Source: Clostridia bacterium
GTDB taxonomy: Bacteria; Bacillota; Clostridia; Christensenellales; Aristaeellaceae
Direction: 5' to 3'
NCBI GenBank assembly: GCA_017516765.1
Contig: JAFXBE010000106.1
Span: 1 to 46,235, forward strand
DNA: 46,235 bases
Positions 1-46,235 of this stretch are shown one piece after another. Numbering within the stretch: position 1 is the first letter of the stretch; every line of letters begins with the position of its first letter. The notes under the pieces were generated by a model, which saw nothing but the letters and a program-made list of their open reading frames with translations, was not told where the DNA came from and ran no database searches. Position numbers and translations under genes: made by a program.

Positions 1-47
1 CCTCTTGCTATTGAACGGTACATCAACCGAAAGGAAACACAACAGAA

Positions 48-716
48 ATGGTATCGCAGACATATACACTGATGCTGGTCGAAGATGATCAGGCTCTCCG
101 CAGTGGATTGCGTGAGCTGTTTGAACGTGAAGGCTATCGCGTTGTTGCGGCCTCTTGTGTACAAGAAGCCTGCAACCTTTTTGACGCACACATCCACCTG
201 ATCGTTCTGGATGTTACGTTGCCCGATGGTAATGGCGTGGCTCTGTGTCAGGAGTGGCGCAATCAGGGCGTCACTACGCCGATCCTTTTCCTTACGGCCA
301 AGGATGAAGAGTTTGATGTCGTGCGCGGCCTGGACGCCGGTGGCAACGATTATGTGACCAAGCCCTTCCGCATGATGGAGCTGCTCAGCCGCATCCGTGC
401 GCTGCTGCGTACCAGCCGCAGTCAGGTTTCCACCACACTTTCCCGCAGCGGAGTCGAAGTGGATCAGGAACACATGCAGGTTCGCAAGAATGGTGAACTG
501 CTGCAGCTGACGCTGACCGAGTATCGTATCCTGCTGGTGCTGATCCAGCGAAACACTATCGTTCCGCGCAATGTCCTGCTGGAAGCACTGTGGGATGTAG
601 ACAGCAAGTTCATTGATGATAACACGCTGTCTGTGCATGTGAGCCGCCTGCGTGAAAAGATCGGTGCTGAGCATATCAAGACCATTCGAGGGGTGGGATA
701 TCAGTGGGCGGATTGA
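48..716 (+). CDS. OmpR/PhoB-family response regulator
   Basis: DNA-binding response regulator of 222 residues, the usual length for the family. The receiver domain (about 6-120) shows the acidic pair E12-D13-D14, phospho-acceptor D55 in VLDVTLPDGNG, the conserved Thr in LFLTAKD and the Lys in TKPF. A winged-helix output domain follows (about 130-220, ending TIRGVGYQW). An AAAGGAA site precedes the ATG. The histidine kinase gene overlaps its end by 13 bases, so the two are translationally coupled. An ABC transporter follows, the arrangement of BceR/VanR-type systems that sense cell-wall-active peptides. The likely target is the repeat-bearing promoter at 1611-1668. Family is certain; the stimulus is inferred from context only. 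Confidence 0.93.
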   Translation: MVSQTYTLMLVEDDQALRSGLRELFEREGYRVVAASCVQEACNLFDAHIHLIVLDVTLPDGNGVALCQEWRNQGVTTPILFLTAKDEEFDVVRGLDAGGNDYVTKPFRMMELLSRIRALLRTSRSQVSTTLSRSGVEVDQEHMQVRKNGELLQLTLTEYRILLVLIQRNTIVPRNVLLEALWDVDSKFIDDNTLSVHVSRLREKIGAEHIKTIRGVGYQWAD

Positions 717-1585
717 TCGCAGCGGTTGTGATCCTGGCGATTGCGCTGATCGTATTGCTGATCGTGCATCTGCTGCAGCGTCGTCGTATCAAGAGATTGG
801 CAGAGCAGATGGAATCCTTTCTGGTGTCCGGCAGCGATCCACTCAAATTCTCCGTGCAGGAGGATGCTCTGGCTCCCTTGCAGAACGCAGCTGCCGAACT
901 GGAAAACCAGGTGCTATTGGCACGGGATCAGAAGAAGGAAGAACGCCGCGCCACCCGTGATCTGACGGCAGACATTTCCCATCAGCTGAAGACGCCGCTG
1001 GCATCCCTGCGCCTGTTCTGCGAGATGGACGAAAGCGCCCATGTCAATGAGCAGCTTACTCAGATCGAGCGCATGGAAAGGCTGATCCAATCCCTGCTGC
1101 GGCTGGAGCGGCTGTGTGCAGACGGCTATGAGTTTACGTTTGCCGAACAGGATATGGTGTCGCTTGTGCGGGAGTCCTGGCAGGGACTTGCGTCTGTCTA
1201 TCCCAACAAGCAACTTAGGATCGAAGGTAACGCCACCATCCGCTGCGACGAGAAGTGGCTGGGAGAAGCGTATCTGAATCTTTTGAAAAACGCTTGCGAA
1301 CATACGCCGGAGGATGGCGAGATCACCGTGCATTTGGAGCAGAGCGATACAGCGTTTTTCTGCTCTGTTTCTGACAATGGCGGCGGTGTAGACTCGAAGG
1401 AGCTGCCGCATCTGTTTGATCGTTTTTATCGCGCTCACAGTCGGGAAACGAAGGGTGCAGGCATCGGCCTTTCTATCGTCAAGGAGATCATTCGCCGCCA
1501 TCATGGCAGTATCTATGCAGAGAACATCCCTGGTGGACTCAGGATGAATATCACCCTCCCGATTCTACAAATGATCCGCACATAA
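704..1585 (+). CDS. sensor histidine kinase, short N-terminal membrane anchor
   Basis: Sensor kinase of 293 residues that starts at GTG 704 inside the end of the response regulator gene, behind a GAGGGGTGGG site. One hydrophobic segment (about 4-24) is visible and there is almost no room for an extracytoplasmic sensor domain. The DHp helix carries ISHQLKTPLASL with the phospho-acceptor His; the ATPase domain has the N box (NLLKNACEHT), G1 (DNGGGV) and G2 (GAGIGLSIVKEI). Bce-type kinases that get their signal from a partner ABC transporter also lack a sensor domain, but normally have two membrane helices, so this one is shorter still. It probably phosphorylates the preceding regulator. Confidence 0.92.
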   Translation: MGGLIAAVVILAIALIVLLIVHLLQRRRIKRLAEQMESFLVSGSDPLKFSVQEDALAPLQNAAAELENQVLLARDQKKEERRATRDLTADISHQLKTPLASLRLFCEMDESAHVNEQLTQIERMERLIQSLLRLERLCADGYEFTFAEQDMVSLVRESWQGLASVYPNKQLRIEGNATIRCDEKWLGEAYLNLLKNACEHTPEDGEITVHLEQSDTAFFCSVSDNGGGVDSKELPHLFDRFYRAHSRETKGAGIGLSIVKEIIRRHHGSIYAENIPGGLRMNITLPILQMIRT

Positions 1586-1608
1586 GGCGCTGAAACAGGC
1601 GCCTTTTC
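1584..1608 (+). terminator. weak terminator or attenuator after the kinase gene
   Basis: Seven-pair stem AAGGCGC / GCGCCTT (1584-1590 with 1599-1605), 8-base loop, followed by TTTTCCC. It overlaps the kinase stop codon and separates the two-component genes from the ABC transporter genes. Confidence 0.6.
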
Positions 1609-1610
1609 CC

Positions 1611-1668
1611 TTACCTTACGAAATCGTAAGGTAAAAGTCACCTGAACGTAAGGTTGGCCTGTTACGAT
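1611..1668 (+). promoter_or_regulatory. ABC operon promoter region with operator repeats
   Basis: A perfect inverted repeat TTACCTTACG-AAAT-CGTAAGGTAA spans 1611-1634. Its right half CGTAAGGT (1625-1632) recurs at 1647-1654, exactly 22 bases on, about two helical turns. OmpR-family regulators bind direct repeats with such spacing. A possible -10 TACGAT is at 1663-1668; the -35 is not clear, as expected for an activator-dependent promoter. Regulation by the response regulator at 48-716 is inferred. Confidence 0.6.
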
Positions 1669-1693
1669 AGACGTGCAAGGAGGTATTTGCACT

Positions 1694-2380
1694 ATGGAAA
1701 TCATTCGCTCTGAATCTCTCAGCAAAGTCTACCGTACAGGCGAAAACAAGGTTTACGCCCTGAATAACGTGTCCCTGTCCATTGAGCAGGGCAGCTTTAC
1801 CGCCATCACCGGCCCCAGCGGCAGCGGAAAATCGACGCTGCTGCATCTGCTTTCCGGTCTGGATCATCCCACTGACGGCAAGGTGATCTATCAGGACGCT
1901 GATCTGTACAAGTACAAGGATAATCAGCTGGCTGTGCTGCGTCGTCGTCGCTTTGGTTTTGTGTTCCAGAGCTATAATCTGGTGCGCGAGTTGACCGGCT
2001 GGGAGAATATTCTGCTGCCTGTAATGCTGGACAACCGCAAGGCAGATGAAGAACACCTGAACCGCATCATTGATCTGCTGGGCATTCGGGATCGACTGTC
2101 CCACCTGCCCGGAGCCATGTCCGGTGGTCAGCAGCAGCGCATCAGCATTGCCCGTGCGCTGGCGAATAAGCCCGCGATCCTGTTTGCTGACGAACCTACC
2201 GGCAATCTGGACGGCAAGAGCGGACGCGAAGTGCTGACGCTGCTTCGTCAGGTGAACCGCGAGCTGGGCATCACGCTGGTGTTGGTCACCCATGATCTGA
2301 ACGTGGCAGAACAGGCAGACCGCATCATTCAACTGGAAGACGGCAAGATTGCCCGTGACAGCGGGGTGATGCAGGCATGA
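1694..2380 (+). CDS. ABC transporter ATP-binding protein (MacB/BceA type)
   Basis: ATPase subunit of 228 residues. I chose ATG 1694 because AAGGAGG lies at 1678-1684 with good spacing; the upstream in-frame GTG at 1673 has no such site. It shows Walker A GPSGSGKST, the signature MSGGQQQRISIARAL, Walker B ILFADEPTGNLD and the H-loop VTHD, all intact, so it should hydrolyse ATP. The stop overlaps the permease start as ATGA (2377-2380), indicating tight coupling. With the FtsX-type permease it belongs to the class that removes or senses peptides at the membrane rather than the classical importers. Confidence 0.95.
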   Translation: MEIIRSESLSKVYRTGENKVYALNNVSLSIEQGSFTAITGPSGSGKSTLLHLLSGLDHPTDGKVIYQDADLYKYKDNQLAVLRRRRFGFVFQSYNLVRELTGWENILLPVMLDNRKADEEHLNRIIDLLGIRDRLSHLPGAMSGGQQQRISIARALANKPAILFADEPTGNLDGKSGREVLTLLRQVNRELGITLVLVTHDLNVAEQADRIIQLEDGKIARDSGVMQA

Positions 2381-5154
2381 AGCGCCTCACCATGAATCAA
2401 GTGGCGAAAGCCAATCTGAAGCATAACAAGAAAGCATATTTCAGCCTCGCCATCGGAATTTTCTTGGCGGTCTATTTGGCCTGCACTGCAGTGCTGTGCA
2501 TCTATGGCACGCTGGAAGCCAACAATGAAAAAGCAGCCCGAAAGGTGGGCTGGGGCGATACGACGCTCCTCGACGAACCGAATGTCACAGATGATCAATT
2601 GCGCAGCAGCGGCTATTTCGACCAAATTGGTCGTATCTATGTGACAGCTTCTGTTAATGATAGCGAGGTTTTCATCGGTCGCTATGATGAAACGGCCAAT
2701 GACCTTATGTATCGCCGCTGTACCGTAGGCCGCTTGCCTGAAAAACCGGGTGAAATTGCCGCTGAACGCAGTGCTTTGGATAAGTTGGAGCTGGAAGATG
2801 CCAATGTTGGCGATATCGTCACATTTACCCTCAAAGCTTTTGGCGGTACACCTGAAAAGCGTACCTTCACACTGGTTGGCATTCTGACGGAGCAGACTTC
2901 CTATATGGAGCACACCTGGAGTTTTTTCCCAGAGGGAACGGGGGCATTTCCTGCTATTCTAACACATTACGATGAACCTGGCTGTCAGTACGGTACACCC
3001 GTTGTTCACAGAATCATGACAAACCGCCCTGGCGTTACGTTGACAGAAATTCAGGCTGATGAAATTCTTTATCAGCTGGGAACGGCTGCTCAGATCAGCC
3101 GGGTAAGCGGTAATGTTATGCCCTATGATAATAGGGTGAATGATATCAAAGAACAAATTAATCAGGTTGTTTTGTATCTCATTCTTGGTAGCGCACTACT
3201 TTTGTCTACTTGCGTTGCAATCTCTTCTTCGATGGAAAGCATGCTGGCACAAAAGACAGAGGACATTGGCATGCTACGGGCTGTGGGTGCCACAAAGAAA
3301 CAGATCAAGCGTCTCTTTGGGCGTGATGCCTGGATTCTGACGCTAACTGCGCTACCGGTTGGTGCGATTCTTGGTTGCTTGACGGCATGGATCATATCCT
3401 GCCTGATGCCAAACGAACTGATTTTTTTACCAACTCCATGGCTTCTTATTCCAGTTGTCTTGATTTCTTTCCTGTGCGTATTTCTTTCTTCTATGCTGCC
3501 GCTGCGTCGGGCGTCCCGTCAACTACCTATGGGCATTCTGCGCGACACAAACACCCTGCGCAAGGCAAAAAAATTCCGCAACCACAAGCAGTTTAAGGCT
3601 ACACAGCTCATTGCCGCTCGGCAGTTCTATCTTCATCCTATGCGTCAGACTGGCAGTGCTTGTATGATAGCACTGATGCTGTTTGTCGCAATACTGCTGG
3701 GCGAAATGCTGATCAGTACTGCTGCCAGCACCATATCCAACCAGGCTGCTTTTACGCTGACATCACGCCAAGATGTTGGATATACACTGGAACCTTTTGT
3801 CCATCTCAAAAGCCCGATTAGCGGTCTTACGCAAAATGATTTGAATCAGCTTCGTACATTGCCCACGGTTCGTAGTACAGGAAGCAGGTTAGAAACACAG
3901 GCCCTGTTGCTGGTGCCTGAGGAGCTTCCCTCTTATCTAAAAACGCATTATATTGCCATACAGGCTGATGCGCATAACCGCAACATGCCCGTCAATCCAA
4001 CAGCAGGGGCTATTGATACACGTTATCTTGTGGTGGAAAAAGAGGAGCCTGTGCATACCTTTCCCGAAAGCTTGTCTTATGACAGCGCTATGATAACAGC
4101 AAAGCAAATGCATGTGTTGCAGAGCGTATTGGGCGTTCATCAGAACATCATGCCTATCCGTATCATTGTCGCTACACTGGATGAGGTCGATTTTTCAAAA
4201 AACATAGTGGATGGCGAAATTGATTTTGATGCACTGGATTCCGGCGAAGAAATTCTGGTCTACGCGCCTAACGTCGTTGCTAAGCCTTCCAACCATGGTA
4301 TGCTTGAAACAAATCAGTACTTTGATGACGAAATTGATCCGGCAGCATGGGATGTCGTCATCATGAATGATTACTTCTATGTTGGGCAAGAACTGAACAT
4401 GTATCAATTGTTTGGTGAACAGCCTGATTGGTTTGATACTCGTGATAATGAAGGGCAGTTGCAAAGATTTTATAGTGAAATGGATACCGTAAGCTTTTCT
4501 CCCAAAGTAGGCGCTGTGCTGAAAGGTGTTTTCAGGATTGGCAATACGCGGCCATTTGGCATGTATCTGATTACCACTGAAAAAGGAGCCAAAGCGCTGG
4601 GCCTCATGGATAATGGAGCGGCAAGTGTCAGCATATACCTGGAAGGTGATCCAGACATCGACACAGAAGAGCTACTGAATGATACCATTAAGCGAATTGG
4701 GCTTCGCAGAAACATGACCGTTGTGAATCAGCTGGCGATAAACCGTGAAGATAAAGAATATCAGACAAGAATTCTAATGCTATTTGGCGGCATGGTCATT
4801 CTTTTCTTCGCTGTAGCTGTTTCTATGCAGGTGACGAACGCTTCCCGCCGCATCCGCGCAGATGAACGCATGGTGGGTACGCTGCGTGCTGTGGGCGCAG
4901 ATGAAAACGCCCTGCTCAGCTGCTATCGGCTGCCGATCATCATTTCCTCCCTTTTCGGATTTGTTCTCGCAGCGATCTTCTATCTGCTGATGATGGTTTT
5001 CTACCCCATCGCATTCCCGGAATGGCACATCTGGCTGCTTGCGATCGTGCTGATGATGGCTGGGCTGAATGCGTTGTGTTCCATTATCGGTGTGCGTGGT
5101 CAACTGCACCGGGTTGTGAACAAGAGCATTATCGAGAATATCAGGGAGCTGTGA
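2377..5154 (+). CDS. FtsX/MacB-type ABC transporter permease
   Basis: Large permease of 925 residues. Hydrophobic segments lie near 20-43, 264-282, 315-340, 351-375, 426-446, 801-821, 854-876 and 884-904. This gives two repeats of one helix, a large extracytoplasmic domain and three helices. FtsX-like motifs appear twice (DIGMLRAVGATKKQIKRL and MVGTLRAVGADENALLSC). The second outer domain (about 447-800) is unusually large; BceB proteins are nearer 650 residues with one large loop. It starts in the stop of the ATPase gene and is followed after 4 bases by an exported partner. Peptide resistance or export is inferred. Confidence 0.9.
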   Translation: MKRLTMNQVAKANLKHNKKAYFSLAIGIFLAVYLACTAVLCIYGTLEANNEKAARKVGWGDTTLLDEPNVTDDQLRSSGYFDQIGRIYVTASVNDSEVFIGRYDETANDLMYRRCTVGRLPEKPGEIAAERSALDKLELEDANVGDIVTFTLKAFGGTPEKRTFTLVGILTEQTSYMEHTWSFFPEGTGAFPAILTHYDEPGCQYGTPVVHRIMTNRPGVTLTEIQADEILYQLGTAAQISRVSGNVMPYDNRVNDIKEQINQVVLYLILGSALLLSTCVAISSSMESMLAQKTEDIGMLRAVGATKKQIKRLFGRDAWILTLTALPVGAILGCLTAWIISCLMPNELIFLPTPWLLIPVVLISFLCVFLSSMLPLRRASRQLPMGILRDTNTLRKAKKFRNHKQFKATQLIAARQFYLHPMRQTGSACMIALMLFVAILLGEMLISTAASTISNQAAFTLTSRQDVGYTLEPFVHLKSPISGLTQNDLNQLRTLPTVRSTGSRLETQALLLVPEELPSYLKTHYIAIQADAHNRNMPVNPTAGAIDTRYLVVEKEEPVHTFPESLSYDSAMITAKQMHVLQSVLGVHQNIMPIRIIVATLDEVDFSKNIVDGEIDFDALDSGEEILVYAPNVVAKPSNHGMLETNQYFDDEIDPAAWDVVIMNDYFYVGQELNMYQLFGEQPDWFDTRDNEGQLQRFYSEMDTVSFSPKVGAVLKGVFRIGNTRPFGMYLITTEKGAKALGLMDNGAASVSIYLEGDPDIDTEELLNDTIKRIGLRRNMTVVNQLAINREDKEYQTRILMLFGGMVILFFAVAVSMQVTNASRRIRADERMVGTLRAVGADENALLSCYRLPIIISSLFGFVLAAIFYLLMMVFYPIAFPEWHIWLLAIVLMMAGLNALCSIIGVRGQLHRVVNKSIIENIREL

Positions 5155-5158
5155 CAGT

Positions 5159-6445
5159 ATGAAAAGTAAATATTTCATCGCGGTTTTGCTGACCGTCTTG
5201 TTACTTGTACCCATTTTCGGTGCGCAGGCAGAAGATGCACCCTTCGCCATCGATCAGGATCGTATTCTGAATGGAATGAATCGCAGCTGGCTGCAGGGTT
5301 ATGAGCCGTCCGTCTCACAAAACAAATGGACGCTGGTGCTTCCTGTTCTCTCCGATGAGGCGTATGGGTTTATCCAGACTGAACTGATCATGGCAGACGA
5401 AACACTCTCTCCCTTCAAGCCTCAGACCATGAGCGTGAAAACGCAGCGCTCTGAAAGCGGTATCTATGCTGTGCGCCTGCCGTTGGAATTGTATGCAGAC
5501 CGAAACAATGGCGATTACGCCTGCACGATCCGCATCACCGGTAAAACGAAATCCGGCGATGCTCTGAGCATGGAGATGCCTTATACCGTCCGTATCCGGG
5601 ATGGTCAACCCAGCCGGGAAGTGATGCGTATTCAGATCACGGATGTGATCACTGATCTGAAGGTAGGCGAAGATGGCTCTGTCACAGCGACTTTCACTAA
5701 TCCTTGCAAAACAGTTACCTTTGAGCAGCCTGTACTGCGGGTCAGCGACAGCAGCAGTGAGATCATTCCACAAGGCGTGGATGTGCTGTATCTGGATGAT
5801 CTCAACCCCGGTGAAAGTAGAACAGTCACCTTCCCCATGACGGTGAAACCCAGCGCAGCCGTTTCTCATCACATACTGGATTTCAATCTGAACTGGTATT
5901 CATTTAGGCAGAACATTACGCAGACAGAGAGCTACACGGTTCCAGTTACTCAAGAAATGCGCCTGGAAAACGGCGGCCTGAAGATGGCAGACAGCGTGAT
6001 TGCTGGCGATTCTCTCACCATCACCCTGCCGCTGATGAACATGGGCCGTGCTGACCTGATCAATGTTCTGGCTACTGTATCGCTTCCTGGTGTCACAGAT
6101 AAGCAAAGCGTGTTGGTAGGAACAATCACTCCAGGGGAAACTCGGAATGCGCAAATCACCATCACGCCTGGCAAACATGTGGTTGGAGACTTTATCGGCA
6201 CCTTGACTGTGGAAGCAACAGATCATGATGGCAATCCCACCTCATTTTCATTACCATTATCACTTTCAGTGGATGCACCTGTCATTGCTGCTGTAACTGA
6301 CACCACCGTTGCGAAGGAAAAGAAAGCTCCACCATACCTCACATATGGTTTGGCTGGTGGCTGCGGAGTATTGTTGTCGATCTGCATTGTGCAGGGTATC
6401 GTACTGCGTAGAAAGATTAGAAAGCTGGAAGAAGATAGGCTTTAA
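5159..6445 (+). CDS. exported, C-terminally anchored protein with Ig-like/CARDB-type domains
   Basis: Protein of 428 residues with a signal peptide (1-24, cleavage probably after GAQA), a long beta-rich extracytoplasmic part and a single C-terminal helix (about 394-415) followed by a basic cytoplasmic tail. Residues about 165-370 look like tandem Ig-like CARDB/NEW3-type domains (for example NMGRADLINVLATVSLPG and PGETRNAQITI). It starts 4 bases after the permease, so it is the fifth gene of the sensing/transport locus. It may act as an outer subunit docking to the permease. The domain name is a fold-level guess; membrane topology is clear. Confidence 0.7.
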   Translation: MKSKYFIAVLLTVLLLVPIFGAQAEDAPFAIDQDRILNGMNRSWLQGYEPSVSQNKWTLVLPVLSDEAYGFIQTELIMADETLSPFKPQTMSVKTQRSESGIYAVRLPLELYADRNNGDYACTIRITGKTKSGDALSMEMPYTVRIRDGQPSREVMRIQITDVITDLKVGEDGSVTATFTNPCKTVTFEQPVLRVSDSSSEIIPQGVDVLYLDDLNPGESRTVTFPMTVKPSAAVSHHILDFNLNWYSFRQNITQTESYTVPVTQEMRLENGGLKMADSVIAGDSLTITLPLMNMGRADLINVLATVSLPGVTDKQSVLVGTITPGETRNAQITITPGKHVVGDFIGTLTVEATDHDGNPTSFSLPLSLSVDAPVIAAVTDTTVAKEKKAPPYLTYGLAGGCGVLLSICIVQGIVLRRKIRKLEEDRL

Positions 6446-6524
6446 TCTTCGCACATCGAGATTAATCTGTAACTGTCATTGCTGTATTTCCTTATTGCAC
6501 TCACAGAGAGGGATGAAATGTGTT

Positions 6525-6737
6525 ATGTTTCCCGTGGAGGAGAAATTCTGCAACTGCTTGACTGAATATTTGCTCCAAAACCATTTTAATGATAGGCAAG
6601 AATTAGCGTCAGCTCTTGGACTCCAACTGACTGAAATGGATGAAATGCATCCTTCCGATCTGGCTGCTCGGATTTTCAAATACTGCGCTGTCAGACAGAT
6701 TTCCCTGGATAGTGTCATCATGCAGTTGGCAAAATAA
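6525..6737 (+). CDS. small protein, paralogue of the product at 8972-9502
   Basis: About 70 residues from ATG 6525; ATG 6513 is an alternative adding 4. I do not recognise a named family. It aligns over its full length with the N-terminal part of the 8972 product: both run EYLLQNHF / QYLLDNHF, then DRQELASAL / SKSDMARQL, and end RIFKYCAVRQISLDSVIMQL / RALLFCAKRKISVDQLFREY. The SKSDMARQL-like helix resembles a short helix-turn-helix, so a DNA-binding or regulatory role is possible. It is followed by a clear terminator. Confidence 0.6.
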   Translation: MFPVEEKFCNCLTEYLLQNHFNDRQELASALGLQLTEMDEMHPSDLAARIFKYCAVRQISLDSVIMQLAK

Positions 6738-6750
6738 CCACACACATCAG

Positions 6751-6787
6751 CAAGCCTCCCGCATTCCAGCAGGAGGCTTGCTTTTCT
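6751..6787 (+). terminator. rho-independent terminator
   Basis: Stem CAAGCCTCC (6751-6759) with GGAGGCTTG (6772-6780), 12-base loop, then CTTTTCTT. It ends the small gene at 6525-6737. The converging gene at 6811-7266 is on the other strand. Confidence 0.8.
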
Positions 6788-6810
6788 TATGCTGTTTCCG
6801 CTATCGCTAC

Positions 6811-7266
6811 TTATGTTGCGACAGCTTTACTGTCATCAGCATGGTATTGAAATTGTATGATCTGCTTCTTTTTCCGGCGCGCATAATCCAGCGTCTTAAC
6901 TGCACCGCCAAAGCCGCGTATCACATAAGCCACAACAACATCACTTTCGCATACCATCCATTCATTGCGGCGGGAAATGGCAAAGCGTTTCGGGACAGAT
7001 TCCAAGGGAGGGTAAACTGTTTCATCATATCCATCGGTAAGCATTGAGCTATTCAGATATGGCAACACCAGAATCAAACGGATATGTGGATGCTGCTTTT
7101 TCAGATCTCGAAGAACTTCAGCGCACAAAAAATCAAATCGACCATAACCACCAAGCAGAAATTCCTTTACACCATGACATATCAGCTCCGAGCAAACCTT
7201 GCGCAGCCATGCCTCAACACATTTGCTGTCCAGCACTTCCTTGTGACCGCAAAATGTAATCTTCAA
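6811..7266 (-). CDS. SLOG-fold protein (DUF1273/YpsA-like)
   Basis: Protein of 151 residues starting at TTG 7266 behind GGAGGTGAT. The opening KITFCGHK, the central LLGGYGRFDFLCAEVL and the later RRNEWMVCESDVVVAYVIRGFGGAVKTLDYARRK match the SLOG (DprA/LOG-like Rossmann) superfamily, where Gly-rich loops bind nucleotides or nucleotide-derived ligands. Such genes are frequent in mobile elements and near defence loci, but the ligand is unknown. It is transcribed divergently from the XRE regulator at 7389. Fold is fairly secure, function not. Confidence 0.75.
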   Translation of the reverse strand: MKITFCGHKEVLDSKCVEAWLRKVCSELICHGVKEFLLGGYGRFDFLCAEVLRDLKKQHPHIRLILVLPYLNSSMLTDGYDETVYPPLESVPKRFAISRRNEWMVCESDVVVAYVIRGFGGAVKTLDYARRKKKQIIQFQYHADDSKAVAT

Positions 7267-7315
7267 TTTTCATCACCTCCGCTTTGAATGTAATGCTACC
7301 ACAAAAACGTGGCAT

Positions 7316-7378
7316 AGTACAGGTACAGGGACTATTTGATCCCTCCGCAATACTAAAATATTAGTACAGCGACAGGGA
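7316..7378 (+). promoter_or_regulatory. divergent control region with operator palindrome and 16-base direct repeats
   Basis: The promoter for the XRE gene is TTGATC (7336-7341), 17-base spacer, TATTAG (7359-7364). A perfect palindrome TACTAA-AATA-TTAGTA (7351-7366) covers the -10. Two 16-base repeats AGTACAG[GT/CG]ACAGGGA (7316-7331 and 7363-7378) differ at only two positions and flank the promoter. A smaller inverted repeat AGGGA/TCCCT spans 7327-7344. Autoregulation by the XRE protein is the simplest reading. Confidence 0.6.
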
Positions 7379-7388
7379 TGGTGATGTG

Positions 7389-7628
7389 ATGAAACTCAAT
7401 CAGGCAGTCAGCGAACGGCTTACTGAACTCCTGACGGAGAAGAAGATGACGCAGTACCAGCTATTCATGCGCAGTGGCGTACCAAAATCAACGATTGGTA
7501 ACGTAATCAATTGCGCCTACGATTCTGTGAAACTGCGGGTCATCCATGAAATGTGTCAGGGACTTGGTATTGAAATTGCTGAGTTCTTCGATTCGCCCTT
7601 GTTTTCAGAAGGAAACCTTGACCCATGA
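7389..7628 (+). CDS. small XRE-family (Cro/C1-type) HTH regulator
   Basis: Protein of 79 residues that is essentially one helix-turn-helix domain: ERLTELLTEKKMTQYQLFMRSG, then VPKSTIGNVIN, then the closing helix HEMCQGLGIEIAEFF. ATG 7389 is preferred over the adjacent GTG 7386. It lies behind the operator-bearing promoter at 7336-7364 and opposite the SLOG gene. It probably represses its own promoter and perhaps the divergent one. Confidence 0.85.
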   Translation: MKLNQAVSERLTELLTEKKMTQYQLFMRSGVPKSTIGNVINCAYDSVKLRVIHEMCQGLGIEIAEFFDSPLFSEGNLDP

Positions 7629-7629
7629 C

Positions 7630-7666
7630 AGCTCCGACGCAAACACGCGTTGGAGCTTATGTTTTT
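7630..7666 (+). terminator. rho-independent terminator of the small XRE gene
   Basis: Stem AGCTCCGACGC (7630-7640) with GCGTTGGAGCT (7647-7657), one G-T pair, 6-base loop, followed by TATG and TTTTT. Confidence 0.75.
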
Positions 7667-7680
7667 CATCCGACAATAAA

Positions 7681-7730
7681 GAAAAGCATCCGACCCCGTG
7701 GAGAATAACTCCACAGAGCCGGACGCCGGG
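7681..7730 (-). terminator. rho-independent terminator of the coiled-coil gene
   Basis: Read on the minus strand, GCGTCCGGCTC pairs with GGGTCGGATGC (three G-T pairs) and encloses a second perfect stem, GTGGAG-TTATT-CTCCAC. A CTTTTCTTT tail follows at 7685-7677. It lies just past the stop of the gene at 7774-8001. Confidence 0.7.
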
Positions 7731-7773
7731 GCTTTATGGTTTTCGGCGATGTGCTGTCCCATCCAGAGACGGC

Positions 7774-8001
7774 TTAATCGTTGATCAGGCTTTCCAGCAC
7801 CGTCACTTCGTGCTGGAGCATTTCAAGGTAGCTCATGGCTTCCTGCATGTTCTGCAGTTTCATCGGCATGGCGCTCAAAATCATATCAGGCGTCTGTGCT
7901 GCCAGCGCACGGATTCCAGCCTGATGCTCGGCCACTTTTGTTTCTTGCTTTCGCACTTTGTCATGCGCAGCTGCCAACCGCTTTTCAATCTTTTCCTTCA
8001 T
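7774..8001 (-). CDS. small coiled-coil protein of unknown function
   Basis: Protein of 75 residues, almost entirely helical and charged in its first half (MKEKIEKRLAAAHDKVRKQETKVAEH in outline) with leucine-spaced heptads in the second half. An AAAGGAA site lies upstream of ATG 8001 and a terminator follows. I do not recognise a family. Its position between two regulators in the mobile-element region suggests an accessory or regulatory partner role, without direct evidence. Confidence 0.6.
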   Translation of the reverse strand: MKEKIEKRLAAAHDKVRKQETKVAEHQAGIRALAAQTPDMILSAMPMKLQNMQEAMSYLEMLQHEVTVLESLIND

Positions 8002-8086
8002 GCGTCAACCGTTCCTTTCGTCGTGGATTGCTTGCACGACACAGACTACGGTTTATTCTCTCACAATGCAAAGCAGCTATGCAAGC

Positions 8087-8350
8087 TTATCGCGGTAAGC
8101 CCAACTCTTTGCGAAGTATATCATGCATAATCTTTTCCTCGAGCTGGTGCAGGTTATCTCCGGTCAGTTCCTTACCCTGAAGCTGAAGAAGCCTTGCAGC
8201 TGCGGTATCAATCAGGAGCATATCCAGAACGCTGCTATCCTTCCGTAGTTCCTGTGTGATGACTCCCATGAGTTCATCATGAGTCCACTTTATAGACGCA
8301 TCCGTCAGCTGTTTCATCAAATTCTGGCGGTCAATCTCTATTTCAATCAT
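8087..8350 (-). CDS. small hypothetical protein
   Basis: Protein of 87 residues (MIEIEIDRQNLMKQL onward), helical and acidic, with no recognised domain. I chose ATG 8350 because GGGAGG lies at 8359-8364 on the minus strand; a longer in-frame reading to 8434 has no ribosome site and crosses the promoter. Divergent from the XRE gene at 8507. A good -10 TATAAT lies near 8396-8402 on the minus strand. Function unknown. Confidence 0.6.
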   Translation of the reverse strand: MIEIEIDRQNLMKQLTDASIKWTHDELMGVITQELRKDSSVLDMLLIDTAAARLLQLQGKELTGDNLHQLEEKIMHDILRKELGLPR

Positions 8351-8395
8351 TTTCCAGACCTCCCAGAGGCATTTATACCCGTATGTGTGCAACTT

Positions 8396-8497
8396 TATTA
8401 TATCACATTTGCACGTACTTGTGCACATGTACACGGTGACGTTTCTTCAAGAAAATACCCAAACCTCATAAAATATAGATTGCACTATTAGGTTTGA
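8396..8497. promoter_or_regulatory. divergent promoter region with inverted repeats
   Basis: On the minus strand a TATAAT box lies near 8396-8402 for the 87-residue gene. On the plus strand TAAAAT (8469-8474) is a plausible -10 for the XRE gene. Inverted repeats are CAAACCT/AGGTTTG (8460-8466, 8490-8496), TTTCTT-C-AAGAAA (8442-8454) and an imperfect palindrome GTGCACATGTACAC just upstream. They are candidate sites for the XRE protein. Confidence 0.45.
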
Positions 8498-8506
8498 GGT
8501 GATGAT

Positions 8507-8857
8507 ATGCCTGTCAACAATAAAGCGATTGGCCGCAACATCCGCAATGCGCGAAAAGCTCAGGGGATGACACAGGAAAAGCTGGCAGAGTGCATGGGCG
8601 TATCTTCTGCCTACATAGGCAAACTGGAACGTGGTGAAAGAACCGCCAACCTGGACAATCTGTCCGAGCTGGCGAATATCCTGACCGTCCCGATTGAATC
8701 TCTTGTTCAGGGCAGCGTTCCAATCAAAAATGATGGGCAACTCCCCAATGATTTTCTGGACGCAGTTCAGGAGATCACAAAGGGCTGCTCAAAACATACT
8801 TTGCAGACCATGTTGGATGTTCTGATCGCCATGGCCCGCCATGATAAAGAAAACTAA
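8507..8857 (+). CDS. XRE-family transcriptional regulator
   Basis: Protein of 116 residues. Residues about 6-63 are a classical Cro/C1 HTH domain (NIRNARKAQGMTQEKLAECMG, then VSSAYIGKLERGERTANLDNL). The C-terminal 50 residues are a short dimerisation-type helix region. GAGGTGAT precedes ATG 8507. It is divergent from the small gene at 8087-8350 and sits behind inverted repeats, suggesting autoregulation. Regulators of this type usually control excision or transfer functions in integrative elements, which fits the nearby xis/int genes. Confidence 0.88.
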   Translation: MPVNNKAIGRNIRNARKAQGMTQEKLAECMGVSSAYIGKLERGERTANLDNLSELANILTVPIESLVQGSVPIKNDGQLPNDFLDAVQEITKGCSKHTLQTMLDVLIAMARHDKEN

Positions 8858-8882
8858 GCTGCTCCTTGCGAGCGGCTTTTTT
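8858..8882 (+). terminator. rho-independent terminator of the XRE gene
   Basis: Stem GCTGCTC (8858-8864) with GAGCGGC (8870-8876), one G-T pair, loop CTTGC, followed by six T. Confidence 0.85.
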
Positions 8883-8971
8883 CGCGTTAGGGTACGCAAA
8901 ACTTGACGTATGTTCAGACCCGGCAATTCGATATAGAATATATATGACCCCAAGAGAACGGAGGCTGCACC

Positions 8972-9502
8972 ATGGACAACGAGAAAGAATTAGTCCGCTT
9001 CATTCTTCAGTATTTGCTGGATAATCACTTTGAAAGCAAGTCTGATATGGCAAGACAGCTGGATATTCGTCATCGTACCATGCAGCGTGTATTTGAACAG
9101 CTGCACAACGACAAAGCGAAGGGAAGCACGATTGTACTTGATCGCGCTCTGTTGTTCTGCGCAAAGCGAAAGATTTCGGTAGATCAGTTGTTCCGGGAGT
9201 ATCAGGACTTCCATCAGGGAGCCATGCTGGAACCAGCGCCGCATGAGGAAGACGTCGAAACAATGCCGTCTGCCCATGATCTCTGCCTGCCGGATATCGA
9301 AAGCCTTTCCGAAGAAGTCAGAGAGTATTACGAGTATTATGCTCCGTATCTCCGTGTTCTTTCCATGTTCATTTGTACACGGTGTCCTCATTGCTGCAAT
9401 CCCTGGGGCAGCCTTGACTGGATGCATGGAGATTGCACCATGGCCAAGGTATCTCAAAATCTGCTTGATACGGTAAGCGAAAGTAAAACAGAAACCGAGT
9501 GA
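8972..9502 (+). CDS. two-part protein: helical N-terminus plus Cys cluster (paralogue of 6525-6737)
   Basis: Protein of 176 residues. The first 75 are paralogous to the small protein at 6525-6737. A linker follows, then about 130-160 with a cysteine cluster reading C-TR-C-PH-CC-(13 residues)-C, which could bind a metal. An HTH-like helix SKSDMARQL is followed by DIRHRTMQRVFEQL, so the N-terminus may bind DNA. It starts behind GAACGGAGG. It lies between the XRE gene and the non-coding tract before xis, a position often held by regulators of element excision. No family recognised. Confidence 0.65.
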   Translation: MDNEKELVRFILQYLLDNHFESKSDMARQLDIRHRTMQRVFEQLHNDKAKGSTIVLDRALLFCAKRKISVDQLFREYQDFHQGAMLEPAPHEEDVETMPSAHDLCLPDIESLSEEVREYYEYYAPYLRVLSMFICTRCPHCCNPWGSLDWMHGDCTMAKVSQNLLDTVSESKTETE

Positions 9503-9907
9503 CAATTCACCCCTTGCCTGTCGCTTTTGCACAGCACTATGCTGAACCGCTATCATATACGAAACTTGAAAACTGAATACCAGCGAACAGGTACAGACCC
9601 CATGTTGAGGGAGCGGCAAATGGAGCGGCGCGATGACGGTATTGCCAGAGCGATCAACGCAATCCATTGACCTTGCTGTGGCAGGCAGGGCGCGACGATC
9701 CGGCATGGGATAATGATACTTCCTCACGGCCCCGCGCTGACTGACGGGGAGTTCCTGCGGTATTCGCTTGTCCGGGGGACGGCGGTACATGTGGGACTAT
9801 GATATGACTGAAGCCGGTTATAGCCTGTGCGCTGTCAGTTCAAAAACGGTACAGCACACGGGGAGTCGCTGCCGCTTGCGAAACGAACCGTTTGCTATTC
9901 CGTATCC
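9503..9907. other. non-coding tract upstream of xis
   Basis: No convincing gene in about 400 bases. It holds a 22-codon reading frame (ATG 9602 to TGA 9670) without a good ribosome site, and a hairpin CCCCG/CGGGG near 9733-9752. Long tracts like this before excisionase genes in integrative elements can hold transfer-control RNA or decayed genes; neither is proven here. Confidence 0.4.
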
Positions 9908-9976
9908 TTGAGTATTCCGCGTGCTATGTGTACAATCGTATTTGCATAGCACAGCAACCATATGGATCAATCCATA
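9908..9976 (+). promoter_or_regulatory. xis promoter with flanking inverted repeats
   Basis: TTGAGT (9908-9913), 17-base spacer, TACAAT (9931-9936). An inverted repeat GTGCTATG (9921-9928) / CATAGCAC (9945-9952) surrounds the -10 and start point, so it is a good operator candidate. A second palindrome TATGGA-TCAA-TCCATA (9961-9976) lies in the leader. Confidence 0.7.
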
Positions 9977-9991
9977 AGAAAGGAGGCAACC

Positions 9992-10198
9992 GTGAAATCC
10001 CTAACTGCTACCTCTCAGGCAGACCCTTCTGTAGCGAAGACGTACCGGGTCGAAGACATCGCCAAGATTCTTGATATTGGCCGTTCTTCTGCCTATAACC
10101 TTGTGCGGGAAGGGCATTTCAAAACCGTGCGAATCGGAACGGCGATCCGCATCTCGCGGAAGTCCTTTGACGAGTGGTTGGAAAGTCAAGCAATCTAA
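9992..10198 (+). CDS. xis: excisionase-type HTH DNA-binding protein
   Basis: Protein of 68 residues from GTG 9992, which follows AAGGAGG at 9980-9986; the in-frame ATG 9962 has no ribosome site and would overlap a leader palindrome. The domain reads YRVEDIAKILDIGRSSAYNLVREG, then FKTVRIGTAIRISRKSFDEWL, the winged-helix excisionase family fold (DNA-binding domain of TIGR01764 type). It lies 22 bases upstream of the integrase gene, as in Tn916-like and other integrative elements, where such proteins direct the recombinase towards excision. Confidence 0.88.
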   Translation: MKSLTATSQADPSVAKTYRVEDIAKILDIGRSSAYNLVREGHFKTVRIGTAIRISRKSFDEWLESQAI

Positions 10199-10220
10199 CC
10201 ACGCAGGAGGATGAATAAGT

Positions 10221-11594
10221 ATGGCATCTATCGTAAAAAGAGGAACTGGCTACAGCGTCGTATACAGGTACGAGGATGAACTGGGCCAGTCCAAACAGAA
10301 ATGGAAAAAGTGTTTCACCTACAAAGAAGCTCAAAAGGTGAAAGCCGATATTGAACACGGTTTGACCGCTGGAACCTTCGTGGCTCCTGCCAGTCAGACG
10401 GTTCAGGAATTCCTTGAAGATTTCGTCAGTCTGTACGGTGAACAGAAATGGGGCGTGTCCATGTACACGTCCAGCTGCGGACTGATCAACAACTACATCA
10501 ATCCTATCATCGGCCATCTGAACGTGCAGGACATTACCTCCCGTACTGTCGATAAGTACATTCAGACGCTTCGCAAGACGCCAGCCGTCAGCACCAGAAC
10601 CCATCGGGCAACAACCAAGTTCCTGACGGATACCAATGTGGAGAAGATCATCAAGCTCCTGCGCTGCGCTTTCAAGCAGGCAGTCCGCTGGGAACTGATC
10701 GCCAAGAATCCGTTTGAGAATGCCGTGTTGCCCCGTACACGCTACAAAAAGCGTGACATCTGGGATGCAGACACCATTCGTAAAGCGCTGGACGCCTGCG
10801 ACAACACCCGGCTTTATCTGGCGATGAACCTCGCATTTGCCTGTTCGCTGCGTATGGGCGAGATCCTGGGCCTTACCTGGGACAATGTTCACATCTCGGA
10901 TGCAGACATTGCCGCAGATGATGCCTGGATCTATGTCGATAAGGAAGTTGCCCGTGCAACACAGAAGGCAATCGACGCCATTGGCGAAAAGGACATCTAC
11001 CACATCTTTGAGCCGGTGATGAAAAACACTGCCACCCGCATCGTTCTGAAGCGTCCCAAGACAGAAAGCAGTATCCGAAAGATCTGGCTTCCCAAGACGC
11101 TGGCCTATATCCTTCGGAAGTGGCAGCAGTCGCAGGCTGAAATCATTGAGTTCCTGGGGGATGAGTACCAGAATTTCAATCTGGTGATCGCCCAGGACAA
11201 CGGACGCCCTGTTGATCAGCGGATGATCGAGAAGGATTTCAACCAGCTCAAAACGACGGCAGGACTGCCCAATGTGGTTTTCCACTCGCTGCGTCATTCC
11301 AGCACGACCTACAAGCTCAAGCTGAATCACGGCGACCTGAAGGCCACTCAGGGCGACACCGGTCACGCCGAAGTCGATATGATTACGAGAATTTATGCAC
11401 ACATCCTGGATGAGGACAGAAAGATCAATGCACAAAAGTTTGAATCTTCTTTCTACTCCAACCCGGATTTGCGTAATGTGAGAGCGCCGGCAGACCCGCA
11501 ACCTACCATTGATGTGGCTCTGCTGATCCAGCAGCTGCAAAATTCTCCCGCACTTGCAAACACGCTCGCGGCCCTGTTACCCAGGACCCGCTAA
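10221..11594 (+). CDS. int: tyrosine recombinase / phage-type integrase
   Basis: Integrase of 457 residues, close to the length of Tn916-family enzymes with an N-terminal arm-binding domain. AGGAGG precedes ATG 10221. The arm-binding part (about 1-60) contains YRYEDELGQSKQKWKKCFTYKEA; the SAM-like core-binding domain covers about 65-180; the catalytic domain shows R211 (CSLRMGEILGL), H355/R358 (HSLRHSST), H382 (TGHAEV) and nucleophile Y392 (RIYAH). All catalytic residues are present, so it should be active. It ends at 11594 next to repeated GTTAGCAAA sites and the tRNA-Arg 3' end, the expected attachment site. Confidence 0.95.
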   Translation: MASIVKRGTGYSVVYRYEDELGQSKQKWKKCFTYKEAQKVKADIEHGLTAGTFVAPASQTVQEFLEDFVSLYGEQKWGVSMYTSSCGLINNYINPIIGHLNVQDITSRTVDKYIQTLRKTPAVSTRTHRATTKFLTDTNVEKIIKLLRCAFKQAVRWELIAKNPFENAVLPRTRYKKRDIWDADTIRKALDACDNTRLYLAMNLAFACSLRMGEILGLTWDNVHISDADIAADDAWIYVDKEVARATQKAIDAIGEKDIYHIFEPVMKNTATRIVLKRPKTESSIRKIWLPKTLAYILRKWQQSQAEIIEFLGDEYQNFNLVIAQDNGRPVDQRMIEKDFNQLKTTAGLPNVVFHSLRHSSTTYKLKLNHGDLKATQGDTGHAEVDMITRIYAHILDEDRKINAQKFESSFYSNPDLRNVRAPADPQPTIDVALLIQQLQNSPALANTLAALLPRTR

Positions 11595-11662
11595 CAGCCC
11601 TGTTAGCAAATTGTTAGCAAAGCCCAAAAAGGCTTGGAAACGGTTCGTGTCCAGTTAGCAAA
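11590..11662. repeat. GTTAGCAAA repeats, candidate integrase arm sites
   Basis: GTTAGCAAA occurs three times, at 11602-11610, 11613-11621 and 11654-11662. A perfect inverted repeat GCTAACAG-CC-CTGTTAGC spans 11590-11607 over the int stop codon. Position between int and the tRNA fits arm-type sites bound by the integrase N-terminal domain. Confidence 0.55.
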
Positions 11663-11718
11663 TTCCCGGCTTTCAGGATGCTGGCGTCCGAGGAAACTCC
11701 GACCTCCATGACGGCATG

Positions 11719-11754
11719 AAAAAATGCCGCAAACCTTTGAGTTTACGGCATTTT
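11719..11754 (-). terminator. terminator of tRNA-Arg (probably bidirectional)
   Basis: AAAATGCCG pairs with CGGCATTTT and the stem extends through AAAC/GTTT. On the minus strand a run of six T follows. It also could end int transcription from the other side. Confidence 0.8.
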
Positions 11755-11830
11755 GGCACGCCCGGCGGGGGTCGAACCCACGGCCTGTCGCTTAGGAGGC
11801 GACCGCTCTATCCTACTGAGCTACGGGCGC
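11754..11830 (-). tRNA. tRNA-Arg (anticodon CCT), probable attachment site
   Basis: Full cloverleaf on the minus strand: acceptor GCGCCCG/CGGGCGT, D-arm GCTC...GAGC, anticodon stem GTCGC/GCGAC around CTCCTAA, T-arm GTGGG-TTCGACC-CCCGC. CCA is encoded at 11754-11756. Its 3' end faces the integrase gene, the usual geometry of integration into a tRNA 3' end. The promoter is further upstream, beyond a degenerate copy. Confidence 0.93.
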
Positions 11831-11837
11831 AAATACG

Positions 11838-11913
11838 TTATAACCCTCGTCAGGGGCGGCCGAACACCTTCCGCTTAGGAGGCGGTCGCTCTATCCTGCT
11901 GAGCTACGGGCGC
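11838..11913 (-). pseudogene. degenerate second tRNA-Arg (CCT) copy
   Basis: The 5' half is near identical to the intact tRNA (GCGCCCGTAGCTCAG and the CTCCTAAGCG anticodon region). The T-arm is distorted (GGTGTTCGGCCGCCCC) and there is no acceptor 3' strand matching GCGCCCG. It lies directly downstream of the promoter at 11948-11976, so it may be transcribed together with the intact copy. It could be a scar of an earlier integration or a decayed tandem duplicate. Confidence 0.65.
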
Positions 11914-11916
11914 ATG

Positions 11917-11976
11917 CTGCTGCGCCGCTTTACAGCGCAGCAGGAGTATTATAACAAGCTTTCACCATCTTGGCAA
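11917..11976 (-). promoter_or_regulatory. tRNA-Arg promoter and leader hairpin
   Basis: On the minus strand TTGCCA (11976-11971), 17-base spacer, TATAAT (11953-11948). A 9-pair hairpin CTGCTGCGC/GCGCAGCAG (11917-11943) lies between the promoter and the first tRNA copy. Confidence 0.75.
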
Positions 11977-12004
11977 TGCCGAAGAAGCAACTTTTCTGCC
12001 GCTT

Positions 12005-13093
12005 TTACCAGCCCCGGTTGGCCAGCACATAGTTGGAATAATTGTCATCCCCCGTTACTTCCTTGATCACCTTGATGCAATCGGGAATATTCAGCTCGTC
12101 CTCGTCGCACAGGTCTACCTCCGCCAGCGCCTGATCCTTCCAGAAGGGGTACAGGTCGATCACGAACGAACCGATGCCGTAGGTAAGGCAGTAGCGGGTC
12201 TTGCGGATGGGGCGGCGGGTGGTATCCGCCTCCATGAGCATCTCCAGATACTCCTCCTGGGAAAGGCGGCGTTCAATCTCCACCCGCTCGGTGTCGCTGA
12301 CACGGCGTTTGATGGTCTGGTAATAGATATAGCTGCCGCCCATGCCCCGTTGGCGAACGCGGATTTCGTCGCCGTTCGTGGAGCGCAGATAGGTCTGGAT
12401 GATCTCGATCCGGCGGCAGTTGGGCAGCTTTTCCAAGGCATCCACATCCGGGTACTCGATCAGGAAGCGGCGTTCCTCCCGGCAGGGCATGGGTGCACCC
12501 AGAAAGGTGGAGATCTCGCTGATCAGCCGGCGCATCTTCTGACTGAAATCGGTGGTGTTGTCGATGATGCGCAGATGGGGATGCCCTGTCCAGGATGCCA
12601 GCAGCTTGTCGTCGATGGCTACGGCTTCCTCCACGGTCTCGTACCGCGCCTGATTGTTGGCGGTGGTGTAGAACTGCTCCGCACCCTTGGCGGCAGTGAC
12701 CAGATGGAAGACCGCATCGTAATCGTCGCGCAGGCGTACCTCATCCAGCCCGAGAAAAGACAGCACCTGGGCAAACTCCTCGTCGTTCATGTAGGCTTTG
12801 TTGTCCATGGCGCCCCGGTCGCATACGATCAGGATCTTTTCCCCCGGCATGGTGGAGGCGGCACGGTGGAAGAGCCGCTCTTTGGTCAGCTGCAGCTCCA
12901 TCTGGCATTTCTGGTAATCCACATTGGTGCCGCAGGTCCAGGGGCATACGCCGCCGGAGATGAATTCGGTGGCGGTCTCTGGCACGAAAAGCACGGTATA
13001 TCCCTTCTGGGTAAAGGCGTTCTGGATCCAGCTCATGGCGGTGGATTTACCCGCGCAGGGACCGCCGGTTACAACGATCTTGGTGATCTGCAT
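12005..13093 (-). CDS. AAA-type ATPase fused to a CYTH domain (TTD14-like)
   Basis: Protein of 362 residues from ATG 13093; a longer reading to 13180 would run over its promoter. The N-terminal P-loop domain (AAA_28 type) has Walker A GGPCAGKST (10-18) and a VCDRGAMD strand. The C-terminal part from about 185 (REERRFLIEYPD, later IRVRQRG, KTRYCL, EVDLCDED) matches the CYTH triphosphate-tunnel fold; the first Glu of the ExExK signature is Arg and the Lys is Arg. The same AAA-CYTH order is found in animal TTD14, which binds GTP and phosphoinositides. The bacterial substrate is not known. Confidence 0.8.
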   Translation of the reverse strand: MQITKIVVTGGPCAGKSTAMSWIQNAFTQKGYTVLFVPETATEFISGGVCPWTCGTNVDYQKCQMELQLTKERLFHRAASTMPGEKILIVCDRGAMDNKAYMNDEEFAQVLSFLGLDEVRLRDDYDAVFHLVTAAKGAEQFYTTANNQARYETVEEAVAIDDKLLASWTGHPHLRIIDNTTDFSQKMRRLISEISTFLGAPMPCREERRFLIEYPDVDALEKLPNCRRIEIIQTYLRSTNGDEIRVRQRGMGGSYIYYQTIKRRVSDTERVEIERRLSQEEYLEMLMEADTTRRPIRKTRYCLTYGIGSFVIDLYPFWKDQALAEVDLCDEDELNIPDCIKVIKEVTGDDNYSNYVLANRGW

Positions 13094-13151
13094 ATGTATC
13101 TTCCGCTCCTTGCATGCAGCCAAAGGCCGCAAATGGATTGCTTCCAGCCAA

Positions 13152-13180
13152 AGTATACCAGAGTTTGCCGCCCGGCGCAA
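13152..13180 (-). promoter_or_regulatory. promoter of the AAA-CYTH gene
   Basis: On the minus strand TTGCGC (13180-13175), 17-base spacer, TATACT (13157-13152). The transcript would start about 50 bases before ATG 13093. Confidence 0.7.
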
Positions 13181-13433
13181 TCGTTCCGGGTACGGTTACA
13201 GCCCTTGCTGACAAACCACCCGGAAACGGGCTGCAGGGCATGGAAAAAGCCTCCCGGATCGTGAGAGGGATAGACGGTGCGGCAAGTGCAGCGAAGCCCA
13301 ACAACCGCCCTTCCCGAGGCAAAAAAGCGTATCCGGCAAGCCCGGAAGCGTGTATACGGGCAACACAGCGCCGGCAGGCAGAGCGGGTATATTGCAGAGA
13401 GCAGAATTGCGCGGCTGCACGGCATTCTCCCGA
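13181..13433. other. gap between divergent genes, nothing recognised
   Basis: GC-rich sequence between the two divergent promoters. I see no gene, RNA or strong repeat in it; short reading frames here lack ribosome sites. Confidence 0.4.
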
Positions 13434-13462
13434 TTGCATTGCACACGAAAAAGGATTATCAT
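13434..13462 (+). promoter_or_regulatory. promoter of the TolB-like gene
   Basis: TTGCAT (13434-13439), 17-base spacer, TATCAT (13457-13462), about 35 bases before the start codon at 13500. Confidence 0.65.
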
Positions 13463-13499
13463 AGTAACAACGAAAAAACAAACAGGGAGGGGTTCCCCC

Positions 13500-14408
13500 A
13501 TGGCAGAACCTTTGTACAAACAGAACATCTGGAACCGGGACGAGGATCAGTCCATCCTGGAGATCTACGACGTGGAGACCGGCAGCCGCACCGTGGTGGC
13601 GGAGATCGACACCTGCATCGAAGCCCCCAACTGGACGCCCGACGGCAAGGCCCTGATCTACAACAGCAACGGCTGCATGTTCCGCATCGATCTGGAAACC
13701 AAAGAGATCCGGCAGATCGATACCGGCTACGCCATCGACTGCAACAACGACCACGTGCTGTCCTTCGATGGCAAGCAGCTGGCGGTGAGCCACGCCACCA
13801 AGGAAGACGGCAAGAGCCGTATCTACACCCTGCCCGTGGAGGGCGGCACCCCCAGGCTGATCACTCCGCTGGCCCCCAGCTATCTGCACGGCTGGAGCCC
13901 GGACGGCAAGACCCTGTGCTACTGTGCCGAGCGCAACGGCGAATATGACATCTACACCATTCCCGCCGAGGGCGGTGTGGAGACCCGCCTGACCGATGCC
14001 CCGGGGCTGGACGACGGCGCAGAGTACGATTCTCAGGGCGAATACATCTGGTTCAACTCCGTGCGCTCCGGGCTGATGCAGGCATGGCGCATGAAGGCCG
14101 ACGGCAGTGAGCAGACCCAGATGACCTTTGACGAAAACTGGAACACCTGGTTCCCCCACATCTCCCCCGACCGGAAGCTGGTGACCATGGTCTGCTACAA
14201 AAAGGGCGATGTGCAGCCCGGCGAACATGTGCCCCACAAATTCGTGGAGCTGCGCATGATGAACGCCGACGGCAGCAATGTGCAGACGCTGGTGAAGCTC
14301 TTTGGCGGGCAGGGCACCATCAATGTAAACAGCTGGTCGCCCGACAGCAAAAAGTTCGCGTTCGTCACCTACCGCATCCGCGGCTTTGGCGTGCCGGAGG
14401 AGGAATAA
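13500..14408 (+). CDS. TolB-like beta-propeller protein
   Basis: Protein of 302 residues made of PD40/WD40-like blades, each with a W(S/T)PDGK-type turn: NWTPDGKALIY, GWSPDGKTLCY, HISPDRKLVTM, SWSPDSKKFAF. ATG 13500 follows GGGAGGGG; an upstream extension would cross the promoter. No signal peptide, so it is cytoplasmic, unlike the periplasmic TolB of Gram-negatives. Such propellers can be binding scaffolds or sugar-active enzymes (oligogalacturonate-lyase-like); no catalytic set is evident. The VOC gene begins 5 bases after its stop, so the two are co-transcribed. Confidence 0.75.
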   Translation: MAEPLYKQNIWNRDEDQSILEIYDVETGSRTVVAEIDTCIEAPNWTPDGKALIYNSNGCMFRIDLETKEIRQIDTGYAIDCNNDHVLSFDGKQLAVSHATKEDGKSRIYTLPVEGGTPRLITPLAPSYLHGWSPDGKTLCYCAERNGEYDIYTIPAEGGVETRLTDAPGLDDGAEYDSQGEYIWFNSVRSGLMQAWRMKADGSEQTQMTFDENWNTWFPHISPDRKLVTMVCYKKGDVQPGEHVPHKFVELRMMNADGSNVQTLVKLFGGQGTINVNSWSPDSKKFAFVTYRIRGFGVPEEE

Positions 14409-14412
14409 ACCT

Positions 14413-14868
14413 ATGGAACATCCCGTCAATAAACAGGGTTTCTGCCAGATCTGCATCGTGGTAAAGGATATCGAGCTGGCAGCCCGGAAGTGGGCAGAGC
14501 TGCTGGGCATCGAGGTGCCCACGATCCGCATCAACCATCTGGAGGGCAACGAGCATTACACCTACCGCGGGCAGCCCGTATCCTGCGACCTGAAGGTGTG
14601 CGACATTCCCATGAACGGGTTTGTGATCGAGCTGCACCAGCCCATCGGCGGTCCTTCCTCCTTTCAGGAGTTTATGGAGAAGCACGGCAACGGCGTACAC
14701 CACATCGGATTTGAGGTGGGCGATGCCCGGGATGATGTGATCGCCGATCTGGACAAGGCAGGCTACGATGCGAACCGCACGCTGGGCATCTACCCCGGCA
14801 GCAGCTGGACCATCGTGGACAGCGAGGACACGCTGGGCGTGAATCTGAACATCAAGCCGGTGCGGTAA
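14413..14868 (+). CDS. VOC (glyoxalase/methylmalonyl-CoA epimerase-like) protein
   Basis: Protein of 151 residues with two beta-alpha-beta-beta-beta modules; the closest pattern is methylmalonyl-CoA epimerase (CIVVKDIELAARKW, then GVHHIGFEV). Of the usual four metal ligands only the His in the second module is clear (H96/H97). The first position is Q12 instead of His and the last is Asn (N144/N146) instead of Glu. It may therefore bind metal weakly or act as a binding protein. GGAGGAGG lies inside the end of the upstream TolB-like gene, indicating coupling. Confidence 0.75.
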   Translation: MEHPVNKQGFCQICIVVKDIELAARKWAELLGIEVPTIRINHLEGNEHYTYRGQPVSCDLKVCDIPMNGFVIELHQPIGGPSSFQEFMEKHGNGVHHIGFEVGDARDDVIADLDKAGYDANRTLGIYPGSSWTIVDSEDTLGVNLNIKPVR

Positions 14869-14888
14869 GCACACACCGGCAGTCCTTT

Positions 14889-14925
14889 TCTCCCCGTACC
14901 CGGCAGCGGTGCGGGGAGACTTTTT
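14889..14925 (+). terminator. rho-independent terminator after the VOC gene
   Basis: Stem TCTCCCCG (14889-14896) with CGGGGAGA (14912-14919), extended inward by TACC/GGTG, followed by CTTTTTGT. Confidence 0.85.
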
Positions 14926-14964
14926 GTCTTCTGCGGGGGACAACTATATTAATGAAGGAAACCC

Positions 14965-14993
14965 TTTTCTTTTTCGCGAAAAAATGGTATAAT
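14965..14993 (+). promoter_or_regulatory. gyrB promoter with embedded palindrome
   Basis: A perfect -10 TATAAT is at 14988-14993. The -35 (TTTTCT, 14965-14970) is poor. The spacer contains a perfect 14-base palindrome TTTTTCGCGAAAAA (14970-14983), possibly a regulator site or a bent, supercoiling-sensitive spacer. Confidence 0.65.
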
Positions 14994-15085
14994 AGTATGT
15001 GTGGAAACATGGCTTAAATACTCACTTTTTCGTCCTTTTCCGCCATCAAAAATCCCGTGGAAAACACGGTGCCAAGGGAGTGTAA

Positions 15086-17098
<2,013 letters not shown>

Positions 17099-17115
17099 TC
17101 CAGAGGGGATGCGAT

Positions 17116-18495
17116 ATGAAAAAGCTTCTTTCCCTGCTGCTGGGGCTGTGCCTGCTGTTATGCAGCGCAGCCCTTGCGGAGGAACTTCCCCAAGAGGACT
17201 ATTACGGGCGGTATATGGCTGCCCGGACCGAAGAAGAGCGGCAGACCGTTCTTGCGGAGATGCCCGATACCCGCTACCCCGCCTACGATGCCAAAGTGAT
17301 GAAGTGGGGCTTTATCGACCGGGTGGGTCGATGGGTGGTGGAGCCGCAATGGAACGACATGGCAGCTTTTGCCAACGGGCGGTATGCATTGGTCAACGAA
17401 CTGCGTGCCGATGACAGCATTGCAAATTCCATCATAGATGGTAACGGAGAACTGGTTGTCCGACTGCCGGATGGCGAATTTTTTCATGGACTGCGCTATT
17501 CCGAAACAAGTGACTTTATCGCCATGGACACTTGGGATATCAATAATACCGAATGGTATTTCGATGCCAACACCGGCAAGTTACTCAACGAAGCGGGTTT
17601 TGTGTCCGGCAACGCAGAAGTCGGATATATCGTTGATCGCTATTTCAACGAAGACGTAATGATCGGCTACCTGCTGGACAGTCAGGGAAACCGGTTGGAT
17701 GAGGGGCTCTGGTTTGATGCATCCATACGGCTCTTTACCCCTGCCGATGATCCCGATGCGCCGTTGATGCATTGTGTCTATTGGAACCGGGCGTTGTGGG
17801 AAGAAACCATCGAAAACGACCCCACGGTGCTGGAGCTTTGCGGTGACGATCTCAGCTGGGTGGACACCCGCCCGGAAGGCTATAGCCTGATTGCCAAGGA
17901 TGGCGCCATCGTATGCACCGCAGAGAGCGAAGACGAATTCCTGCGGCATGAATACAAAGATCCAGAGACTTATGTCGACTGCGCTCGCTGCACCGCAATC
18001 TCCGCCAGGCTTGCGTGGAAGGACAACTACCCGGAAGACCCCGATACCATCTTCTACCTGATGGACCAAGCCGGTAACGAGCATTACAGTATATGCATGG
18101 AGGAATGGGAGCTGCACCACGGTGCCGACGAGGATTTGCAGCCCAGTGACGATATTTTCCTTGTCTGGAACCGAAATTTCCAATACGGCTACTTAAACGG
18201 CAACGGCAGTGTACTTTACCCGCTCCAGTTCGACTACGCCGCACCCTTTACAGATGGTTTAGCAAGTGTCACCTGGTATGATGAGTATGACCTTATCCCT
18301 TACTGGAACTGGTCTGAAGAACAGTGGAACCAGTTTTGCGACTGCCTGTATACCGATCCGGTTATCTTCGCCTCCATTCCGCACGAGCATTGTTATATTG
18401 ATGCCTTCGGTCATGTTGTGTACACCTACGACAATCTGCCACGCCGGATTCTGACACAAGAAGAAGCTGATCAATTGTCACCTATCCATTATTAA
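17116..18495 (+). CDS. exported WG-repeat protein between gyrB and gyrA
   Basis: Protein of 459 residues with a signal peptide (KKLLSLLLGLCLLLCSAALAEE, cleavage probably after ALA). It has KWGFIDRVGRWVVEPQWNDM and later YGYLNGNGSVLYPLQFDYAAPFTDGLASV, WG/KWG-type repeats separated by degenerate copies. It starts 17 bases after gyrB and ends 17 bases before gyrA. Codon use is more AT-rich than in the flanking gyrase genes. A surface or envelope role is likely; the reason for its position is unknown. Confidence 0.75.
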   Translation: MKKLLSLLLGLCLLLCSAALAEELPQEDYYGRYMAARTEEERQTVLAEMPDTRYPAYDAKVMKWGFIDRVGRWVVEPQWNDMAAFANGRYALVNELRADDSIANSIIDGNGELVVRLPDGEFFHGLRYSETSDFIAMDTWDINNTEWYFDANTGKLLNEAGFVSGNAEVGYIVDRYFNEDVMIGYLLDSQGNRLDEGLWFDASIRLFTPADDPDAPLMHCVYWNRALWEETIENDPTVLELCGDDLSWVDTRPEGYSLIAKDGAIVCTAESEDEFLRHEYKDPETYVDCARCTAISARLAWKDNYPEDPDTIFYLMDQAGNEHYSICMEEWELHHGADEDLQPSDDIFLVWNRNFQYGYLNGNGSVLYPLQFDYAAPFTDGLASVTWYDEYDLIPYWNWSEEQWNQFCDCLYTDPVIFASIPHEHCYIDAFGHVVYTYDNLPRRILTQEEADQLSPIHY

Positions 18496-18512
18496 AGGAG
18501 TGAACCATCCCC

Positions 18513-21077
18513 ATGGCCTCTACCATTCAGGATAGACTCATCCCCATCGACCTTGAACACGAGATGAAGACCTCCTTCATCTCCTACGCCATGGCTGTTA
18601 TCGTCAGCCGTGCGCTGCCGGATGTACGCGACGGTCTCAAGCCCGTACACCGCCGCATCCTCTATGCCATGAACGAGCTGGGCATGACCCCCGACAAGCC
18701 CTTCCGTAAAAGCGCCCGTCTGGTGGGCGACGTGCTGGGTAAGTACCACCCCCACGGCGACAGCAGCGTGTACGATGCCATGGTTCGTCTGGCGCAGGAT
18801 TTCAACATCCGCTACCCGCTGGTGGAAGGGCAGGGCAACTTCGGCTCTGTGGACGGCGACGGCGCAGCCGCCATGCGTTACACCGAAGCCCGTATGGAAA
18901 AGCTGACCCTGCACCTCTTGGGCGAGATCGACAAGGACACGGTAGACTTCTACCCCAACTTCGACGAGACTTTGCTCCAGCCCGTGGTGCTGCCTTCCCG
19001 CTACCCCAACCTGTTGGTAAACGGCTCCAGCGGCATCGCCGTGGGTATGGCTACCAACGTACCGCCCCACAACCTGCGGGAGGTCATCGACGGCTGCATC
19101 CACATGATCGATCACCCCGACTGCACCGTGGATGATCTGATGCAGTTCATCAAGGCCCCCGACTTCCCCACCGGCGGCATCATCCTTGGTCACAGCGGCG
19201 TGCGCGCTGCCTACCACACCGGCAGAGGCCGCATCGTGGTGCGCGCCCGTACCGAGATCGAGGCCATGGCAAACAACCGCAACCGCATCGTGGTCACCGA
19301 GATCCCCTACATGGTCAACAAGGCGCGTCTGGTGGAAAAGATCGCCGAGCTGGTACACGAGAAGCGGCTGGAAGGTATCAGTGATATCCGCGACGAGAGC
19401 GACCGCAAGGGTATGCGTATCGTTATCGAGCTCAAGCGCGATGTGCACCCCACCGTGGTGCTCAACTACCTCTACAAGCACACCTCCATGCAGGAGACCT
19501 TCGGCGCAAACATGCTGGCGCTGGTGGACGGCGTACCCAAGGTGCTCAACCTGCGGGAGATCCTCTACCACTACATCCGCCACCAGAAGGAAGTTGTTAC
19601 CCGCCGTACCCAGTACGACCTTGCCAAGGCAGAGGCACGCGCCCATATCTTGGAAGGTCTTATCAAGGCGCTGGATCACATCGACGAGATCGTTCAGATC
19701 ATCAAGACCAGCGCAGATACCCCCGCTGCCCGCGAGCGCCTGATGGAAACCTTCGGCTTCAGCGACAAGCAGGCCCAGGCCATTCTGGATATGCGCCTTG
19801 CCCGCCTGACCGGTCTGGAGCGGGACAAGCTGCTGGCAGAATACGACGAGCTGATGAAGACCATCGCCTACCTGCGCAGCCTGCTGGCAGACGAAGTCCT
19901 GCTGATGGGCGTGATCAAGGACGAGATGGCCGCCATCCGCGACAAGTTCAGTGACGACCGCCGCACCGAGCTGACCCATATGGAAGGCGAGATCGATATC
20001 GAAGACCTGATTCAGTCCGACGATATGGTGGTCACCATGAGCCACATGGGCTATGTGAAGCGTCTGCCCAAGAGCACCTACCGCGCCCAGCACCGCGGCG
20101 GCAAGGGCGTAACCGGCATGTCCACCCGGGACGAGGACTTTGTGGAGCGCATGATCGTGGTCAACACCCACGACGAGATCATGTTCTTCACCAACCGGGG
20201 CCGGGTCTACAACCTGAAGTGCTACCAGATCCCCGAGGCGGGACGCACCGCCCGCGGCATGGCTATCGTCAACCTGCTGCAGGTGGCCGGCGATGAGAAG
20301 ATCACCGCCATGATCCCTGTGCCCAAGGGCATGCAGGAGCACTATCTGGTGATGATGACCAAGAACGGCATGATCAAGCGCACCCCCTACAGCGAGTTCG
20401 CCAACCTGCGCAAGGCGGGTCTGATCGCCATCACCCTGAAGGAGGATGACGAGCTGTGCGCCGTTAACCTGACCGACGGCAACATGAGCATGATCATCGC
20501 CAGCCGTCTGGGACGCGCGCTGCGCTTCCACGAGAGCAGCATCCGCGTGATCGGGCGCACCGGTATGGGCGTACACGCCATGCGCCTGAAGGAAGGCGAC
20601 GAGCTGATGGATATGTCCATGCTGCTGGAAGGCCAGAAGGTGCTGGCCATTACCACCGGCGGCTACGGCAAGCGCACCGATCCCGACCAGTACCGCGAGC
20701 AGGGACGAAACGGCATGGGTATCCGCGCCATGAACCTGACCGACAAGACCGGCGAGATCGCCGCCCATCTGGCTGTAAACGACGATGAGGACATCCTGCT
20801 GATCACCGACGACGGTACGGTGATCCGTATGGCCGTTGCCGACATCCGTGAGAGCGGACGAAACACCCAGGGCGTACGCCTGATGCGCCTTGCCGAGGGT
20901 GCAAAGATCGTATCCGTCGCCCGTGCGGAGCAGGAGCCGGAGGAAGAAGAGACCGTGCTGCCTGTGGAGCTGATCGACGGGGAGGAAGCCACCGGCAGCG
21001 ATCTGGATTACGATACCGGCAGCGAAGCCCTTGCTGGCGACGCTGAAGAACCCGACGGAGAGGACAGCGATATTTGA
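18513..21077 (+). CDS. gyrA: DNA gyrase subunit A
   Basis: Breakage-reunion subunit of gyrase, 854 residues. The quinolone-resistance region reads [19 protein letters not shown], keeping Ser at the E. coli S83 position and Asp at the D87 position. The catalytic Tyr is in [11 protein letters not shown]. The C-terminal beta-pinwheel contains the GyrA box as QHRGGKG instead of QRRGGKG. The tail is acidic (EPEEEETV to GEDSDI). AAAGGAGTG lies upstream of the ATG. Transcription probably continues from gyrB through the WG-repeat gene. Confidence 0.97.
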
Positions 21078-21374
21078 TCCGGAGCGGATAAAGGTTCATT
21101 AAAGGAAAAGTGCGGGGTGCAGGGGGATCATCTCCGCAACCTCAGTCGGCGTGCATCCCACTGACCGTGGTCTGCACTTGCTTCGGTTGACGACTGCGGG
21201 TCGCTAACGCCTTCGGCGTTGTGCCCACTGGGCACGCGCTTCCCTCCGTCTCCCCTGCCGGTGTGGGCAGAGCCCACAAGCCCTGCGCCGCAGCGTTTTC
21301 CTGTAAGCACAGCGAGCACCGGAGGTGCAAGATGTGCGGCTTTGATCGAAAAGCATGGGTTTATCAACAGTTTG
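21078..21374. repeat. palindrome-rich intergenic tract after gyrA
   Basis: No gene supported. Hairpins are AACGCC-TTC-GGCGTT (21206-21220), GTGCCC-ACT-GGGCAC (21221-21235), TGTGGGC-AGA-GCCCACA (near 21263-21279) and GCACC-GGA-GGTGC. The GGGC-AGA-GCCC core recurs in the gaps near 25.7 and 26.2 kb. Confidence 0.5.
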
Positions 21375-21408
21375 AAGGCGGGAAGCTTTGGCTTCCCGCC
21401 TTTGTGTT
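21375..21408 (+). terminator. rho-independent terminator of the gyrase operon
   Basis: Stem AAGGCGGGAAGC (21375-21386) with GCTTCCCGCCTT (21391-21402), loop TTTG, followed by TGTGTT. It lies 300 bases after gyrA. Confidence 0.75.
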
Positions 21409-21417
21409 ATACAGGCA

Positions 21418-21654
21418 GCACCCTCACCCGCCTCCGGCGGGAGCTCCCTCCTTCGGAAGGAGCCTTTTGTTGGCTGTCAGCCATCTCCGTCTGCCAGACA
21501 AGCAGACCCACAGCCAAGGGGGAAACAGACCATCCGCAACAGCCGTCCACCCCACAAGGCTTTCCCCGCCAAGAGGAAGCCTTCAGCGAAGCATTCGCCC
21601 CCATAAGGCTCCTTCCGTCAGGAGGGAGCTGTCAGCGAAGCTGACTGAGGGTGC
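21418..21654. repeat. MITE-like element of 237 bases
   Basis: The ends form an imperfect inverted repeat: GCACCCTCA (21418-21426) matches TGAGGGTGC (21646-21654). Inside, a 26-base arm from 21443 (AGCTCCCTCC, TTCGGAAGGAGCCTT) matches the complement of 21605-21630 (AAGGCTCCTTCC, GTCAGGAGGGAGCT) with two differences. The core codes for nothing. Repeats of this sequence style are common between genes in gut Clostridia. Confidence 0.65.
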
Positions 21655-21717
21655 TTGTGCAACGCCGAAAACCAAGTCCCGATTTGCTGCATCCCCCTCA
21701 TGCCCCCGTATACACAA

Positions 21718-21749
21718 ACAGGCATCCGGCTTACGCACCGGATGCCTGT
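21718..21749 (-). terminator. terminator of the argH operon
   Basis: Perfect 12-pair stem ACAGGCATCCGG/CCGGATGCCTGT with an 8-base loop. On the minus strand TTGTGTAT follows. It lies 24 bases past the last gene of the operon. Confidence 0.75.
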
Positions 21750-21772
21750 ATTCATAAACGAACATAAACCTT

Positions 21773-22294
21773 TTACATTGCCCAGCCCCTGATGAACAAA
21801 CTCAGGAACATACCGGCGACCCACAGAACAGCGGCCGCCCACTTGATCATGGTGATAACCCCGGCGATATTGGCTGGGATCGCCCGCTTCTTTGCCGGGT
21901 AGCCCGCGGCGGCGGTGATCAGCAGCAGATCCTCGGCAAAATCGGCAACAGCGCGCACGATGTTGCTCCACAGCATCACCGCTGCGATCCAGCCGATTTT
22001 TGCCACATTGTTGGTTACCGTCGCCATCATGGCGAACATGCCGCAGATCAGCGCCAGATCCACAAACCAGAAGCGCAGCATCAGCCGTTTGCCCTCTTCC
22101 CCCACCGCATCCAGCGTGGAAAACAGCTTTCCGGCATCGTAGCGCAGCTGCAGGTCGGGCATGGCAAAGCCTTCGGTAAGCCCGTTCAGCCGGGTGAGCA
22201 GACCGTTTTTCTTATTCATCATGCAAAAGAGGCACGCCAGCACGCACAGGGTGCCTGCGATACCCGTGAGCAGCCACATGGTTTCCGGCTTCAT
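21773..22294 (-). CDS. small multi-pass membrane protein of unknown function
   Basis: Protein of 173 residues from ATG 22294, overlapping the upstream kinase stop by 4 bases (ATGA). Helices are near 7-25 (LLTGIAGTLCVLACLFC), 68-90 (FWFVDLALICGMFAMMATV), 95-115 and 145-170, with charged loops. No recognised domain. The tight overlap implies joint production with the kinase-like protein. Confidence 0.65.
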   Translation of the reverse strand: MKPETMWLLTGIAGTLCVLACLFCMMNKKNGLLTRLNGLTEGFAMPDLQLRYDAGKLFSTLDAVGEEGKRLMLRFWFVDLALICGMFAMMATVTNNVAKIGWIAAVMLWSNIVRAVADFAEDLLLITAAAGYPAKKRAIPANIAGVITMIKWAAAVLWVAGMFLSLFIRGWAM

Positions 22295-23127
22295 GCTTTG
22301 CCTCCGTTCTTCAGCCCCAGGCGGGTGCAGGGCACCTTGCCCTTGAGCAGATCGTCGATATGGTGCTTTGCATTGGCGATGATCACCGTGGTGCCGTGCT
22401 CGGCTGCCCGCAAGGCATACTCCAGCTTGGCTTTTGCGCCGTTGGCACCGCTGCGGCTTGCGCCGTTGCAATGCTCCATCAGCTCGGCTACCTTGGTGCG
22501 CAGCTCCTCAAGGCTGTCCCCCATCACTTCCCGCACCAGCGTGGAGGGATCGTTCTTGTCCAGATAAATGCCCTCGGTGCTGGTGAGCAAAATCAGGGTT
22601 TTGGCACCCACCAGCTTGGCGATCACCTCGGCGGTCTCGTCGTTATCCACGCATTCCACCGCCTCCAACCCCTTGGCGCGTACGCTGGCAAGCTCCATCT
22701 TGCGCACTTCCTCGTCGCTGACGGGGTCGTTGTAGTTGACGATGGGAATCGCTCCCTGTTCTACCGTGCGCTCCAGCAGATGGCGGATATGCTCCCGCCG
22801 CTGGGGATCATTGAAGTGGTTATGCTCCACCAGCACCTGCCGCACGCCGTATTCCGGGCGCACAAAGCTGCGGTAGGTGTTCATCAGAATGGTCTGCCCC
22901 TGAGCGGCGTAATCCACCTTATCCTGCTCGGTCATACCGCCCAGTTCGCAGCCGGTACGCTGGATATAGTCCAGCCGCCCGATCTCGGCTGCGCCGCTGG
23001 TAACCAGCAGCATGCCCGGGCGCAGGGCATTGCCCAGCCGCTGGAACACGTTATAGTCGATCACGCTGTCTTCCTTCTGGATCAGCGCCATGGAACCGAT
23101 CTTGATGACCAGATCGATATTGCTCAT
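22291..23127 (-). CDS. glutamate-5-kinase-like amino-acid kinase without PUA domain
   Basis: Protein of 278 residues of the amino-acid kinase family. The order VIKIGS, VTSGAAEIG, IPIVNYNDPVS, VDNDETAEVIAKLVGAKTLILLTSTEGIY and SGANGAKAKLEYAL follows ProB. Some positions differ: SGAAEIG for SGAVxxG, NYND for NEND. The C-terminal PUA domain of the 370-residue enterobacterial enzyme is missing. No proA lies beside it; instead it follows argH and asnA, so substrate may be glutamate or another carboxylate. I leave the symbol blank for that reason. Confidence 0.75.
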   Translation of the reverse strand: MSNIDLVIKIGSMALIQKEDSVIDYNVFQRLGNALRPGMLLVTSGAAEIGRLDYIQRTGCELGGMTEQDKVDYAAQGQTILMNTYRSFVRPEYGVRQVLVEHNHFNDPQRREHIRHLLERTVEQGAIPIVNYNDPVSDEEVRKMELASVRAKGLEAVECVDNDETAEVIAKLVGAKTLILLTSTEGIYLDKNDPSTLVREVMGDSLEELRTKVAELMEHCNGASRSGANGAKAKLEYALRAAEHGTTVIIANAKHHIDDLLKGKVPCTRLGLKNGGKA

Positions 23128-23154
23128 AGAAAACCTTGCCTTCTTTCCGTTTGC

Positions 23155-24162
23155 TTACAGCAGGGTAATGCCTGCCTCCCGGCACTTACGCTGGGTATCC
23201 GCATCCCAGATGGAGGACTGTACCTCGCCGATGTGAGCCTTGCCCAGCAGCAGCATGCACAGACGGCTCTGACCGATACCGCCGCCGATGGTCAGGGGCA
23301 GTTCCCCATCCAGCAGCATGCGGTGATAGGTCAAGCTGCGACGGTGGTCGCAGTTTGCCAGCTTCAGCTGCCGATCCAGCGTCTCGCTGTCCACACGGAT
23401 GCCCATGGAGCTGATCTCCAGCGCACAATCCAGCGTGGGATAGTAGTACAGCAGATCGCCGTTCAGGCTCCAGTCGTCGTAGTCGGGGGCACGGCCGTCG
23501 TGAGACTGCCCGTTGGACAGTTTCTGACCAATGCCCATCAGAAACGTTACGGGATGCTCCTTCACAAACAGATACTCCCGCTCCTTGGCGGTCTTATCCG
23601 GATAAAGCTGCAAAAGCTCCTCGGCAGTGATGAAGGTGACCTGATCGGGCAGCTGGGTGCGCAGCTTGGGGTAGCGTCCGTTCACGATCAGGCTGGCATC
23701 GCTGATGCACTGCACGATATCCCGCACAGTCGCCTTGAGGAAATGCTCGGTGCGCATCTCCCGGGTAATGACCCGCTCCCAGTCCCACTGATCCACATAG
23801 ATGGAGTGCAGGTTATCCAGTTCTTCATCCCTGCGGATGGCGTTCATATCGGTATAGATGCCCTTGCCTGGGTGCACATCGTAGCGGTAGAGCGCCATGC
23901 GCTTCCACTTGGCCAGCGAATGCACCACCTGCGCCTCCATGCCCGCAGCGGGGATGTCGAAGCTGACGGGGCGTTCCACGCCGTTCAGGTCGTCGTTGAG
24001 ACCGGTGGCGGGATCTACGAACAGGGGGGCGGAAACGCGCTTCAGGTTCAGCGCCATGGACAGGTGATCCTGAAAGGTGCGCTTGATCAGGCTGATGGCG
24101 GCCTGGGTCTCGTACAAGGAGAGCTTGGGTTCGTAATCGGACGGGATGACCGTACGGTTCAT
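23155..24162 (-). CDS. asnA: aspartate--ammonia ligase
   Basis: AsnA-type asparagine synthetase of 335 residues, which makes asparagine from aspartate, ammonia and ATP with AMP release. The class II aminoacyl-tRNA-synthetase-like fold is visible in LKRVSAPLFVDPATGLNDDLNGVERPVSFD, YRYDVHPGKGIYTDMNAIRRDE in outline and the final motif LTIGGGIGQSRLCMLLLGKAHIGEVQ. Full length. AAGGAGGAAG precedes the ATG. It sits between argH and the kinase-like gene, linking two aspartate-consuming steps in one operon. Confidence 0.95.
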   Translation of the reverse strand: MNRTVIPSDYEPKLSLYETQAAISLIKRTFQDHLSMALNLKRVSAPLFVDPATGLNDDLNGVERPVSFDIPAAGMEAQVVHSLAKWKRMALYRYDVHPGKGIYTDMNAIRRDEELDNLHSIYVDQWDWERVITREMRTEHFLKATVRDIVQCISDASLIVNGRYPKLRTQLPDQVTFITAEELLQLYPDKTAKEREYLFVKEHPVTFLMGIGQKLSNGQSHDGRAPDYDDWSLNGDLLYYYPTLDCALEISSMGIRVDSETLDRQLKLANCDHRRSLTYHRMLLDGELPLTIGGGIGQSRLCMLLLGKAHIGEVQSSIWDADTQRKCREAGITLL

Positions 24163-24210
24163 AACATTCTTCCTCCTTAATGGAAGTATAGGGATTCTGC
24201 CGGCGCAGGA

Positions 24211-25599
24211 TCAGTTATCGGAATGCTTTGCCATCCATGCTTCGCCCCGGCGGATGCTGTCCTCCACGGCTACGGGAGCGGGACCGCCCCGCAGGCTGCG
24301 GCGTTCCACGCAGGCGCTGAGGGAGATAGCTTCGTATACATCCTCTTCAAAGGCAGGATGGGCAGCGCGCAGTTCTTCCAGCGACAGATCGTCCAGCGCG
24401 CGGTTTTCCTTTACGCACTTGCCCACCAGCGAGCCGCTTACATGGTGCGCGTCACGGAAGGGCAGACCCTTGCCCACCAGATAGTCGGCAAGATCGGTGG
24501 CGTTGGTAAAGCCCAGACCTGCGCTGCGCTCCATTTCTTCCTTCCTGAAGGCGGTGGTGCGCAGCATCTCGGTAAAGGTGGGCAGGCACTTCATCAGCGT
24601 ATCGTAGGCATCGAAGAAGGCTTCCTTGTCCTCCTGCATATCCTTGTTATAGGCAAGGGGCAGACCCTTCATTACCGTCAGCAGCGCCATCAGGTCGCCG
24701 TAGACACGACCGGTCTTGCCGCGGGTCAGTTCGCAGGCATCCGGGTTCTTCTTCTGGGGCATGATGCTGGAGCCGGTGGCAAAGCCGTCGTCCATAATGG
24801 CGGTGGAAAACTCGTTGGTGCTCCAGAGGATCAGCTCCTCGCAGAAGCGGCTCAGGTGCATCATGCAGGCAGATGCGGCAGCCAGAAAGCTGATGAGGAA
24901 GTCGCGGTCGCTTACGCCGTCCAGCGCGTTGTCCGTCACCTCGGAAAAGCCCAGCAGCTCCGCCACCCGCTCCCGGTTGAGGGGATAGGTGGTGCCCGCC
25001 AGCGCGCCGCTGCCAAGGGGCATTACATCGGCTTCGGCATAAGCGTTCTCAAAACGCTGCACGTCCCGCTTGAACATCTGGAAATACGCCATCAGATGGA
25101 AAGCCAGCGTAATGGGCTGCGCCTTCTGCAAATGGGTGTAGCCGGGCATAATGGTATTCTTGTGCTCCGCTGCCAGATCCAGCAGCAGGCGGCACAGCTT
25201 CATCAGCAGCGCCTTTACCTGCGTATTCGCCTGCAGGGCGTACATGCGCACATCCAGCGCCACCTGATCGTTGCGGCTGCGACCGGTATGCAGACGCTTG
25301 CCCGCATCGCCGATGCGCTCGGTCAGCAGCGCTTCCACAAACATATGCACATCCTCTGCGCCCATATCGATGACCAGCTTGCCCGCGCGGTAGTCGGCCA
25401 GGATGCCCTCCAACCCTTCCACGATCAGACGGCTGTCCTCCATGGAGATGATGCCCTGCTCGCCCAGCATGGTGGCATGGGCGATGGAGCCGGTCACATC
25501 GCATTCCAGCAGACGCTGGTCAAAGGGAATGGAAGACTGGAAATCGTCCAGCAGCGCATTGGTCGGTTTTTCAAAACGTCCTGCCCACAGCTTAGCCAT
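24211..25599 (-). CDS. argH: argininosuccinate lyase
   Basis: Last enzyme of arginine biosynthesis, splitting argininosuccinate to arginine and fumarate; 462 residues, full length. It has the opening KLWAGRF, the substrate motif TGRSRNDQVALD, HLQKAQPITLAFH and the fumarase/aspartase signature GSSIMPQKKNPDACE. First gene of the operon argH-asnA-kinase-membrane protein. argG is not adjacent. A good promoter lies at 25637-25666. Confidence 0.97.
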   Translation of the reverse strand: MAKLWAGRFEKPTNALLDDFQSSIPFDQRLLECDVTGSIAHATMLGEQGIISMEDSRLIVEGLEGILADYRAGKLVIDMGAEDVHMFVEALLTERIGDAGKRLHTGRSRNDQVALDVRMYALQANTQVKALLMKLCRLLLDLAAEHKNTIMPGYTHLQKAQPITLAFHLMAYFQMFKRDVQRFENAYAEADVMPLGSGALAGTTYPLNRERVAELLGFSEVTDNALDGVSDRDFLISFLAAASACMMHLSRFCEELILWSTNEFSTAIMDDGFATGSSIMPQKKNPDACELTRGKTGRVYGDLMALLTVMKGLPLAYNKDMQEDKEAFFDAYDTLMKCLPTFTEMLRTTAFRKEEMERSAGLGFTNATDLADYLVGKGLPFRDAHHVSGSLVGKCVKENRALDDLSLEELRAAHPAFEEDVYEAISLSACVERRSLRGGPAPVAVEDSIRRGEAWMAKHSDN

Positions 25600-25636
25600 A
25601 AAGCATAACCCTCGTTTCTATTAAAAATCAAATTGT

Positions 25637-25666
25637 ATTATAGCATAGGGGCCGCATTTATGCCAA
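25637..25666 (-). promoter_or_regulatory. argH operon promoter
   Basis: On the minus strand TTGGCA (25666-25661), 18-base spacer, TATAAT (25642-25637). The leader is about 30 bases; no clear ARG-box was found. Confidence 0.75.
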
Positions 25667-25712
25667 TTTTCCGTGAAAAAATGCAGGGAAAATGCGGGGA
25701 ATGGGAACGAAT

Positions 25713-25787
25713 GCGGGGCTCTGCCCCGCGCCCCGGCAGGAGGCGCGTGCCTCCTGCACCTCCGGGTTGCGTTCATTTCATGAACGC
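25713..25787. repeat. palindromic repeat cluster
   Basis: Three hairpins in a row: GCGGGGC-TCT-GCCCCGC (25713-25729), GCAGGAGGC-GCGT-GCCTCCTGC (25736-25757) and GCGTTCAT-TTC-ATGAACGC (25769-25787). Similar in core to repeats at 26210-26228 and 21263-21279. Confidence 0.6.
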
Positions 25788-25807
25788 AGAGGTAACCGAC
25801 AAACGAA

Positions 25808-25845
25808 AAGTCACCTTCGTAGTTGTACAACGAAAGTGACTTTTC
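25808..25845 (-). terminator. terminator of the small zinc-ribbon gene
   Basis: On the minus strand AAAAGTCAC-T-TTCGT pairs with ACGAA-G-GTGACTTTT across a short loop; TTTTCG and TTTGTC follow. Confidence 0.65.
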
Positions 25846-25847
25846 AC

Positions 25848-26051
25848 TTATAGGTATTCACCATATATTATGCTTTTGAGATCAACGGCTCTGTCCTCCA
25901 GATAGGTAGACAAATCTTCGAAATTGTCTTTACGGATCTGATCCGGATTTTCCCAGCAAGCATCGCACTCATCGCATACATAAAGCGTATATGCGCCAGC
26001 TGTTACTTTACAGATCAAGCCTTGATGATCGCACCGAGGGCATTCTTTCAT
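25848..26051 (-). CDS. small zinc-ribbon protein
   Basis: Protein of 67 residues with four cysteines in two knuckles: C4-x2-C7 (ECPRCDHQG) and CDECDAC near 25-31, a likely zinc ribbon. The acidic C-terminal half is helical (FEDLSTYLEDRAVDLKSI). GGGAGG precedes ATG 26051. It is a single-gene unit followed by its own terminator. No known family; similar proteins are often DNA- or protein-binding accessory factors. Confidence 0.65.
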   Translation of the reverse strand: MKECPRCDHQGLICKVTAGAYTLYVCDECDACWENPDQIRKDNFEDLSTYLEDRAVDLKSIIYGEYL

Positions 26052-26148
26052 GGGTGGTTCCTCCCATTTCTATTCCATGAGCCTCGTTGGTATGCATTTT
26101 TCATACCCACAAACAAAGCAAAACCCCAAAGCAAAATACCCACCCCCT

Positions 26149-26228
26149 GCGCCCATAAAATGGGCGCAGAGAGCGGGATTCCAAAGGGCTTCAAGCCCTT
26201 TGGCGGGGTGCAGGGGCAGAGCCCCTGC
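26149..26228. repeat. palindromic repeat cluster after cellobiose phosphorylase gene
   Basis: Hairpins GCGCCCAT-AAA-ATGGGCGC (26149-26167), CCAAAGGGCTT-C-AAGCCCTTTGG (26181-26203) and GCAGGGGC-AGA-GCCCCTGC (26210-26228). The last could stop minus-strand transcription from the sugar operon but has no T run. Confidence 0.6.
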
Positions 26229-26241
26229 TTTCGTTCCCCTA

Positions 26242-28683
26242 TTAGTCGATCACAGCTTCCACCTTGATGGTGTTGCCGGTGTCCTCGGGCAGGGGCACGA
26301 TCTGGCCTTCGATAGCCTGACCGTTCACCTTCAGGGAGATCTTGCCCTTTTCGCCGCCGGCGTTGTTGCGCACGGTGATATCGTACACATTGCCGCGGAA
26401 CTCGCGACGGATGCTCAGGTCGCGGATCTCGGCGGGCAGACAGGGATCCACCATCAGACCTTCAAACTGGGGCTTCACACCCAGAATGGCCTGAGAAATG
26501 GTGAAGAAGTTCCAGGCAGAGGTACCGGTCAGCCAGCTGTTCTTGGCTTCGCCGGGCAGGTAGCTTTCCTTGCCGTTGATGGTCTGGGCATAGACATAGG
26601 GCTCGGTGCGGTGCAGCTTCTGATCCTTGATGTAAGCGGGTGCGATGCGCTTGTAGAGATCGAAGGCACGGTCGCCGTGACCCAGCACGGTCTCGCCGAT
26701 GATGATCCAGGGGTTGTTGTGGCAGAACACGGAGCCGTTCTCCTTGTATCCCGGGGGATAGGAGGACACTTCGCCCAGTTCGAGGTGATACTCGGTATAG
26801 GCGGGGTAGAGCAGCACGATGCCGTGCTCAAACTCCAGATACTTCTGGGTGGCATCCAGCGCCTTCTGGGCCATGCCGTTGTCCTTACCGATACCGGCCA
26901 TAACGCACATGCCCTGGGGCTCGATGTAGATCTTGCCTTCCTTGCACTCGTCGGAGCCGACCTTGTGGCCGAAGGCATCGTAGGCGCGGAGGAACCACTC
27001 GCCGTCCCAGCCGTGCTTTTCAACGGCTTCGATCATGGCCTGCTTCTCGGCGCGGACGAAAGCAGCCTCTTCCTTGTCGCCGTACATATCGCACAGCTTG
27101 GCGTAGTCATCGGCAACGCCGACGAACATACCGGCGATGAAAACGCTCTCGGCAATGCCGGTATCGTTGTTGGTAACGGTCTGGAAGCTCTCGCCGGGTT
27201 CGGCGGAGAAGCAGTTCAGGTTGAGGCAGTCGTTCCAGTCGGCACGGCCGATCAGGGGCAGGTTATGGGGGCCCTTATGCTCGGCGGTGTAACGGAAGGA
27301 GCGGCGCAGATGCTCCATCATGGTCTGGGCCTGAGCGGGATCGTTGTCGAAATCCACCATCTCGTCCAGAATGGTCATGTCGCCGGTTTCCTTGATGTAG
27401 GCATTCACGGCGTAGATGAGCCACAGGGGGTCATCGTTGAAGCCGGAGCCCACATCCATGTTGCCGCGCTTGGTGAGGGGCTGATACTGGTGGTAGGCGC
27501 TGCCATCGGGGAACTGGGTGGAGGCAACGTCGATAATGCGCTGACGGGCGCGGTCGGGGATCAGGTGAATGAAGCCCAGCAGGTCCTGGCTGCAGTCACG
27601 GAAGCCCATGCCGCGGCCGATGCCGCTCTCGAAGTAGCTGGCGCTGCGGCTCATGTTGAAGGTGACCATGCACTGGTACTGGTTCCACAGGTTTACCTGA
27701 CGGTTCAGCTTCTCGTCGCCGCTTTCGATGTGGAAGTGGCTCAGCAGCTGCTGCCAGTAAGCCTTCAGCTCGGCCAGCTTGGCATCGAACTGCTCATCGG
27801 TCTGGAACTCCTTCAGCAGGGCGTGGGCAGGCTCCTTGTTGATCACGCCAGGGGCAACGAACTTCTTGTCCACGGGGTTCTCGCAGAAGCCCAGCACGAA
27901 TACGAAGCTGACGGTTTCGCCGGGCTGCAGGGTGCGGCGGATGCAGTGGCTGGCAATGGGAGCCCAGCCGTGGGCATCACTGTTGGTGGGCTTATCGTTC
28001 ATAACGACATCGGGGTTGCCGAAGCCGTTGTACAGACCGATGAAGGCTTCGCGGCTGGTGTCGTAGCCGTCCACCTGGGTGTTGACGGAGTACACGGCGA
28101 AGTGGTTGCGGCGTTCGCGGTACTCGGTCTTGTGGTAGATGGTGGCGCCGCCGTTTTCGAATTCCATCTCAGCCAGAGCATAGTTGCGCTGGAAGTTGGT
28201 GGAGTCGTCCTGAGCGTTCCACAGGCAGAACTCGATAAAGCTGTACAGGGACAGGTTCTTTACCTCGCTGCTCTCGTTGGTCAGCTTCACGCGGGTAACC
28301 TCGGCACGGAAGCCGCGGGGAACCATCACGGTCTGCTCGGCCTTAACGCCGTTCTTGGAGGAGGTGATGGAGGTGTAGCCGGTACCGACGCGGCACTCGT
28401 AGCTGTCCAGCTTGGTCTGGGTGGGCTGCCAGCCGGGATTCCAGACGGTGCCGTTGTCGTTGATGTAGAAGTAATGTCCGCCGGCATCGGTGGGCACGTT
28501 GTTGTAGCGGTAGCGGGTCAGACGCAGCAGGCGGGCATCCTTGCAGAAGGTATAGCCGCCGGAGGTATTGCTCATCAGAGAGAAGAAGTCTTCGCTGCCA
28601 AGGTAGTTGATCCAGGGGTAGGGCGTATCCGGTCGGGTGATGACATATTCGCTTCTTACATCATCAAAGAAACCGTATTCCAT
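26242..28683 (-). CDS. cellobiose phosphorylase, GH94
   Basis: Phosphorolytic enzyme splitting cellobiose into glucose-1-phosphate and glucose, saving one ATP; 813 residues, matching known bacterial cellobiose phosphorylases end to end from memory (FGFFDD..EYVIT..TPYPWINYLG, ECRVGTGYT, FIEFCLWNAQDDSTNFQRN, NMSRSASYFESGIGRGMGFRD). The catalytic Asp lies in GRADWNDCLN (482-485). GGAGG precedes ATG 28683; an upstream reading to 28737 overlaps the permease gene. No signal peptide, so it acts in the cytoplasm on sugar imported by the adjacent ABC system. Other GH94 specificities (cellodextrin) cannot be excluded. Confidence 0.93.
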   Translation of the reverse strand: MEYGFFDDVRSEYVITRPDTPYPWINYLGSEDFFSLMSNTSGGYTFCKDARLLRLTRYRYNNVPTDAGGHYFYINDNGTVWNPGWQPTQTKLDSYECRVGTGYTSITSSKNGVKAEQTVMVPRGFRAEVTRVKLTNESSEVKNLSLYSFIEFCLWNAQDDSTNFQRNYALAEMEFENGGATIYHKTEYRERRNHFAVYSVNTQVDGYDTSREAFIGLYNGFGNPDVVMNDKPTNSDAHGWAPIASHCIRRTLQPGETVSFVFVLGFCENPVDKKFVAPGVINKEPAHALLKEFQTDEQFDAKLAELKAYWQQLLSHFHIESGDEKLNRQVNLWNQYQCMVTFNMSRSASYFESGIGRGMGFRDCSQDLLGFIHLIPDRARQRIIDVASTQFPDGSAYHQYQPLTKRGNMDVGSGFNDDPLWLIYAVNAYIKETGDMTILDEMVDFDNDPAQAQTMMEHLRRSFRYTAEHKGPHNLPLIGRADWNDCLNLNCFSAEPGESFQTVTNNDTGIAESVFIAGMFVGVADDYAKLCDMYGDKEEAAFVRAEKQAMIEAVEKHGWDGEWFLRAYDAFGHKVGSDECKEGKIYIEPQGMCVMAGIGKDNGMAQKALDATQKYLEFEHGIVLLYPAYTEYHLELGEVSSYPPGYKENGSVFCHNNPWIIIGETVLGHGDRAFDLYKRIAPAYIKDQKLHRTEPYVYAQTINGKESYLPGEAKNSWLTGTSAWNFFTISQAILGVKPQFEGLMVDPCLPAEIRDLSIRREFRGNVYDITVRNNAGGEKGKISLKVNGQAIEGQIVPLPEDTGNTIKVEAVID

Positions 28684-28711
28684 GTGGTTTAGCCTCCTAC
28701 AGTGATTTTTA

Positions 28712-29605
28712 TTATTCCTTAACGCTGCCAACGGCAACGCCGCGAATGATGAACTTGGACAGGCACAGATAGACGGCGATCACCGGCAGGATCGACAGAG
28801 CGATCATCATGTAGACCTGTCCCAAATCAAACTTCAGCCAGTCCGAGCTGCGCAATTGGGCGATCAGGATCGGGAGCGTCTTCAGCTCCTTGGTCTTGAT
28901 GATCAGCGCGGGGGTGAAGTAGTTGTTCCATGAGGAAACGAAGGTGAAGATCGCCTGTACGGCGAGCGCCGGCTTGATGATGGGGAGCACGATCATGTTG
29001 AAGGTCGTGAACTCCGGGGAACCGTCGATACGGGCGGCTTCCACGATCGCCAGCGGCAGTGCGCTGTCCATGTACTGCTTCATAAAGAAGAACACGGCAG
29101 GCGCAGCGATGGAGGGTAGAATGAGCGGCATGAAGGAATCTGTCCATTGCCAGTCGTTCATCATCTCCACAAAGCCCAGAACGCTTACCTGCGAAGGCAC
29201 CATCATGACCAGCAGGATAAACTTGAATGCGAAATTCCGCAGCCTGAACTGATAGGTATGGATGGCATACGCCGTAAGCGCAGAGAAGTACGTGGACAGC
29301 AGCGCCACGCAGCCGGAAACCAGCAGGCTGTTGAACATGCCCCGCCAGACCGGCAGCTCTGTGCTGGACATGAGGGTCTCCCAATTCTTGCCGAAGAACG
29401 CACCCGGGACCGGCGAAAAACCGGTCTGGATATCTCCGTGGTTGCGGCTGGCATTGACCAGCAGCAGGTAGAAGAAGAACAAGCACAGGAAGGAGAGCAG
29501 GATGAGCACGGTGTAGGCGAGGATGCGTTTGAGCAGCAGCAGTACCCGTGCACGGGTCCATTGTCTGTGCCGGACGGGTGCGGCGGCGGTGGTGTTGCCG
29601 GTCAC
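28712..29605 (-). CDS. carbohydrate ABC transporter permease (MalG type)
   Basis: Inner-membrane permease of 297 residues from GTG 29605, overlapping the upstream permease stop by 4 bases. Six membrane helices are apparent. The coupling loop EAARIDGSPEFTTFNMIVLPIIKPAL is the EAA motif that docks the ATPase. The C-terminus KFIIRGVAVGSVKE is typical of MalG/LacG proteins. Partner of the MalF-type permease; sugar is likely cellobiose from the GH94 gene 28 bases downstream. Confidence 0.93.
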   Translation of the reverse strand: MTGNTTAAAPVRHRQWTRARVLLLLKRILAYTVLILLSFLCLFFFYLLLVNASRNHGDIQTGFSPVPGAFFGKNWETLMSSTELPVWRGMFNSLLVSGCVALLSTYFSALTAYAIHTYQFRLRNFAFKFILLVMMVPSQVSVLGFVEMMNDWQWTDSFMPLILPSIAAPAVFFFMKQYMDSALPLAIVEAARIDGSPEFTTFNMIVLPIIKPALAVQAIFTFVSSWNNYFTPALIIKTKELKTLPILIAQLRSSDWLKFDLGQVYMMIALSILPVIAVYLCLSKFIIRGVAVGSVKE

Positions 29606-30567
29606 AGCTGCACACCCCCCATCCGGGAGCGTTTCTCCAGTTTCCGTTCTTCACGCTCGTCGGTATTGAGCACATAATACACCAGCAGCCCCAGCACGGA
29701 GGTGATCACGAACAGGATAACGGACAGTGCGCCGCCGTAGCCGTAATTCTTGCTCTTGCCCATGTAATTGTTCAGCAGCATGATAATGGTCATGCAGGAA
29801 CGGTTGGGGTTGCCGTTGCCGTTGGTCAGGATCTGGGGCACGTCGAACATCTGCAGACCGCCGATCATGGAGGTGATGAGCGTATAGCTGAGCACAGGCT
29901 TGATCAGCGGGATGGTAACGTGCCAGAAGGTTGTCCACGCGTTGGTGCCGTCGATCTCGGCGGCTTCGAACAGGTTGGTGTCGATGCCCATGATGGCCGC
30001 CATCAGAACGATGGTGGTGTTGCCGAACCACATCAGAAAATTCATCAGGGCGATCAGACCCCGGGTACCGGCAACGTTGCGCAGGAAGCTGTACGGCTGC
30101 ATCCTGAGCATTTCCATGGCGCTGTTGATGGGGCCGCCATCGGAAAACAGGGCGAAAAACAGCATGGAAAACGCGCTGGCCATGATCAGGTTGGGCATAT
30201 AGATGACCGTCTTGAAGAAACCCTGTCCCCGCAGATGCAAGCGGGTATCGGTAAACCAGACAGCCAGCACCAGCGATACGATGATCTGGGGAATAAAGCC
30301 CAGCAGCCACAGCCACAGGGTATTCCACAGGTACTTGCCCAGATCGGCTTTGGAGAAGATCTCGACAAAGTTGCGCAGACCCACCGGCGTGGGGCCGATG
30401 GTCTTGAGACCCGAACGGAAATACTCAAAGGTGGAATAATAGAACGTGCGCCCCAGGGGAATGATCGTGAAAATACAGAAGGAAAGAAAGAAGGGGATCA
30501 AAAAGATGTAGCCCCATTTGGCATAGCTGACCGACTTGTGCCGGGCAGGTATCTCGTTGTGCTGCAT
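29602..30567 (-). CDS. carbohydrate ABC transporter permease (MalF type)
   Basis: Permease of 321 residues from ATG 30567, which has GGAGGAAAG upstream; the in-frame ATG at 30588 lacks one. Six helices are seen, and the EAA loop reads EAAEIDGTNAWTTFWHVTIPLIKP. Forms the channel with the MalG-type protein. It lies about 150 bases after the solute-binding gene, a usual spacing that lowers permease expression relative to the binding protein. Confidence 0.93.
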   Translation of the reverse strand: MQHNEIPARHKSVSYAKWGYIFLIPFFLSFCIFTIIPLGRTFYYSTFEYFRSGLKTIGPTPVGLRNFVEIFSKADLGKYLWNTLWLWLLGFIPQIIVSLVLAVWFTDTRLHLRGQGFFKTVIYMPNLIMASAFSMLFFALFSDGGPINSAMEMLRMQPYSFLRNVAGTRGLIALMNFLMWFGNTTIVLMAAIMGIDTNLFEAAEIDGTNAWTTFWHVTIPLIKPVLSYTLITSMIGGLQMFDVPQILTNGNGNPNRSCMTIIMLLNNYMGKSKNYGYGGALSVILFVITSVLGLLVYYVLNTDEREERKLEKRSRMGGVQL

Positions 30568-30715
30568 GCCGTCTTTCCTCCTTTGCATTCATATCCGCTT
30601 CCCGCGTGCATTACAGAGAAGCGCTCCCCGGCAAGCCTCCGCGCATTCCATGGCGGCTTGACGAGGAGCCGTTCCCGCAGGCAGAAGCTGTTTCTGCGGC
30701 GGAACCTCTCACAGG

Positions 30716-32014
30716 TCAGTGGGAAAGCTCGGGATGAACCTCCTCCACGGCGGTAAAGAAGTTGTCCCATGCGGTATCCAGATCCACAACGCCGTTGAAG
30801 TAGTCCACCATTGCCGCCATCAGCTTTTCGGTGCAGGTCTGGTCATAGGCGGTGGACATAGCGCGGACGATGTTCTGCGCGTTTTCCAGGAACAGCGCCA
30901 GATGGTTCTGACCGCCCAGGAACTCGTTGCGGTAATCGCCGCTTGCCATCTGGGTCATGGTTTCGACGCTGTTGGTGAAATCGCCGTACTCTTCGACGAT
31001 CTTTGCCAGGGTTTCCCGGTCGCAGGTCATCTTGTACATGATGTCCTTCACAAGGCTCAGGTTATCGGTACCGGCAGCAGCGCAGATCCAGGTGCCGCCC
31101 CAGGAGAAGCCCTGCGGACCCTGACAGAAGGCCCAGTCGCCCCAGCTGCCGTTGCCCACGGCGGGCTCGGCGGTGGAGTCGGCAAGCGTCCACTTGGCAA
31201 GGGAGAAGTCGATAAACCAGGCGGGGCCGAAGTAGCCGAACACCTTACCGTCTGCGCCGGCGCCGGCGGAAGACTCGGCAGACCAGAGGTTGGCCTTGTT
31301 GTTATAGCCCAGATCGGTATATTCCTTGGTCATGGCGATCCACTGTTCGATAACGGGATCCTTCTGGATCATTCCGTCCACCACCCAGGGGGCGCTCATG
31401 TTGTCGGAGAAGCAGCGGTAGGCATCATCGAAGCCGGAAAGCATAAAATAGCCGGCATTCTTCATCTTGGAGGCGGTTTCGCCGAACTTGTCCCAATCGG
31501 AGACAAACTGCTGCACGGCTGCGGGATCGTCCGTACCCAGTACCTCTTTGGCATAGGTGCGGCGATAGATGAAGCCGCCGGGGCAGGCCTGCCAGGAAAC
31601 ACCCTTGAGCGCATCCCCCACCGTCATGATCGCCTTGGTATAAGGATACATGTCGGCCACATCTTCGGCAGAAAGACCCACATCGCCGATCACGTCCAGC
31701 GTAAAATCGGAATCGCTGTACTTAACGGCATAGTCTGCCTCCACAAGGAACAGGTCGATGCGGCTGTCGGCAGCGGCATCTTCCTGGTTCAGCAGCGCTT
31801 CGTCCAGCGCATTCTGGTAGGCATTGTCGGTGCTGGGCGTGATGACCCAATTCACCTCCACGCCCTCGGGCATGGTGTAGAACGCTTCGAAACGGGTCTT
31901 GAATTCTTCGTTCCAGCAGTAGATGTTGAGCACAGAGCCCTCGGCCTCTGCCCCCAGGGCGCACACGGGCAGCATCAGCACTGCAGCCAGAAGCAGAGCA
32001 ATGATCTTTTTCAC
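30716..32014 (-). CDS. extracellular sugar-binding protein (family 1)
   Basis: Solute-binding component, 432 residues. I place the start at GTG 32014: the SD AAGGAGG touches the in-frame ATG 32023 with no spacer but lies 9 bases from the GTG. The signal peptide is KKIIALLLAAVLMLPVCALGAEA, with no good lipobox (LPVC), so it may be released or held by other means; this is unusual for a Gram-positive binding protein. Mature part shows LNIYCWNEEFKTRFEAFY and a C-terminal FFTAVEEVHPEL. First gene of the operon. Confidence 0.88.
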   Translation of the reverse strand: MKKIIALLLAAVLMLPVCALGAEAEGSVLNIYCWNEEFKTRFEAFYTMPEGVEVNWVITPSTDNAYQNALDEALLNQEDAAADSRIDLFLVEADYAVKYSDSDFTLDVIGDVGLSAEDVADMYPYTKAIMTVGDALKGVSWQACPGGFIYRRTYAKEVLGTDDPAAVQQFVSDWDKFGETASKMKNAGYFMLSGFDDAYRCFSDNMSAPWVVDGMIQKDPVIEQWIAMTKEYTDLGYNNKANLWSAESSAGAGADGKVFGYFGPAWFIDFSLAKWTLADSTAEPAVGNGSWGDWAFCQGPQGFSWGGTWICAAAGTDNLSLVKDIMYKMTCDRETLAKIVEEYGDFTNSVETMTQMASGDYRNEFLGGQNHLALFLENAQNIVRAMSTAYDQTCTEKLMAAMVDYFNGVVDLDTAWDNFFTAVEEVHPELSH

Positions 32015-32171
32015 GTTCAGCATCCTCCTTAAAGCACATTTCGCTCCAAACGGACAAATACAGCGCATGGGCGTTGCATTACCGTGTACAGGAGCAATGA
32101 CCGCAGAACCTGCGGCAGCGTTCTTGCTTAACACAGAGCGCAATGGTTACTACAACGTTTTCGCTAATAAT

Positions 32172-32200
32172 AATATACTATATTCCCCATGGAAATGCAA
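32172..32200 (-). promoter_or_regulatory. promoter of the sugar transport operon
   Basis: On the minus strand TTGCAT (32200-32195), 17-base spacer, TATATT (32177-32172), followed by an AT-rich start region and a leader of about 150 bases with GCGAAAACGTTGT, a partial match to LacI/CcpA-type operators. No LacI-family gene is present in the window. Confidence 0.7.
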
Positions 32201-32299
32201 GAGTTTTTTGCCTTGTTCCCAAGCACCCGCCATATGCTGAAAGCCGATATGCGATACCGTTTTCCGCTTGTTTTCCCCCGGCATATCCGCCAAAGGGCA

Positions 32300-32335
32300 A
32301 AGACCCCCGCACGGCGGCAGCCGCACAGAGGTCTT
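32300..32335 (-). terminator. probable terminator after rho
   Basis: On the minus strand AAGACC (32335-32330) pairs with GGTCTT (32305-32300), enclosing a further CGGC/GCCG stem, with only TTTG after it. Confidence 0.5.
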
Positions 32336-32343
32336 GTGACGGA

Positions 32344-34341
32344 TCACCGCTTCAGGTAGCCGCTCTTTTCCCAGAGCGCCATCCATTCCTGCAGCTTGGT
32401 GAGCAGGTCTTCGTTGCATTTGGTTTTCTGCATCATATCGATCAGCTGTACCACAGCTTCGCCGTTGGTGGTGGAGCCCAGCACCTGTCGGATGGCGGCA
32501 AGACCCTCCCGGCGGCGTTCATCCAGCAGCATGGCATCCTTTTTGGTGCCGCTGCGCTGCAGATCGATCATAGGGGTGATGGGATCGTTGTTTTCGGGAG
32601 CGCACAGCACCAGCTCCATATTGGCAGTGCCTTTGAACTCTTCGAAAATGATATCATCCACGCGGGAGCCTGTCCCGGTGGCGATGGTGGCCACAACGGT
32701 CAGGCTGCCGCCGTCGCGGGTGTTTCTGGCCGCGCCGAAGAAACGCTTGGGCTTGACCAGCGCAGAGGGGCTGACGGTATTGGACATGGGGCGCCCATTC
32801 TGCGCCTGCGCCGCCTGATAGGCGCGGGTCAGCTTGGTGAGGCTGTCCAGCAGGATGACCACGTTCTTGCCGTTTTCCACAAGGCGCATGGCGCGCTCCA
32901 GCATGTTCTCGCTTACCCTGGTCTGGGTCTCGGGCGCATCGGAGAAGGTGGAGGCAAACACCTCGGCATCCGCGCTTTCCTTCAGGATGGTCACATCCTC
33001 GGGAGCGATGTCGATGAGCAGCATCAGCACCTCGGCTTCGGCGTCGTTGCGTTTGATGGCGCAGCTGATATCCCTGAGGATGCTCAGACCGTCTGCCCCG
33101 TCGGGGGTTACGATCATGGCGCGCTGACCAAAACCGATGGGCGCGATCAGATCCGCCAGACGGATGACCATATTGCCGGGGTGATCGATGCTTTCCAGCT
33201 CGATACGCTTTTCGGGATAGATGGGCACAAGCATTTCAAAAGCAGGACGGGACTGCTTTTCGTCCGGCTCCCTGCCGTTGATCTTATCCACCGTGAGCAG
33301 GGCGGCGTACTTGTCGCTTTCCCGGCGGGAACGCGCCATACCTTCGATCACATCGCCGGTGCGCAGATCGAAACGGCGCACCTGTGCCATGGATACATAC
33401 ACATCGTTGCGGCCCGGCACCAGCGTTTCGCTGCGCAGGAAGCCATAGCCGTCCGGCAGAACTTCCAGCAGACCCTGTGCAGGTTCTGCATTCTGCAGCT
33501 GCATCAGGTCGGGCAGCTGTCCCTGTTCCATCTGGGCGGCAAACTGCGGATCCCGCTGAGCGCGGTAAATACCGTCGCCGGAAGCGGACTCGCCGCCGCG
33601 CTGATTATAGCCGTAGCCGCCGTTCTGACGGTAGCCGTAGCCCTGCTGATTCTGGCGGTAGCCGCCGTTATTGTTGTAGCCGCCGCCGTAGTTCTGCTGG
33701 CGGTAGCCGTAGCCCTGCTGATGGTCGCGGCTCTGGTACCCCCCGCGCTGAGGTGCGGCGCGGTAGCCCAGACGGTAGCCGTCCAGCTGCTGGGGCATCT
33801 CCCGCTGCTCCTGCGCAGGTGCGCGGTAGCCCTGCCGGTAGCCGTCGCTTTCCATGCGGGATACGGGCTCGTTCTGGTCGTGGCGGGGCTGATAGCCCAT
33901 GCCTTCTTCCGCAGGCATGCTGCCGGCGTTGCTGCGGTTCTGGGGACCGAAACGGTTGGCGCTGTGGACGGGCTGCTGGCTCTGCCACGCAGGGCGGTTA
34001 TCCCGCTGCTGCATCTGGCTGCGTGCCTGCCATGCCTGCCGGTAGACCGGACGGTAGCCGTCCTCCTGCCGTTCGGGCTGGCGGGACTGATAGCCGCCGT
34101 AGGAACCGCCGGGACGGGGTGCGCTGGTCACATCCACAGAAAGTGTCTCAACGGGTTGGGGCGCAGCGGGAGCCGCCGGTACAGGCTGGGGTGCGGGCTC
34201 GGTTTCGGCAGAGCACAGCTGCTGACCGATCTTTTCCACGATCCCTTCCTTGTCGATACCGGCATGCAGTTTGATGCCGTTTTCCTTTGCCAGCTTGCGC
34301 AGCTGAATCACCGTCATCGCCTGCAAATCGCTGATCTGCAA
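32344..34341 (-). CDS. rho: Rho-family factor with degenerate ATPase site and long disordered insert
   Basis: Homologue of transcription terminator Rho, 665 residues against about 420 in E. coli, from TTG 34341 behind AAAGGAGGG. Order: Rho_N/SAP-like helices (1-43); a long Gln/Asn/Tyr/Gly/Arg-rich disordered stretch (about 45-280); the RNA-binding cold-shock domain (about 288-360; LEVLPDGYGFLRS, DVYVSMAQVRRFDLRTGD); the RecA-like core. In the core the P-loop is PDGADGLS (413-420) where active Rho has PPKAGKTM, and Walker B is LIDIAPEDV (442-450) where active Rho has LIDERPEEV, so the P-loop Lys and Thr, the catalytic Glu and its neighbouring Arg are missing. Kept are LLDSLTKL, KPKRFFGAARN (RNA-contacting loop) and GGSLTVVAT; the later RSGTR is RSGTK. 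ATP-driven translocation looks lost. It follows a methyltransferase gene by 48 bases. Confidence 0.9.
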   Translation of the reverse strand: MQISDLQAMTVIQLRKLAKENGIKLHAGIDKEGIVEKIGQQLCSAETEPAPQPVPAAPAAPQPVETLSVDVTSAPRPGGSYGGYQSRQPERQEDGYRPVYRQAWQARSQMQQRDNRPAWQSQQPVHSANRFGPQNRSNAGSMPAEEGMGYQPRHDQNEPVSRMESDGYRQGYRAPAQEQREMPQQLDGYRLGYRAAPQRGGYQSRDHQQGYGYRQQNYGGGYNNNGGYRQNQQGYGYRQNGGYGYNQRGGESASGDGIYRAQRDPQFAAQMEQGQLPDLMQLQNAEPAQGLLEVLPDGYGFLRSETLVPGRNDVYVSMAQVRRFDLRTGDVIEGMARSRRESDKYAALLTVDKINGREPDEKQSRPAFEMLVPIYPEKRIELESIDHPGNMVIRLADLIAPIGFGQRAMIVTPDGADGLSILRDISCAIKRNDAEAEVLMLLIDIAPEDVTILKESADAEVFASTFSDAPETQTRVSENMLERAMRLVENGKNVVILLDSLTKLTRAYQAAQAQNGRPMSNTVSPSALVKPKRFFGAARNTRDGGSLTVVATIATGTGSRVDDIIFEEFKGTANMELVLCAPENNDPITPMIDLQRSGTKKDAMLLDERRREGLAAIRQVLGSTTNGEAVVQLIDMMQKTKCNEDLLTKLQEWMALWEKSGYLKR

Positions 34342-34389
34342 AAGAAACCCTCCTTTACTGATGAATACGGGTATAGATTGTTGGATGCA

Positions 34390-35406
34390 TCAAAGTTTCC
34401 GGGCAAGAACAGCATCCCGTTCCACCGCCTGCTCCACCCAGTGGGCGAAACCGTCAAAGGGCGGCTGGACAAGAGGCTCCAGACCGGCAGCTTCCAGAGC
34501 GGCTGCGGCTTTCTGCCGGGAAAGAGTGAACGCATTGAAGGAAAACGCCGCCACGCCGCCGGGCTTGAGCACTTGCGCGCAGCCCTGTGCAATGCGGGAA
34601 AGCAGCCTTTCCGGGGAGGAAAACCCATGCCCCTCCTGAGGCGCATGCTGCACGCCGTAGGGCAGATCGCCCACGATCAGGTGGCAGGAGGCGTGCTTCA
34701 TCATTCTGCCAAGCTGACCGGAATCACCGCTGATCAGCTGCAGGGTGCGGGTATCGCCCTGTTTCTGCTTATCGGCATCCTGGGCAACGGTGTATTGAAC
34801 CGTCTGCACATGTCCCCCGCCGGTAAGGGTCTGGGAGGCGGTGGTACGCTTGTGCTTGTAGCGGTTCAGCTTCAGCGAGCGGGCAAAGTAGGTGTCCGCT
34901 TCGTGCAGGGCTTTCTCGTCCCGGTCAACGCCGATGGCGTTATGCCCCAGGCTGAGGGCGCAGAACGCGGTGGTGGCTTTACCGCACACGGGATCCAGCA
35001 CGGTAAGCGGCTTTTCGTCTTTTGCAAACCCCGAGGCTGCCAGGGCGCAGTTGATGAGCATCATGGTAAAATCGGCATTGGTCTTGCCTTTGTATTTGAG
35101 CACCTGCGCCAGCTCCTCCGGCAGGTACCAGTCCGGGCGGCGCTGTACGGGACGCAAAAGACCGTCGGGCAGCAGCTCGCACAAAAGGGCGCAGCCGGAA
35201 TGGCGGGAAAGCATCTTCAGCAGCCCATCGGACATTTCGTCTGTTTCGAAACACAAAAAGGGCTCGCCGCCGAATTCTGCCGCCGTAACGGCGCAGCCGG
35301 GGCAAAAAGCCTGCAGCATGGTTTGCAGTTCAATGGTGGCCAGTTGCTGAAGAGACTGGCGGTAGCGCGCATTGGCATGCGGCTTCAGAAGCATTGTATA
35401 GCGCAC
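34390..35406 (-). CDS. SAM-dependent RNA methyltransferase, TRM11/UPF0020-like
   Basis: Protein of 338 residues from GTG 35406 (GAAAGAGG at 35420-35413). It has the SAM-binding motif I as LDPVCGKATT, a following acidic GVDRDEKAL, and GDLPYG in the position of the N6/N2-guanine methyltransferase motif (D/N)PPY. LKPGGVAAFSFNAF follows. This matches the UPF0020/TRM11-like RNA methyltransferase group, which modifies tRNA or rRNA guanines; a THUMP domain is not obvious. It probably shares a transcript with rho, 48 bases downstream. Confidence 0.75.
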   Translation of the reverse strand: MRYTMLLKPHANARYRQSLQQLATIELQTMLQAFCPGCAVTAAEFGGEPFLCFETDEMSDGLLKMLSRHSGCALLCELLPDGLLRPVQRRPDWYLPEELAQVLKYKGKTNADFTMMLINCALAASGFAKDEKPLTVLDPVCGKATTAFCALSLGHNAIGVDRDEKALHEADTYFARSLKLNRYKHKRTTASQTLTGGGHVQTVQYTVAQDADKQKQGDTRTLQLISGDSGQLGRMMKHASCHLIVGDLPYGVQHAPQEGHGFSSPERLLSRIAQGCAQVLKPGGVAAFSFNAFTLSRQKAAAALEAAGLEPLVQPPFDGFAHWVEQAVERDAVLARKL

Positions 35407-35568
35407 GGGAATCCTCTTTCTTACATTCAATATTGAATATTGCATAACTTGATTGATCGAAGGAGATTGAATGCAATAAACCAATAAAACCCAAAGGCTG
35501 GTGTGATTATATCACATCCGATGTTTAAATGCAATTGATTATCTTTCACGAACAAGATCGAATAAACA

Positions 35569-35596
35569 CAAAAAAGCCGCCCGAAGGCGACTTTTC
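35569..35596 (-). terminator. terminator of the tRNA cluster
   Basis: On the minus strand AAAAGTCGCC-TTCG-GGCGGCTTTT with a T run, directly past tRNA-Cys. Confidence 0.85.
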
Positions 35597-35623
35597 TGTG
35601 AAGCACCATAGTCAGGTGCAAGG

Positions 35624-35698
35624 TGGAGGTGCCACCCGGATTTGAACCGGGGAATAAAGGTTTTGCAGACCTTCGCCTTACCGCTTGGCTATGGCACC
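35624..35698 (-). tRNA. tRNA-Cys (anticodon GCA)
   Basis: Acceptor GGTGCCA/TGGCACC, anticodon loop CTGCAAA, T-loop TTCAAAT; CCA is encoded. Last of five co-transcribed tRNAs. Confidence 0.93.
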
Positions 35699-35703
35699 GT
35701 GTG

Positions 35704-35778
35704 TGGAGCGGTAGACGAGATTCGAACTCGCGACATCCACCTTGGCAAGGTGGCACTCTACCACTGAGCTACTACCGC
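35704..35778 (-). tRNA. tRNA-Gly (anticodon GCC)
   Basis: Acceptor GCGGTAG/CTACCGC, anticodon loop TTGCCAA with stem CACC/GGTG, T-loop TTCGAAT; CCA encoded. Confidence 0.93.
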
Positions 35779-35783
35779 ACACT

Positions 35784-35859
35784 TGGTGCCTTGGGGCGGA
35801 ATCGAACCACCGACACGTAGATTTTCAGTCTACTGCTCTACCGACTGAGCTACCAAGGC
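35784..35859 (-). tRNA. tRNA-Phe (anticodon GAA)
   Basis: Acceptor GCCTTGG/CCAAGGC, anticodon loop CTGAAAA, T-loop TTCGATT; CCA encoded. Confidence 0.94.
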
Positions 35860-35864
35860 ATATA

Positions 35865-35941
35865 TGGCGACCCGGAAGGGGCTCGAACCCTCGACCTCTA
35901 GCGTGACAGGCTAGCGCTCTAACCAACTGAGCTACCGGGCC
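35865..35941 (-). tRNA. tRNA-Asp (anticodon GTC)
   Basis: Acceptor GGCCCGG/CCGGGTC with one G-T pair, anticodon loop CTGTCAC flanked by CTAGC/GCTAG, T-loop TTCGAGC; CCA encoded. Confidence 0.94.
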
Positions 35942-35944
35942 ATA

Positions 35945-36020
35945 TGGTGGGAACAACAGGGCTCGAACCTGTGACCCTCTGCTTGTAAGGCAGATGCTCT
36001 CCCAGCTGAGCTATGCTCCC
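35945..36020 (-). tRNA. tRNA-Val (anticodon TAC)
   Basis: Acceptor GGGAGCA, anticodon loop CTTACAA with stem CTGC/GCAG, T-loop TTCGAGC; CCA encoded. First of the cluster. Confidence 0.93.
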
Positions 36021-36049
36021 ATACGTTGTCGCTTTCGGCGACGCTGTAT

Positions 36050-36078
36050 ATAATACCTCCATCGGTCGGATTTGTCAA
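36050..36078 (-). promoter_or_regulatory. strong promoter of the five-tRNA cluster
   Basis: On the minus strand TTGACA (36078-36073), 17-base spacer, TATTAT (36055-36050), close to consensus. The next 30 bases hold a GTCGCC/GGCGAC-type hairpin before tRNA-Val. Confidence 0.85.
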
Positions 36079-36232
36079 TAACCTTTTTCAACTTTTTTTC
36101 ATTTTCTTTCGCATCATGCCCGGAACCCTTTTGCCGCCGACGGTTCGTACTCTCCCGCCTGCCTGCCGGCAGAACGGCGGGCCGCCCTTTGCCGAAGATG
36201 TAAATTCTTTTTGAAGCAGGATATTTTTATGG

Positions 36233-36261
36233 TTGCAAAACATAACCGACTATGCTATAAT
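36233..36261 (+). promoter_or_regulatory. rpmE promoter
   Basis: TTGCAA (36233-36238), 17-base spacer, TATAAT (36256-36261). The 55-base leader has no clear Zur box. Confidence 0.8.
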
Positions 36262-36316
36262 ACCAAAGCGCTTTATGGGCGCTACTCATGGCATACGCAA
36301 AAAGAGGTGAAAAAGC

Positions 36317-36517
36317 GTGAAAGAGAAGATCCATCCCAAATATGGCAAGTCTACCGTCCGTTGCGTGTGCGGTGAGACGTTCGAAACCGGCTCCGTCAAG
36401 GGCGAGCTGAAGGTCGAAATTTGCTCCAAGTGCCACCCCTTCTACACCGGCAAGCAGAAGCTGGTGGACAGCGGCGGACGCGTGGATCGCTTTAAGAAGC
36501 GTTTCAATATCGAATAA
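36317..36517 (+). CDS. rpmE: 50S ribosomal protein L31, zinc type
   Basis: Ribosomal protein bL31 of 66 residues. The zinc-binding cysteines C16, C18, C36 and C39 are present ([18 protein letters not shown]), so this is the C+ form rather than the zinc-independent paralogue. AGAGGTG precedes the GTG start. In many Bacillota rpmE is adjacent to rho and prfA; here rho is on the opposite strand beyond the tRNA cluster. Confidence 0.97.
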
Positions 36518-36528
36518 GCCATGCCAGA

Positions 36529-36556
36529 AGAGCCTTCCGTCGGGAAGGCTCTTTTC
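36529..36556 (+). terminator. rho-independent terminator after rpmE
   Basis: Stem AGAGCCTTCC (36529-36538) with GGAAGGCTCT (36543-36552), tetraloop GTCG, then TTTC. Confidence 0.85.
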
Positions 36557-36675
36557 GCATGGTTTTTTCTTCCCCTGCGCGATTCCCTTCCTATATTAGC
36601 AGGAAAACAGGAGCTGCCGTCGAATTGTCTGTATGTGTGTTTTTATGCCTGCACACAGAAAGGAACATATTTGCT

Positions 36676-37803
36676 ATGAAGAAAGAACAGAATACATCCT
36701 GCCCCCGCGTGGATATCGGCGGCCAGGCCGTTATGGAAGGCGTTATGATGAAAGCGCCCCGCGCCATCGCCGTTTCCGTACGCCGTCCCGATAACACCAT
36801 CGTTACCAAACTGACCCCCTATACCCCCGTTACCGAAAAGCACAAGTGGATGGGGCTGCCTGTGATCCGCGGCGTGGTCAATTTTGTGCATATGCTGACC
36901 ATGGGTATGAACACCCTGCAGCAGAGCACCGACATGCTGGGCATCATGGACGAGGAACCCACCAAGTTCGAAAAATGGCTCAGCAAGAAGCTGGGCAAGG
37001 GCATCGACAAGATCGTAATGGCTACCGCCGTCGTTCTGGCGGTGATCCTGTCCGTGGGTCTGTTCTTTGTGATCCCCGAGCTGGTCGCCCGCGGGCTGAA
37101 AGCCCTCATGCCCGACCCCGGCATGAACTGGCTCATCAACCTGCTCAGCGGCATCGTGCGTATCCTCATTCTGATCGGCTACATCCTGTTCTGCTGCACG
37201 GTACCCGATGTGCGCCGCACCTTCCAGTACCACGGCGCAGAGCACAAGACCGTCTACTGCAACGAGAACGGTCTGCCCCTCACCCCCGAGAACGCCCAGA
37301 CCTTCTCCACCCTGCACCCCCGCTGCGGCACCAGCTTCCTGCTGATCGTATTCGTGATCTCCATCGTGCTGTTCACGCTGGTGGGTTACCAGGGCACCAA
37401 CTACTTCCTGCGCCTCGGCAGCCGCCTGCTGCTGCTGCCCTTTGTTGCCGGCATCAGCTACGAAGTGCTCAAGGGCCTTGCCCACAGCAAGGGCAAAATC
37501 GTGGAATGGCTCCGCTGGCCCGGCATGCAGATGCAGCGGCTGACCACCAAGGAGCCCACCCCCGAAATGCTGGAGGTGGCCATCGTATCCATGAATGTGG
37601 CGCTGCACGGTCTGCCCGAAGGCTGCGAGACCACCCCCGAAGGCTACACCATCATCCGGGATTACCGGGTGACCGATCCCTCCTATGTGCCCGAAGCCGC
37701 AGAGGCTCCCGCACAGCCCGTGGACGCTCCCGAGACCCTGAAGGAAAAAGCCGAAGAAGCAAAGGAAGCCGCCAAGGAAAGCCTTGGAGCCGACGAAGAA
37801 TAA
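36676..37803 (+). CDS. DUF1385 membrane protein, YqhQ-like
   Basis: Protein of 375 residues. The motif DIGGQAVMEGVMMKAPRAIAVSVR is the family hallmark. Membrane helices are near 115-138 (TAVVLAVILSVGLFFVIPEL), 155-180 and two around 218-260 (FLLIVFVISIVLFTLVG). YHGAEHKTVYCNE and HPRCGTSFLL carry conserved His and Cys residues that could bind metal. The C-terminal 50 residues are Ala/Glu-rich and variable. ATG 36676 follows AAAGGAAC. First gene of a run with prmC, prfA and sua5. Function of the family is not settled. Confidence 0.85.
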   Translation: MKKEQNTSCPRVDIGGQAVMEGVMMKAPRAIAVSVRRPDNTIVTKLTPYTPVTEKHKWMGLPVIRGVVNFVHMLTMGMNTLQQSTDMLGIMDEEPTKFEKWLSKKLGKGIDKIVMATAVVLAVILSVGLFFVIPELVARGLKALMPDPGMNWLINLLSGIVRILILIGYILFCCTVPDVRRTFQYHGAEHKTVYCNENGLPLTPENAQTFSTLHPRCGTSFLLIVFVISIVLFTLVGYQGTNYFLRLGSRLLLLPFVAGISYEVLKGLAHSKGKIVEWLRWPGMQMQRLTTKEPTPEMLEVAIVSMNVALHGLPEGCETTPEGYTIIRDYRVTDPSYVPEAAEAPAQPVDAPETLKEKAEEAKEAAKESLGADEE

Positions 37804-37804
37804 C

Positions 37805-38644
37805 ATGACGATACAGCAAGCTCTCCGGGATGCCGCTGCCCAGCTGGCGGCGGCGCAGATCCCCGACCCGGCGCAGGATGCGCTGCTGATGCTTTCGCAC
37901 ATACTGCACAGGGAGCCCTTCGCCGTCCGTCTGGACGGGCTGAAGGAGCTGAGCCCGGAAGACAGCGCCCGCTATCGGGCGCTGTTGCTCCATCGGGCGC
38001 AGCGACAGCCCCTGCAATACCTGCTTGGGGAGCAATGGTTTTACGGTCTGCCCTTCTATGTGGACGACCGGGTGCTGATCCCCCGCCAGGAGACCGAGAG
38101 CCTGTGCGAGCTGGGCATCGGCTTTCTTACCCCCCTGCCCTCGCCCCGTGCACTGGATCTGTGCACCGGCAGCGGCGCCATCGCCGTTACGCTGAAGCAT
38201 AACTGCCCCCATGCGCAGGTATCTGCTGCCGATCTGAGCCCGGATGCGCTGGCGGTCGCCCGCCGGAATGCCGGAGCCCATAAAGCGGAGATCGCCTTTT
38301 ATGAAGGCGACCTGTTCGCGCCCCTTACCGGGATGACCTTCGATCTGATCCTGTCCAATCCCCCCTACATTGAAACCGCCGACTGCTCCTCTTTGCAGGA
38401 GGAGGTGCGCAGGGAGCCCATCATGGCGCTGGACGGAGGTGCGGACGGGCTGGATTTTTACCGGCGCATTGCCGATGAGGCGCATCTGCATCTGACTCCC
38501 GGCGGCATGCTGGCCATGGAGATCGGCTGTACACAGGCCGACGCAGTATCCGCCCTGCTGGCAGAAGCAAACGCCTACCGGGACATCGCCGTGGTGCGCG
38601 ATCTCTACGGTATGGAGCGCATCGTAAAGGCCTACAAGGAGTGA
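37805..38644 (+). CDS. prmC: peptide chain release factor N5-glutamine methyltransferase
   Basis: PrmC methylates the Gln of the GGQ motif in release factors using SAM; 279 residues. The N-terminal helical domain is followed by VLIPRQETE, motif I LDLCTGSGAIAVTLKH and the catalytic LSNPPYIE. It starts 1 base after the upstream stop and is followed immediately by its substrate gene prfA. Its 3' end supplies the ribosome site (AAGGAG) for prfA. Confidence 0.95.
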   Translation: MTIQQALRDAAAQLAAAQIPDPAQDALLMLSHILHREPFAVRLDGLKELSPEDSARYRALLLHRAQRQPLQYLLGEQWFYGLPFYVDDRVLIPRQETESLCELGIGFLTPLPSPRALDLCTGSGAIAVTLKHNCPHAQVSAADLSPDALAVARRNAGAHKAEIAFYEGDLFAPLTGMTFDLILSNPPYIETADCSSLQEEVRREPIMALDGGADGLDFYRRIADEAHLHLTPGGMLAMEIGCTQADAVSALLAEANAYRDIAVVRDLYGMERIVKAYKE

Positions 38645-38650
38645 CTGACC

Positions 38651-39718
38651 CTGTTTGAGAAATTCGATTGGATCGAAGGGCGATATCAGGAGCTGACCGA
38701 AGCCATCAGCCAGCCCGAGATCATTGCAGACCAGGCAAAATGGCAGAAGCTGCTCAAGGAGCACGCTTCTCTGGAGCCTCAGGTAAAAGCCTGGCAGGCA
38801 TACAGGCAGACCCTGCAGGAGATCGCCGAAGCCCGGGAGATGCTTTCCATGCCCGAGATGGCAGAACTGGCGCAGGAGGAGCTGCCCCGGCTGGAGCGCG
38901 CCAAGGGTGAGCAGGAGCAGGAACTGCGCCTGCTGCTTCTGCCCAGAGACCCGGACGCGGACAAGAACGTGGTGGTGGAGATCCGTCAGGGGGCAGGCGG
39001 CGATGAGGCAGCCCTTTTCGGCGCGCTGCTGCTGCGCATGTACACCCGCTATGCCGAGCGCAACCGCTTCAAGGTGGAGATGGTCTCGGACAACATGACC
39101 GAGCTGGGCGGCGTTAAGGAAGCCGTGATCACCATTACCGGCGAGGGAGCCTTCAGCCGCCTGAAATACGAAAGCGGCGTGCACCGGGTGCAGCGGGTGC
39201 CCACCACCGAATCCGGTGGGCGCATCCACACCAGTACCTGCACCGTGGCCGTACTGCCCGAAGCGGAGGATGTGGAGGTGGAGATCAACCCCGGCGACCT
39301 GCGCATCGACACCTACCGTGCAGGCGGCGCAGGCGGACAGCACGTAAACCGTACCGACTCCGCCGTGCGCATGACCCATCTGCCCACCGGCATTGTGGTG
39401 CAGTGTCAGAACGAGCGCAGCCAGATCCAGAATCGTGAGATGTGCCTGCGCATTCTGAAAAGCCGCCTGTACGACAAATACCGGGAAGAAAAGGACAGCG
39501 AGTACGCCGAGAACCGCCGCGACCAGATCGGTACCGGCGACCGGAGCGAGCGCATCCGCACCTACAATTTCCCCCAGGGACGTGTGACCGACCACCGCAT
39601 CGGTCTGACCCTGTACCAGATCGACAGCATTCTGGACGGCGATCTGGACGAGATCATTGAGGCGCTTCGGCTTGCCGAGCAGGCCGAAAAGCTGAAAGCC
39701 TTCGGAGATGAAGCCTGA
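38651..39718 (+). CDS. prfA: peptide chain release factor 1 with apparent CTG start
   Basis: RF1 reads UAA and UAG stop codons; 355 residues when begun at CTG 38651. The frame upstream reads [21 protein letters not shown] in outline, the normal RF1 N-terminus, and no ATG, GTG or TTG exists in frame between the prmC stop and ATG 38840. AAGGAG lies 9 bases before the CTG. The stop-codon recognition motif is PTT (184-186) in [16 protein letters not shown] is at 228-230 in [15 protein letters not shown], close to the E. coli numbering, which supports the full length. A start at 38840 would delete 63 residues. Confidence 0.93.
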
Positions 39719-40764
39719 TGACAGAGACCCTGCTGCTGACCCCCACGGAAGAAAACCTTGCCTTGGCTGCCCGCGCCCTGCGGGAGGGGCAGCTGGTGGG
39801 CATGCCCACCGAAACCGTATACGGGCTGGGTGCCAACGCCCTTGACGAGGATGCCGTACGCGCCATTTTTGCCGCCAAAGGTCGCCCCGCCGATAACCCG
39901 CTGATCGTGCACGTGCCGGACATTGCGTCTGCGGAACCCCTGTGCTGTATCGATGAGCGCAGCCGCCGGGTAATGACCCATTTCTGCCCCGGACCCCTGA
40001 CGGTGCTGCTGCCCAAGAAGCCCATCATCCCGCAGGTGGTGAACGCCGGACTGCCCAGCGTTGCCATCCGCATCCCCGCCCATCCCATCGCCCGCAGACT
40101 GCTGGAGCTATCCGGCGTACCGGTGGCTGCGCCCAGCGCAAACACCAGCGGCAAGCCCAGCCCCACCACCGCCCGTCATGTCTACGACGATCTGGCAGGC
40201 AAGCTGACCTGCATCATCGACGGCGGCGAGTGCCAGGTGGGGCTGGAAAGCACCGTGCTGGATCTGACCCGGGAGGTGCCCACCGTGCTTCGCCCCGGCG
40301 GCATCACCCCGGATATGCTGCTGGAGGTGCTGGACGAGGTAGCCGTTGCCGACAGCGTGCTGCGCCCCCTGCAAAAGGGCGAGAAAGCCCTCTCCCCCGG
40401 TATGCTTTACAAGCACTATGCCCCCAAAGGCATGCTTTCGCTGGTAAGCGGCAGTGCAGAGGCCGTTGCAGGCAAGATCCGCAGGCTGTACGGCGAAGCG
40501 GCACAACTGGGCAAAACAGTGCAGGTGCTTGCGTTTCAGGAGCATCTGAATGCCTACAAAGGGCTGAATACCAAGTGCATCGGGTCGCTGGCTGCACCGG
40601 AAACCGTTGCCCACAGCCTGTTTGCCACTCTGCGCCAGGCGGATGCGGAGGGCATCGACGTGCTCTACAGCGAAGTGCTTCCTGCCGAGGGCGTGGGGCT
40701 TGCGGTGATGAACCGTCTCAGCCGTGCCGCAGGCTTCCGCACCATTGAAGCCGACGAGGAATGA
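39718..40764 (+). CDS. L-threonylcarbamoyladenylate synthase (Sua5/YwlC)
   Basis: Makes threonylcarbamoyl-AMP for the t6A37 modification of ANN-decoding tRNAs; 348 residues, so it is the long Sua5 form with YrdC domain (about 8-200) plus C-terminal Sua5 domain. Motifs are MPTETVYGLGANA, KGRPADNPLIVHV, VAAPSANTSGKPSPT and SPGMLYKHYAPKG. ATG 39718 shares its first base with the prfA stop. The cluster of prfA and t6A genes is common in Bacillota. Confidence 0.95.
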   Translation: MTETLLLTPTEENLALAARALREGQLVGMPTETVYGLGANALDEDAVRAIFAAKGRPADNPLIVHVPDIASAEPLCCIDERSRRVMTHFCPGPLTVLLPKKPIIPQVVNAGLPSVAIRIPAHPIARRLLELSGVPVAAPSANTSGKPSPTTARHVYDDLAGKLTCIIDGGECQVGLESTVLDLTREVPTVLRPGGITPDMLLEVLDEVAVADSVLRPLQKGEKALSPGMLYKHYAPKGMLSLVSGSAEAVAGKIRRLYGEAAQLGKTVQVLAFQEHLNAYKGLNTKCIGSLAAPETVAHSLFATLRQADAEGIDVLYSEVLPAEGVGLAVMNRLSRAAGFRTIEADEE

Positions 40765-41210
40765 AAGCCATGAAAACCATCCTTTTTGTCTGTACCGGCA
40801 ACACCTGCCGCAGCCCCATGGCTGCCTGCCTGATGAACCGTCTTCTGCAGGAGCGGGGAATGACGGACTGGCAGGCGTTTTCTGCCGGAGCCGCTGCATT
40901 TGACGGTCAGCCCGCTTCCCAGCAGGCATTGCGCGCCATGAACCGCCGGGGGCTGAATCTGGCTGCCCACCGTTCCCGCACTGTGACCGCAGAGATGCTG
41001 AAAGAGGTCGATTATCTGATCTGCATCAGCCCATGGCATCTGGATATGCTGAAGAACACCTTCGGCAGCCTGCCGCCAAGCATTGTGATCCGGCCCGGAA
41101 TCCCCGATCCCTATGGCGGCACCGACAGCGAATACGAAGCCTGTGCCGGAATGCTGGAGGAGATCCTGCCCTCGTTTTTGCCCGCCCTGAAGGCGGCGCA
41201 CAAAGGCTGA
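40761..41210 (+). CDS. low-molecular-weight phosphatase, YwlE-like arginine phosphatase
   Basis: Protein of 149 residues from ATG 40761, overlapping the preceding stop (ATGA). The P-loop is FVCTGNTCRSPMAA with nucleophile C11 and general acid Asp in IPDPYGG. The Thr inside CTGNTCRS is the residue that favours phospho-arginine over phospho-tyrosine in Bacillus YwlE, so arginine phosphatase activity is likely. No McsB kinase gene is visible in this window. The gene order prfA-sua5-ywlE matches other Bacillota. Confidence 0.88.
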   Translation: MKAMKTILFVCTGNTCRSPMAACLMNRLLQERGMTDWQAFSAGAAAFDGQPASQQALRAMNRRGLNLAAHRSRTVTAEMLKEVDYLICISPWHLDMLKNTFGSLPPSIVIRPGIPDPYGGTDSEYEACAGMLEEILPSFLPALKAAHKG

Positions 41211-41271
41211 GCAAGCCGGGCAGGGCATTGAAAACGTTTCCCAATAGCATATTTATAGAGGAGGGAAAACC

Positions 41272-42945
41272 ATGAAACTGACCTTTTTGGGAGCCGCGCA
41301 TGAGGTGACCGGCAGCCGTTTTCTGCTGGAAGCCTGCGGTAAGAACATCATGATCGACTACGGTATGGAACAGGGCACCGACCTTTACGAGAACACGCCC
41401 CTGCCCATGACGGAGGGCACGCTGGATGCCGTGCTGCTGACCCATGCCCACATCGACCACAGCGGTTACCTGCCCCTTCTGTACAAGAACGGCTTCCGTG
41501 GGCATGTGTACGCCACCGAGCCCACCACCGACCTGTGCAGGATCATGCTGCTGGACTCCGCCCACATTCAGGAAAGCGATGCAGAGTACAAGAACCGCAA
41601 GAACCAGCGCAGCGGCAAGCCCCTTGTGGAGCCGCTCTACACCCAGGAGGATGCGCTGGCGGTACACAGCCAGTTTGTTCCCTGCCGCTACAACGACAGC
41701 GTGGATATCTTCGACGGCATCACCATCCGCATGGTGGATGTGGGGCATCTGCTGGGCTCCGCCGCCATCGAGGTGACCGTGCGGGAGGACGGCAACGAGA
41801 AAGTGCTGGTTTTCTCCGGCGACATCGGCAACATCCGCCAGCCGCTGCTGCGGGATCCCATCCCCATGCACCGGGCAGATATCGTGGTGATGGAATCCAC
41901 CTACGGCGACCGCACCCACGGCCCCACCCCGGACTATATCGGCGACCTGACGGAGATTATCCAGTCCACGCTGGACAAGGGCGGCAATGTGGTCATCCCC
42001 AGCTTTGCAGTGGGACGCACCCAGGAGCTGCTGTACTTTATCCGCCACATCAAGCAGAACGGGCTCATCAAGGGGCATGACCATTTCCCCGTGTATGTGG
42101 ACAGCCCGCTGGCGGTGGAAGCCACCAATGTGTTTAAAGAGAATACCTACGAATGCGCCGACGAGGAGACCCTCGCGCTGCTGAAGCAGGGCATCAACCC
42201 CATCGCCTGCCCCGATCTGCGGCTTTCCATCACCGCGGACGACAGCAAAGCCCTGAACACCGATGAGGAACCCAAGGTGATCATTTCCTCCAGCGGCATG
42301 TGCGATGCGGGCCGTATCCGCCACCACCTGAAGCACAACCTGTGGCGCCCCGAATGCACCGTGCTGTTCGTGGGCTACCAGAGCAACGGCACCCTTGGCC
42401 GCAGCCTTGTGGACGGCGCAAAGCAGGTGAAGCTCTTCGGCGAACCCATCGAGGTGAACGCCCGGATCGATACCCTGGCGGGCAAGAGCGGCCACGCCGA
42501 CCAGAACGGTCTGATCAACTGGGTAAACAGCTTCTCGCCCAAGCCCCAGCGGGTATTCGTGGTGCACGGTGAGGACGGCGTAACCGATACCTTCGCCAAA
42601 CTGCTCACCGAGCGTTACGAGCACGTGACCACCGCCCCCTACAACGGCGAAAGCTGGGATCTGGTAACCATGAAGAAGCTCTGCGACGGCAACAACACCC
42701 GCATCCAGAAGCCCGACCGGGATGTGGCAGCCGCCGATGCCCAGCAGACCAACTCCTCCCCCAGCCACAAGGACAAGCAGCAGGGCAAGCCGCAGAACAT
42801 CTCCCAGAATTATGCCAACCTGCTGGTGGCCATGGACAAGCTGCAGGATGTGGTGGAACGCATGCAGAGCCGTTCCAAAAAGGAACAGAGCAAGCTGACC
42901 AACTATATCTACAACCTGATCCGCCGTTTCGGCAAAAAGAAATAA
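41272..42945 (+). CDS. metallo-beta-lactamase/beta-CASP ribonuclease-like protein
   Basis: Protein of 557 residues of the CPSF/RNase-J-like superfamily. The metal motif is LTHAHIDHSGYLP, followed by SAHIQESDAEYKNRKN, VDVGHLLGSAAIE, SGDIGN and the beta-CASP part with ESTYGDRTHG, SSSGMCDAGRIRHHL and HGEDGV. All metal ligands look intact, so an RNA-cleaving hydrolase is likely. The C-terminal 65 residues are polar and helical, perhaps for protein contacts. GAGGAGGG precedes ATG 41272. It is a separate transcript or the end of the yqhQ run; a strong terminator follows. Confidence 0.9.
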   Translation: MKLTFLGAAHEVTGSRFLLEACGKNIMIDYGMEQGTDLYENTPLPMTEGTLDAVLLTHAHIDHSGYLPLLYKNGFRGHVYATEPTTDLCRIMLLDSAHIQESDAEYKNRKNQRSGKPLVEPLYTQEDALAVHSQFVPCRYNDSVDIFDGITIRMVDVGHLLGSAAIEVTVREDGNEKVLVFSGDIGNIRQPLLRDPIPMHRADIVVMESTYGDRTHGPTPDYIGDLTEIIQSTLDKGGNVVIPSFAVGRTQELLYFIRHIKQNGLIKGHDHFPVYVDSPLAVEATNVFKENTYECADEETLALLKQGINPIACPDLRLSITADDSKALNTDEEPKVIISSSGMCDAGRIRHHLKHNLWRPECTVLFVGYQSNGTLGRSLVDGAKQVKLFGEPIEVNARIDTLAGKSGHADQNGLINWVNSFSPKPQRVFVVHGEDGVTDTFAKLLTERYEHVTTAPYNGESWDLVTMKKLCDGNNTRIQKPDRDVAAADAQQTNSSPSHKDKQQGKPQNISQNYANLLVAMDKLQDVVERMQSRSKKEQSKLTNYIYNLIRRFGKKK

Positions 42946-42984
42946 AAAGCGGCTGCCGCAGAACGATCTGCGGCAGCCTTTTTG
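42945..42984. terminator. bidirectional terminator
   Basis: Perfect 11-pair stem GGCTGCCGCAG/CTGCGGCAGCC (42951-42961, 42968-42978), flanked by A-run on the left and TTTTT on the right; it serves the nuclease gene and the converging regulator gene. Confidence 0.88.
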
Positions 42985-42989
42985 GATGT

Positions 42990-43427
42990 TCAGGGATTCT
43001 TCTTCTCCAGCATACGGTAGAGAATATCGTACAGCGTTTTTGCATCCTCCTGAGAAATGGGCACGGTCTTGGCAAGCTCTTCGGGAATGATCATCGCATC
43101 ATCCCGCATGTTCCAGCCTGCCTTGGTAAGGGAAAGCAGCAGGTTGCGCTCATCTGCGGAGGAGCGCTTGCGATTGATGAGTCCCTTCTGCTCCAGCTTC
43201 TTGAGCAGGGGGGTAAGGGTGCCGGAATCCAGATACAGCTCCTCGCCCAGTTCCTTTACGGTAAGGGTCCCTTTTTCCCAGAGCACCAGCATGGCAATGT
43301 ACTGGGTGTAGGTAAGATCCAGCTTATCCAGATAGGGCTTGTACTCGCGGATCACGCCGCGGGAACAGGCATATAGAGGAAAGCAAAGCTGCTTGGAAAG
43401 TTTCAGGGCATCGTAACGGGAATCCAT
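42990..43427 (-). CDS. MarR-family peroxide-sensing regulator, OhrR-like
   Basis: Protein of 145 residues from ATG 43427, 9 bases from GGAGG; ATG 43433 is too close to the site. It aligns with OhrR: LSKQLCFPLYACSR carries the sensing Cys at 15, followed by KPYLDKLDLTYTQYIAML, LYLDSGTLTPLLKKLEQKGL and RKRSSADERNLL. OhrR represses an organic-peroxide reductase and is released when Cys15 is oxidised. No ohr gene lies next to it. A palindrome GCAAT-AA-ATTGC (43460-43471) upstream is a probable operator for autoregulation. Confidence 0.88.
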   Translation of the reverse strand: MDSRYDALKLSKQLCFPLYACSRGVIREYKPYLDKLDLTYTQYIAMLVLWEKGTLTVKELGEELYLDSGTLTPLLKKLEQKGLINRKRSSADERNLLLSLTKAGWNMRDDAMIIPEELAKTVPISQEDAKTLYDILYRMLEKKNP

Positions 43428-43459
43428 GGTCATCCGCCTCCGGCTGCAGAATAACACCT

Positions 43460-43471
43460 GCAATTTATTGC
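43460..43471. promoter_or_regulatory. candidate OhrR operator
   Basis: Perfect palindrome GCAATTTATTGC, AT-centred like OhrR sites, about 33 bases upstream of the regulator start and inside its probable promoter. Confidence 0.5.
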
Positions 43472-43547
43472 TATCGTATTCTAACATGGATACCAAAGAA
43501 GGACAAGCGTTTTTTCGTCTTTTTTGCCTAATTTTAACCATTTCTCG

Positions 43548-43578
43548 TCAAAAAGCCCCCGCTGCCGGAGCAACGGGG
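43548..43578 (-). terminator. terminator of the zinc-ribbon gene
   Basis: On the minus strand AAAG-CCCCG pairs with CGGGG-CTTT, with the stem continuing inward across TCCG, followed by TTTTTGA. Confidence 0.75.
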
Positions 43579-43605
43579 ACTTTGCTGTGAATGGCTACTG
43601 ACGAA

Positions 43606-43884
43606 TCAAGCCTGACGATGGTTGGCGAAGCATTCGCTGCAGTAGATGGGACGGTCGCTCTTGGGAATGAAGGGCACCGTGGTGGGAGCGCCGCAGGCAG
43701 CACAGGTGGTCTCGAAAGACTCACGGGGTGCGTTGGCGCGGTTGGCCTTGCGGGCAGCGCGGCATTCCTTGCAGCGGGTGGGCTCGTTCTGGAAGCCCTT
43801 CTCGGCATAGAATTCCTGCTCGCCGGCGGAGAATACAAACTCAGCACCGCAGTCGCGGCACACCAAAGTCTTGTCTTCGTACAT
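43606..43884 (-). CDS. zinc-ribbon protein of the small CxxC-rich family
   Basis: Protein of 92 residues with four CxxC pairs: CRDC, CKEC, CAAC and CSEC. The first module (MYEDKTLVCRDCGAEFVFSAGEQEFY) belongs to a conserved zinc-ribbon family widespread in Clostridia, often mislabelled cytochrome C551; there is no haem motif. The second half is basic (ARKANRANA) with two more knuckles. ATG 43884 follows a GGAGG site; a longer reading to 43944 would enter the structured RNA. It lies 27 bases after that RNA and may share its transcript. Confidence 0.85.
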   Translation of the reverse strand: MYEDKTLVCRDCGAEFVFSAGEQEFYAEKGFQNEPTRCKECRAARKANRANAPRESFETTCAACGAPTTVPFIPKSDRPIYCSECFANHRQA

Positions 43885-43910
43885 GGTTGGGTTCCTCCGA
43901 TTTATTTCTA

Positions 43911-44118
43911 GTTTGCATTCGGCTGACCTGGTCTTTGACCCCACACTCGCCGGCTGGAGGGTCTGCTCATCGCACTGGCGCCCTACTCGCCCTCTCTCGC
44001 TTAACAGCGGCCGGTCTTACCTCTAGAACGCGCCATGCTCACCGGGGCTTTGCCCGGCTTACGTGGACCGCTTTGCCCGCGTCTGGCATCGGCTTGCAAC
44101 CACAGACCCGAATGCAAC
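43911..44118 (-). ncRNA. structured RNA of about 208 nt, possibly raiA-type
   Basis: The start coincides with a promoter-predicted transcription start. Its first bases GTTGCATTCGG pair with CCGAATGCAA at its end, a 10-pair closing helix over 200 nt. Inside are GTCTG/CAGAC, CCGGG-CAAAGC-CCCGG, CGC-TGTTAA-GCG and GGTC-AAA-GACC, so it has several helical arms. No reading frame fits it. It sits 27 bases before the zinc-ribbon gene, so it could be a stand-alone RNA or a leader. The raiA motif, a large Clostridia/Actinobacteria RNA of similar size and closing stem, is the candidate I consider first, from memory and not by alignment. Confidence 0.7.
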
Positions 44119-44124
44119 GAAAAT

Positions 44125-44153
44125 ATTATAAAACCGCTTAGCATAAAATTCAA
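44125..44153 (-). promoter_or_regulatory. promoter of the structured RNA
   Basis: On the minus strand TTGAAT (44153-44148), 17-base spacer, TATAAT (44130-44125). Start predicted at about 44118. Confidence 0.8.
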
Positions 44154-44268
44154 GTGGAAATTATGTAAACAACCTGTTTTTTCCATGAATTTCGCATGTT
44201 ATATTTTATGCAACCGAATAAAACTGCAACTTTTGCAAATATATACCCGTAAGCAGCGTTTTTTGACA

Positions 44269-44297
44269 TTTACAGCATTCACCCGGCATGATATACT
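44269..44297 (+). promoter_or_regulatory. promoter of the Na/Pi transporter gene
   Basis: TTTACA (44269-44274), 17-base spacer, TATACT (44292-44297). A TTGACA lies 6 bases earlier but its spacing is too long. No clear PhoP box seen. Confidence 0.6.
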
Positions 44298-44371
44298 TCA
44301 GGTGTAAAAAGCAAGGGAAAAGTACGAGAAACGCGCTGCCGGAGGATGTGGCAGCCAAAGGAGGAAACCAA

Positions 44372-46009
44372 ATGAATGTAATGACACTTCTGCAACTGAT
44401 GGGCGGTCTGGGCCTTTTCCTGTACGGCATCAATGCCATGGGCGACGGTCTGGAGCAGGCTGCCGGCAACCGGATGAAAAAGCTGTTGGAAGCGCTGACC
44501 AAGAACCGCTTTCTGGGCATGCTGACCGGTCTGTTGGTAACCGCCGTGATCCAGTCCTCTTCTGCCACGACGGTTATGGTCGTGGGTTTTGTGAACGCCG
44601 GGCTTCTGCAGCTGTCGCAGGCTATCGGCGTGATCATGGGCGCAAACATCGGTACCACCGTTACCTCGCTGATGCTTTCTATTGATTTGGACTTCAGCAT
44701 GATCTTCTGCGCCATCGGTGCGGTCTGTCTGCTGCTGGGCAACAGGGCAGGGCTGCAGAATCTCGGGCAGATCATGCTGGGGCTTGGCATGCTGTTTGTT
44801 GGCATGGATACCATGTCTGCCGCCATGGCGCCTCTGCGCGACTGGGAAGGCTTCCGCCAGATGATGGCCGCAGCCTCCAACCCCATTGTGGGCGTGCTGG
44901 TAGGTGCAGTGGTGACCGCTGTTGTCCAGTCCTCCTCTGCCAGCGTTGGTATTCTGCAGGCTGTGGCAGCCACCGGCGCTATTTCGCTGCAGGGCTGTAT
45001 GTATATCCTCTTCGGTCAGAATATCGGTACCTGTATTACCGCACTGATGGCCAGCGTGGGCACCAACCGCACCGCCAAGCGCGCCGCCGTTGTGCATCTT
45101 CTGTTCAACATGATCGGCACAGTGGTGTTTACGATCCTTACCCTTCTGCTGCCGCTGGCAGACTGGGTGGTTGCGATTGCAGGGGACAACCAGCGATTCC
45201 AGATCGCCGTGATCCACATCATCTTCAACGTGACCATGACCCTGCTCCTGCTGCCCTGCGCTCCCCTGCTGGAGAGGATGGCCTGCTCCATCGTCCACGG
45301 CGAGGACAAGCAGCTGGAGCCCATGCGCCTGAAGCATTTCGATACCCGTCTGTTCTCCGCGCCCCCCGTTGCTGTGCAGCAGCTCTTTAAGGAAGTGCAC
45401 CGCATGGCGGATATTGTGACCGAGAACTACCGTTTTGCGATGGATTACTTCTTCGATCCCAGCGGCAAGGATCTGGGCGATTTTGAACACCGCGAGGAAG
45501 TGGTGGACTATCTGAATGCAGAGATCACCCAGCACCTGATCGAGGTAAAGGGTCTGCACCTGACCGTGGCAGACAACCATCTGGCAGGTTCCCTCTTCCA
45601 CGTGGTAAACGACCTGGAGCGCATCGGCGACCACTGCGAAAACATTATTGCCATCGCCAACGGCCGCGCCAAGGAAAAGACCGGCTTTTCCGCAAAAGCC
45701 ATCGCAGAGATCCAGCAGCTGGCGGATATGGTCATGACCATGCTGGTCAAGAGCATTTCCATCGTCAAGGCACAGGTGACCGATGTGGAAGTGATCGGCG
45801 AAGTGATCGAGCTGGAAGCCCGTGTGGACGATATGAGCGAGCAGCTTGCCGCCCACCACGTGGATCGTGTAAAGAACAAGAAATGCACCCCCAAGAACGG
45901 CATGCTCTATCTGGACATGATGAACAATCTGGAGCGCATCGCCGACCATGCCGACAATCTGGCGGCATCCGTAGAAAAGAAGAACGATACCAACACCCTG
46001 CTGTGGTAA
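44372..46009 (+). CDS. Na+/phosphate symporter fused to PhoU-like domain
   Basis: Inorganic phosphate uptake or balance protein, 545 residues from ATG 44372 (AAAGGAGG upstream). The membrane part (about 1-320) has the duplicated QSSSA signature (IQSSSAT and VQSSSAS), which marks the NptA/PNaS family. The C-terminal half (about 340-540) is a PhoU-like helical domain with DLERIGDHCENI and NNLERIADHADNL repeats, which bind metals. YjbB-type fusions have this layout. It ends at TAA 46009 and stands alone. Confidence 0.93.
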   Translation: MNVMTLLQLMGGLGLFLYGINAMGDGLEQAAGNRMKKLLEALTKNRFLGMLTGLLVTAVIQSSSATTVMVVGFVNAGLLQLSQAIGVIMGANIGTTVTSLMLSIDLDFSMIFCAIGAVCLLLGNRAGLQNLGQIMLGLGMLFVGMDTMSAAMAPLRDWEGFRQMMAAASNPIVGVLVGAVVTAVVQSSSASVGILQAVAATGAISLQGCMYILFGQNIGTCITALMASVGTNRTAKRAAVVHLLFNMIGTVVFTILTLLLPLADWVVAIAGDNQRFQIAVIHIIFNVTMTLLLLPCAPLLERMACSIVHGEDKQLEPMRLKHFDTRLFSAPPVAVQQLFKEVHRMADIVTENYRFAMDYFFDPSGKDLGDFEHREEVVDYLNAEITQHLIEVKGLHLTVADNHLAGSLFHVVNDLERIGDHCENIIAIANGRAKEKTGFSAKAIAEIQQLADMVMTMLVKSISIVKAQVTDVEVIGEVIELEARVDDMSEQLAAHHVDRVKNKKCTPKNGMLYLDMMNNLERIADHADNLAASVEKKNDTNTLLW

Positions 46010-46031
46010 TGGAAACCGGCAGGTAAAAAAG

Positions 46032-46235
46032 CAGGCTGTTGCCCGGAAGCAGCAGCCTCAGACTGTCAAAGAAGTCCCAGAGGTATGGTCGGGCAGCAGC
46101 CCTCCGATTGTCAATCCGAAACCAGCGGCGTGTACGGTGGTTTCGGAACCCTTGCGTAGCAAGGGGTTCCTATCGCCGTTTGCCGCCCGGGGAGCCGTAG
46201 GCTCCTAGGCAAACGGTGCAAATGTCGTCAAAAAA
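46032..46235. repeat. palindrome-rich tail, nothing coding
   Basis: Hairpins: AGGCTGTTG/CAGCAGCCT (46032-46060, may end the transporter transcript, no T run), CCGAAACCA/TGGTTTCGG (about 46127-46148), AACCCTTGC-GTA-GCAAGGGGTT and GGAGCC-GTA-GGCTCC, followed by CGTTTGCC matched by GGCAAACG. It looks like an intergenic repeat element continuing to the window edge. Confidence 0.5.

What the first reader, a model, noticed from the sequence alone, without database searches (positions are those of the whole stretch)
32344..34341. Rho homologue with an apparently dead ATPase site but intact RNA-binding features
Seen directly: the P-loop is PDGADGLS instead of the PPKAGKTM of active Rho, Walker B is LIDIAPEDV instead of LIDERPEEV, and RSGTR is RSGTK. 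The Lys/Thr that bind ATP, the catalytic Glu and a neighbouring Arg are gone, yet the cold-shock domain and the KPKRFFGAARN loop are conserved and the reading frame is open over 665 codons. The location near rpmE and prfA is the usual rho locus of Bacillota, so this may be the organism's main or only Rho. A non-translocating RNA-binding ring, a dominant modulator of a second Rho, or a condensate scaffold are possibilities.
Basis: partly seen in the sequence, partly recalled or inferred. Interest (0 to 1): 0.85.

Follow-up and report, generated by a model that had tools for sequence, protein, structure and literature searches.

The report
Rho lacking its motor's active site
In a group of gut bacteria the only Rho found, a protein that normally is the ATP-driven motor that stops RNA synthesis, has lost nearly all of its ATP-using residues while its RNA-gripping part stays conserved, so it likely works as a passive RNA holder rather than a motor.

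Summary
The window's only Rho (32344-34341, minus strand) has lost nearly every ATP-handling residue: K181G, G183D, K184G, T185L, M186S, E211I, R212A, F355T and R366K (E. coli numbering). It keeps the Walker B Asp265 and the cold-shock RNA-binding surface.

It is no local error. All 17 held genomes of the genus carry only this form, and the 120 nearest protein clusters share it. Selection is purifying (omega 0.02-0.11), and Shine-Dalgarno plus TTG start is kept in 16 of 17. It sits at the ancestral rho locus, so it is an ortholog.

The wider picture was not in the finding. In the same bacterial family the catalytic Glu was lost at least five times, including in a genus with single-contig genomes. 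All losses read in the family lie in one clade whose NusG mostly has a residue inserted in its Rho-contact loop; 20 genera read outside are intact.

Best reading: a motor-less, probably NusG-uncoupled Rho kept as a passive RNA-binding ring or scaffold, perhaps condensate-forming. ATPase loss is near-certain from sequence; the new role is inferred. A purine-bias test was inconclusive.

The parts
32344..34341 (-). rho ortholog without ATPase residues, 665 aa, TTG start
   Evidence: only Rho found in the genome
34342..34356 (-). Shine-Dalgarno AAAGGAGGG and spacer before the TTG start
   Evidence: sequence; SD-like stretch plus TTG in 16 of 17 genus members, ATG in the 17th
33517..34221 (-). residues 41-275: Q/P/R/G/Y/N-rich, disordered-looking insertion with short conserved motifs (YRQAWQ at 34027-34044, NRFGPQ at 33940-33957, GYRLGYRAAP at 33751-33780)
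   Evidence: GYRxG[YF]RAAP-type motif in 127 of 137 genus sequences and 3 of 3 of g30; positions
33262..33477 (-). residues 289-360: Rho_RNA_bind cold-shock domain (primary RNA site)
   Evidence: Pfam PF07497 E=2.5e-29; key residues kept
33082..33105 (-). degenerate P-loop PDGADGLS, residues 413-420 (E. coli 179-186)
32992..33018 (-). LIDIAPEDV, residues 442-450: catalytic Glu211 and arginine valve Arg212 lost
32830..32862 (-). Walker B VVILLDSLTKL, residues 494-504, with Asp265 kept
32722..32754 (-). KPKRFFGAARN, residues 530-540, conserved
32542..32556 (-). RSGTK, residues 596-600: arginine finger Arg366 replaced by Lys
34390..35484 (-). methyltransferase gene directly upstream (ancestral neighbour of rho)
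   Evidence: DNA-methylase-type match over cut-off, others below; pair kept in intact and dead genera

Best explanation
This is the only Rho found in its genome, an ortholog at the ancestral rho locus without the residues that bind and split ATP in normal Rho, and it likely works as a passive RNA-binding ring or scaffold instead of a translocating terminator. Shown: orthology; genus-wide loss of K181, K184, T185 (Ser in one), E211, R212 and R366; kept Asp265 and primary RNA-binding residues; purifying selection; a kept translation start; no second Rho found. Shown in relatives: separate losses of the catalytic Glu in other genera, all of those read in the family lying in one clade in most of whose genera NusG has an extra residue in the loop that contacts Rho in E. 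coli. Inferred: no ATP hydrolysis and no translocation; NusG-Rho coupling weakened first, which relaxed selection on the motor; RNA is held through the cold-shock domain; and the Q/P/R/G/Y/N-rich insert with short conserved motifs adds RNA binding or self-association (possibly condensates). Untested: whether it still forms a hexamer, binds any nucleotide, or touches RNA polymerase.
For: Active-site loss in the window, in 17 of 17 genus genomes and in the 120 best-listed protein clusters (7999 were scored, 120 shown). The replacements are themselves fixed: T185L in 119, R212A in 118 and R366K in 120 of 120. Rho fold predicted with pLDDT 88.2 and pTM 0.87; the 50 PDB matches printed are all Rho. 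RNA site: 13 of 14 conserved cold-shock sites and 7 of 7 linker sites unchanged, against 3 of 10 in 346-370. omega 0.023-0.111 in 7 genus pairs. SD plus TTG start in 16 of 17. Catalytic Glu lost in at least 5 changes in the family on the Rho tree, 6 with another family. NusG loop insertion in 30 of 76 genomes, 13 genera, in one clade on the NusG+L11+L1 tree; not rejected on L11+L1. NusG loop I164-F165-G166 contacts Rho (passage of PMC7593976).
Against: No biochemistry. Purine-bias test: genus g1 is lower than intact relatives (0.509 vs 0.519, p=0.024), as loss of Rho termination predicts, but the other dead genus g42 is higher (0.533, p=0.055), so the test does not support a general loss. P-loop letters vary within the genus, as relaxed sites do. 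One of 17 has a frameshifted gene. The NusG insertion is absent or replaced in four clade genera with altered Rho (g25, g40, g60, g64) and present in g35 (active-site residues intact) and g45 (Rho over the cut-off). The same NusG loop may serve S10 binding (recalled).
Confidence: 0.62

Rival explanations
1. A decaying relic: these bacteria no longer need Rho and the gene is drifting towards loss.
For: Related genera show deeper erosion (g7 72.5 bits, g51 D265N); G016 is frameshifted; P-loop letters vary.
Against: omega 0.023-0.111 over about 363 codons in 7 pairs, against 0.056-0.378 in 8 intact pairs; single open frame in 16 of 17; kept SD and TTG; replacement residues fixed; conserved insert motifs.
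Confidence: 0.1
2. ATP-independent terminator: it still binds RNA and RNA polymerase and stalls or traps the polymerase allosterically, without translocation.
For: RNA site and much of the C-terminal fold are kept; polymerase trapping by Rho before translocation is recalled from published cryo-EM work, not taken from a call.
Against: The NusG loop is altered in the clade; Q-loop GG287-288 became NT and R353 became P; RNA polymerase contacts were not tested.
Confidence: 0.15
3. A still active or nucleotide-sensing ATPase with an unorthodox site (for example Arg in place of the P-loop Lys).
For: 91 of 120 clusters have Arg at 184 and 64 keep Gly183; Asp265 kept in 120 of 120; genus g42 keeps the P-loop Lys (120 of 120 clusters).
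Against: Catalytic Glu, arginine valve, Mg-binding Thr and adenine-stacking Phe are all gone in the window, and the window's own P-loop has Gly at 184.
Confidence: 0.1
4. A modulator that co-assembles with a second, intact Rho.
For: None found.
Against: No second Rho found in 17 of 17 genus genomes, of which 12 are at least 90% complete, nor in single-contig genomes of g42 (G188, G208; one match each).
Confidence: 0.02

Closest known systems
Rho transcription termination factor (TIGR00767; E. coli, T. maritima)
   Same: Fold, cold-shock RNA site, Asp265, PKRFFGAARN segment; orthologous within its family by locus and tree
   Different: ATP-binding and hydrolysis residues, arginine finger and Q-loop glycines replaced; scores 430 bits against a 509 cut-off
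Rho with disordered or prion-like insert (B. thetaiotaomicron, C. botulinum, M. tuberculosis)
   Same: Long disordered-looking insert ahead of the RNA-binding domain (reported for those species in passages of PMC11829017 and PMC13269538)
   Different: There the insert tunes a Rho that terminates transcription; here the motor residues are lost
NCBIfam NF041509 paralog_Rho2 (short second Rho)
   Same: Rho-like core (341 bits)
   Different: Far below its 628-bit cut-off; here it is the sole Rho found, long form, an ortholog and not a paralog

Membership tests
Rho (by descent) | Rho_RNA_bind domain above gathering score | tested here: met
   PF07497 101.3 bits, cut-off 27
Rho (by descent) | RecA-like ATPase fold of Rho | tested here: met
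   PF00006 41.6 bits, cut-off 29.5; predicted fold matches Rho, TM to 0.89
Rho (by descent) | orthologous locus and tree position | tested here: met
   methyltransferase-rho pair in intact and dead genera; nested among family Rhos
Rho (by descent) | TIGR00767 curated cut-off | tested here: not met
   430.2 bits against 509.45; the NF006886 Rho cut-off of 315 is met with 429
Rho termination motor | Walker A Lys184 and Thr185 | tested here: not met
   Gly and Leu
Rho termination motor | catalytic Glu211 and arginine valve Arg212 | tested here: not met
   Ile and Ala
Rho termination motor | Walker B Asp265 | tested here: met
   Asp; 120 of 120 clusters
Rho termination motor | arginine finger Arg366 | tested here: not met
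   Lys; 120 of 120
Rho termination motor | secondary-site Q-loop and R-loop | tested here: inconclusive
   K283R and K326R conservative, but V284P, G287N, G288T
Rho termination motor | hexameric ring | not testable with these tools
   single-chain prediction only
Rho termination motor | RNA-stimulated ATP hydrolysis and termination | not testable with these tools
   needs purified protein
paralog_Rho2 (NF041509) | curated cut-off 628 bits | tested here: not met
   340.8 bits

The most novel reading that the evidence does not exclude
A whole clade of gut bacteria dismantled the Rho motor in steps: first NusG's Rho-contact loop changed, then Rho's arginine finger and Q-loop, then catalytic Glu and P-loop. 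It did so at least five times in parallel, converting a near-universal transcription terminator into a motor-less RNA-binding ring or condensate scaffold that is still under strong selection.
Probability: 0.45. Interest if true: 0.92.

Novelty: new variant of a known kind. Interest (0 to 1): 0.82.

Why it matters
Rho is treated as an ATP-driven motor wherever its gene is annotated; records of this group that carry a name call it 'transcription termination factor Rho' although the motor residues are missing. If true, Rho has a selected function that needs RNA binding but not ATP, which can be tested directly. It also gives natural intermediates (g30, g40, g42) that suggest the order in which a motor is dismantled, and a possible link between NusG coupling and the need for Rho. 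Surveys that count rho genes as Rho activity would be wrong for this group.

Tried and rejected
Second Rho in the genome: none found, nor in the genus. Local sequencing error: rejected, since all held genus members share the loss. Relic gene: disfavoured by omega and conserved replacements. Genome footprint test (purine bias, after PMC13323073): 61 genomes, 100 stretches, home-made gene calls (counts). Genus means: 10 intact genera 0.520, 12 altered genera 0.512, p=0.032; on majority-strand genes p=0.060; at fourfold sites p=0.18 (all genes) and 0.052 (majority strand). Dead genus g42 runs the other way (0.533), so inconclusive. The 'altered' set there included genera such as g26, g28, g31 and g46 in which many rows keep the catalytic residues. 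Overlap of changed sites between g1 and g42 (27 sites, P=1.1e-8) is not used as proof of parallel change because some sites may have changed before they split. Archaeal-type termination nuclease as a Rho substitute: the beta-CASP gene in the window occurs in 16 of 17 genus genomes but also in 6 of 23 other sampled genera, several with intact Rho, so no clear link. rpoB species tree: loci could not be cut. Literature: the listings (20 of 2,936 shown; 10 of 15 shown) show no paper on a naturally ATPase-dead Rho. The most relevant survey, Moreira et al. 2024 (PMC11347177), is not held, so I cannot say that it does not mention this.

Full report
OBSERVATION. The minus-strand ORF 32344-34341 encodes 665 aa from a TTG start, preceded by AAAGGAGGG. 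It matches Rho_RNA_bind (E 2.5e-29) and the ATP-synthase/RecA domain (E 1.4e-10). Against the Rho equivalog model TIGR00767 it scores 430.2 bits, below the 509.45 cut-off. The closest solved relatives are Rho proteins of T. maritima, E. coli and others. Aligned to E. coli Rho (fetched), the ATP site reads K181G, G183D, K184G, T185L, M186S, E211I, R212A, R353P, F355T, R366K, while D265 is kept (motif positions checked). According to passages of PMC11718236, F355 and M186 sandwich adenine, K181 touches the gamma-phosphate, T185 holds Mg, R212 is the arginine valve, R366 the arginine finger, E211 the catalytic glutamate and D265 the Walker B aspartate. So in the window every ATP contact named there is replaced except Asp265.

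ONLY RHO, GENUS-WIDE. The window's genome (3.01 Mb, 121 contigs, 95.5% complete) has one Rho match; the other two hits have E 1.0 and 4.0. All 17 held genomes of the genus have a Rho and none reaches the family cut-off; 16 of 17 are single open frames and G016 is split by an apparent frameshift. None of the 17 has K181, K184, E211 or R212; T185 is L in 16 and S in one; adenine-stacking F355 is kept in one. In the protein database 7999 candidates were scored and the best 120 listed: in all 120 E211 is lost (I 56, V 56, others 8), R366 is K and D265 is kept; T185 is L in 119 and S in 1; R212 is A in 118. One listed cluster is named from Candidatus Limiplasma pullicola, of an incertae sedis Eubacteriales genus. 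Four genus contigs are named MAGs of Clostridia/Clostridiales, one from sheep colon.

SELECTION AND ANATOMY. Over cold-shock plus ATPase domains (about 363 codons), omega was 0.023-0.111 in 7 genus pairs and 0.020-0.070 in 4 pairs of genus g42; 8 intact pairs (g6, g32, g35, g62) ran from 0.056 to 0.378 (pairs chosen by hand, simple counting method, some dS high). Of 134 sites conserved at 95% or more in 41 intact Rhos, the genus (136 sequences) keeps 92, has fixed another residue at 21, and varies at 21. It keeps 13 of 14 such sites in the cold-shock domain and 7 of 7 in the linker, but 10 of 20 in 156-207 (P-loop region) and 3 of 10 in 346-370 (finger region). F64, R66, D78 and Y80 are unchanged. 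Shine-Dalgarno plus TTG is kept in 16 of 17, the last has ATG. The long insert is rich in Q, P, R, G, Y and N and carries short conserved motifs: GYRxG[YF]RAAP-type in 127 of 137 genus sequences and 3 of 3 of sister genus g30. Its disorder is judged from composition; no disorder predictor was run. AlphaFold of residues 276-665 gave pLDDT 88.2 and pTM 0.87, and the 50 printed PDB matches are all Rho, TM to 0.89. Hexamer formation could not be tested.

ORTHOLOGY. The methyltransferase gene upstream of rho is found at the same place in 16 of 17 genus loci (the 17th contig ends too early) and in 13 genera outside the altered clade (g2, g4, g6, g27, g32, g33, g34, g36, g47, g61, g63, g65, g66). In several genera, intact (g2, g39, g55, g58, g61) and altered (g25, g40, g49, g64), rpmE follows rho on the same strand; in the window rpmE (36317-36517) lies beyond the methyltransferase and five tRNAs, on the opposite strand. 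So this is the vertical rho gene.

THE WIDER FAMILY. Of 200 family genomes (drawn from a larger group), 186 have a Rho match at E 1e-12, 104 of 104 among high-quality ones, and only 84 pass the cut-off (not all matches were listed). I read active-site residues in 103 Rhos: the best-scoring loci plus below-cut-off representatives chosen by genus, not all 186, plus order relatives. Of 102 readable, 51 have all six residues (K184, T185 or Ser, E211, R212, D265, R366), 16 lack only R212, T185 or R366, and 35 lack E211 or K184. Those 35 are g1 17, g42 7, g31 2 (K184R only, may be active), g46 2, g51 2, and one each of g7, g26, g60, g64 and o_G030, the last in another family of the order. g42 is a different route: in its 120 listed clusters E211 and R366 are always lost but K184 is always kept, with T185 partly lost; two of its genomes are single contigs. 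Sister genus g30 keeps P-loop Lys, E211 and R212 in 3 of 3 but already has R366K and the TNTVTP Q-loop, which suggests the order of loss. On a Rho tree built without the motif columns, g1 and g30 group with support 100; loss of E211 needs at least 5 changes within the family and 6 with o_G030 (g7 and G016 were left out of this tree). It is a quick tree with long branches.

NusG. In E. [quoted passage not shown] NusG was read in 76 genomes (64 family, 12 order; several genomes gave no NusG, and only 11 of the 17 g1 genomes did). In 30 of 76, from 13 genera and including all 11 g1 genomes read, one residue is inserted there (MF[L/M]GRE); one further g30 row is cut by the contig end. All 13 genera lie in one clade on a NusG+L11+L1 tree; on L11+L1 alone the clade is not rejected (AU p 0.697), although the free tree puts g62 inside. 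Residue-level Rho reads cover 17 genera of this clade (g3 placed by the Rho tree only): 15 have at least one Rho with a lost active-site residue; g28 and g35 do not. The 20 family genera read outside the clade are intact; 15 of them are placed by the NusG tree, five (g27, g36, g39, g56, g61) by the Rho tree only. Four clade genera with altered Rho (g25, g40, g60, g64) lack the insertion or have another form, and g35 and g45 have the insertion with a Rho that is intact (g35) or over the cut-off (g45, residues not read). This fits NusG changing first, but it is one clade, so it is one event of association, and S10 binding through the same loop (recalled) is an alternative reason.

FOOTPRINT TEST. 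PMC13323073 (abstract and passages) reports that rho-less Bacilli have a much weaker purine bias of genes. From 61 genomes g1 is lower than intact relatives (0.509 in 12 against 0.519 in 18, p=0.024), but g42 is higher (0.533 in 7, p=0.055). I count this as inconclusive.

MECHANISM. Shown: no orthodox ATP site, kept RNA site, selection, sole copy found. Inferred: no translocation; RNA clamp, ring or scaffold, with the insert possibly promoting assembly as reported for B. thetaiotaomicron Rho (PMC13269538, abstract and passages). Rivals are an allosteric ATP-independent terminator, a relic, and an unorthodox ATPase.

NOVELTY. The listings seen show no held paper on a naturally ATPase-dead Rho (some listings were capped); the key 2024 survey is not held. 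I file it as an ortholog of Rho by descent that fails the catalytic criteria of the Rho motor: a new variant of a known kind.

Noticed in passing
L124 (G000:C67, nusG) and related nusG loci: One residue is inserted in the Rho-contact loop of NusG (MF[L/M]GRE) in 13 genera of one clade.
   Followed up: partly
window 41272-42945 (+): beta-CASP nuclease resembling archaeal aCPSF1 (308.8 bits) and type VII Cas14 MBL-CASP (391.3 bits), both below cut-off; in 16 of 17 genus genomes and 6 of 23 other sampled genera.
   Followed up: partly
window 43914-44116 (-): raiA structured RNA, 181.8 bits, E 2e-46.
   Followed up: no
window 38840-39718 (+): prfA ORF matches release factor 1 only from model position 74, so its first part is missing or in another frame.
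   Followed up: no
L041 (G016) about 2075-4023: rho split into two overlapping frames by an apparent frameshift; could be a real mutation or an assembly error.
   Followed up: partly
L039 (G030, another family of the order): A further Rho with K184P, E211Q and R366M, an apparently separate loss.
   Followed up: partly
window 32143-35436 (+): 1097-aa open frame antisense to rho and the methyltransferase; judged spurious, not tested.
   Followed up: no
window 11855-11913 (-): Weak tRNA-like match (31.2 bits, just over the 29-bit threshold) beside tRNA-Arg, not found by ARAGORN.
   Followed up: no
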